Shown here piece by piece: positions 1 through 36,066 of a stretch of DNA of 36,066 bases. The notes under the pieces were generated by a model. That model was not told the DNA's origin and did not search any database. It was given only the letters and a program-made list of their open reading frames with translations. The translations under genes were made by a program, and so were the position numbers. Position 1 is the stretch's first letter; each line of letters begins with the position of its first letter. This DNA is from an uncultured Bacilli bacterium (GTDB lineage Bacteria > Bacillota_I > Bacilli_A > RF39 > UBA660): contig CALVRX010000010.1 in NCBI GenBank assembly GCA_944358815.1, forward strand, positions 1 through 36,066, written 5' to 3'.

Positions 1-8
1 AAAGTAAA

Positions 9-272
9 TTACTCCATCGCATTTACTTTCTTTGTTAATCTTGATTTTTTACGAGCACTTGTATTTTTAGCGATTACTCCAGCTCCAGCTGCCTTGTCGA
101 TTCTTTTAATGGCAGTTTTTAAATTAGTTGCTGCTGCTTCTTTGTCCTTTTTTGCAATAGCTCTTAAAGTATTTTTAATAGCAGTCTTCGCACTAGCAGA
201 ATATTCATTGTTTCTTGCTTCTTTTTTAATATTAACAGAAACTCTTTTTTTCGCATTCTTTAAGTTGGCCAT
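9..272 (-). CDS. rpsT: 30S ribosomal protein S20
   Basis: Small basic protein of 87 residues that binds 16S rRNA in the 30S subunit body. The start is the ATG giving MANLKNAKKR, the family's usual N-terminus; GGAGGTG lies just upstream on the minus strand, so the five in-frame codons before it are leader. The Lys/Arg/Ala-rich helical composition and length (usual about 85-88) fit S20 fully. It is divergent from gpr, the neighbourhood seen in Bacillus (rpsT beside gpr and spoIIP). The stop lies 9 bases from the window edge, so its terminator is outside. Confidence 0.97.
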   Translation of the reverse strand: MANLKNAKKRVSVNIKKEARNNEYSASAKTAIKNTLRAIAKKDKEAAATNLKTAIKRIDKAAGAGVIAKNTSARKKSRLTKKVNAME

Positions 273-302
273 AAATTTCACCTCCAAGCCACATGTATAT
301 CC

Positions 303-331
303 ATTTTAACAAAAAAACATTCAAAAAGCAA
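303..331 (-). promoter_or_regulatory. promoter of rpsT
   Basis: Read on the minus strand: -35 TTGCTT (326-331), 17-base spacer, -10 TAAAAT (303-308) preceded by TGT, an extended -10. It lies about 20 bases before the rpsT Shine-Dalgarno. Confidence 0.6.
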
Positions 332-348
332 TATTTTTTCGTATTTTA

Positions 349-377
349 GTATGAAATTTCTACATTTGTTCAAAATA
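349..377 (+). promoter_or_regulatory. candidate sigma-G-like promoter of gpr
   Basis: GTATG (349-353), a 17-base spacer, then CAAAATA (371-377). This fits the sigma-G/sigma-F-type consensus known from Bacillus (gHATr, 17-18 bases, CATnnTA) except for one base in the -10. No good sigma-A -10 is seen in its place. The start point would leave a leader of only about 10 bases before ATG, still containing GAGGTG. This is a motif match only. Confidence 0.35.
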
Positions 378-393
378 AAAAAGAGGTGAGAAC

Positions 394-1410
394 ATGAAAC
401 ATGCCGTTGATTTAAAAAACAATATTCTCAGAACTGATCTAGCTGTTGAACTCATAAAGACGTCTCCTACTAAACAAATAGATGATATTAAAATAACAAA
501 TATTACCTTAAATGAAGATGATGCAAAAAAAATAAATAAGAAAAAAGGTCATTATACTACAATCGAATTTGAAGACGTTACCGATACTACTAATAAAGAA
601 AAAGTTCAAAAAATCTTTGCCGAAGAACTAAAAAAACTCCTGCAAATAGAAAATATTAAAGAAAATGATTTATGCTTAGTTATTGGACTTGGTAATGAAA
701 AATCAACCCCTGATTCACTTGGACCACTTGTTGTCTCCAAAACCTTAGTTACTAATCATATCTATCTGTTCAGTACCTTAGATAAAGACTTAAGAAGAGT
801 ATGCGCTATATCCCCAGGTGTTATGGGTGAAACAGGCATTGAAACCAGTGATCTCTTAAACAGCATTGTTAAAACTATTAAACCCAACTTCGTTATCACT
901 ATTGACGCCTTAGCTGCATCATCTGTTGAAAGAGTAAATAAAACAATTCAAATGACTGACGCTGGTATTAACCCAGGAAGTGGAGTAGGTAATAAAAGAA
1001 AAGAAATATCTAAAGAAATATTAGGTATCCCAACTATTGCAATAGGTATACCAACTGTCGTTGATGCCGCTTCTATCGTCAGCGATACTATCAACTATCT
1101 CTATGAGCACTTCGCCTACCAAACCGCCAATATCAATAACCCTGCCACTAAATTAACTGCCAATGTCAATTACTTAAAGCTCAGTCAAAAATTTAAAATA
1201 AACCCAAAAGATAAACAAAAAATATTAGGTATGGTTGGAACATTATCCGAAGAAGAAACCAAAGCCCTAATCTATGAAATATTAAATCCCATTGGTTATA
1301 ACCTAATGGTCACCCCCAAAGAAGAAGACTTTGTCATCGAAAAATTATCTGAAGTAATCAGTTGTGGACTCAACATTGCCCTCCATAAAAAACTATCTGA
1401 AACAAAGTAA
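394..1410 (+). CDS. gpr: germination (spore) protease GPR
   Basis: Aspartic-type endopeptidase, made as a zymogen in the forespore, that degrades small acid-soluble spore proteins (SASPs) at germination. Residues 13-19 (RTDLAVE) match the conserved propeptide site; by analogy with B. megaterium, self-cleavage would fall between Asp15 and Leu16. The two essential Asp of the family appear as Asp107 (TPDSLGP) and Asp171 (TIDALAA), 64 apart. The GINPGSGVGNKR and IGIPTVVDAA segments are also typical. Length 338 is slightly below the Bacillus enzyme (about 370). The start follows AGAGGTGAG. It heads gpr-spoIIP-small gene, as in Bacillus. No SASP gene is in the window to show that its substrate exists. 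Confidence 0.95.
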   Translation: MKHAVDLKNNILRTDLAVELIKTSPTKQIDDIKITNITLNEDDAKKINKKKGHYTTIEFEDVTDTTNKEKVQKIFAEELKKLLQIENIKENDLCLVIGLGNEKSTPDSLGPLVVSKTLVTNHIYLFSTLDKDLRRVCAISPGVMGETGIETSDLLNSIVKTIKPNFVITIDALAASSVERVNKTIQMTDAGINPGSGVGNKRKEISKEILGIPTIAIGIPTVVDAASIVSDTINYLYEHFAYQTANINNPATKLTANVNYLKLSQKFKINPKDKQKILGMVGTLSEEETKALIYEILNPIGYNLMVTPKEEDFVIEKLSEVISCGLNIALHKKLSETK

Positions 1411-1426
1411 AAGGTTTTGTTTTTTT
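1400..1426 (+). terminator. weak terminator after gpr
   Basis: AAACAAA (1400-1406) can pair with TTTGTTT (1416-1422), followed by a run of T. The stem is all A-T except for one pair, so it is a poor terminator. Confidence 0.35.
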
Positions 1427-1480
1427 CTACATTTTATTTATTTATAATCTCATATAATTAAATAGAAATGGGGGAAAAGT

Positions 1481-2434
1481 ATGCAAAAAATAAAACTTAA
1501 GAAAAAACGCAAATTTAAATTTCGCTTAATTGCTTATGCCTTTATTATGTTCTTAGGTTATGAACTTTCCTTTAATGTCATTATGAATCTTAAACTAGTA
1601 AATTCTAATGAAGAATTTGTAAAAGCCTTACTTGTCGATTCTAATTATCATCTTCTATATGAAAAAAAAGCTAGTGATATTTTCACTAAATTATTTTCTA
1701 AAATATTAGATGTCAATAAACCTGTAAGTATTCTAGAAAATACTCTCCATTTTCAAGCCAATACCCAAAACATGACTTATGTTACAAACCCACAATTAGA
1801 AGAAGTAAAAAAACTAAATATCAAACCAACCGTCTACATCTATAATACCCATCAAACTGAAGAATACCAAGGAAGTGCCTTACAAGGCTATAATATAAAA
1901 CCAGGAGTTATGATGGCATCGTATATTCTTCAAGATAAATTAGCTCTTCAAAATATCAAAGCTGATGTTATGGAAGATAATATAACCGATTACTTAAACC
2001 TAAATAACATGAAATACAGTAAAAGTTATCAAGCAAGTCGAGTATTCTTACAAAATGCTTTAAATAAATATAAAAATTATAAACTAATTATTGACCTTCA
2101 TAGAGATGCCCTTACAAAAGATAAATCAACAGTTATTATTAATAATAGATCATGCGCTAAAATTTCTTTCGTAGTTGGTGAAGAACATAAAAATTATAAT
2201 GCTAACTTGCAAGTAACTAATACTATCAATGATAAAATAAAACAAAAATATCCTACTTTAACTAGAGGCGTTATCACTAAAGGTGGTGAAGATTCTAATG
2301 GTATATATAATCAAGACTTAAATCCTAATATCATTTTAATTGAAATTGGTGGACAAGAAAACACCATTGACGAAGTATTGAACACCATTGAATTAATTGC
2401 CCCAATAATTGGACAATACGTCAATGGATCATAA
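1481..2434 (+). CDS. spoIIP: stage II sporulation protein P (peptidoglycan amidase)
   Basis: SpoIIP is the amidase/endopeptidase that works with SpoIID to thin septal peptidoglycan during engulfment. A positively charged N-terminus is followed by a membrane segment (about residues 15-37) that would place the enzyme outside the membrane. The catalytic domain starts near residue 115: His124 (NTHQTEEY), His207 (DLHRD) and Glu288 (IEIGGQ) match the zinc/catalytic positions of the family. Length is 317, a little short against Bacillus (about 400), the loss being between the membrane segment and the catalytic domain. The start follows GGGGGAAAAG. spoIID is not in this window. The downstream gene overlaps its end by 11 bases. 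Confidence 0.92.
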   Translation: MQKIKLKKKRKFKFRLIAYAFIMFLGYELSFNVIMNLKLVNSNEEFVKALLVDSNYHLLYEKKASDIFTKLFSKILDVNKPVSILENTLHFQANTQNMTYVTNPQLEEVKKLNIKPTVYIYNTHQTEEYQGSALQGYNIKPGVMMASYILQDKLALQNIKADVMEDNITDYLNLNNMKYSKSYQASRVFLQNALNKYKNYKLIIDLHRDALTKDKSTVIINNRSCAKISFVVGEEHKNYNANLQVTNTINDKIKQKYPTLTRGVITKGGEDSNGIYNQDLNPNIILIEIGGQENTIDEVLNTIELIAPIIGQYVNGS

Positions 2435-2756
2435 AAAATTAAACAAAATTTTTAAATATGCCATCTTTGTCAGTTTTGTCACCTTTTTTGCCTTATACCT
2501 TTCCCAAAGTACAGGATATTTTGAATATCGTAACAGTAAAAAAGTTGCCTTAACCAATCAGCAAATCCAAAAATTTGAACAAGATGTTAAAGAAGGTAAA
2601 AATATTGATATAGAAGACTATATTGATACAAATAATCAAAATTATCAAAATACTATCTCTAAAACTGGCTTAACAATTTCTAACGTTACTGAAAAAGTAA
2701 TTCAAAAAATAATTAACGGAAGTTTTAAAGTTTTAGGTGATTTAGTAGGCGAGTAA
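2424..2756 (+). CDS. small membrane-anchored protein downstream of spoIIP
   Basis: 110 residues: one membrane segment (about residues 9-28), then an acidic, Asn/Asp/Gln-rich outer part, and a C-terminal helix rich in Ile/Val/Lys ending in LGDLVGE. The ATG at 2424 is chosen; it overlaps the last 11 bases of spoIIP with no clear Shine-Dalgarno, so translation is probably coupled. In Bacillus the gene after spoIIP is yqxA (DUF3679), also a small protein with one membrane segment. Position and architecture suggest an equivalent, but I do not recognise enough sequence to assign the family. A hairpin follows immediately. Confidence 0.6.
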   Translation: MDHKKLNKIFKYAIFVSFVTFFALYLSQSTGYFEYRNSKKVALTNQQIQKFEQDVKEGKNIDIEDYIDTNNQNYQNTISKTGLTISNVTEKVIQKIINGSFKVLGDLVGE

Positions 2757-2784
2757 CCTAGAAATGTGGTATTATATTTCTAGG
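2757..2784 (+). terminator. hairpin spanning the nfo promoter and Shine-Dalgarno
   Basis: Perfect 9-base inverted repeat: CCTAGAAAT (2757-2765) and ATTTCTAGG (2776-2784) around a 10-base loop. It begins right after the preceding stop codon. The loop carries TGGTATTAT, an extended -10, and the 3' arm contains the AGG of the nfo Shine-Dalgarno (AGGTG 2782-2786). It lacks a strong T-run, so it may act as much on nfo translation in read-through RNA as on termination. Confidence 0.55.
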
Positions 2785-2792
2785 TGATTTTT

Positions 2793-3713
2793 ATGGATAA
2801 ATTAATTATCGGCAGTCATGTCTCATTTACTAAAAATGAAGGCCTATTAGGTAGTGTCAAAGAAGCATTAAGCTATGATGCCAATACCTTCATGTTTTAT
2901 ACTGGAGCCCCTCAAAATACCGTTAGAGGACCAATTGATAATATTAAAACAAACCAGGCAAAAGAATTAATGAAACAAAATAATATCGATATAAATAATG
3001 TCATCATTCATGCCCCATATATTGTCAATTTAGCTAACGATAAAGACCCAGATAAATATAACTTTGCCATTAATTTTTTAATGCAAGAATTAAAAAGAGC
3101 TAAGCAGCTGGGTATCAATAAAATTGTTCTGCACCCCGGCAGTCACGTTGGACTAGGCGAAGAAAAAGGACTAAACAATATCGTAAATGCTTTAAATATA
3201 GTCTTAGAAGATAAAGAAGGACCTATTATATGTTTAGAAACCATGGCTGGTAAAGGTACCGAACTTGGAACTAGCTTTGAACAACTCAAAACCATTATCG
3301 ATGGCACCAAAAATAATCAAAGACTTATGGTTTGCTTAGACACTTGTCATTTAAATGACGCCGGTTATGATGTTACCGACTTTGATAAACTATTAGAGCA
3401 ATTTGATCAAATAATTGGTATTAATAAAATTGGATGTATTCATATAAATGATAGTAAAAACCCAAAAGCTGCCCATAAAGACCGCCATGAAAACATCGGC
3501 TTAGGTACTATTGGTTTTGATAATCTCATTAATATCATATATAATAATAAATTAAAAGAAGTTCCCAAAATATTAGAAACTCCTTATATTAGTCTCAATG
3601 GCGGTAAAGATAGAACCTATCCACCATATAAATTCGAAATAAAAATGATAAAAAATAAAAAATATAATCCTAATCTTTTAGATAATATCAGAGCATACTA
3701 TAAAAAGCCTTGA
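2793..3713 (+). CDS. nfo: deoxyribonuclease IV (AP endonuclease)
   Basis: Endonuclease IV cleaves 5' to abasic sites in base-excision repair, with three zinc ions in a TIM barrel. Family motifs are present in order: GSHVS at the N-terminus, IIHAPYIVNLA, VLHPGSHVGLG, CLETMAGKGTELG, CLDTCHLNDAGYD, IHINDSKN and DRHENIGLG, supplying the His, Glu and Asp metal ligands. 306 residues is within family range. The ATG at 2793 is preferred over the in-frame GTG at 2784 because AGGTG at 2782-2786 fits as its Shine-Dalgarno. In Bacillus Nfo also has a spore DNA-repair role, which suits a position next to gpr and spoIIP. The 3' end overlaps the convergent next gene by 16 bases. Confidence 0.95.
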   Translation: MDKLIIGSHVSFTKNEGLLGSVKEALSYDANTFMFYTGAPQNTVRGPIDNIKTNQAKELMKQNNIDINNVIIHAPYIVNLANDKDPDKYNFAINFLMQELKRAKQLGINKIVLHPGSHVGLGEEKGLNNIVNALNIVLEDKEGPIICLETMAGKGTELGTSFEQLKTIIDGTKNNQRLMVCLDTCHLNDAGYDVTDFDKLLEQFDQIIGINKIGCIHINDSKNPKAAHKDRHENIGLGTIGFDNLINIIYNNKLKEVPKILETPYISLNGGKDRTYPPYKFEIKMIKNKKYNPNLLDNIRAYYKKP

Positions 3714-3961
3714 TATTTACCCAAATATAACTCAAATAAATTTCGCATTTTAACCCATTTACTATTATCAAAATGTTTTTCCATCTCTTTCAACACCATA
3801 TCTCGATTGCCATATAATAAATCTTGCCAATTTTGCTGTAAATAGTGGTATAATATATCTACTTCATCATTAGATAAACTAATATCATTTTGTCTTCCAA
3901 AATTGTAAATATCTTCTTTTTTAATCTGTTTAATATAATTCTCTATCAGTAATCTACCCAT
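3698..3961 (-). CDS. small protein, possibly YqfT/DUF2624-like
   Basis: 87 residues, mostly helical and charged, no membrane segment, no Cys or His motif. The N-terminal half (MGRLLIENYIKQIKKED, then LSNDEVDIL) resembles in layout the small DUF2624 protein YqfT, whose gene is beside nfo (yqfS) in Bacillus; this is inference from position and general shape. It is convergent with nfo and the two coding ends overlap. GGGGGAAUU-type Shine-Dalgarno sequence precedes the ATG on the minus strand. Confidence 0.55.
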   Translation of the reverse strand: MGRLLIENYIKQIKKEDIYNFGRQNDISLSNDEVDILYHYLQQNWQDLLYGNRDMVLKEMEKHFDNSKWVKMRNLFELYLGKYQGFL

Positions 3962-4012
3962 AAATTCCCCCTATAATAAAATATGTAAGTAAGTAAAGTG
4001 AGGTGACAATTA

Positions 4013-6148
4013 ATGAAAAATAAACTTTCTAATATAAAAAATAAAATAACTAAAATTGTTCCTAAAAAGAAAAAATACTTAAAAATATCCAAAAGAAAAA
4101 GCAAACCAAATTATAATTTTAATGCTTATAAAGAAAATAAAGATATAAAAATTGAAATAGAAAAACGCTATAATATTTTAACATTTCTCATCATCTTTGC
4201 CTTATTAATTTTAGTAACTTCATTATTTGTCGTTCAAGTAACTGGTAAAGAAAAATATAGCCTAGAACTTGAAAACCTTACTAAAACCATTATCTATGGT
4301 GAATCTGCCCCAAGAGGACGTATCTATGACCGTAATGGAAAACTCATTGTCGATAATATTCCATCTAAAGTTATTTATTATAAAAAACCATCAGGCATCA
4401 CCACTAAAAAAGAAATTAAAATTGCCTATAAATTAGCCAATATGATTACTTTAGATAGCTCCAAACTAAATGATTATGACTTTAAAAACTTTTGGATTAA
4501 AAATCATCCAAAAGAAGCCGATAAAAAAATAACCGACGAAGAATGGCAAAAACTTGAAGAAAGAAAATTGACCACTGACGACATCTATGATTTAAAAATT
4601 GAAAGAGTAACTCCAGAAGACCTTTCAATCTATACTGATCTTGACAAAAAAGCTGCTTATATCTATACACTTATGAATACTGGCTATTCCTATGATGAAA
4701 AAGTCATCAAAAATGAAGATGTAACAGATGAAGAATATGCCTTAGTATCTGAAAATTTAAGTGAATTAAATGGAGTAAACACTAAATTAGATTGGGAAAG
4801 AACTTATCCTTATAAAGAAGTTTTTAGAAGCATTCTAGGCAACGTTTCAACTAGTAAAAGTGGTATTCCAGCTGAATTAAAAGACTATTATTTAAAAAAA
4901 GGCTATAGTTTAGATGATAGAGTAGGAACAAGCAACTTAGAATACCAATATGAAGACCTTTTAAGAGGACAAAAAAATAAATATCAAGTTATGAGCGATG
5001 GCTCTTATAAACTTCTTGAAGAAGGAAAAAGAGGAAATGACATTGTTTTAACTATTGATATTGAACTTCAAAAAGCCTTAGAACAAATATTGACAGAAGA
5101 AGTTCTAAATGCAAAAAAAGAAGCCAATACTGAATACTATAACGGCTCATTTGTCATTATCACTAACCCAAAAACCGGTGAAATTTTAGCTATGGCTGGT
5201 AAACAATTAACTAAAGATGAAAATGGACAGTATAAAGTAATTGACTTTACTTCAGGTATAACTCAATCAACTGCCGTTATGGGCTCTGTTGTCAAAGGAG
5301 CAAGCCACATTGTCGGATATAATACTGGTGCCCTAAAAATAGGCGAGGTTAGATATGATAACTGCGTCAAAATCGCCGCTACTCCTCAAAAATGCTCATG
5401 GAAATACTTAGGTAGATTAAACGATATTACCGCCTTAGCTCAGTCATCTAATACCTATCAGTATTACACCGCAATTAAAGTTGGTAAAGGAAACTATCAA
5501 TATAATAAACCACTAGTTATTGATAAAAATGCCTTTAATATATATAGAAATACCTTTGCCGAATTCGGTTTAGGTGTTAAAACTGGAATTGACCTTCCAA
5601 AAGAAATTACTGGTATTAAAGGAACTAGTACTACATCAGGACTTTTATTAGACTTCTCAATTGGACAGTATGATAACTATACACCTATCCAATTAGCTCA
5701 GTATATCAGTACCATCGCAAATAACGGTTCTAGAATGCAACCATATTTGTATAAAGGATTATATAACGACCCATCCACTTATGATCAAAATAAAAAAGAA
5801 TTAAACAAAGTTAAAACAGAGCAAAAATACATGGATAGAGTTCATGAAGGATTTGAAGCTGTTTTGAAATATGGTACTGGAGCTGGATATATTGATATGT
5901 CCTATAAACCAGCTGGTAAAACCGGAACTAGTCAAAGTTTTGTCGACACCAATGATGATGATAAAGTAGATAAAGAGACTATCAGTACCACCTTTGTCGC
6001 TTACGCTCCATATGATAATCCTAAAGTTACATTCACAATAGTTTCACCAAATATATCACGCCCAGATGGCCGTACAAGCCATCAATCTTCCATAAATAAA
6101 AGGTTAGCCCAAAGAATATCTAAAAAATACTTTGAAATTTACCCATAA
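4013..6148 (+). CDS. class B penicillin-binding protein (PBP2-type transpeptidase)
   Basis: Monofunctional D,D-transpeptidase that cross-links peptidoglycan. A basic cytoplasmic tail of about 50 residues is followed by a membrane segment (about 52-76), then the PBP dimer domain starting at PRGRIYDRNGK. The penicillin-binding motifs are all present: Ser425-x-x-Lys428 (GSVVK), Ser478-x-Asn480 (SSN) and Lys636-Thr-Gly-Thr (KTGT). The usual PGSTFK form of the first motif is changed to MGSVVKGA. 711 residues fits PBP2/PBP2B/SpoVD-like proteins. No PASTA repeats are visible, arguing against SpoVD/PBP2x with PASTA. A RodA partner is encoded at 26040-27170. The gene sits before rpmG as pbpA does near rpmGA in Bacillus. 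Confidence 0.93.
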   Translation: MKNKLSNIKNKITKIVPKKKKYLKISKRKSKPNYNFNAYKENKDIKIEIEKRYNILTFLIIFALLILVTSLFVVQVTGKEKYSLELENLTKTIIYGESAPRGRIYDRNGKLIVDNIPSKVIYYKKPSGITTKKEIKIAYKLANMITLDSSKLNDYDFKNFWIKNHPKEADKKITDEEWQKLEERKLTTDDIYDLKIERVTPEDLSIYTDLDKKAAYIYTLMNTGYSYDEKVIKNEDVTDEEYALVSENLSELNGVNTKLDWERTYPYKEVFRSILGNVSTSKSGIPAELKDYYLKKGYSLDDRVGTSNLEYQYEDLLRGQKNKYQVMSDGSYKLLEEGKRGNDIVLTIDIELQKALEQILTEEVLNAKKEANTEYYNGSFVIITNPKTGEILAMAGKQLTKDENGQYKVIDFTSGITQSTAVMGSVVKGASHIVGYNTGALKIGEVRYDNCVKIAATPQKCSWKYLGRLNDITALAQSSNTYQYYTAIKVGKGNYQYNKPLVIDKNAFNIYRNTFAEFGLGVKTGIDLPKEITGIKGTSTTSGLLLDFSIGQYDNYTPIQLAQYISTIANNGSRMQPYLYKGLYNDPSTYDQNKKELNKVKTEQKYMDRVHEGFEAVLKYGTGAGYIDMSYKPAGKTGTSQSFVDTNDDDKVDKETISTTFVAYAPYDNPKVTFTIVSPNISRPDGRTSHQSSINKRLAQRISKKYFEIYP

Positions 6149-6159
6149 TTTGGTATAAT
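6132..6159 (+). promoter_or_regulatory. promoter of rpmG
   Basis: TTGAAA (6132-6137), 16-base spacer, TATAAT (6154-6159) with TG at 6151-6152. It starts within the last codons of the PBP gene. Confidence 0.65.
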
Positions 6160-6190
6160 ATTATAAGAAATGCGAAAAGGAGGGATAATA

Positions 6191-6358
6191 ATGGCAAAAA
6201 AAGGCGAAGCTAGAGACAATGTTACATTAGTATGTAGTGTCTGCAAAAGCGAAAACTATCGTGTAGAAAAAAATAAAAGGAATACGCCTGAAAGATTAAA
6301 GTTAAACAAATATTGCCCTAAATGTGGTAAACATACAGAGCACAATGAAAAAAAATAA
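6191..6358 (+). CDS. rpmG: 50S ribosomal protein L33
   Basis: 55-residue protein of the large subunit. Four cysteines form a zinc ribbon: Cys15-x-x-Cys18 and Cys42-x-x-Cys45, so this is the zinc-binding type. The ATG at 6191 follows AAAGGAGGGAT; the earlier in-frame ATG at 6170 lies before that site and would add an atypical N-terminus. Only 16 bases separate it from efp, so the two are probably cotranscribed. Confidence 0.95.
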   Translation: MAKKGEARDNVTLVCSVCKSENYRVEKNKRNTPERLKLNKYCPKCGKHTEHNEKK

Positions 6359-6374
6359 TTCATGGAGGTAAAGT

Positions 6375-6932
6375 ATGATTAATATTAATGATATCAAAAA
6401 TGGAATGACAGTTGTAATTGATGGTAATATATATTTAATTTTAGAGTTCTTACACGTTAAGCCAGGAAAAGGACCTGCCTTTGTCCGCATTAAACTTAAA
6501 AATTTAAGAACTGGTTCAACTACTGAACAAACATTTAATACCAATATTAAATTTGAAAAAGCAATAATTGAAAAAAGACCAATGCAATATCTTTACAGCA
6601 ATAATGACATGTATAACTTTATGAATATGGAAACCTATGAACAAATGGATATTCCTAAATCAAGTCTAGGCGATGATGCTAAATTCTTAAAAGAAGGCTT
6701 AGAAGTAGAAGTAACTTTCTATGAAGGCGAAGTTTTAGGAATAACCTTACCAGAAAAAATTGAATATGAAGTTGCTCATACAGAACCAGGTGTCAAAGGC
6801 AATACTGCTACTAATGCTACTAAAGAAGCAACTTTAGAAAACGGTCTTACCGTTAAAGTCCCATTATTTATAAATGAACATGAACATATTATTGTTTCAA
6901 CCAAAGATGGTAAATACGACTCAAGAGCATAA
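6375..6932 (+). CDS. efp: translation elongation factor P
   Basis: EF-P enters the ribosomal E site and relieves stalling at polyproline stretches. 185 residues with the three beta-barrel domains of the family. The tip loop reads KPGKGPAF with Lys32, the residue that carries the modification in Bacillus. The C-terminal signature region (GxTxKVPLFI, then TKDGKYDSRA) is intact. Shine-Dalgarno GGAGG precedes ATG. No modification enzyme gene is adjacent. Confidence 0.97.
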   Translation: MININDIKNGMTVVIDGNIYLILEFLHVKPGKGPAFVRIKLKNLRTGSTTEQTFNTNIKFEKAIIEKRPMQYLYSNNDMYNFMNMETYEQMDIPKSSLGDDAKFLKEGLEVEVTFYEGEVLGITLPEKIEYEVAHTEPGVKGNTATNATKEATLENGLTVKVPLFINEHEHIIVSTKDGKYDSRA

Positions 6933-6965
6933 ATAAAGGTTATAAAAGAATAAAGAGGTGGAAAT

Positions 6966-7898
6966 ATGTTAGAAAAAGAAAGATTTTTAGCTATTAAAAA
7001 ATTAGCTCAAGATATTAGAGAAGATAATAAAAAAATATTTAAATCATTAAAAAAATTGCCAATTGATGAAGCAGTTAAAAAGAAAAATGATTTTATCAAA
7101 GCTGTAATTGAAAATATGAATATTGCATTTAGTGATGGTGAACAAGGTAGAGAAGAAAAACAAATGTTTAGAGCCAACATTTTAATTCCAGATGATGACG
7201 AATTCTTAGAAACCTATTCTAAAGATAAAAACATTCGTAATCTAATGAATAAATATGCCGTTGGCATTGAAGATGTCATGAGTAAAATTACTGAATTAAA
7301 CATCTATGGAAGATACCTTGACGAAGCAAAGAAAGAACCAAAACATGAAGCCAAAGAAAATACTGATTTTGTCGATGAAATGGTCAAAATTTCTCCAAAA
7401 GAAGCTGAAAGCCTTTTAGATGAAATCGATAATCTATCATCAGTTATGGAAGATTTGGATTTAAATACTATTCCAAAGCCTTCAAAACCTGAACTTTTAA
7501 AGCCAGAAACTTCTTCTGCTAAAAAAGTAACTACCAAAGCTCCAGCACCAAAAGAAACCAAAGAGCCGGAAAAACAAACTGATACAGATTTAGATGATAT
7601 GACCTCAGCCGTATCTAGTTTTGTTGATAGATATGAGCACATGCAAAGTGAAATCGATACTAAAGAAGATAAAATCAGAAAATTACAACTTGAAATTGAA
7701 AAACTAGATCAATTAAATCATGAAGTTACTAACGAAAAAGATAATGCTGTCGCTGAAGTAAGCAAACTTAAACAAGAAATTCAAAAATATCAAACTGATA
7801 ATCAAAAACTACAAGAAATTAATAATAAGTTAGAAACAAAACTTGCTAAGACAGCCGAAATCATGAATAAAATATATCAAAGTATTTCTAAAAAATAG
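6966..7898 (+). CDS. coiled-coil protein of unknown function
   Basis: 310 residues with no signal peptide or membrane segment. Three parts: a charged helical N-terminal domain (1-140) with a FSDGEQGREEKQMFR segment; a Pro/Lys/Thr-rich linker (about 165-205); and a C-terminal coiled coil (about 215-305) rich in Glu, Lys, Leu and Gln with heptad-like spacing (KLQLEIEKLDQL, KLQEINNKLETKL). Shine-Dalgarno AGAGGTGG is strong. It follows efp by 33 bases and may be cotranscribed. I do not recognise the family. The layout would suit a cytoplasmic scaffold or division/segregation factor, but nothing here proves that. Confidence 0.75.
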   Translation: MLEKERFLAIKKLAQDIREDNKKIFKSLKKLPIDEAVKKKNDFIKAVIENMNIAFSDGEQGREEKQMFRANILIPDDDEFLETYSKDKNIRNLMNKYAVGIEDVMSKITELNIYGRYLDEAKKEPKHEAKENTDFVDEMVKISPKEAESLLDEIDNLSSVMEDLDLNTIPKPSKPELLKPETSSAKKVTTKAPAPKETKEPEKQTDTDLDDMTSAVSSFVDRYEHMQSEIDTKEDKIRKLQLEIEKLDQLNHEVTNEKDNAVAEVSKLKQEIQKYQTDNQKLQEINNKLETKLAKTAEIMNKIYQSISKK

Positions 7899-7909
7899 CT
7901 TTATAACCA

Positions 7910-7941
7910 AAAGACCAGGTCTATTAAACCTAGGTCTTTTT
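7910..7941. terminator. bidirectional terminator
   Basis: AAAGACC then AGGT (7910-7920) pairs with ACCT and GGTCTTT (7928-7938) with one bulged A, followed by a T-run; the A-run on the other side serves the minus-strand gene that ends at 7941. Confidence 0.8.
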
Positions 7942-8228
7942 CACATCATCTGATAATTAGATGTATTATAATTTCCATAATTATTTTTATTAATAGTATT
8001 TTCCAATCTAGTTACCCTTTGTTCCAAATTACTTACTTGATTAGAAAGAGTACTTAAATCACTACTATTAATAGTACTCTGCACACTGGTTAAAGGAACA
8101 TTGCCCATTCCCATATTCATACTATTTGGCATTGGAATCATCTGTCCAGGCATTACCATCCCACCATAATTAGGCATCATTTGTGGATATACTGGATATC
8201 CCATTGCACATTCACGATCTTTCTTCAC
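7941..8228 (-). CDS. small Met/Pro/Asn-rich protein with C-terminal coiled coil
   Basis: About 95 residues. The first third is Tyr/Pro/Met/Gly-rich (MGYPVYPQMMPNYGG, then repeated M-P-x-x-M-x-M units); the second is a short coiled coil with heptad Leu (LSTLSNQVSNLEQRVTRLE), ending in an Asn/Tyr-rich tail. I take the GTG start at 8228, because AAAGGAG lies 8 bases before it; the in-frame ATG at 8246 overlaps that site. The low-complexity Tyr/Pro/Met composition resembles spore coat or exosporium proteins in style only; the family is not recognised. Confidence 0.6.
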   Translation of the reverse strand: MKKDRECAMGYPVYPQMMPNYGGMVMPGQMIPMPNSMNMGMGNVPLTSVQSTINSSDLSTLSNQVSNLEQRVTRLENTINKNNYGNYNTSNYQMM

Positions 8229-8291
8229 ACTTTTAACTCCTTTCATACTCTAATTAATTATATGCTTTTGTTTATTTTTGGTGTTCGTTTA

Positions 8292-8300
8292 TGTTATAAT
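8292..8300 (+). promoter_or_regulatory. extended -10 promoter of trmB
   Basis: TGTTATAAT with TATAAT at 8295-8300, 5 bases before AAAGGTGAT. No convincing -35. Confidence 0.55.
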
Positions 8301-8317
8301 ACTTAAAGGTGATAAAC

Positions 8318-8944
8318 ATGCGATTAAAAAACATCAAAGGAGCAAAAGAAAAAATTCTCATGTCTCCATATATCATTTCAAATCCTGAAGAATATAAAAG
8401 TAAATTTCACACCTTATTTGACAATAATAACCCCATTCACTTAGAAATCGGTATGGGAAAAGGTGATTTTATCATTGGAATGGCTAAAGCTCATTCTGAA
8501 ATAAATTTTGTTGGTATTGAAAAATTTGATAGCGTCATTCTTAGAGCCACTCAAAAATTAGAAAATATTAATTTACCAAACCTTAAATTAATTAGATTTG
8601 ATGCCACCGAAATTAAAAATATTTTTTATAAAGAAATAGATACTATATACTTGAATTTTTCTGATCCTTGGCCTAAAAATCGCCATGAAGATCGGCGACT
8701 AACTAGTAAAAAATTTTTAGAAAGATATGATGATATATTCAAAAATCATAAGCATATTATCCAAAAAACAGACAATAGACATCTTTTTGAATATTCGCTA
8801 AAATCATTTACCGATTATAATTATAAAATAAAAACCATCTCCTTAGACCTTCATAAAGATGAATTTGACAACATCGAAACAGAATATGAAAAAAGATTTG
8901 TTTCCCTAGGTTATCCAATATATATGGTTGAAGTTAAAAAGTAG
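8318..8944 (+). CDS. trmB: tRNA (guanine-N7)-methyltransferase
   Basis: SAM-dependent enzyme that makes m7G46 in tRNA. The SAM-binding motif LEIGMGKGDFI, the NFVGIEKF strand, and the TrmB signature FSDPWPKNRHEDRRL are present, as is TDNRHLFEYS near the C-terminus. 208 residues from the ATG at 8318 (Shine-Dalgarno AAAGGTG); the in-frame GTG at 8309 lies inside that site. Single gene with its own promoter. Confidence 0.96.
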   Translation: MRLKNIKGAKEKILMSPYIISNPEEYKSKFHTLFDNNNPIHLEIGMGKGDFIIGMAKAHSEINFVGIEKFDSVILRATQKLENINLPNLKLIRFDATEIKNIFYKEIDTIYLNFSDPWPKNRHEDRRLTSKKFLERYDDIFKNHKHIIQKTDNRHLFEYSLKSFTDYNYKIKTISLDLHKDEFDNIETEYEKRFVSLGYPIYMVEVKK

Positions 8945-8996
8945 ACAATATTTTACATGTAAACTAGCCATATTATTAGGAAAATTAAGCAAAATT

Positions 8997-9005
8997 TGAT
9001 ATAAT
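8997..9005 (+). promoter_or_regulatory. extended -10 promoter of the lipoprotein gene
   Basis: TGATATAAT (TATAAT at 9000-9005), 22 bases before the ATG at 9027. Confidence 0.55.
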
Positions 9006-9026
9006 CTAAAGTAAGCAGGTGTATAT

Positions 9027-9626
9027 ATGAAGAAAATAATTCTTTTAGGACTAATGACCTTAATTCTAACCGGCTGTACCATCGTTAGAATAGACACAAC
9101 CAGTATTGATAATATTGTCAGTGTCGTATTATCCAAAGAAAATACTTTGTATAACCGTGTGGGACGTGGATATAAGTATTATGTACCAAGAGGAGTAACT
9201 TATATCGACAGTAGTGGAACTAATGATAAACTATATTCTAATGGTGTATATTATTATTTATATTTAGATGAAATTAGTTATTACTATAAAAAGGCTGTAA
9301 CCTTTAAACCAGATAATAGTAAATATTATTCCAAAAAAATAAAAAATGGTAAAAACATAGGTTATCTAGAAATAACTAAACAAGGTGAACTTTACCTAAT
9401 TGAATTCGTTTATAACTATGCGAGAATCGAAGCCCTAGTACCAGAGCAAGACATTAATGATACAGTTTTAAACAGTTCTTACATTTTATCGACAATAAAA
9501 TACAATAGTAATATAATAAAATTATCATTAGAAGACGACTTTTTAAAAAACAAAGAAGAAGAATATAACGTATTTAAGAAGAAAAATAATAATGACAATA
9601 ACTTCTTACAATACGAAGAAAAGTAG
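9027..9626 (+). CDS. lipoprotein of unknown function
   Basis: 199 residues. A short basic N-terminus, hydrophobic stretch and lipobox LTGC place the lipidated Cys at residue 17, so the mature protein would be anchored on the outer face of the membrane. The body is Tyr- and Asn-rich (VYYYLYLDEISYYYKK), consistent with a beta-rich fold, and the tail is Glu/Lys/Asn-rich and probably disordered. The family is not recognised. Only 12 bases separate it from the next gene, so it probably heads the 9.0-11.1 kb operon of envelope-associated genes. Confidence 0.8.
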   Translation: MKKIILLGLMTLILTGCTIVRIDTTSIDNIVSVVLSKENTLYNRVGRGYKYYVPRGVTYIDSSGTNDKLYSNGVYYYLYLDEISYYYKKAVTFKPDNSKYYSKKIKNGKNIGYLEITKQGELYLIEFVYNYARIEALVPEQDINDTVLNSSYILSTIKYNSNIIKLSLEDDFLKNKEEEYNVFKKKNNNDNNFLQYEEK

Positions 9627-9638
9627 AGGTGTATTTAA

Positions 9639-10430
9639 ATGGGACTAATTGATAAATTTAAAAATCTATTTACCGAAGAAGTCGAAGTAGAAGAACCTGA
9701 AGTAAAAGAACCAAAAAAAGAAGGCGTTCAAAAAGAAGTCATTCAAGTTGAAATTCCTTCACCAAAAAAAGCCCGTTCTGACAAATACGAAGAAGAACCA
9801 ATAAAACAAGAACAGCCACAAGAAATAATTGAAGAACCTAAAAAAAATGAATATAAATTTCCATTCTTTGACGATAATGATTTTGAAACCATTGACGTTA
9901 AACCAGAACCAAAAAAAGAAGAAAAACGAACAAGAACTCATAAAGAAGTTTATAACCCACCTAAAGAAGAAAAAAGAGTGTTTAGACCATCACCAATTAT
10001 TTCACCAGTTTATGGTATTTTAGATAAAGGCTATCAAAAAGATGAATATACAAATAAAAGCGATGGACGTTCTTCCTATTATAGCTCTAAAGAAGCTAAT
10101 GTAGACGCTATTAGAAACAAGGCTTACGGTGGCCTAGAATCTGATATTGAAACCACTTTATTTGGTGGCAATAGAGTATTGTTCAGTGACGATGACAAAA
10201 ACAAGAAAAATACAAATGTTGAAACAAAATCTACTAAAACCGATTTTGATTTTGACAAAAATATCTCTGGAAAACCAAGACATGGAAAAGAAGATGACTT
10301 AACTGACTTACTAGAAGAAGAAATGGATAAACCAGTAGAACAAGAAAAAACAAAAAAAGAACCAAGAAAAATCAGTGATCAAGAATTATTTAATATGATT
10401 GACTCACTATATGAAAAGGGGAATAAATAA
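9639..10430 (+). CDS. acidic/lysine-rich protein with N-terminal amphipathic helix
   Basis: 263 residues, mostly low complexity (Glu, Lys, Pro, Asp), without a hydrophobic segment. The N-terminus MGLIDKFKNLFTEE would form an amphipathic helix like the membrane-targeting helix of SepF-type division proteins, but the SepF core domain is not visible. An ordered island near residues 108-130 reads FRPSPIISPVYGILDKGY; a second conserved-looking patch near the C-terminus reads ISDQELFNMIDSLYEKG. Shine-Dalgarno AGAGGTG. Its stop overlaps the next start by one base (TAATG). I do not recognise the family; a peripheral membrane scaffold is an inference. Confidence 0.7.
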   Translation: MGLIDKFKNLFTEEVEVEEPEVKEPKKEGVQKEVIQVEIPSPKKARSDKYEEEPIKQEQPQEIIEEPKKNEYKFPFFDDNDFETIDVKPEPKKEEKRTRTHKEVYNPPKEEKRVFRPSPIISPVYGILDKGYQKDEYTNKSDGRSSYYSSKEANVDAIRNKAYGGLESDIETTLFGGNRVLFSDDDKNKKNTNVETKSTKTDFDFDKNISGKPRHGKEDDLTDLLEEEMDKPVEQEKTKKEPRKISDQELFNMIDSLYEKGNK

Positions 10431-10723
10431 TGATGATTAGCCTTGTTGATGTATTATCTGTATTTTTTTACATATTATTAATTGTACTAGTAGTTGCTTT
10501 AATAATTTTAGTTATCAATGCCATCAAAACTTTAGATAAAGTTGATAAATTAGTCGATGATATTAGCCAGAAATCTAATAAACTAAATGGTTTGTTTTGT
10601 ATAATTGATAATACTACTGATGCCGTAGTAGGCTTTAGTGACACAATTATAAATTTTTTATCAAATGCCATTGGGAAATTATTTAATAGAAAGAAGGAAA
10701 GTGAAAATGAAGAAAAAAACTAG
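10430..10723 (+). CDS. YtxG/DUF948-like membrane protein
   Basis: 97 residues with one N-terminal membrane segment (about 8-32), then a helical stretch with LDKVDKLVDDISQKSNKLNG, the pattern of DUF948 general-stress proteins such as YtxG, and a basic/acidic tail. It is followed directly by a YtxH-like gene, the same pairing as ytxG-ytxH in Bacillus, which supports the call. Its 3' end overlaps the next gene by 17 bases. Confidence 0.65.
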   Translation: MMISLVDVLSVFFYILLIVLVVALIILVINAIKTLDKVDKLVDDISQKSNKLNGLFCIIDNTTDAVVGFSDTIINFLSNAIGKLFNRKKESENEEKN

Positions 10724-11117
10724 TGGACTTGGAAAATTTGTCGTAGGCGCTGGTGTTGGTGCTGCTCTAGGATTGCTTTTTGCTCCTAAAAAAGGCTCTG
10801 AAACCAGAGAAGACTTAAAAAAAATGTTCGACGATTTAGTTGTCAAAGTTAAAAATCTTGATATGAATGATGTTAAAGACATTGTTGAAGCCAAAATTGA
10901 AGAATTAAAAATTGGAATTGCTGAGTTAGATAAAGAAACAGTATTAGAAGAAGCTAAAAAACAAGCAAAAAAACTTAGAGATGCTGCTGAAGAATTAGTT
11001 AACTATACCATTGAAAAAGGCACACCAGCTATCGAGAAATCCGCCAATGCCATCAAACAGAAAGTAATCGAAGTATCCAAAAGCGTAATCAATAAACTAG
11101 AAAAGGAAAACAAATAA
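10707..11117 (+). CDS. YtxH-like protein
   Basis: 136 residues. The start at 10707 (GAAGGAAAGTG upstream) gives MKKKTSGLGKFVVGAGVGAA, then LGLLFAPKKGSETRE, the hallmark of the YtxH family: a Gly-rich hydrophobic segment followed by an APKKG(S/K) turn. The rest is a long amphipathic helix rich in Lys, Glu, Asp and Val. Family members are stress-induced, membrane-associated proteins of unclear mechanism. It shares an operon with the YtxG-like gene and ends at a strong hairpin. Confidence 0.85.
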   Translation: MKKKTSGLGKFVVGAGVGAALGLLFAPKKGSETREDLKKMFDDLVVKVKNLDMNDVKDIVEAKIEELKIGIAELDKETVLEEAKKQAKKLRDAAEELVNYTIEKGTPAIEKSANAIKQKVIEVSKSVINKLEKENK

Positions 11118-11138
11118 TCACTTCGGTGATTATTTTTT
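11112..11138 (+). terminator. terminator with UUCG loop
   Basis: AAATAATCAC (11112-11121), loop TTCG, GTGATTATTT (11126-11135) and a T-run to 11138. The loop is the extra-stable C(UUCG)G type. Confidence 0.92.
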
Positions 11139-11144
11139 AAATCA

Positions 11145-11732
11145 ATGAAACCAAAACATATATTGATGTTAAAAAATTTCTTTAAAATTATGCTTGGATT
11201 TAAAAAAGACCTTAATAATGCTATTCCAGATAGTTATTGCCAAAATATTTATCAAATTAATTTTAATAAACTAAAAGAAAAGCAAATAGACACAATTTTA
11301 TTTGACGTTGATAACACCTTAACATATGTTGATGACATTAATATACCAGTAGAAACAATTAATTTAATCGACGATTTAAAAAAACAAAATTTTAAAATAT
11401 TATTACTATCAAATAACCATGAGCCAAGAGTAAAACCTATCTCAAAAGCATTAAATATTCCCATGATTTATGAAGCAAATAAACCACGCACTAAATCCTA
11501 TATAAAAGCTCTACAAATGTTAAATTCTAAAAAAGAAAATACCGTTGCCATTGGTGACCAAATCCTAACTGATATAATCGGCGCTAAAAGATATGGCATT
11601 AAAGCAATATTAGTTGATCAACTTTCCAATGAAAATAATATTAAAACTGGTATTGCTCATAAACTTCAAAACCATATTGTAAAAAAACTTTCCCAAAAAC
11701 ATTTATTTAAACAAGGAAAATATTATCAATAA
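11145..11732 (+). CDS. YqeG-family HAD phosphatase
   Basis: 195 residues of the HAD IIIA subfamily typified by YqeG. Motif I is FDVDNTL with Asp54 (nucleophile) and Asp56; motif II is LLLSNN; motif III/IV region is AIGDQILTDIIGAKRYG. The physiological substrate of the family is not firmly known; a phosphatidylglycerophosphate phosphatase role is described for related eukaryotic/plant proteins. The start is uncertain: no clear Shine-Dalgarno precedes 11145, and an in-frame ATG at 11166 is an alternative. Confidence 0.88.
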   Translation: MKPKHILMLKNFFKIMLGFKKDLNNAIPDSYCQNIYQINFNKLKEKQIDTILFDVDNTLTYVDDINIPVETINLIDDLKKQNFKILLLSNNHEPRVKPISKALNIPMIYEANKPRTKSYIKALQMLNSKKENTVAIGDQILTDIIGAKRYGIKAILVDQLSNENNIKTGIAHKLQNHIVKKLSQKHLFKQGKYYQ

Positions 11733-11782
11733 CTATAAATGTAAACTTTAAGTATAAAATATAGATTTATAAAACAAAGATG

Positions 11783-11791
11783 TGCTATAAT
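11783..11791 (+). promoter_or_regulatory. extended -10 promoter of rnhB
   Basis: TGCTATAAT (TATAAT at 11786-11791), about 11 bases before the AAGTAGG Shine-Dalgarno. Confidence 0.6.
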
Positions 11792-11814
11792 CATATATGA
11801 AAGTAGGTTAAATT

Positions 11815-12444
11815 ATGGATTTATGGCAATATGAAAATAAACTTCATGAACAAGGAATTCATATAATTGGAGGCACAGATGAAGCTGGTAGGGGACCGCT
11901 ATTTGGTCCAGTCGTTGCTGCCTGCGTTGTTTTACCTAAAGATTTTGAATTGGAAGGCTTAAATGATTCTAAAAAACTTTCTGAAAAAAAACGTAACCAG
12001 TTTTATGATTACCTAACTAAAAATACCATATATGCTGTAGGCATTATTTCTCCAGAAGAAATTGACCAAATAAATATTTATGAAGCTAGTAGAAAAGCCA
12101 TGATTAAAGCCATAAAGCAAGTACAAAGACAAATAAATGTTGAATATATTTTATCTGATGCCATGCCTATTCAATTAGATATACCAGTAATGCCAATAAT
12201 CAAAGGTGATGCTAAAAGTATGTCTATCGCTGCCGCTAGTGTCATTGCAAAAGTAACTAGAGATCAGATAATGTATGAAATAGATAAAAAGCACCCAGAA
12301 TACGGCTTTAAAAATCATAAAGGCTATCCTACGAAAAAACACATGGAAGCCATCGAAAAATATGGTTTAATTGATGGTTACCGCAAAACCTATGGACCAG
12401 TCAAAAACTATTTGGAAACTGGTCATTGTAAGAAAGGAAAATAA
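11815..12444 (+). CDS. rnhB: ribonuclease HII
   Basis: Removes ribonucleotides from DNA and RNA of RNA-DNA hybrids. Active-site Asp22-Glu23 lie in GGTDEAGRGPLFGPV; the second Asp is in ILSDAMP and the last in VTRDQIM. The basic motif KNHKGYPTKKH toward the C-terminus is also typical. 209 residues. It begins a compact unit with the next two genes (spacings of 1 base and a 4-base overlap). Confidence 0.96.
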   Translation: MDLWQYENKLHEQGIHIIGGTDEAGRGPLFGPVVAACVVLPKDFELEGLNDSKKLSEKKRNQFYDYLTKNTIYAVGIISPEEIDQINIYEASRKAMIKAIKQVQRQINVEYILSDAMPIQLDIPVMPIIKGDAKSMSIAAASVIAKVTRDQIMYEIDKKHPEYGFKNHKGYPTKKHMEAIEKYGLIDGYRKTYGPVKNYLETGHCKKGK

Positions 12445-12445
12445 T

Positions 12446-12646
12446 ATGATAATTAACGAGAACAATAAAAACACTATTTTACAAGGTATGGTAAAAAGAG
12501 GTTTAAATCAAGACCCTACTGAACTTAGAGAAAAACTTTACCAAGCTAATTTAAAAACATCTGTCAAAAAAGAAGAACCAAAACCTGTCAAAGATATTCA
12601 AAAAAATGTGCGAGAAACTTTTGAAAAATTGCGCCGTCTACCATGA
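12446..12646 (+). CDS. small protein of unknown function
   Basis: 66 residues, helical and basic, with no membrane segment or cysteine. The ATG at 12446 follows GAAAGGAAA at the end of rnhB; earlier in-frame ATGs lie inside rnhB. Its last codons overlap the next gene by 4 bases (ATGA), so it is translated as part of the rnhB unit. The ending ETFEKLRRLP is distinctive, but I cannot name the family. Confidence 0.7.
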   Translation: MIINENNKNTILQGMVKRGLNQDPTELREKLYQANLKTSVKKEEPKPVKDIQKNVRETFEKLRRLP

Positions 12647-13152
12647 AAATAACTACTATACCTGTTGGCATTTTACAAGCCAACTGTTATATTTTAAATA
12701 AAGATAATAAAATTATAATTATTGATCCAGGCGATGAGTATGCTAAAATAAAACAATATATTCAAGATAAAGAAATTGTTAAAATTTTAATTACTCACCA
12801 TCATCCCGATCATATTGGCGCTCTGAACCATTTTGCTTCGCACCTCATTTTAAAACATCCAAAAGCTCAAACATATACCTTTGGACCCTTTTCTTTTGAT
12901 GTTATTACTACTAAAGGACATACTGAAGATAGTGTCACTTATTATTTTAAAAATGAAAATACTATGTTTACCGGAGACTTTTTATTTAAAAACTCCATTG
13001 GCAGAACCGATATGCCTACAGGAAATATATCCGATATGCAGTACAGTCTAAATAAAATCAAAACTTATCCTGATGATACCATCATATATCCTGGTCATGG
13101 ACCATCAACAACTTTAAAACACGAAAAAGAAACTAACTATTTTCTCAAGTAA
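12643..13152 (+). CDS. metallo-beta-lactamase-fold hydrolase (YqgX/GloB-like)
   Basis: 169 residues of the glyoxalase II-like metallo-hydrolase group. The dinuclear zinc motif is H-x-H-x-D-H at residues 52-57 (THHHPDH), with further ligands in KGHTEDS, TGDFLF and PGHGP. It starts directly with MKITTIPVGILQANCYIL, a usual beginning for YqgX-like proteins. It lacks the C-terminal substrate domain of full glyoxalase II, so thioester substrate specificity is open. Start overlaps the preceding stop by 4 bases. Confidence 0.92.
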   Translation: MKITTIPVGILQANCYILNKDNKIIIIDPGDEYAKIKQYIQDKEIVKILITHHHPDHIGALNHFASHLILKHPKAQTYTFGPFSFDVITTKGHTEDSVTYYFKNENTMFTGDFLFKNSIGRTDMPTGNISDMQYSLNKIKTYPDDTIIYPGHGPSTTLKHEKETNYFLK

Positions 13153-13175
13153 ATATTTAAAATATTGAACTATCA

Positions 13176-13184
13176 TGTTATAAT
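13176..13184 (+). promoter_or_regulatory. extended -10 promoter
   Basis: TGTTATAAT (TATAAT at 13179-13184), 7 bases before AAAGGAGG of the next gene. Confidence 0.6.
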
Positions 13185-13204
13185 TAATAAAAGGAGGCTA
13201 CAAA

Positions 13205-13999
13205 ATGTTAGAAGGAACAGGTATTTATTTTTTACTACTTTTTGCAGTATTTTTTATTGTCTATTTAACAGTAAAAATTTGTTTAAGCAAACTATTTAAA
13301 GAAAGAAAAATTCCCGCATGGCAAGCCTTTATTCCTATTTATAGTACCTTAATACTCGTTGATTTATTAGATATTAAAAGAAGTGTCTTTTATAAAACTT
13401 TAATTCCTATCGTCAATTTGTATTATTATAAAATAATTATTGCCGAATTATTAAAAGCATATCAACTAAACCCTAAAGAAGCTATTTGGTTTATTATTTT
13501 CCCAATGTATAAATTTCCAGAATTAGTTTTTAAAAATCCTAAATTTATGCTTCACATGTATGATGATACTGAACAATTTTTTGTCAACCAAAACTCTCTT
13601 TACGATAGTAATAATACCACTTCTAACGAAAATCAAACACCAGAAATCAAAATCGATCCAGCTAACTATAATCAAATGGCATCAATTGATAATCCAAGTA
13701 ATAACTTAAACACTCCATTAAATTCCAATAACTTAAATAATCAAAATAATTCTCAAATAAACATTGAAGAACCCCAGCAAGCCAACCAATTTAATAATGA
13801 AAATAATACCGTATATTTTAATCAATCATTGCAACCTGATGAAAGACAAGAAACCTTTATCCAAGCTAAACAAGAAAAAAAAGTCGAAGAAAAGCCCATT
13901 GTTATTGATAATAATAAACCAAAAGTTTGTCCAAACTGCGGCACCAAATTATCACCAAATGCCACAACTTGTTTCCTTTGTGGTACTAAACTATTGTAA
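13205..13999 (+). CDS. membrane protein (DUF5684-like) with C-terminal zinc ribbon
   Basis: 264 residues in three parts. Residues 1-105 hold three hydrophobic segments with the IPAWQAFIPIYS and LIPIVNLYYYKI motifs, the pattern of DUF5684-type small membrane domains (signal-peptidase-adjacent proteins in Bacillota often carry it). A long Asn/Gln-rich, probably disordered linker follows (about 120-235). The last 20 residues form a zinc ribbon, CPNCG then CFLCG. Shine-Dalgarno AAAGGAGG. The combined architecture suggests a membrane protein with a cytoplasmic metal-binding tail; its role is unknown. Confidence 0.75.
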   Translation: MLEGTGIYFLLLFAVFFIVYLTVKICLSKLFKERKIPAWQAFIPIYSTLILVDLLDIKRSVFYKTLIPIVNLYYYKIIIAELLKAYQLNPKEAIWFIIFPMYKFPELVFKNPKFMLHMYDDTEQFFVNQNSLYDSNNTTSNENQTPEIKIDPANYNQMASIDNPSNNLNTPLNSNNLNNQNNSQINIEEPQQANQFNNENNTVYFNQSLQPDERQETFIQAKQEKKVEEKPIVIDNNKPKVCPNCGTKLSPNATTCFLCGTKLL

Positions 14000-14016
14000 T
14001 ATAAAATAAAAACGTG

Positions 14017-14022
14017 TATAAT
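14017..14022 (+). promoter_or_regulatory. -10 box of the valS T-box leader
   Basis: TATAAT at 14017-14022, just before the leader RNA begins. No strong -35. Confidence 0.45.
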
Positions 14023-14029
14023 TATATCA

Positions 14030-14251
14030 AAAGCCAAGACCAAGAGGAGTAAATATCTATCTATTTCAAGAAAGTTAGTGGTTGATGAAAACTAATAATA
14101 GATAATATTGAAGGTAGCTTGACCAAGCTGGTTTTCTGAATTTTAGTAAGTTAACCCGTCAAAAGTGCGTTAAACTTAATCAAGGTAAGTAAAACTTATA
14201 AATTAAGGTGGTACCACGTTAAAAACGTCCTTAAATTTATAAGTTTTTTTT
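14030..14251 (+). promoter_or_regulatory. T-box riboswitch controlling valS
   Basis: tRNA-sensing leader upstream of valS. The T-box element AAGGTGGTACCACG (14205-14218) is near-canonical; its GGTACC bulge region would pair with the uncharged tRNA 3' end. The Stem I region lies from about 14040 to 14135, with a GA-rich start (AGAGGAGTA). The most likely specifier codon is GTA (14114-14116), matching valine and followed by a purine. The competing terminator is formed by AACTTATAAATTAAGG and its partner ending in ATAAGTT, then eight T. Uncharged tRNA-Val would favour the antiterminator and valS expression. Confidence 0.92.
14193..14251 (+). terminator. T-box conditional terminator
   Basis: AACTTATAAATTAAGG (14193-14208) pairs with CCTTAAATTTATAAGTT (14229-14245), one base bulged, followed by T to 14251. 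It overlaps the T-box antiterminator and so is mutually exclusive with it. Confidence 0.88.
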
Positions 14252-14279
14252 AACAAAAATAGAAAAGAGGTAAACTAAA

Positions 14280-16808
14280 ATGCTAGATAAAAAATATGAT
14301 CATAAAAAAGTCGAAGAAGGTAAATATGAAAATTGGAAAAATAAAGGCTACTTTACAGCCGGAGATATGAGTAAAAAACCATATGCCATAGTTATCCCAC
14401 CACCTAATGTTACCGGGAAATTGCACATTGGTCATGCCTGGGATACTGGTCTACAAGACATACTAATCAGATATAAAAAACTAAAAGGATATGATACCTT
14501 ATGGATACCTGGCATGGATCACGCTGGTATCGCCACACAAGCTAAAGTTGATAAAAGATTGCGAGATGAAGGCATCGATCCAAGAAGTATGGATAGAGAA
14601 GAGTGGCTAAAAGCTGCTTGGGCATGGAAAGATGAATATGCCGATAATATTCATAAACAGTGGGCAAAATTAGGTCTTGCCCTTGATTATACTAAAGAAA
14701 GATTTACTTTAGATGAAGGATTATCTAAAGCTGTCAATAAAGTATTTGTCGATTTATATAATAAAGGCTTAATATATCGTGGTGAAAAAATAATCAATTG
14801 GGACCCTGTTCAGTTAACCGCCTTATCTAATGAAGAAGTAATCTATAAAGATGAAGAAGGCGCCTTCTACCATTTAAAATACATTATCGATGGTACTGAT
14901 GAATATTTAGACGTTGCCACCACTAGACCTGAAACTCTATTTGGCGATACTGCTGTTGCTGTAAACCCAAATGATAAAAGATATAAACACCTAGTCGGTC
15001 AAAACGTTATCTTGCCAATCGTTGGTAAAAAAATCCCTATAATTGCCGATGAACACGCCGACCTTGATAAAGGAACCGGATGCGTAAAAATCACTCCCGC
15101 ACATGACCCAAACGATTTTGAAGTCGGACAAAGACATGGCCTAGAAAAAATAGTAATCATGAATCCAGATGCCACCATGAATGAAAAAACTGGCAAATAC
15201 CAAGGATTAAATCGTTTTGAATGTCGTGAAAAATTAGTAGAAGACTTAAAAGAACAAGGCTTATTACTTGGTGTAGAAAAAATAACCCATTCTGTTGGTC
15301 ACTCAGAAAGAAGTGACGCTATAGTTGAACCTTACTTATCAAAACAATGGTTTGTTAAAATGGATGTTCTAGCCAAAAATGCCCTTAAAAATCAACAAAA
15401 TCAAAACACAAAAGTAAACTTCTTCCCAGAAAGATTTGAAAAAACATTAAATCATTGGCTAGAAATTTCCCATGATTGGTGTATCTCTAGACAGCTTTGG
15501 TGGGGACATAGAATTCCGGCATGGTATAAAAATGACCAAGTATACGTTGGTACAACTCCTCCAAATGAAGAAGGATGGACTAGAGACCCAGATACTCTAG
15601 ACACTTGGTTTTCATCTGCTTTATGGCCATTTAGTACCATGGGCTGGCCTGATAATACCGAACTTTATAAAAGATATTATCCAAATGACATTATTATCGC
15701 TGGCTTTGATATTATCTTTTTCTGGGTTAGTCGCATGATTTTCCAAGGATTAGAATTCACCGGTCAAAGACCATTTAAAGACTGTTTGATACATGGATTA
15801 GTTAGAGATAACCTTGGAAGAAAAATGAGTAAATCGCTAGGTAATGGTGTTGACCCAATGGACGAAATTGATAAATATGGTGCCGATAGTCTCCGTTTCT
15901 TCTTAACTACTTCTTCAGCGCCTGGCATGGACGTGAAATACGATCCTGAAAAAGTTAAATCCACATGGAATTTTATCAATAAACTTTGGAATGCTTCTAG
16001 ATTTGTTTTAATGAATATTGAAGATAATTATGAGGAAACTGAAGAAAATCTCACTCTACCAGATAAATGGATTTTAACTAAATTAAATCAAGTCGTCAAA
16101 GATGTTACCTCTAGTATGGAAAAATATGAATTTAATATCGTAGGCTCTACTTTATATAACTTCATCTGGAACGATTTCTGTGACTGGTATATTGAACTAT
16201 CCAAAATTAATATGAATAATACAACCAAAACAATACTAGTTAAAGTCTTAAAAGCTATATTAAAAATGCTTCATCCATTTATGCCTTATGTTACAGAAGA
16301 AATATACACTAAACTTCCAAACACCGAAGAATCAATTATGTTAAGTACTTATCCAGAATATGATCAAAATGAAGTGTATAATGAATATAAAGATATGGAA
16401 AACATCATTGAATTGATCAAAAAAATAAGAAAAACAAAACTAGAAAATAACATTAAAGAAAACTACATTTCCTTTACAAATAAGATTTTACTTCAAAATA
16501 AAAATATCCTAGATAAACTATTAAAAAATAAAGAACTAGAAAACTACCAAGAATTAGATACAGTCATCTTTAATTTCATGGGCGATAATGTCACTTTGTA
16601 TTATGATAACTCTTTAAACAAAACTGCTGAAATTGAAGGATTATATAAAGAAAAAGATAGACTAGAAGTGTCAATTAAAAGACGAGAAAAATTACTTTCT
16701 AATGAAAATTATATCAACAAAGCACCTAAAAATATCGTTGAAAATGAAAGGCAAACTCTTGAAAAAGAACGTCAAGAATTAAAGGTTGTCAAAGAAAAAT
16801 TAAAATAA
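14280..16808 (+). CDS. valS: valyl-tRNA synthetase
   Basis: Class I aminoacyl-tRNA synthetase that charges tRNA-Val and edits threonine. HIGH motif at residues 49-52 (GKLHIGHAWD), editing domain with ATTRPETLFGDTAVAV, KMSKS at 515-519 (GRKMSKSLGNG), anticodon-binding domain after about residue 600, and the C-terminal Val-tRNA coiled coil at the end (LEKERQELKVVKEKLK). 842 residues against about 880 in Bacillus. Shine-Dalgarno AGAGGTAAA. Controlled by the T-box leader immediately upstream. Confidence 0.98.
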   Translation: MLDKKYDHKKVEEGKYENWKNKGYFTAGDMSKKPYAIVIPPPNVTGKLHIGHAWDTGLQDILIRYKKLKGYDTLWIPGMDHAGIATQAKVDKRLRDEGIDPRSMDREEWLKAAWAWKDEYADNIHKQWAKLGLALDYTKERFTLDEGLSKAVNKVFVDLYNKGLIYRGEKIINWDPVQLTALSNEEVIYKDEEGAFYHLKYIIDGTDEYLDVATTRPETLFGDTAVAVNPNDKRYKHLVGQNVILPIVGKKIPIIADEHADLDKGTGCVKITPAHDPNDFEVGQRHGLEKIVIMNPDATMNEKTGKYQGLNRFECREKLVEDLKEQGLLLGVEKITHSVGHSERSDAIVEPYLSKQWFVKMDVLAKNALKNQQNQNTKVNFFPERFEKTLNHWLEISHDWCISRQLWWGHRIPAWYKNDQVYVGTTPPNEEGWTRDPDTLDTWFSSALWPFSTMGWPDNTELYKRYYPNDIIIAGFDIIFFWVSRMIFQGLEFTGQRPFKDCLIHGLVRDNLGRKMSKSLGNGVDPMDEIDKYGADSLRFFLTTSSAPGMDVKYDPEKVKSTWNFINKLWNASRFVLMNIEDNYEETEENLTLPDKWILTKLNQVVKDVTSSMEKYEFNIVGSTLYNFIWNDFCDWYIELSKINMNNTTKTILVKVLKAILKMLHPFMPYVTEEIYTKLPNTEESIMLSTYPEYDQNEVYNEYKDMENIIELIKKIRKTKLENNIKENYISFTNKILLQNKNILDKLLKNKELENYQELDTVIFNFMGDNVTLYYDNSLNKTAEIEGLYKEKDRLEVSIKRREKLLSNENYINKAPKNIVENERQTLEKERQELKVVKEKLK

Positions 16809-16816
16809 TAAAAATA

Positions 16817-16845
16817 TTGATTTATCCTAAGAAATGTGATATATT
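16817..16845 (+). promoter_or_regulatory. promoter of the pilin-like gene
   Basis: TTGATT (16817-16822), 17-base spacer, TATATT (16840-16845) with TG at 16837-16838. One of the better-formed promoters in the window. Confidence 0.7.
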
Positions 16846-16877
16846 GGTAACAGAATAGGGGCAAGGAGGTGAAATAG

Positions 16878-17402
16878 ATGAGAGATAATTCAAAAGGTTT
16901 TACTTTGATTGAGCTATTGGCTGTAATCGTTATCTTAGCTATTATCGCCTTAATTACAACTCCAGTTATTTTGAACGTTATCGAAAATGCTAGAAGAAAT
17001 TCAGCCGTTGATAAAGCATGGGGAACAATCGATGCTGTTAGACTTGCTTATACTCAAGCTCAAACAGATATAAGCCCAGTTGGTATTCCATACACAGTTA
17101 ATTTCCCTAAAGGAAGTGACAAAGGCGAAAGCGGTACTAATGTCGCAACTGGTGGTGGATTTGGACAAGGATATGTCAATGATACTCCAGTTCAAGCTAG
17201 TGGTGAAATGCCTCAAGGCGGTTTTGTTACCATTAGAGCCGATGGTAGTATAGTAGCTCACCAATTACAATTTGGTAAATACTATTGTTCAACGATGAAA
17301 GAAGGCAATAAAAACAGCTTTGATCAAAACTCAATGTATTGTTCAAGAACTATAGCAGACGTTACCGTTAATAATGCTAATAATGATAAAGTAACAGGAT
17401 AA
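16878..17402 (+). CDS. type IV pilin-like protein
   Basis: 174 residues with a class III signal: the prepilin peptidase site is KG|FTLIELLAVIVIL, with Gly(-1) and Glu(+5), then a single hydrophobic helix and NVIENARR. After processing it would be assembled in a pseudopilus or competence-type fibre. The globular part is Gly/Ser-rich with a 'SGEMPQGGFVTIRADGSI' hairpin and two cysteines near the end (YYCSTMK and MYCSRT) that could form a disulphide. It is not ComGC-like beyond the N-terminus. No pilus ATPase, platform protein or prepilin peptidase gene is in the window. Its own promoter and terminator make it monocistronic. Confidence 0.88.
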   Translation: MRDNSKGFTLIELLAVIVILAIIALITTPVILNVIENARRNSAVDKAWGTIDAVRLAYTQAQTDISPVGIPYTVNFPKGSDKGESGTNVATGGGFGQGYVNDTPVQASGEMPQGGFVTIRADGSIVAHQLQFGKYYCSTMKEGNKNSFDQNSMYCSRTIADVTVNNANNDKVTG

Positions 17403-17426
17403 AGATACTAAAAATAGTATCTTTTT
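17401..17426 (+). terminator. terminator of the pilin-like gene
   Basis: Perfect 10-base stem: AAAGATACTA (17401-17410), loop AAAA, TAGTATCTTT (17415-17424), then T. Confidence 0.88.
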
Positions 17427-17470
17427 CTTTTGCCAAAATTACTAACCATCTTGTATAAAAAACATAAATA

Positions 17471-17479
17471 TGCTATTAT
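17471..17479 (+). promoter_or_regulatory. extended -10 promoter of the second pilin-like gene
   Basis: TGCTATTAT (TATTAT at 17474-17479), 19 bases before the ATG. Confidence 0.5.
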
Positions 17480-17498
17480 AAAATAGAGGCTGGTTACT

Positions 17499-17936
17499 AT
17501 GAAAGAAGAATATGAACACACTAAAACAATTAATTCAGTAGAATATATCATGATAATTATCGTTTTATTAGCTATCTTAATTATTCTCGTTCCTGCATTA
17601 AGTAAAATTATTTATAATGTATCCCAAAATGCTTCTATGACTAGTACCCAAGGAATTATAGATAGTGTTAAAGCATACTATACCGATATGAACTTAAAAA
17701 ATGAAGTCGCATTGCCATTTAAAGTAGTATTTAATAAAGATGGATATAACTTTTATGAAGTCGGTCAAAAAGTAAATTATAAAAGAGAATTAAATATAAA
17801 AACTTCTGGTAAACTTCCTAAATCAGGTAGTGTACAAATCAATATCGATGGCACTATCACTGTTAAAAACTTAACATTTGGTCATTTTAAATGTAATCAA
17901 AAAAATGGTCAAGAAATAATTTGTGACAATAAATAA
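17499..17936 (+). CDS. degenerate pilin-like paralogue
   Basis: 145 residues. The C-terminal half parallels the preceding pilin: SGKLPKSGSVQINIDGTI then LTFGHFKC here, against SGEMPQGGFVTIRADGSI then LQFGKYYC there. The N-terminus has the same layout, a charged tail then one hydrophobic helix followed by polar helix, and keeps a Glu (NSVEYIM). However, the Gly-Phe-Thr-Leu prepilin peptidase site is gone (TINSVEYI). It is therefore probably a membrane-anchored, uncleaved relative. It keeps two late cysteines. It has its own promoter and terminator. Confidence 0.75.
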   Translation: MKEEYEHTKTINSVEYIMIIIVLLAILIILVPALSKIIYNVSQNASMTSTQGIIDSVKAYYTDMNLKNEVALPFKVVFNKDGYNFYEVGQKVNYKRELNIKTSGKLPKSGSVQINIDGTITVKNLTFGHFKCNQKNGQEIICDNK

Positions 17937-17955
17937 CCCCAAAGGTTATTTTTAT
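17931..17955 (+). terminator. terminator of the degenerate pilin gene
   Basis: AAATAACC (17931-17938) pairs with GGTTATTT (17944-17951), followed by a T-rich stretch; the stop codon is inside the stem. Confidence 0.75.
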
Positions 17956-17997
17956 TATTGCTTCATTTATGCTAAACTAGCCTACATCTGACGGTTA

Positions 17998-18006
17998 TGA
18001 TATAAT
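17998..18006 (+). promoter_or_regulatory. extended -10 promoter of lepA
   Basis: TGATATAAT (TATAAT at 18001-18006), 6 bases before AAAGGTGAT. Confidence 0.6.
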
Positions 18007-18025
18007 TATATAAAGGTGATTTAAA

Positions 18026-19828
18026 GTGAAACAAGCAAACATCAGAAATTTTTCAATAATCGCACATATTGACCATGGTAAAAGTACCTTAGCCGATCGT
18101 ATTTTAGAATTAACAGGTGCTGTATCTGAAAGAGAAAAACAAGACCAACTCTTAGATAACATGGAAATTGAAAGAGAAAGAGGTATCACTATCAAACTAA
18201 ATGCCGCTCAGCTTCATTATCACTATAAAAATGAAGACTATATCCTGCATCTAATAGATACCCCTGGTCACGTTGATTTTTCTTATGAAGTCTCTAGAAG
18301 TCTAGCCGCCTGTGAAGGTGCAATCTTAGTCGTTGATGCCGCTCAAGGAATTGAAGCTCAAACACTCGCCAACGTTTATCTCGCTTTAGAAAACGATTTA
18401 ACTATAATTCCTGTTATTAATAAAATAGACCTTCCGAATGCTGATATTCCTAAAGTCAAAAAAGAATTAGTCGAAACCCTAGGCTTCGATGAAGATGAAA
18501 TAATATTAACTAGTGCTAAAACTGGAGAAGGCGTTGAAACACTATTGCAAGCTATTATTGAAAAAATACCTGCCCCTAAAGGAAGCAACCAATCAAAACT
18601 GCAAGCTCTTGTATTTGATAGCTATTTTGATTCCTATAAAGGTGTTATTGCTTTAGTTAGAATCAAAAATGGTCATTTAAAATTAAAAGATAAAATCAAA
18701 TTTATGGCTACTGGTGCTACCTATGAAGTTACAGAGCTAGGCGTCAGTACACCAAAACACCAACGAAAAAACCAATTAGAATGTGGTGAAGTTGGCTATA
18801 TATGTGCCAGTATCAAAAGTATTAGTGACATCAAAGTAGGAGATACCATTACCTTAGAAAATGATCCAGCCACCGAAAGTCTGCCGGGATATAAACCGAT
18901 GAGACCGATGGTTTTCTGCGGACTTTATCCAATTGAAACTAATAAATATCCAGACTTAAGAGATGCCTTAGAAAAACTGAAACTAAATGATGCTGCCCTA
19001 GAATTTGAACCAGAAACCTCAACCGCTTTAGGCTTTGGCTTTAGATGTGGCTTTTTAGGACTTCTTCATATGGAAATTATTGAAGAACGTTTAGAAAGAG
19101 AATTTGGTATTAACCACATCGCCACATCTCCTTCCGTTATTTATAAAATAACCAAAACTGATAATGAAGTTATCTATATTGATAGCCCAGCCAAAATGCC
19201 TGATAGACAAAACATCAAAATAATTGAAGAACCATATATTAAAACTAATATTTATGTTCCAAGTAACTATATTGGTAGTGTTATGGAACTTTGTCAAAAT
19301 AAACGTGGAACTTATATTAGTATGGAATATATTAGTCAAAATAGAGTCAATATCCACTATGAACTGCCATTATCTGAAATTGTCTATAACTTCTTCGATA
19401 AACTAAAAGGCTCAACTAAAGGCTATGCCTCATTCGATTACGAATTAATTGGTTATAAACCAAGTGATTTAGTCAAAATGGATATTTTATTAAATGGTGA
19501 AACAATTGACGCCTTAAGCCTTATCGTCCATAAAGACTTTGCCTACACCCGTGGTAAAGCTATTGTAAGTAAATTAAAAGAAATTATTCCTCGTCAGCTT
19601 TTCGAAGTACCAATACAATGCGTTATCGGTTCTAAAGTAATTGCCAGAACCGATATTAAAGCCCTAAGAAAAAATGTTTTAGCTAAATGCTATGGTGGGG
19701 ATATTACCAGAAAAAGAAAACTCCTAGAAAAACAAAAAGAAGGTAAAAAACGTATGAAAATGGTCGGTAAAGTAGAAGTTCCAAGCGAAGCCTTTCTAGC
19801 TATTTTAAATATTGATGAAGAAAAGTAG
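18026..19828 (+). CDS. lepA: elongation factor 4 (LepA)
   Basis: Ribosome-associated GTPase. G1 motif AHIDHGKST at residues 13-21, switch [10 protein letters not shown], and NKID for guanine recognition; the LepA-specific C-terminal domain is present ([23 protein letters not shown]). 600 residues is the family length. The start is a GTG at 18026 with Shine-Dalgarno AAAGGTGAT; no ATG gives a better N-terminus. It leads an operon with an unknown gene and hemW, preserving the Bacillus lepA-hemW order with one gene inserted. Confidence 0.97.
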
Positions 19829-19833
19829 GTGAT

Positions 19834-20202
19834 ATGGTGAATCCAAAATATAATGTCCAAAAAACTAAACAAAATCAAACTGTAGTTGTTTTTCCTCAAG
19901 CAAATCAAACATTAATTGCTAAAAGAAAAGAATTAATATCAGTATTAAAACAAGTATTAAATATCAAATATAACATTGAATCTCAAGCTGAAAATCACTT
20001 AAATGCCTTTGTCAATAAACAAATTCCCTTAGGAAAGTTATATATATATGATTTAACTAAATTAAAAAAAACCAAAGCCTATCGTCAAAATAATCAAAAA
20101 TTAGAAGAATACCGTCGTCTAGTATGTGCCAATTTACAAAATGATCAAAACGTCTACTGTAAACCCATTGAACAGTTAAACTTTAAAGAAAAGCACAAAT
20201 GA
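19834..20202 (+). CDS. protein of unknown function between lepA and hemW
   Basis: 122 residues, basic and helical, rich in Gln, Asn and Lys, no membrane segment. Start at ATG 19834; GTG at 19837 is equally possible since the Shine-Dalgarno (TAGGTG) lies very close. Two cysteines occur near the end (VCANL, VYCKP). It overlaps hemW by 4 bases (ATGA), so the three genes are an operon. I do not recognise the family. Confidence 0.7.
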   Translation: MVNPKYNVQKTKQNQTVVVFPQANQTLIAKRKELISVLKQVLNIKYNIESQAENHLNAFVNKQIPLGKLYIYDLTKLKKTKAYRQNNQKLEEYRRLVCANLQNDQNVYCKPIEQLNFKEKHK

Positions 20203-21281
20203 GTATTTACATTCATATACCTTTTTGTAATTCTATCTGCACTTACTGTGACTTTTGTAAAGTATTTAAAAATCATCAGTGGATAAAACAATACCTAAAG
20301 GCTTTAAATGACGAAATTAAAACAAATTATCGCGGCGAAAAAATTAAAACTATCTATATTGGTGGAGGAACACCTAGTAGTCTTTCTATCGATGAACTGC
20401 AAACCCTTTTTGACATTATTAATCAATTTAACTTAGAAAATAACCCCGAAATCACTTTCGAAGCTAATAGCGAAGACCTTACTACCTCTAAAATTAACTT
20501 TTTAAAAAATAAAATTACCCGCCTTAGTATTGGCGTTCAAACATTTAACCCAAAATACTTAAAACAAATCAATCGTACTATTAACTATCAAAATCTACAA
20601 AATGCCATTAAAACTTTTGAAAATACCAACATTGACCTCATGTATGGCTTTCAAAATCAAACAATAAATGAATTAAAAAAAGACTTAAACCAAATAATTA
20701 AACTAAATCCTAAACACATATCTACATATTGCTTAATCATCGAGCCCAATACCAAACTTTATATCGACCACTATCAACCATTAAACGATGATCAAGAATA
20801 TACCTGCTATCAATTAATTCGTAAAACCTTAAAAGAAAATAACTATAACCAATATGAATTAAGTAACTTTTCTAAAAAAGGGTATGAATCAAAACACAAT
20901 TTAACCTACTGGAATAATCAACCATACTATGGCTTTGGATTAGGAGCTAGTGGCTATATAAACAATGTAAGATATGAAAATACAAAAAGTTTAACCAATT
21001 ATCTTCATGGTAATTACCGTTTAAATCAACACCAACTCTCTTTAGATGAAACTATTCAAAATGAATTTATTATAGGACTTCGTAAAATAAAAGGACTAAA
21101 CAAACAATTATTTTATAACAAATATCAAATCCACTTAAACCAAATAAATATAGTTAAACAATTATTAGAAAAAAAACTCTTAAAAGAAAATAAAACTAAT
21201 ATATACATAAATTCCAAATATTTATATACTTCAAACGAAATTTTATTAAACTTTATCGATTTTTCTTTACACAAACATTAG
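20199..21281 (+). CDS. hemW: HemW-like radical SAM protein (heme chaperone)
   Basis: Radical SAM protein of the HemN/HemW family. The iron-sulphur site is Cys10-x3-Cys14-x2-Cys17 in YIHIPFCNSICTYCDF, followed by YIGGGTPSSL, LSIGVQTFN and YGFGLGASGY, all family segments. It has Cys20 in place of the fourth-Cys position of HemN and the 360-residue length of HemW, so a role in heme handling is more likely than coproporphyrinogen oxidation. No heme pathway genes are nearby. Confidence 0.9.
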   Translation: MSIYIHIPFCNSICTYCDFCKVFKNHQWIKQYLKALNDEIKTNYRGEKIKTIYIGGGTPSSLSIDELQTLFDIINQFNLENNPEITFEANSEDLTTSKINFLKNKITRLSIGVQTFNPKYLKQINRTINYQNLQNAIKTFENTNIDLMYGFQNQTINELKKDLNQIIKLNPKHISTYCLIIEPNTKLYIDHYQPLNDDQEYTCYQLIRKTLKENNYNQYELSNFSKKGYESKHNLTYWNNQPYYGFGLGASGYINNVRYENTKSLTNYLHGNYRLNQHQLSLDETIQNEFIIGLRKIKGLNKQLFYNKYQIHLNQINIVKQLLEKKLLKENKTNIYINSKYLYTSNEILLNFIDFSLHKH

Positions 21282-21292
21282 TTTGTGATAAT
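21270..21292 (+). terminator. hairpin at the end of the lepA operon
   Basis: CACAAAC (21270-21276), loop ATTA, GTTTGTG (21281-21287). No T-run follows; TGTGATAAT at 21284-21292 could serve as the extended -10 of the next operon, so the 3' arm may be shared. Confidence 0.5.
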
Positions 21293-21310
21293 CTTAAAGT
21301 AGGTGATAAT

Positions 21311-21883
21311 ATGGAAAAAAACTTTGAACGAGAACTAAATTATATCAAAAACCCCAAATATAAAACATCAGCTTGTCAGCTAATTGAACTTCTTCCAGAT
21401 TATTTCTATGAAGTTCCTGCAAGCTCTACCGGTAAATATCATCCATCTTTTTCTTTAGGAGATGGCGGACTACTTAGACACACTAAAGCCGCTGTTAGGA
21501 TTGCCCATGAACTATTGGAAAATGAAGTCATTGGTTATTCATTTAAAGACGATGAAAAAGACCTCATGATTATTGCTTTAATAATGCACGATGGCTTAAA
21601 ACATGGAATTCCAAAAGCCAAATATGTCCGCTTTGATCATCCAATTTTAATGGCTAACTATATTAAAGAAAATCAAGATAAAACTAATTTAAATGATAAC
21701 GAAATAAAATTCTTACAAAATGTCATTAGTAGCCATATGGGGCAGTGGAATACCAATCCTTATAGTGATGTCATCTTACCAGTACCGTCAAATAAATATC
21801 AAAGATTTGTCCATATGTGTGACTATCTAGCCAGTCGTAAATTTCTAAACATTAACTTTAATAATAATGAAATAGAGGAGTGA
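21311..21883 (+). CDS. HD-domain phosphohydrolase
   Basis: 190 residues. HD-superfamily metal ligands are visible: His57 (LLRHTKAAV), His93-Asp94 (IMHDGLKHG), His142 (SSHMGQW) and Asp171 (MCDYLASRK). Such proteins hydrolyse phosphate esters, often nucleotides. It leads the thyA-folA-tmk operon (5-base gap to thyA), which suggests a task in nucleotide metabolism, such as removing a nucleotide by-product; that is inference. Shine-Dalgarno AGTAGGTGAT. Confidence 0.85.
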   Translation: MEKNFERELNYIKNPKYKTSACQLIELLPDYFYEVPASSTGKYHPSFSLGDGGLLRHTKAAVRIAHELLENEVIGYSFKDDEKDLMIIALIMHDGLKHGIPKAKYVRFDHPILMANYIKENQDKTNLNDNEIKFLQNVISSHMGQWNTNPYSDVILPVPSNKYQRFVHMCDYLASRKFLNINFNNNEIEE

Positions 21884-21888
21884 TTTAA

Positions 21889-22953
21889 ATGGCAAAATGG
21901 GATAAAGAATATCTAGACTTATGTAAAAAAATACTAACAGAAGGAAAAGAAGTCGAAAATAGAACCGGTATAAATACCATCAAAATTCCTTCACATCATT
22001 TTCACTTCGATTTAGAAGAAGAATTTCCAATTTTAACCACCAAACAATTATTCATTAGACAAGCTGTCTTAGAAATGCTTTGGATATATCAAGTCCAAAG
22101 TAATGATGTTAGATGGCTTCAAGATAGAAATGTCCATATATGGGATGAATGGGAAGTCGACGAAGATGGTATTTACCGAATTTATGAAGCGCAAAGTGAA
22201 CAAACACCATACGATAAAGAAAGAAAAGTTCCTGTACTAGACCCTTATAGTGTCCCTTCACATAATCATAATGGTCATTTAGACTATAAAAAAGACGAAA
22301 ATGGTAATATTCTAACTGCTAAAAGCCTTAGCGAAGAAAATGGCTTAAAAATGTACCCAGATAAACCAGTAGTGAAAAAAAACATCAAAACCGCTAAATA
22401 TTATGGTACAAAATATGCCCACACCATTGGGACTGCTTATGGCTACATTGTCGGTAAATTCCAATCAGTCCAGCACTTAATTGATAATTTAAAAAATAAC
22501 CCTAATGATAGACGCAACGTCATCAGCCTTTGGCAAGATGATTATGTTAATACTGCTGTTTTACCATCTTGTGTCTGGTCAAGTGAATGGGACGTTACTG
22601 ATGGTAAACTAAACGCTTGGGTTCATCAACGTAGTTGTGATGTACCACTTGGCTTACCATTTAACGTAACTCAATATTCCGTTTTACTGTATATGCTTGC
22701 TAAAACCGCCAATCTAAAACCAGGCACTCTAGATTGGAGTATTAAAGATGCCCATATATATGTCAACCAAATAGAAGGCATTAAAACGCAAATTGAACGA
22801 AGCGAAACCTTAGAGGATCTCAAAGCCCCAGAACTATGGTTAAACCCAGAAGTTACTAACTTCTTTGATTATGATAATTCTAAAGAATGTAAAGATGTCA
22901 AATTACTTAATTATAAACATCATGGTAAAATCAGATTTCCTCTTGCTCAATGA
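21889..22953 (+). CDS. thyA: thymidylate synthase
   Basis: Methylates dUMP to dTMP using methylene-tetrahydrofolate. Catalytic Cys228 lies in LPSCVWSSEW; the dUMP-binding QRSCDVPLGLPFN and DAHIYVNQ segments are intact. 354 residues is long: about 90 residues (roughly 95-180) are inserted before the AYGYIVGKF segment, more than the Lactobacillus insert. The residue after the catalytic Cys is Val rather than the usual His, as also varies in Bacillus ThyA-like enzymes. Shine-Dalgarno GAGGAGTGAT. It overlaps folA by 4 bases. Confidence 0.94.
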   Translation: MAKWDKEYLDLCKKILTEGKEVENRTGINTIKIPSHHFHFDLEEEFPILTTKQLFIRQAVLEMLWIYQVQSNDVRWLQDRNVHIWDEWEVDEDGIYRIYEAQSEQTPYDKERKVPVLDPYSVPSHNHNGHLDYKKDENGNILTAKSLSEENGLKMYPDKPVVKKNIKTAKYYGTKYAHTIGTAYGYIVGKFQSVQHLIDNLKNNPNDRRNVISLWQDDYVNTAVLPSCVWSSEWDVTDGKLNAWVHQRSCDVPLGLPFNVTQYSVLLYMLAKTANLKPGTLDWSIKDAHIYVNQIEGIKTQIERSETLEDLKAPELWLNPEVTNFFDYDNSKECKDVKLLNYKHHGKIRFPLAQ

Positions 22954-23432
22954 AATTAAATATCATAGCTGCTATTGGGCAAAATAATGAATTAGGTTTA
23001 AATAACCAATTAATATGGCATCTTAAAGGTGATATGCAATTCTTTAAAGAAAAAACTAATGGGCATACCATTATCATGGGTCGAAAAACCTTTGAATCTC
23101 TCCCACATCTTTTATCCAATCGAAAACATCTTGTGTTAACTCATCAAAACATAAAAATTCCAAATGTTCAAACATATCACGATTTAAACGCATTTCTAAA
23201 CGATTACCAAAACAGCGATGAAGAAATCTTTAATATTGGTGGTGCCAGCCTTTATAAAGCCTTAATTGATTATACTGATCAAATTTATTTAACGGAAATT
23301 CAAGCGCAATCTAAAGCCGATACCTATTTTCCATATTTTTCAAAAGAAAACTTCATCCAAGAAATATTAGATGAAAAAATTGATTCAAACACTAATATCA
23401 AATATCGACATGTTTTATATAAAAGGAGATAA
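22950..23432 (+). CDS. folA: dihydrofolate reductase
   Basis: Regenerates tetrahydrofolate consumed by thymidylate synthase. 160 residues: MKLNIIAAIGQNNELGLNNQLIW start, GDMQFFKEKT (catalytic Asp), IIMGRKTFESLP for NADPH binding, and FNIGGASLY. The canonical Pro-Trp of the Met20 region is Ile-Trp here (QLIWHL). ATGA overlap with thyA implies translational coupling, a very common gene pair. Confidence 0.95.
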   Translation: MKLNIIAAIGQNNELGLNNQLIWHLKGDMQFFKEKTNGHTIIMGRKTFESLPHLLSNRKHLVLTHQNIKIPNVQTYHDLNAFLNDYQNSDEEIFNIGGASLYKALIDYTDQIYLTEIQAQSKADTYFPYFSKENFIQEILDEKIDSNTNIKYRHVLYKRR

Positions 23433-23436
23433 TAAT

Positions 23437-24123
23437 ATGAAAGGCAAATTAATTACTATTGAAGGAACAGATTGTTCTGGTAAAGAAACTCAAACGAACT
23501 TATTAATAAAAAAATTAAGAGAAGAAGGATACCAAGTTCAAAATTTTTCTTTTCCCAACTATAACTCACCAACCGGACGTATTATCGGTGGACCATATCT
23601 TGGAAAAGAAGGCTTTGACCCATGTTATTTTGAAGAAGGTTCCACCAAAGTTGATCCTAAAGTCGCTTCCTTGTATTATGCTGCTGACCGTAAATATAAT
23701 ATTGACAAAATAAACTTTTTACTAGACCAAGGATATAATGTCATTTTAGATCGCTATATTTATTCTAACATGGCTCATCAAGGCGGTAAAATACAAGATA
23801 AACAAGAAAGAGAAACTATGTATAATTGGTTAGATAAATTAGAATTTGACTTGCTCCAACTTCCTAAACCAGATTTAACTATTTTCCTTCATATGCCTAC
23901 TAAAATTGCCGAACAATTAAAAGCTCATCGCTTAGAAAAAGCCGATGGTCATGAAAAAGATCCACATCATCTAAAAAACGCTGAAACCGCTTATTTAGAA
24001 CTAGCTAGTAAATACCATTTTGTCACTATTGAATGTGCCGAAAATGGTAAACCCAAAGATGTCAATACTATCAACGATATTTTATATAAAGAAGTCAAAC
24101 CATTTATGAATAAAAGAATGTAA
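23437..24123 (+). CDS. tmk: thymidylate kinase
   Basis: Phosphorylates dTMP to dTDP, the next step after thyA. 228 residues. P-loop EGTDCSGKETQ (Lys16), DRYIYSNMAHQGGK (the DRY substrate motif) and a LID-like region around HRLEKADGHEKDPHH. The P-loop GTDxSGKxT and the SNMAHQGGK reading differ from Bacillus Tmk and resemble another Tmk branch. The ATG at 23437 follows AAAAGGAGAT; longer in-frame reading would run into folA. Confidence 0.93.
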   Translation: MKGKLITIEGTDCSGKETQTNLLIKKLREEGYQVQNFSFPNYNSPTGRIIGGPYLGKEGFDPCYFEEGSTKVDPKVASLYYAADRKYNIDKINFLLDQGYNVILDRYIYSNMAHQGGKIQDKQERETMYNWLDKLEFDLLQLPKPDLTIFLHMPTKIAEQLKAHRLEKADGHEKDPHHLKNAETAYLELASKYHFVTIECAENGKPKDVNTINDILYKEVKPFMNKRM

Positions 24124-24143
24124 CGTAAGTTATATTCTTTTTT
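24114..24143 (+). terminator. terminator of the thyA operon
   Basis: AAGAATGTAAC (24114-24124), loop GTAA, GTTATATTCTT (24129-24139) with one G-U pair, then T to 24143. The tmk stop codon is in the stem. Confidence 0.85.
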
Positions 24144-24163
24144 CTAAATAAATATATTATATT

Positions 24164-24784
24164 ATGAAAATAATCGCACATAGAGGAAATGATAACATCC
24201 ATAAAGAAAATAGCTTAGAAGCTATATTAAATAGCCTAAAATGCCCTTATATCGATGGAGTAGAAATAGACATTAGATTAACTAAAAATAATAAACTAAT
24301 TCTAAGTCACGACCCTTTTAATCAAGGCTATTACATTAATCATACTAACTCTGTAACTCTTCAAAAACAAGGATTAAATACTTTAGAAGAAATATTAAAA
24401 GAAATCAAAACCGATAAAATCATCATGATTGACGTAAAAGTAGACCATAAAAATATAAAAAGAATGCAAAAAGCATTGCTAAATATAGTAAAAAAATACC
24501 CCTTAAATTACTATATTTGTAGTTTTAACTATGAATTTATCAGTCAATTAAAAAAAATTCATTATAAAAAAGGACTAATTATAAGTCAAAATATTAATAA
24601 TAAATATATAAATAATAACTTCGATTTCAATTCCATAAATTATCTTTATAATAAAAAATTACCCAGTAAAGAAACATTTAAATGGACCATTAATACTAAA
24701 AAAGAATTACAAACACTAAATAAACAAGATAACATCATTACCGATAAAGCCAAAGATATTTATAACTTTATACAGGAATCTTAA
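24164..24784 (+). CDS. glycerophosphodiester phosphodiesterase-like protein
   Basis: 206 residues of the GDPD family, which hydrolyses glycerophosphodiesters with a TIM barrel. Visible residues: His6-Arg7-Gly8 (IIAHRG), Glu34 and Asp36 (DGVEIDIRLT), His49 (LSHDP), and a Lys in IDVKVDH. The C-terminal tryptophan strand (FKWTINTKKEL) is present. It is shorter than typical GDPD (240-260). No Shine-Dalgarno is visible; a TATATT box ends only 5 bases before the ATG. Cytosolic, since no signal peptide is seen. Confidence 0.87.
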   Translation: MKIIAHRGNDNIHKENSLEAILNSLKCPYIDGVEIDIRLTKNNKLILSHDPFNQGYYINHTNSVTLQKQGLNTLEEILKEIKTDKIIMIDVKVDHKNIKRMQKALLNIVKKYPLNYYICSFNYEFISQLKKIHYKKGLIISQNINNKYINNNFDFNSINYLYNKKLPSKETFKWTINTKKELQTLNKQDNIITDKAKDIYNFIQES

Positions 24785-25256
24785 CTTTTTCACTTAAAAT
24801 AAAAGCCTCTTCGTCAAAACATCTGATTGTCTTCACAATATCTTGTGTCTGTTTTCTCGCTCCAGTAATCATTAAAATAACTTTTCCATCATTATCACTC
24901 TTAATTCTTGCCACTTGATAATTTTCTTTTTCCAAACACTTAATTAACTCCTTAGACCTTGTATAATTAATCTCGGTCATAAACACATTTGTTCCAAGCG
25001 CAATCCGTTCCTCCAACACACTGCCTAAATAAGAACCAAATAAAGACCCTAACGCAAAGGCAAACGCTTTAAAAATGTCCTTTTGTAATCCCATTAATAC
25101 TGTTCCTGTTAGTATAATCCAAATTAAAGTAACCAAAAATTGTAAAATAGCTCCTAATTTCTTTTTCCCATTACTAACTACAATTAATCTCAAAGTTGCC
25201 AGTGCATCTTCGATAATCTTAAATACAAATATGGCTAAGTAAATAAGTATCTTCAT
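24768..25256 (-). CDS. DUF2179/YebE-type (UPF0316) membrane protein
   Basis: 162 residues with three hydrophobic segments in the first 100 (starting MKILIYLAIFVFKIIEDALATLR) and a C-terminal soluble DUF2179 domain (from about 105) of the type found after DUF161/UPF0316 membrane parts. The charged pattern KIIEDALATLR and KKLGAILQF are typical of UPF0316. Start at ATG 25256, 5 bases after AGGTGG on the minus strand; the in-frame GTG upstream is inside that site. Function unknown. Its 3' end overlaps the convergent GDPD gene by 17 bases. Confidence 0.85.
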   Translation of the reverse strand: MKILIYLAIFVFKIIEDALATLRLIVVSNGKKKLGAILQFLVTLIWIILTGTVLMGLQKDIFKAFAFALGSLFGSYLGSVLEERIALGTNVFMTEINYTRSKELIKCLEKENYQVARIKSDNDGKVILMITGARKQTQDIVKTIRCFDEEAFILSEKVKIPV

Positions 25257-25308
25257 ATATTCCACCTAAAAATTATTTTACCTAAAACACCTCAAAATAT
25301 ACTAAACT

Positions 25309-25336
25309 TGAAAATAAATTCAAAATAATATATAAT
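25309..25336 (+). promoter_or_regulatory. promoter of the YceD-rpmF operon
   Basis: TTGAAA (25309-25314), 16-base spacer, TATAAT (25331-25336). Confidence 0.7.
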
Positions 25337-25351
25337 GTTTACGGTGATTAA

Positions 25352-25807
25352 ATGGAACTTGATTTAAATATTTTAAACACTAAATCTAAAATTGATATTG
25401 ATGATAAATTTTATTTTCCTAAAGAAGACTTAAAAAAAGCTGGTATCTTAGATATGCAAGAAGTAACCGTCAAAGGCACTTTAAAATATAATGAAGAATA
25501 CCAATTAAATTTAACAATTAAAGGTGAAATGATTCTTCCTTGTAGTCTTACTTTAGAACCTGTCAACTATCCATTTAATATCGAAATAGACGAAAACATC
25601 GATGAATTCATCGAAAACTCTAAAAAAACACAAAAAACTATTGATATTTTACCAATAATATGGGAAAATATATTAATGGAAATTCCCATGAAAGTCGTTA
25701 GCCCAAATGCTAAAAATATGCAGACAAAAGGTGATGGCTGGGAACTTATAACTGATAGCGAAGAAAAAGGCAATCATAGCCTAGCTAAGTTAAAAGATTT
25801 ATTATAG
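25352..25807 (+). CDS. YceD/DUF177 family protein
   Basis: 151 residues. The DUF177 core includes [35 protein letters not shown] in pattern (Cys in the central strand, then LEPV) and the C-terminal GDGWELI region, with an Asp/Glu-rich tail. The family is almost always encoded directly upstream of rpmF, as here (11 bases), and is linked to 23S rRNA accumulation and ribosome assembly in some organisms. Shine-Dalgarno CGGTGAT is modest. Confidence 0.9.
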
Positions 25808-25818
25808 GAGGTGTTATC

Positions 25819-26010
25819 ATGGCCGTACCAGCAAGAAAAGTTAGTAAAACTAGTGGAAGAATGCGTCGTACTCATTACAAAATAAGTGCTAAAACTGTTA
25901 CAGTATGCCCAAACTGTGGAGCTCCTGTAAAACCACATCGTGTTTGTAAAAACTGTGGAACTTATAAAGGTAAAGAAGTTATCGCTAAAAAAGAAAATAA
26001 TGAAGAATAA
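25819..26010 (+). CDS. rpmF: 50S ribosomal protein L32
   Basis: 63 residues starting [17 protein letters not shown], the family's signature. Zinc ribbon Cys30-x-x-Cys33 and Cys43-x-x-Cys46. Strong Shine-Dalgarno AGGAGGTG. Cotranscribed with the YceD gene. Confidence 0.98.
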
Positions 26011-26040
26011 AAAAAACCAGGATTAATTTCCTGATTTTTT
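26011..26040. terminator. bidirectional terminator between rpmF and rodA
   Basis: CAGGA (26018-26022) pairs with TCCTG (26029-26033), flanked by an A-run and a T-run, so it serves both the plus-strand rpmF and the minus-strand rodA. Confidence 0.85.
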
Positions 26041-27170
26041 TAATTTGTATAACGCATCTCTTCATTAGAAATATTAAATATAAGTCCCATAGCTAACATA
26101 TAACTAAGTAAACTAGATCCTCCATAACTTATAAAGGGTAGGGTAATACCCGTAATAGGTAGTAGTCCAAATGTCATTCCAATATTTTGAATTTGCTGAT
26201 ATAAAAGCATTCCTACCACACCCGCAATAACATATTTATTAACTAATTTATTCGTCTTTAAAGCCAAAGTAATTAATCTAATATCAAACATCGCAAGAAG
26301 TGAAAGTAAAATAACTGAACCAATAAATCCGAAATGACTCGCATAAACCGCAAATATAAAATCAGTCTGTGCCTCTGGAAAATAAATTGGATTTGTATCA
26401 AAACCATGTCCAAATAATCCTGCCGATCCAATCGCACTTAAACTATTTTCTAATTGATAACCGCTTTGATTCGACCAATCAAGTAATCTGTCAACTCTTA
26501 AAAAGAAACTTGTACCAAAAATCTTAATAAATAAATCTTGACTAATAAAATAAATTCCTAACACTAAAGCTACAAAAACAACTACTACTCCAATAATCAT
26601 GACAAACCATCGATACCTAATTCCTGATATAAACAGCATCACAAATGTAATAAGTAAATAAATAAGAACCACACCAGTATCTGGCTGCATAAAAGTCAAA
26701 ATACTTGGTATTAATACGACAATTGCCACTTTAACTAAAAACATAAATTCTTCTCTAATACTAGGATTTGGAAACTCTTCATTAAACTTAGAAATCATCG
26801 ACGCATTTACAATAATTAAAATAATTTTCATAAATTCACTCGGTTGAATTGTACCAATACCTTTAATTTCATACCAGCACGTCGCATCATTAATCGTTTT
26901 CCCAAAGAAAAATAAACCTATTAAAGATAATATTCCAATCGCATATAAAAACCAGCTCATCCGGTATATATAAGTATTTCCCACAGTCATTATCAAATAA
27001 ATAATCACAAAACCAGCGATGTACCAAATAATTTGATTTGTCACTAAATGACTCATTGTACTTGGTAAAATACTCCTTGCCCCATATAAAGTAATAATAC
27101 TAATAAAAGCAAAGATTAAAATGGGAATTAAAATAGATTTATCAATTTTATACTTAGAAATCTTTTTCAT
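26040..27170 (-). CDS. rodA: SEDS peptidoglycan glycosyltransferase RodA
   Basis: 376 residues with about ten membrane segments. SEDS polymerases build glycan strands from lipid II together with a class B PBP. Motifs: IQPSEFMKI, FMQPDTGV, AQTDFIFAVYASHFG and LPFISYGGSSL. The TDFIFAV form favours RodA over FtsW (usually SDFIFAV). The family's acidic extracellular residues are plausible but not individually proven. Shine-Dalgarno GGTGAT on the minus strand. Its transpeptidase partner is likely the class B PBP at 4013-6148, far away in this window. Confidence 0.9.
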   Translation of the reverse strand: MKKISKYKIDKSILIPILIFAFISIITLYGARSILPSTMSHLVTNQIIWYIAGFVIIYLIMTVGNTYIYRMSWFLYAIGILSLIGLFFFGKTINDATCWYEIKGIGTIQPSEFMKIILIIVNASMISKFNEEFPNPSIREEFMFLVKVAIVVLIPSILTFMQPDTGVVLIYLLITFVMLFISGIRYRWFVMIIGVVVVFVALVLGIYFISQDLFIKIFGTSFFLRVDRLLDWSNQSGYQLENSLSAIGSAGLFGHGFDTNPIYFPEAQTDFIFAVYASHFGFIGSVILLSLLAMFDIRLITLALKTNKLVNKYVIAGVVGMLLYQQIQNIGMTFGLLPITGITLPFISYGGSSLLSYMLAMGLIFNISNEEMRYTN

Positions 27171-27271
27171 AAAGTATCACCATAAATATAATACACTAAA
27201 CCAACTAAAGATACAATTATTTTTAATCCAAAAAATTTTTAAATCAAAAGGAAAAAATATAAATATATCGT

Positions 27272-28213
27272 ATGTTACTAATAGAGGTGATAATAATTCA
27301 AACATGTGAACAACTAAACCTAAATTACTTAAAAGAATTAGATAAAAACATAACCTTAATTAATTTAACATATGACATTACTTTTAAAAGTGTTTTTCAA
27401 AGAAATAAACATCTTTTAAAAGATTACTTATACTCACTATTAAATATAAAATCATCTAAACTATTTTTTTTAAACAGTGAATTATATAAAGAAAATAAAA
27501 ATGAATATCATAAAATCATTGATTTATATCTATCTTTAGATAATAAAATATTTGTTGATATAGAACTAAATAAAATACCATTTGAAATAGTCATGGAACG
27601 TAATAACTTATATTTAAATAAACTATCTAGTATGCTTTTAGAAACAGGTGAAAACATCAAAAAATTAAAACAATATCACCTTTATCAAATTAACTTAAAT
27701 GCTCACCAATCTGACATAAACAAAAACAAAACAATAATATCTTTTGATATTGAAAATCACGAAATATATCCAATAAAACAAAAAGTAATTATCAAAAGTC
27801 TTGCAACTTACAGAAAGTTATATTATACTTATGGTAATAGAAGTAAAGAAGTCATATGGAATACTGCTTTAACCGCTAAATCATTCACAGAACTATATAT
27901 ACTCTTAAAACAAATATTAAATGAAAAGAACCTCCAAAAATTTATAAAGGATGTGATAAATATGAGTAAAAGTAAATTTGTCCTTCACGCTTGGGAAAAA
28001 GAAAAATTAGATGCCTTAGTCTTAGAAAATACCAAAGAATATGGACTTAAAGTTGGCAGAAAAGAGGGAAGAAAAGAGGGCAGAAAAGAAGGTATAAAAT
28101 CAAGTAGTCTTAAAATAGCCAAAAACCTATTCAATATGAATATGAACATCCAAGACATTTCCAAAGCCACAGGTTTATCTTTAAAAGAATTACAATTTTT
28201 AAAAGAAAATTAA
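27272..28213 (+). CDS. PD-(D/E)XK nuclease family (Rpn/transposase-like)
   Basis: About 305-313 residues of the PD-(D/E)XK nuclease family often labelled transposase or recombination-promoting nuclease (Rpn). Nuclease core: TFKSVFQRN near residue 38, then KIIDLYLSLDNKIFVDIELN (Asp, Asp, Glu-x-Asn positions about 80-98). The middle includes YRKLYYTYGNRSKEV. The C-terminus has a GRKE repeat, then IAKNLFNMNMNIQDISKATGLSLKELQFLK, a helix-turn-helix-like tail typical of the family. The start is unclear: ATG 27272 has no Shine-Dalgarno, while AGAGGTGAT at 27283-27291 would point to a non-standard start near ATT 27296. No inverted terminal repeats were found around it. Confidence 0.8.
   Translation: MLLIEVIIIQTCEQLNLNYLKELDKNITLINLTYDITFKSVFQRNKHLLKDYLYSLLNIKSSKLFFLNSELYKENKNEYHKIIDLYLSLDNKIFVDIELNKIPFEIVMERNNLYLNKLSSMLLETGENIKKLKQYHLYQINLNAHQSDINKNKTIISFDIENHEIYPIKQKVIIKSLATYRKLYYTYGNRSKEVIWNTALTAKSFTELYILLKQILNEKNLQKFIKDVINMSKSKFVLHAWEKEKLDALVLENTKEYGLKVGRKEGRKEGRKEGIKSSSLKIAKNLFNMNMNIQDISKATGLSLKELQFLKEN
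28055..28090 (+). repeat. three tandem 12-base repeats in the Rpn-like gene
   Basis: GGCAGAAAAGAG, GGAAGAAAAGAG and GGCAGAAAAGAA in tandem, each encoding Gly-Arg-Lys-Glu. Gain or loss of a unit would keep the frame and change the length of the basic/acidic hinge before the C-terminal HTH-like tail. Confidence 0.85.
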
Positions 28214-28246
28214 AATAGTGCTAAATAATTAAAGCACTATTTTTAA
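28212..28246. terminator. terminator after the Rpn-like gene
   Basis: Perfect 11-base stem AAAATAGTGCT (28212-28222) and AGCACTATTTT (28233-28243) with a 10-base A/T loop. Convergent to the surface-protein gene that ends at 28248, so it may serve both. Confidence 0.85.
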
Positions 28247-28247
28247 G

Positions 28248-29159
28248 TTATTCAATAGTATAAGGATTATTTTTTGAACCATTTCCACCAGTTATTTTTA
28301 TGTCTGACGATAAATATAAAGCAGGGCGAGATGGATATGTATTATGAGCTGAAATACTCATTAATTGATTATAATTGTTTATTACAATTATAGAAGTAAT
28401 TGTTCGAGTACCACCATTTTTCATTATCCAATTAGTGTACTGACACTCCACAGAATTTTGTCCATTAAGTTTAATAGAACCACATAAATTTTTATTCGAA
28501 TTAGCCCTTATATACTCACTTGCATTAATTAGTCCAATAAAGCCATTCCATTTGGTAGCTTTTTCTGAATTAATCTGATTTTGCATAGTAGGATTATTGC
28601 TTAAATAAAATGTACCAATATACCATACATGTGACATTATCATCGGTTTATAATAATTAATTATGGAATTATAATAATTACCATTTAAATATGTATTAAG
28701 GCTAGTTGGTTTTGCCCAATTCTCTGAATCATTGTTACCCCATGCCATATTGGTTACACTTTCATTTTTAATAATTTTTATTGTTTTATCATTTTCTAAT
28801 GATAAAATTCGCCAGCCAGCTTTATCTCCATTAAAGGTTATATAATTATTTGGATCACTTCCTTTATATATGTATCTTCCTTTTTCATACTCATCTTCAT
28901 ATAAACCATCACCTGAAGTAACAATTTCTACATTATCTAAAATATCATCTGATGCACCAGGTGGATTTATACAAGTACTATAAAGTTCATCTAAAGCTCC
29001 TTGTACATCTTTACTTTTTAAACCACTAGTTTTATTATCGTACGTTACTTGATTACTGGGAAAATATGTCGCTGCCAATACTCCTATAGCACCAAATATT
29101 AAACCACCAAGAATAAAAATAAAAATTCGATTTTTTAAAATTCTTTTAAATTTTTTCAT
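28248..29159 (-). CDS. membrane-anchored surface protein with DUF6273-like domain
   Basis: 303 residues. N-terminal basic segment and one membrane helix (about residues 11-31), so the rest is outside. Residues 38-62 read VTYDNKTSGLKSKDVQGALDELY and then Cys, a segment repeated in the gene at 35768. A segment at about 100-115 reads DPNNYITFNGDKAGWRIL, starting a DUF6273-like domain that continues with WAKPTSLNTYLNGNYYNSI, a VWYIG strand and the C-terminal RPALYLSSDIKITGGNGS. Four cysteines occur (one in the N-terminal segment, two near CGSIK and ECQY). Function unknown; it is divergent from an XRE gene with operator-like DNA between them. The start codon follows GGAAAGGA; an ATG 7 bases upstream opens only Met-Lys-Lys-stop. 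Confidence 0.8.
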   Translation of the reverse strand: MKKFKRILKNRIFIFILGGLIFGAIGVLAATYFPSNQVTYDNKTSGLKSKDVQGALDELYSTCINPPGASDDILDNVEIVTSGDGLYEDEYEKGRYIYKGSDPNNYITFNGDKAGWRILSLENDKTIKIIKNESVTNMAWGNNDSENWAKPTSLNTYLNGNYYNSIINYYKPMIMSHVWYIGTFYLSNNPTMQNQINSEKATKWNGFIGLINASEYIRANSNKNLCGSIKLNGQNSVECQYTNWIMKNGGTRTITSIIVINNYNQLMSISAHNTYPSRPALYLSSDIKITGGNGSKNNPYTIE

Positions 29160-29262
29160 TTTTTCATTCCTTTCCTTATATAAATATTTTTATTACATCA
29201 TTTTAATAATTTTCCAATTATACGCACTCCTTTCATATTATGACATTTTTATTATCATTCAT

Positions 29263-29292
29263 ATTATAGCATCAATATGGACAATCTGTCCA
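29263..29292 (-). promoter_or_regulatory. promoter of the surface-protein gene
   Basis: On the minus strand: -35 TGGACA (29287-29292), 18-base spacer, -10 TATAAT (29263-29268) with TGC before it. The -35 and spacer lie inside the palindrome at 29275-29295. Confidence 0.65.
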
Positions 29293-29295
29293 TAT
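29275..29295. promoter_or_regulatory. operator-like palindrome between the surface gene and XRE gene
   Basis: ATATGGACA (29275-29283), spacer ATC, TGTCCATAT (29287-29295): a perfect 9-base inverted repeat. A further TGTGGACAGG half-site lies at 29325-29334, just before the XRE start. Placement over the -35 of the divergent surface gene suits a repressor site, most simply for the adjacent XRE protein. Confidence 0.7.
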
Positions 29296-29346
29296 ATTGA
29301 AACAAAAAATTTCGAGATAATAATTGTGGACAGGCGGTGCATACTT

Positions 29347-29580
29347 ATGAAGCATGATGATAATTATTATTACGATATAATTAGACAAAATATCAAAAAA
29401 TACCGTGAAAAAGCTAAATTAACCCAACAACAACTTGCTGATAAAGCAGGTATATCGATGAATTATATTGCTAAAATAGAAAGTAAAAAAATGCAAAGAG
29501 GCTTTACAATTGTTGTCTTAGGTCGAATCGCTGATGCTTTAAACATCGATATTAGATTATTGTTTGATGAAGTAAAATAA
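29347..29580 (+). CDS. XRE-family HTH regulator
   Basis: 77 residues consisting of one HTH_3 domain: IRQNIKKYREKAKLTQQQLADKAGISMNYIAKIESKK in pattern, with the helix-turn-helix at about residues 25-48, then RIADALNIDIRLLFDEV. No sensor domain. ATG 29347 is chosen after AGGCGGTG; an in-frame upstream ATG at 29326 lies before that site. Divergent from the surface-protein gene at 28248; the palindrome at 29275-29295 is its likely target. Confidence 0.9.
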   Translation: MKHDDNYYYDIIRQNIKKYREKAKLTQQQLADKAGISMNYIAKIESKKMQRGFTIVVLGRIADALNIDIRLLFDEVK

Positions 29581-29587
29581 AATTTCT

Positions 29588-29616
29588 TTCAAATTTCACA
29601 TAATTTATAGTATAAT
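29588..29616 (+). promoter_or_regulatory. promoter of the EIIB-like gene
   Basis: TTCAAA (29588-29593), 17-base spacer, TATAAT (29611-29616). Confidence 0.55.
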
Positions 29617-29634
29617 GGAAATAGGGTGATAGAA

Positions 29635-29952
29635 ATGGACATGATATGGCAATATGTAATTATAATTGTGGTACTGCTTATAATAGCGCTTGCTATTTTA
29701 AAAGCCAAAAGTAAAGATTTTAAATTGGAAGCTAATAAATTAATTGAATATTTAGGTGGTACAGCTAATATCATCAACTATGAAGTAAATAATTCGAGAT
29801 TCGTTGTGAACCTTCATAATATTGAATTAGTAAATAAAGAAGCCATTCAAAAAATGGGTGCCCAAGGTATTGTCGAAATTGACAATCAATTAAAAATTAT
29901 TTTTGGTGAAGATGCTAAACAATTAAAGAAAAATATTGACGATTTAAAATAG
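29635..29952 (+). CDS. membrane-anchored EIIB-like domain lacking the phospho-Cys
   Basis: 105 residues. One membrane segment (about 4-24) then a glucose-type PTS EIIB fold: KLIEYLGGTANIINYEVNNSRF, IQKMGAQGIVEIDNQLKIIFG and EDAKQLKK. Compared with the usual DACITRLR, the site reads EVNNSRFV: the phosphorylated Cys is Asn52 and the second Arg is lost. It therefore cannot take phosphate at that Cys, and no EIIC domain is attached. A role as a sugar- or protein-binding sensor is inference. ATG 29635 follows AGGGTGAT. It lies just upstream of the pyruvate kinase and GH31 genes. Confidence 0.78.
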   Translation: MDMIWQYVIIIVVLLIIALAILKAKSKDFKLEANKLIEYLGGTANIINYEVNNSRFVVNLHNIELVNKEAIQKMGAQGIVEIDNQLKIIFGEDAKQLKKNIDDLK

Positions 29953-29977
29953 ATGTAGAATAAAAACTACATCTTTT
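29951..29977 (+). terminator. terminator of the EIIB-like gene
   Basis: AGATGTAG (29951-29958) pairs with CTACATCT (29967-29974), followed by TTTT. Confidence 0.75.
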
Positions 29978-29985
29978 AAATTCCA

Positions 29986-30014
29986 TTGACTTTAAAAAGC
30001 ATATACATTATAAT
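29986..30014 (+). promoter_or_regulatory. promoter of the pyruvate kinase-GH31 operon
   Basis: TTGACT (29986-29991), 17-base spacer, TATAAT (30009-30014). The closest match to the sigma-A consensus in the window. Confidence 0.8.
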
Positions 30015-30037
30015 TTAAATAGAATAGGGTGGTAAAA

Positions 30038-31450
30038 GTGGAAAAAACAAAACTAATCGCAACTGTATGTGAAAGTAAAAATGAACGTAGACAAATAGAA
30101 GAATTTATTAAAAGTGGTATTGATGTCATTAGATTAAACATGAGCTATTCTTCCCAAGAAATTTGCCGTAGACTAATTAACATAATAGATGAAACAAATA
30201 AAAAACTAGGTACTAATACGGCAGTAATGCTAGATTTAGAAGGTCCCTGTGTTAGAACTGGAACCTTTATTGGTGGTAAAGCTAATTTAAATACCGGTGA
30301 TAAAATAAGAATATATATGAATGAAATTAAAGGTAATATGACAGGCTTTTCTGTCAATTATTCTAATTTAGTCAACGATTTAAAATATCATACTAAAATC
30401 AAATTAAGTAAAGGTAATGTAATACTTCAAGTAATTGAAAAAGGTTTAGACTATGTTGTATGTGATGTCCTAAAGGGTGGCGAAGTCACTGACCATTCCA
30501 AAATCTATTTACCAGAAACTAAAATTAGCCGTAAATTTTTAACTAAACAAGACTATAACGACATTTTATTTGCCGATGAAATGAATGTCGATTTTATTAG
30601 CGTGTCATCTATATCTTCAGCTGAAGATGTCCTTGAAATAAATGACCTATTAATTGAACTAAAAAATGAACATATCGGTCTTTTAGCTAAAATTGAAAAT
30701 AAAAGAGCCGTTGATGACATTGATAATATCATTAATATTGCAGACGGTATTATTTTAGATAGAGGCGATTTAGGAATTGAACTACCAATCGAAATTGTCC
30801 CAAATATTCAAAAGAAAATAATTCATAAATGCTATCAAGAAGGCTGTCTAATGGTTATTACTGCCGAATTTAATAGTTTTCTAACTAGAAAAGCCATTCC
30901 AAACCGTGCCGAAGTTTCCGATCTCTCAACCTTAGTATCTGAAGCTATCGATGCCATTATGCTAACTAGTGAAACCACTGTTGGAGCTCATCCTGTTGAT
31001 ACCGTTCGTATTGTTAGTAAAATAATTAAAGAATCTGAAGACAGTATTGATTATGGATATTTTTTCCGTAAATCATTAAATGAAAAACAAAAAAGCATTA
31101 CCTCAACTGTTTCTTCCAGTGTGGTATTAGGAGCTAACGAATTAGATTGTAAAGCTATTTTAGTTGCCACAAACTATGGTAAAACCGCAAGACGTATTAG
31201 TCAATTAAAACCACCTTGTCCAATCGTTGCCGCAACCTCTAACCATGAAGTTGTTAAAAGTCTTCAATTGCATTTTGGCGTTTTACCAGTAACAGCCCAA
31301 GGTGATACTCTAGATGAATTAACTGAAAATGTCAAAAAACAAATAACCACTACATTTAATTTAAATAAAGGTGATAAAATTATTATTACTGGTGGTTATC
31401 CATTTAAAAAAGTTACTTATACTAATTTTATGCAAATCGATGAAATATAA
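30038..31450 (+). CDS. pyk: divergent pyruvate kinase
   Basis: 470 residues from a GTG start (AGGGTGG upstream). Pyruvate kinase converts PEP and ADP to pyruvate and ATP. Kept residues: Arg32-x-Asn34-x-Ser36, catalytic Lys218 and metal ligand Glu220 (AKIEN), Asp244 (RGDLG), PNRAEVSD, and the C-terminal domain. Changed against the norm: RLNFSHG reads RLNMSYS, LDTKGPEIRT reads LDLEGPCVRT, and the ATQMLESM stretch reads TAEFNSFL with one residue lost, so the catalytic Thr may be Thr275 or may be absent. Either a divergent pyruvate kinase or a paralogue with a different task. It is 20 bases from the GH31 gene, probably one operon. Confidence 0.85.
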   Translation: MEKTKLIATVCESKNERRQIEEFIKSGIDVIRLNMSYSSQEICRRLINIIDETNKKLGTNTAVMLDLEGPCVRTGTFIGGKANLNTGDKIRIYMNEIKGNMTGFSVNYSNLVNDLKYHTKIKLSKGNVILQVIEKGLDYVVCDVLKGGEVTDHSKIYLPETKISRKFLTKQDYNDILFADEMNVDFISVSSISSAEDVLEINDLLIELKNEHIGLLAKIENKRAVDDIDNIINIADGIILDRGDLGIELPIEIVPNIQKKIIHKCYQEGCLMVITAEFNSFLTRKAIPNRAEVSDLSTLVSEAIDAIMLTSETTVGAHPVDTVRIVSKIIKESEDSIDYGYFFRKSLNEKQKSITSTVSSSVVLGANELDCKAILVATNYGKTARRISQLKPPCPIVAATSNHEVVKSLQLHFGVLPVTAQGDTLDELTENVKKQITTTFNLNKGDKIIITGGYPFKKVTYTNFMQIDEI

Positions 31451-31470
31451 AAGAATAAGGAGCGATGCCC

Positions 31471-33873
31471 ATGTATAATTTAGGTGAACAATTTAAAATT
31501 GATAAACAAAGAGCCATAGCCAATAAAAAAAGCATCATACAAGGACCAAATTATCGTTTTACTGTTTTAACCGAAAGATTAATTCGTTTAGAATATAATG
31601 ACAATGGGCATTTTGTCGATGAACCCACTGAATTAGTCTTATATCGTGATTTGCCAACTCCTGAATTTGAATTAAAAGAAGACCGTAACTTTGTAATTAT
31701 TACTACCAAATATTTTAAATTAACATATATTAAAGGAAAATCATTTATAGGTGGTAAAGCCAACCCCTCAGCTAACTTAAAAGTTGACCTTTTAAACACT
31801 GATCGTTATTGGTATTATGGACACCCTGAAATCAGAAATTTTGGCGTACCTAATCCATCACTGTCCGAAGGGGGAACAAAAGGTAAAGGATTATACTCTG
31901 TCGAAGGTATTGCCAGTATTGACGATACAGCATCCTTACTATTAAATGAAGATGGAACCACACATCAAAATGATGAACTAAGAATTGATACCTATTTATT
32001 TATGTATAACACTGACTTTGAAGACGCATTAAAAGATTATTATCAAATATCTGGTTTTCCTGCCTTACCACCTAGATATGCCTTAGGAAACTGGTGGAGT
32101 AGTAATAATGATTATGATGACTTAAAACTAAAAAAACTAGTTGACAATTTTGATAGAAATAACATTCCTTTATCTGTTATCGTGTTAGACAAAGATTGGC
32201 ATAAACGTATTAAAATTCAAGATAAATATCTCAGAACCGGCTTCACTTTTAATAACCAATACTTTACAAATCCTAAAGCCATGATTGATTATCTACACAG
32301 TAAAAATATTAGAATAGGATTAAGTATCGATCCAACATCTGGTATCTATAATATTGATACCTATTATAATGACGCCTTAAAATACATTCAAACTGATAAT
32401 ACCGGTAAAATTCCTTATAATGTTTTAGACCCTAAATTTATCGACGTCTATTTAAAAATGTTTATTCATCCTCTAGATAATCTAGGAATTGACTTCTACT
32501 GGCTTGATTTGGAAAATACCCAAAATACGCCACAATTAACTTTATTAAAACATTATCAATTTTATGATATGCAAAGAGATTATAAAAGAAGACCACTAAT
32601 TTTATCAGAAGGTGATACTATAGCGCCTCATCGTTATCCAATATTATATTCTGGTAAAACTCCAGTAGGCTGGGAAACACTAAGAAAAATACCATTTTAT
32701 AATAACAACACCTTTAATAATGGCGCTCAGTTTGTCGCTCACGATGTCAGTGGTTATTTCAAAGGAACAGAAGATAATGAACTTTATTTAAGATCCATTC
32801 AATTAGGCACCTTTTCACCAATTTTAAAATTTGGTGTAGATAAAGGTCGCTATTATAAAAGAGAACCTTGGCGCTGGGATATTAAAACATATACCATTGC
32901 CAAAGACTACTTGCAACTAAGACATAAATTAATCCCTTATATCTATAGTGAAACCTATAAATATCATAAATTTGGTGATCAATTAATAAAACCATTATAC
33001 TATTTAAAACCAGACTTTTATGACGATGTCTTATACCGTAATGAATACTTCTTCGGCTCATCACTATTTATCGCTCCGATCATTACCCAAAAAGATGAAG
33101 TCATGAATCGAGTAGTCCATAATTTCTATCTTCCATCAGGTACTTGGTATGACTATGTCACTGGTAAAAAATTTCCAGGTGGTAAAAGCTATATCAGTTT
33201 CTTCCGTGATGAAGACTATCCCGTTTTTGCTAAAGCCGGTTCTATAATTCCCTTAAGCAATAATAAAAACTTAAATGATACTACACCACCAACCGATATG
33301 GAAATCAATATCTTCCCAGGACAAAGTAATTCATACACCTTGTTTGAAGATGATGGAGAAAGTGATTTATATCGCAAAGGCTTCTATCTATTAACTCAAA
33401 TTGACTATACTTATATGCCTAATAATTATAGTGTAGTTATTAGATCAGTTAAAGGTAAAAGCGGAATCATTCCTGATAATAGAAATTATACTATTATTTT
33501 TAGAAACACCAAAAGAACCGAAGAAGTCACAGCTTATTTAAATGATACATCACTATCTTTAAAAACTTATGTCGATGGACCAAACTTTATTGTTGAAATA
33601 CGTGATGTTCCAACTGTTGGTCAATTAACCATTAGCTGTAAAGGTAAAGATATTGAAATCGATGCTTTACGTCTAATTAACGAAGATATTGAACGCATTA
33701 TCAGTGACTTAAAAATCTCTACAGAAATGAAAGAAAAAATTGATTCCATTCTTTTCAGTAAAGATCCAATTAAGAAAAAAAGAATTTCTATTCGTAAATT
33801 AGCTAAAGATGGTTTAGATAAGAAATTCGTCAGAATGTTCTTAAAATTACTTGAATATATTGGTGAAATTTAA
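31471..33873 (+). CDS. glycoside hydrolase family 31 (alpha-glucosidase-like)
   Basis: 800 residues. GH31 enzymes cleave alpha-linked sugars. N-terminal beta domain (1-190), the TIM barrel with LGNWWSSNNDYDD, then nucleophile Asp346 in FYWLDLEN, C-terminal beta domains and a helical tail (about 735-800) seen in some Bacillota members. The usual WSGD acid/base segment after HRYP reads YSGKTPVGWETL, with Lys396 in place of Asp, and SHDIGG reads AHDVSG. Activity is thus uncertain. ATG 31471 follows AAGGAG at a normal distance; the ATG at 31465 is too close. No signal peptide, so it acts on imported sugars. Confidence 0.88.
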   Translation: MYNLGEQFKIDKQRAIANKKSIIQGPNYRFTVLTERLIRLEYNDNGHFVDEPTELVLYRDLPTPEFELKEDRNFVIITTKYFKLTYIKGKSFIGGKANPSANLKVDLLNTDRYWYYGHPEIRNFGVPNPSLSEGGTKGKGLYSVEGIASIDDTASLLLNEDGTTHQNDELRIDTYLFMYNTDFEDALKDYYQISGFPALPPRYALGNWWSSNNDYDDLKLKKLVDNFDRNNIPLSVIVLDKDWHKRIKIQDKYLRTGFTFNNQYFTNPKAMIDYLHSKNIRIGLSIDPTSGIYNIDTYYNDALKYIQTDNTGKIPYNVLDPKFIDVYLKMFIHPLDNLGIDFYWLDLENTQNTPQLTLLKHYQFYDMQRDYKRRPLILSEGDTIAPHRYPILYSGKTPVGWETLRKIPFYNNNTFNNGAQFVAHDVSGYFKGTEDNELYLRSIQLGTFSPILKFGVDKGRYYKREPWRWDIKTYTIAKDYLQLRHKLIPYIYSETYKYHKFGDQLIKPLYYLKPDFYDDVLYRNEYFFGSSLFIAPIITQKDEVMNRVVHNFYLPSGTWYDYVTGKKFPGGKSYISFFRDEDYPVFAKAGSIIPLSNNKNLNDTTPPTDMEINIFPGQSNSYTLFEDDGESDLYRKGFYLLTQIDYTYMPNNYSVVIRSVKGKSGIIPDNRNYTIIFRNTKRTEEVTAYLNDTSLSLKTYVDGPNFIVEIRDVPTVGQLTISCKGKDIEIDALRLINEDIERIISDLKISTEMKEKIDSILFSKDPIKKKRISIRKLAKDGLDKKFVRMFLKLLEYIGEI

Positions 33874-33902
33874 AAAAGTTATAGAAAAAACTATAACTTT
33901 TT
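33873..33902. terminator. bidirectional terminator
   Basis: Perfect 12-base stem AAAAAGTTATAG (33873-33884) and CTATAACTTTTT (33891-33902), loop of six A. Serves the GH31 operon and the convergent GH3 gene, whose stop it overlaps. Confidence 0.9.
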
Positions 33903-35277
33903 ATTTTTGCCTTTCAAAAATAAGACCTTTATAATATTTCCAAGCAATTACCCTAAAAGCTAACTTATCAATTAAATTCTCATCAATTGTTTTATTATTA
34001 ATAGCTGTTTTTATAGCATTTATACTACTTTGATAATCTGTTGTCATAATTAAATCATTTCCCGCTAAAACCGCTTTAACTGTCGCATCCGCAATATCTG
34101 CCACGGCACCCATAGCTAAATCATCAGTCATAATAATGCCGGTAAAATTAAGTTCATTTCTAAGTAAATTATGTACACTCGGAGAAAGAGAAGCAGGATT
34201 TTTATCATCGATACTCTTAACAATATTGTGACTAACTAAAACCGCTTCTGTCCCTGCATCAATACCAGCTTCAAATGGCGGAATATCATTTTTTAATATA
34301 TCGTCATAAGTCCTATCATCAGTTACTGATTCAGTATGTGTATCCTTATTATTTCCGTAACCAGGGAAATGTTTTAACGTATAAGACACGCCAAGTCCTT
34401 TACTCGCATCAATTACAGTCTTCGCATAAGTAGAAGTTATCTCACTGCCTTGTCCTAAAGCCCTATCGTACATGTAATCACTAGAATTAGTCGATACATC
34501 TACTACCGGCGCTAAATTGACATTAATTCCCAAATTGTAAAGTAAATTACTTTTCTTAATAGTATCATTCTTAATTGCCTCAAATCCTCCAGAAGCATAT
34601 AACTCCTTTGAGGACTTAAAAGGTGTAGAAGCCAGTTTCGGATTACTACTAACTCTAACCACCTTGCCACCTTCCTCATCAGTAGCTGTCAGTATCGGTA
34701 TATTAGAAACCTCCTGTAAACTGTTCATCATATTTTTTACTTCTGTAGAACTTTTATCTTTAAAATCTTTTTCGAAAAACACATATCCACCAAATTGATT
34801 ATCTCTTAATACATCAATTCCATCATCAGGGTACCTTACTAATAATATCTGTGCAATCTTTTCATCTAAACTCATTTCTTTTAATTTCTTATACGCCTGC
34901 TTATAATAATCTTTAAAAATTCCATTGTCCAAAAAATCAGTTGGAATTCCATTTTCATCCTCAGTTACATCCGCACTAGTATAACTTATAATTTCATTAT
35001 TTTGTAAATCAAAATTTTTATTTAAATCACCACTATATTCAATTTTCAAAAAATCTCCCACTTGTATATCATCATCATTCATTCCAAATGTATAAATAAT
35101 ATTATTGCTATCTTGAACTGTCACATAATCTCCATCAGTATTTATAACCGAAGCTAAAAGTTCATTTGTATCATCAACTTGTGTACCTTTGTTAACCCTT
35201 AAACTAATAAGAATTCCACTTGCTAATATTGTCACAAAAACAATCGATAAAGCAATTAAAATATTTTTCTTGTTCAT
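33901..35277 (-). CDS. membrane-anchored GH3 (NagZ-like) glycosidase
   Basis: 458 residues. One N-terminal membrane segment (about 6-27), so the enzyme faces outside. Residues about 30-110 form an extra beta-rich domain not found in short NagZ. The GH3 barrel begins near LKEMSLDEKIAQILL and includes DEEGGKVVRV, NLGINVNLAPVVDV, KHFPGYG followed by a Asp-Thr-His motif (acid/base His), and the nucleophile Asp in IIMTDDLAM. The KH(F/I)PG and D-x-H pattern is that of beta-N-acetylhexosaminidases that trim peptidoglycan. No lipobox. Shine-Dalgarno GGAGGAA on the minus strand. Confidence 0.9.
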   Translation of the reverse strand: MNKKNILIALSIVFVTILASGILISLRVNKGTQVDDTNELLASVINTDGDYVTVQDSNNIIYTFGMNDDDIQVGDFLKIEYSGDLNKNFDLQNNEIISYTSADVTEDENGIPTDFLDNGIFKDYYKQAYKKLKEMSLDEKIAQILLVRYPDDGIDVLRDNQFGGYVFFEKDFKDKSSTEVKNMMNSLQEVSNIPILTATDEEGGKVVRVSSNPKLASTPFKSSKELYASGGFEAIKNDTIKKSNLLYNLGINVNLAPVVDVSTNSSDYMYDRALGQGSEITSTYAKTVIDASKGLGVSYTLKHFPGYGNNKDTHTESVTDDRTYDDILKNDIPPFEAGIDAGTEAVLVSHNIVKSIDDKNPASLSPSVHNLLRNELNFTGIIMTDDLAMGAVADIADATVKAVLAGNDLIMTTDYQSSINAIKTAINNKTIDENLIDKLAFRVIAWKYYKGLIFERQK

Positions 35278-35332
35278 AATTCCTCCTCACTATTATTATA
35301 TATAAAATTATCTCCCAAAATATGTCAAAAAT

Positions 35333-35352
35333 AAAAAACCACAAAGTGATTA
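35333..35352 (-). terminator. terminator of the second XRE gene
   Basis: On the minus strand AATCAC, loop TTT, GTGGTT (plus 35337-35351) with one G-U pair, then a T-run (plus A 35333-35338). Confidence 0.55.
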
Positions 35353-35625
35353 TTTTTTTCTCTCATCAATTCTAGAAAAATGAGTAACATGTGATTTGTC
35401 ATAAATAACTAAATCCTCAGATTTTAACTTAGCCTTCTTGTCATACTTGTTTATATTATTTGTAAACTTATCAATCGTCGAACACTTTACATCAATTTTA
35501 CCATTCTCAATCTGATTCAAATATGATAAAGTGGTTCCTAAAATTTCCGCAAATTTCTCTTGCGATAAATGATATTTCATTCGAAAATACTTTAAATTAA
35601 TAGCCAAATTTTCAGCTAATCTCAT
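35350..35625 (-). CDS. XRE-family HTH regulator
   Basis: 91 residues. HTH_3 domain at about residues 5-60: AINLKYFRMKYHLSQEKFAEILGTTLSYLNQIENGK in pattern, followed by a basic/acidic tail ending IDERKK. Start at the ATG at 35625, 8 bases after GGAGG on the minus strand; five earlier in-frame codons overlap that site. It is divergent from the surface-protein gene at 35768, mirroring the arrangement at 28248-29580. The two regulators share the fold but little exact sequence. Confidence 0.88.
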   Translation of the reverse strand: MRLAENLAINLKYFRMKYHLSQEKFAEILGTTLSYLNQIENGKIDVKCSTIDKFTNNINKYDKKAKLKSEDLVIYDKSHVTHFSRIDERKK

Positions 35626-35669
35626 AACCTTTACCTCCAATAATATTGTTAAAATTATTTTATATTTTC

Positions 35670-35756
35670 ACGAAAGCAAAGTCTTTACTATTAAAACGAA
35701 AGAAAATGTAGACAAGTAATAAAAGATGTAGTATATTTATTATAGTAAGACGAAAG
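35670..35756. repeat. three direct ACGAAAG repeats in the divergent intergenic region
   Basis: ACGAAAG at 35670-35676, 35696-35702 and 35750-35756, spaced 26 and 54 bases (about one and two units of 27). The second abuts the -35 and the third overlaps the Shine-Dalgarno of the plus-strand gene. Plausible binding sites for the adjacent XRE protein. Confidence 0.55.
35709..35737 (+). promoter_or_regulatory. promoter of the second surface-protein gene
   Basis: TAGACA (35709-35714), 17-base spacer, TATATT (35732-35737). Confidence 0.65.
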
Positions 35757-35767
35757 GAAATGAAAAA

Positions 35768-36066
35768 ATGAAGAAAAAAGTCGAAATGTTTTCCAAAAAA
35801 TATCTAATAGGAATAATACTAGGAATATTTGTCTTTGGAGTAGGAGGAGTATATGCTGCTACATATATCGCAAGTAATCGAATAACCTATGATCATTCTA
35901 CAAGTGGCATGCAAGCAACAGAAGTCCAAGGAGCCATCGATGAACTTTATAATATCTGTTTTCCACCAACAACAGCCAGCCAAGTCATGGATGGATTAAC
36001 CAAAGATCCATATGAATGTAGATATTTCTTTAAAGGACAAAATCCAAACAATTATATAACCTTTAA
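35768..36066 (+). CDS. membrane-anchored surface protein, 3' end outside the window
   Basis: 99 codons are visible and the frame is open to the edge. Basic N-terminus, one membrane helix (about residues 12-32), then ITYDHSTSGMQATEVQGAID followed by ELY and Cys, and, after a spacer, QNPNNYITF. These two segments match the surface protein at 28248-29159 in the same order and at similar spacing, so a DUF6273-like domain is expected beyond the edge. The start has GAAAGGAAATGAAAAA in front, nearly the same leader as the other gene. Divergent from an XRE regulator. Confidence 0.82.
   Translation, partial: MKKKVEMFSKKYLIGIILGIFVFGVGGVYAATYIASNRITYDHSTSGMQATEVQGAIDELYNICFPPTTASQVMDGLTKDPYECRYFFKGQNPNNYITF

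Follow-up and report, generated by a model that had tools for sequence, protein, structure and literature searches.

The two divergent modules of regulator and surface protein found in the window (the whole 36,066-nucleotide stretch analysed, which is contig C10 of the G000 assembly, 1.05 Mb and 63% complete) are probably expression sites in a genome-wide repertoire of surface lectins diversified by a diversity-generating retroelement (DGR), each site lying behind a private repressor. The features of both modules are as follows.

28248..29159, minus strand: surface protein 1, 303 aa, with an N-terminal helix, a short TYD..VQGALDELY..C stalk and a DUF6273 / C-type-lectin-like head (ORF, family domain, AlphaFold2)
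28971..29159, minus strand: N-terminal segment of surface protein 1, residues 1-63, with a basic start, a hydrophobic helix at ~8-31 and TYD..TSG..VQGALDELY..C (alignment)
28248..28907, minus strand: predicted C-type-lectin-like head, DUF6273 family, ~residues 85-303 (family Pfam matches and fold comparison)
28323..28400, minus strand: region equivalent to a DGR variable repeat, ~residues 254-279, shortened and AT-rich (placed by alignment)
29275..29295, no strand: candidate operator 1, perfect palindrome ATATGGACA-ATC-TGTCCATAT in the divergent intergenic region
29326..29580, plus strand: XRE regulator 1, divergent from surface protein 1 (HTH_3 5e-14, Pfam)
35350..35640, minus strand: XRE regulator 2, divergent from surface protein 2 (HTH_3 1.8e-8, Pfam)
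35673..35691, no strand: candidate operator 2, AAAGCAAAGTCTTTACTAT, corresponding to the palindrome AAAGTAAAGTCTTTACTAT that G020, G002 and G012 have at this locus
35768..36064, plus strand: surface protein 2, N-terminal 99 residues, the remainder lying beyond the contig end (ORF)

Both modules exist as described in the first-pass annotation: the ORFs were located, both regulators match HTH_3, and the two copies are inverted, being arranged -/+ at module 1 and mirrored at module 2. The N-termini of the two surface proteins are 53% identical over ~109 residues, and every motif listed as shared is present in both. Judging from orthologues, the regulators probably start at ATG codons located a few codons inside the ORF calls, at 29347 for regulator 1 and at 35625 for regulator 2. 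In the AlphaFold2 model, the N-terminal segment of surface protein 1 forms helices at residues 2-31 and 52-64. The single N-terminal helix proposed as a membrane anchor was recovered, but its anchoring role is equivocal, since it ends in AxA-AT and could therefore as well be a cleaved signal peptide. Also, no cell-wall anchor motif was noticed in the surface proteins, so that display could be secretion. A gene adjoining that of surface protein 1, at 27272-28213 of the window, resembles a PD-(D/E)XK nuclease-family transposase (Pfam PF12784, 1.7e-7).

The module had been read as a repeated one, and its likeness between the two sites is not due to chance, because the N-terminus recurs 33 times in the incomplete G000 genome and 25-51 times in the close relatives G002, G004, G012, G018 and G020. 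Used as a query, surface protein 1 recovered 45 matches in G000, about a dozen of which are full-length at 42-49% identity. The N-terminus model found 0 or 1 member in each of 18 other sampled congeners and none in the other genera searched, and by these searches the N-terminus is specific to this clade. The head domain is more widely distributed, occurring in 42 of 43 congeners and in four other genera of the family, with none among 31 other genomes of the class sampled. The same N-terminus also bears other heads, such as DUF5050. At congener loci L186, L195, L198, L206, L208, L210, L189, L201 and L212, the same DUF6273-type head is carried on a TasA/camelysin-like N-terminus and has its own divergent HTH gene. 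A short gene (~65 residues, ending in DELYxxCK) is placed between the regulator and the full gene at no fewer than 6 sites, and in G000 a second short family gene, marked by 'SYDNSKTxLxCKNAQCVID', occupies this same position at C18:7965-8258 and C46:6171-6491.

Pairing with a divergent regulator was assessed in 80 units from four genomes, the first gene of each having at least 350 bases upstream (81 entries, from which three second genes were removed and to which two first genes scoring under the cut-off were added). A divergent HTH gene lies opposite the start of 67 of these units, 60 times an XRE gene and 7 times a ribbon-helix-helix (RHH) gene; a further 3 follow an XRE gene on the same strand, and about 10 of the 80 have no adjacent regulator. 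HTH genes were called with local profiles seeded on G000, which agree with the Pfam places where compared. In the G000 background, 8 of the 958 genes outside the family have a divergent XRE gene within 300 bases; for family genes the figure is 12 of 25 by a conservative count in which second genes are included (Fisher p 4e-16). The pairings would have been coincidental if other copies generally lacked an adjacent XRE gene; the 67 units in 80, set against 8 genes in 958, rule this out. About half of the XRE domains of G000 lie beside family genes. The number of XRE genes as such is not a clean marker of the family, given that some congeners without this N-terminus are also rich in them; in several of these, the DUF6273-type head sits on the TasA-like N-terminus opposite an HTH gene of its own.

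The regulators are unalike between loci, comprising single XRE, double XRE and ribbon-helix-helix proteins, and most consist of a single small HTH domain without a sensor domain. Regulator 1 is 88% identical to its orthologue at the same locus in G020, and regulator 2 is 85-89% identical to its orthologues in G002, G012 and G020. On sequence grounds, the principle of regulator pairing is wider than this clade.

Perfect palindromes, defined as those with arms of 7 or more, were found in 20 of 65 intergenic regions, compared with 2.3 +/- 1.4 in dinucleotide shuffles. The sequence of these operator-like palindromes changes from one locus to another, but several are found again at the corresponding locus of other species. 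The palindrome is perfect at module 1, where the core TATGGACA..TGTCCATA of 29275-29295 is also present at the orthologous locus of G020 (L167), and it is likely the private operator of regulator 1. At module 2 it is imperfect, and 35673..35691 is possibly the operator of regulator 2. Regulators and palindromes are thus both locus-specific, in agreement with the individual pairing that the first-pass annotation had proposed.

Comparison of orthologous loci between species revealed that DNA identity is 77% in the flanks, 87% in the regulator and 82% in the intergenic region (random 35, 56 and 60), and 72% in the N-terminus and 65% in the head of the surface gene (random 67 and 59). At the protein level, 11 locus pairs with full heads and with regulators of 75% or more identity were compared; median identity was 91% for the regulators and 54.5% for the surface proteins, random between-genome pairs of the latter reaching 49.1%. 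The slight excess of same-locus over random pairs (p 0.013) would fit an ordinary expansion of paralogues with fast divergence, in which the pairing stems from one ancestral duplicated cassette and nothing is exchanged between loci. We hold this to be very improbable: all 11 shared loci have a protein elsewhere that is closer to one of the partners, and in at least 5 this holds in both directions, counts which are lower bounds because the locus set read in the other genomes is partial. In many cases the surface gene at another locus is the better match by a clear margin (up to 74 vs 47%), otherwise diverged copies are linked by exact repeats of 47-127 bases (those of 127 may be assembly overlaps), and the regulators at different loci are unalike and differ even in fold. 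DGR variation was also considered as the cause of the whole-gene divergence and rejected, because the divergence is not limited to the variable repeat and spans both N-terminus and head. Two contigs, C21 and C39, have common 5' and 3' ends around different payloads, and represent either two alleles or a recent duplication. Also, 9 of 100 contig ends fall inside family genes where 2.6 were expected (p 0.0014), an excess that hints at switching within the clone and is suggestive only.

Regulators of the same locus retain 78-97% identity across species, and at propeller-type loci the surface genes also stay 77-87% identical, together with locus and regulator. Both patterns would be expected of a fixed role, with the divergent regulators acting as condition-specific switches that sense their own signals and the surface proteins as substrate-specific binders of a gut commensal, in the manner of nutrient-uptake loci and without any stochastic repertoire. 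Such an arrangement is unlikely, given the lack of a sensor domain in most regulators; moreover, species differ in the binding protein present at a head-type locus but keep its regulator, and therefore the fixed link between signal and substrate is broken. Less probable still is a passenger role of the XRE genes, in which these would resemble antitoxins or phage repressors and guard against an excess of a harmful membrane protein, the module being a selfish or addictive spreading cassette. The cassettes are indeed placed between unrelated housekeeping genes, and the HTH domains match antitoxin and phage repressor families. However, the loci are syntenic across species (flank identity ~77%, random 35%) and therefore do not look freely mobile, relatives were found on only one viral contig, and the head has a predicted binding fold and is not a known toxin. 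A toxin-antitoxin system proper was discarded, since only antitoxin families are matched by the HTH domains and no toxin domain is present. A phage origin of the modules was likewise discarded, the surface proteins having no significant PHROG match and only the one viral contig carrying relatives.

The reading of the modules as expression sites of a lectin repertoire draws on the head domain. PF19789 (DUF6273) is matched by 72 of 79 aligned members of the family; surface protein 1 alone has no Pfam match and does not reach PF19789 at E 0.1. An AlphaFold2 model computed on the 79-sequence alignment (pLDDT 88.8) resembles 9qa6, the N-terminal part of an IgA peptidase from Thomasclavelia ramosa (Z 14.6, 181 residues), followed at Z 4-6 by Lcl and animal C-type lectins. 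The head is accordingly predicted by the model to adopt a C-type-lectin fold. In phage receptor-binding proteins, DUF6273 is known as a C-lectin-like domain subject to mutation by DGRs (PMC10743442, PMC11792537), which makes apt the likeness to phage tail fibres noted earlier from a motif of the stalk.

The retroelement, together with the probable exchange of surface genes between loci, had been missed in the earlier interpretation. Reverse transcriptases are present in 7 of 7 clade genomes examined and have relatives in 32 of 44 genomes of the genus. The motif LPIGxxxSQ occurs in those of G000, G002, G004, G012, G018 and G020, one of the two G004 copies reading SLQ. Their nearest solved relative is 8ub7, which we take to be a DGR enzyme, and their neighbours are bAvd (Pfam PF22296, 3.9e-12, above cut-off) and a MutS-domain-I-like protein; the Avd has no sequence match among solved structures. 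The gene of the MutS domain I-like protein precedes those of bAvd and reverse transcriptase at L301:5158-5568, L302:3063-3473 and L305:2482-2889.

In G020 a template repeat (TR) is located directly downstream of the family gene that carries its variable repeat (VR), and the two differ at 17 of 35 adenine and at 0 of 68 non-adenine positions. In G002 a single TR matches the VRs of four family genes, each on a contig of its own; adenines make up 36 of the 102 TR bases and account for 73 of the 75 differences. The regulators of these four units are one RHH and two XRE proteins, the fourth unit having no divergent regulator. A second template type, in G012, matches two scattered genes with 29 of 30 differences at adenines, and has further looser matches. 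Pattern controls for the TR/VR matching gave zero matches. From these sequence patterns, we conclude that the clade harbors a multi-target DGR. At L129 and L140 of G002, two template copies lie 311 bases downstream of VRs, and behind each of them the gene tail is repeated. The tail-spacer-template unit of G002 looks as if it spread by homologous integration into other targets.

A close TR match is found in only ~1-8 copies per genome, and the other copies display the footprint alone. Across the 79 members, entropy is 3.43 bits at TR codons with A in the first two bases, 1.81 bits at other TR codons and 1.49 over the whole alignment. The residues at the A-containing codons are mainly Y, S, N, D and G, matching the expected output of mutation of AAY codons. 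Given the high entropy at A codons, most of the family appears to bear the imprint of a DGR, including copies that have lost their match to the present template. The TR-A and TR-B patterns have no match in the window, which covers the head of surface protein 1 and in which gene 2 ends before its head; by this comparison, the two genes of the window are probably older members of the set, without a match to a current template. No template repeat was found in the stretches examined of the 63% complete G000, its one reverse transcriptase looks 5'-truncated, and a single copy, at C13:56659, is near a current VR. The GC-rich homing motif GCGGTCCGYCC was discarded as a marker of active targets, since it is present in only 7 of 79 members and in none of the G000 stretches examined.

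In the mechanism that we infer, which includes repression, surface display, exchange by recombination and current activity of the retroelement, each small regulator would bind its own intergenic operator and repress the surface gene, and probably itself too. Under such private repression a given cell would therefore express only a few sites. The reverse transcriptase and bAvd would copy the template, randomise its adenines and rewrite the head loop of those copies that still match it, and surface genes would move between sites by recombination of their copies, leaving the regulator in place. The outcome would be a variable set of individually switchable receptors, whose ligands would be host glycans, other bacteria or phages. 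More tentatively, the whole may constitute a bacterial repertoire of receptor genes, in which dozens of fixed sites with private stochastic repressors hold interchangeable lectin genes and a trans-acting retroelement rewrites their binding loop, so that cells show different and evolvable combinations.

DGRs, multi-target DGRs and DUF6273 as a DGR target are already known. DGRs randomise one or a few surface proteins. Antigenic-variation families, such as gonococcal pilin, hold many variants of one surface protein and recombine between copies, with one expression locus fed by silent copies; in the family described here, by contrast, there are many promoters, each with its own regulator. The TvpA-family DGR of Treponema denticola combines one reverse transcriptase and template with up to seven scattered targets of C-type-lectin fold (PMC4891356). 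The present system resembles it in that a reverse transcriptase and one template serve scattered targets, predicted here to have the same fold. It differs in its size, with 25-51 family genes to a genome of ~1-1.4 Mb, in the DUF6273 heads, in having template repeats of two types, and in the private divergent regulators and the probable gene exchange between loci. The DGR targets of gut phages (tentaclins and those of Faecalibacterium prophages) have a DUF6273 head of C-lectin fold with the VR at its C-terminus (PMC10743442, PMC11792537). That head is common to both, yet the phage proteins are receptor-binding proteins, whereas the family described here is chromosomal, with a different N-terminus and regulators of its own. 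In Thiohalocapsa PB-PSB1, a single genome holds an array of several DGR loci with 15 targets, which shows duplication and shuffling; those targets are putative antigen sensors tied to conflict systems, and their description, as consulted, makes no mention of pairing with private repressors (PMC10907252).

A DGR-linked family with a private divergent regulator for most members was not found in the open-access literature searched, and how a cell picks which of many DGR targets to show is not addressed in the literature found. With dozens of loci in a ~1 Mb genome and about half of its XRE genes devoted to private control of one DGR-linked family, target choice becomes directly testable. The family should also be useful as a source of small repressor-operator pairs that occur naturally and are predicted to be mutually distinct, and as a model, in a gut commensal, of how receptors diversify rapidly.

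Some further genes were observed around the family. Two distant relatives of the head domain (L336, L337) occur on one 63-kb viral-labelled contig, IMGVR_UViG_3300011008_002676, which may be host DNA. In G000, long genes, some with a prepilin-like start, are located at C41:14327-18281 (L070) and C21:8777-12320 (L050); a stretch near their C-terminus matches the N-terminal family model and resembles the stalk of the surface proteins. Collagen-like GPTGPSGAT repeats are found at two contig ends of the same genome, C38:13327-13698 and C39:1-250, and probably belong to one gene split by assembly.
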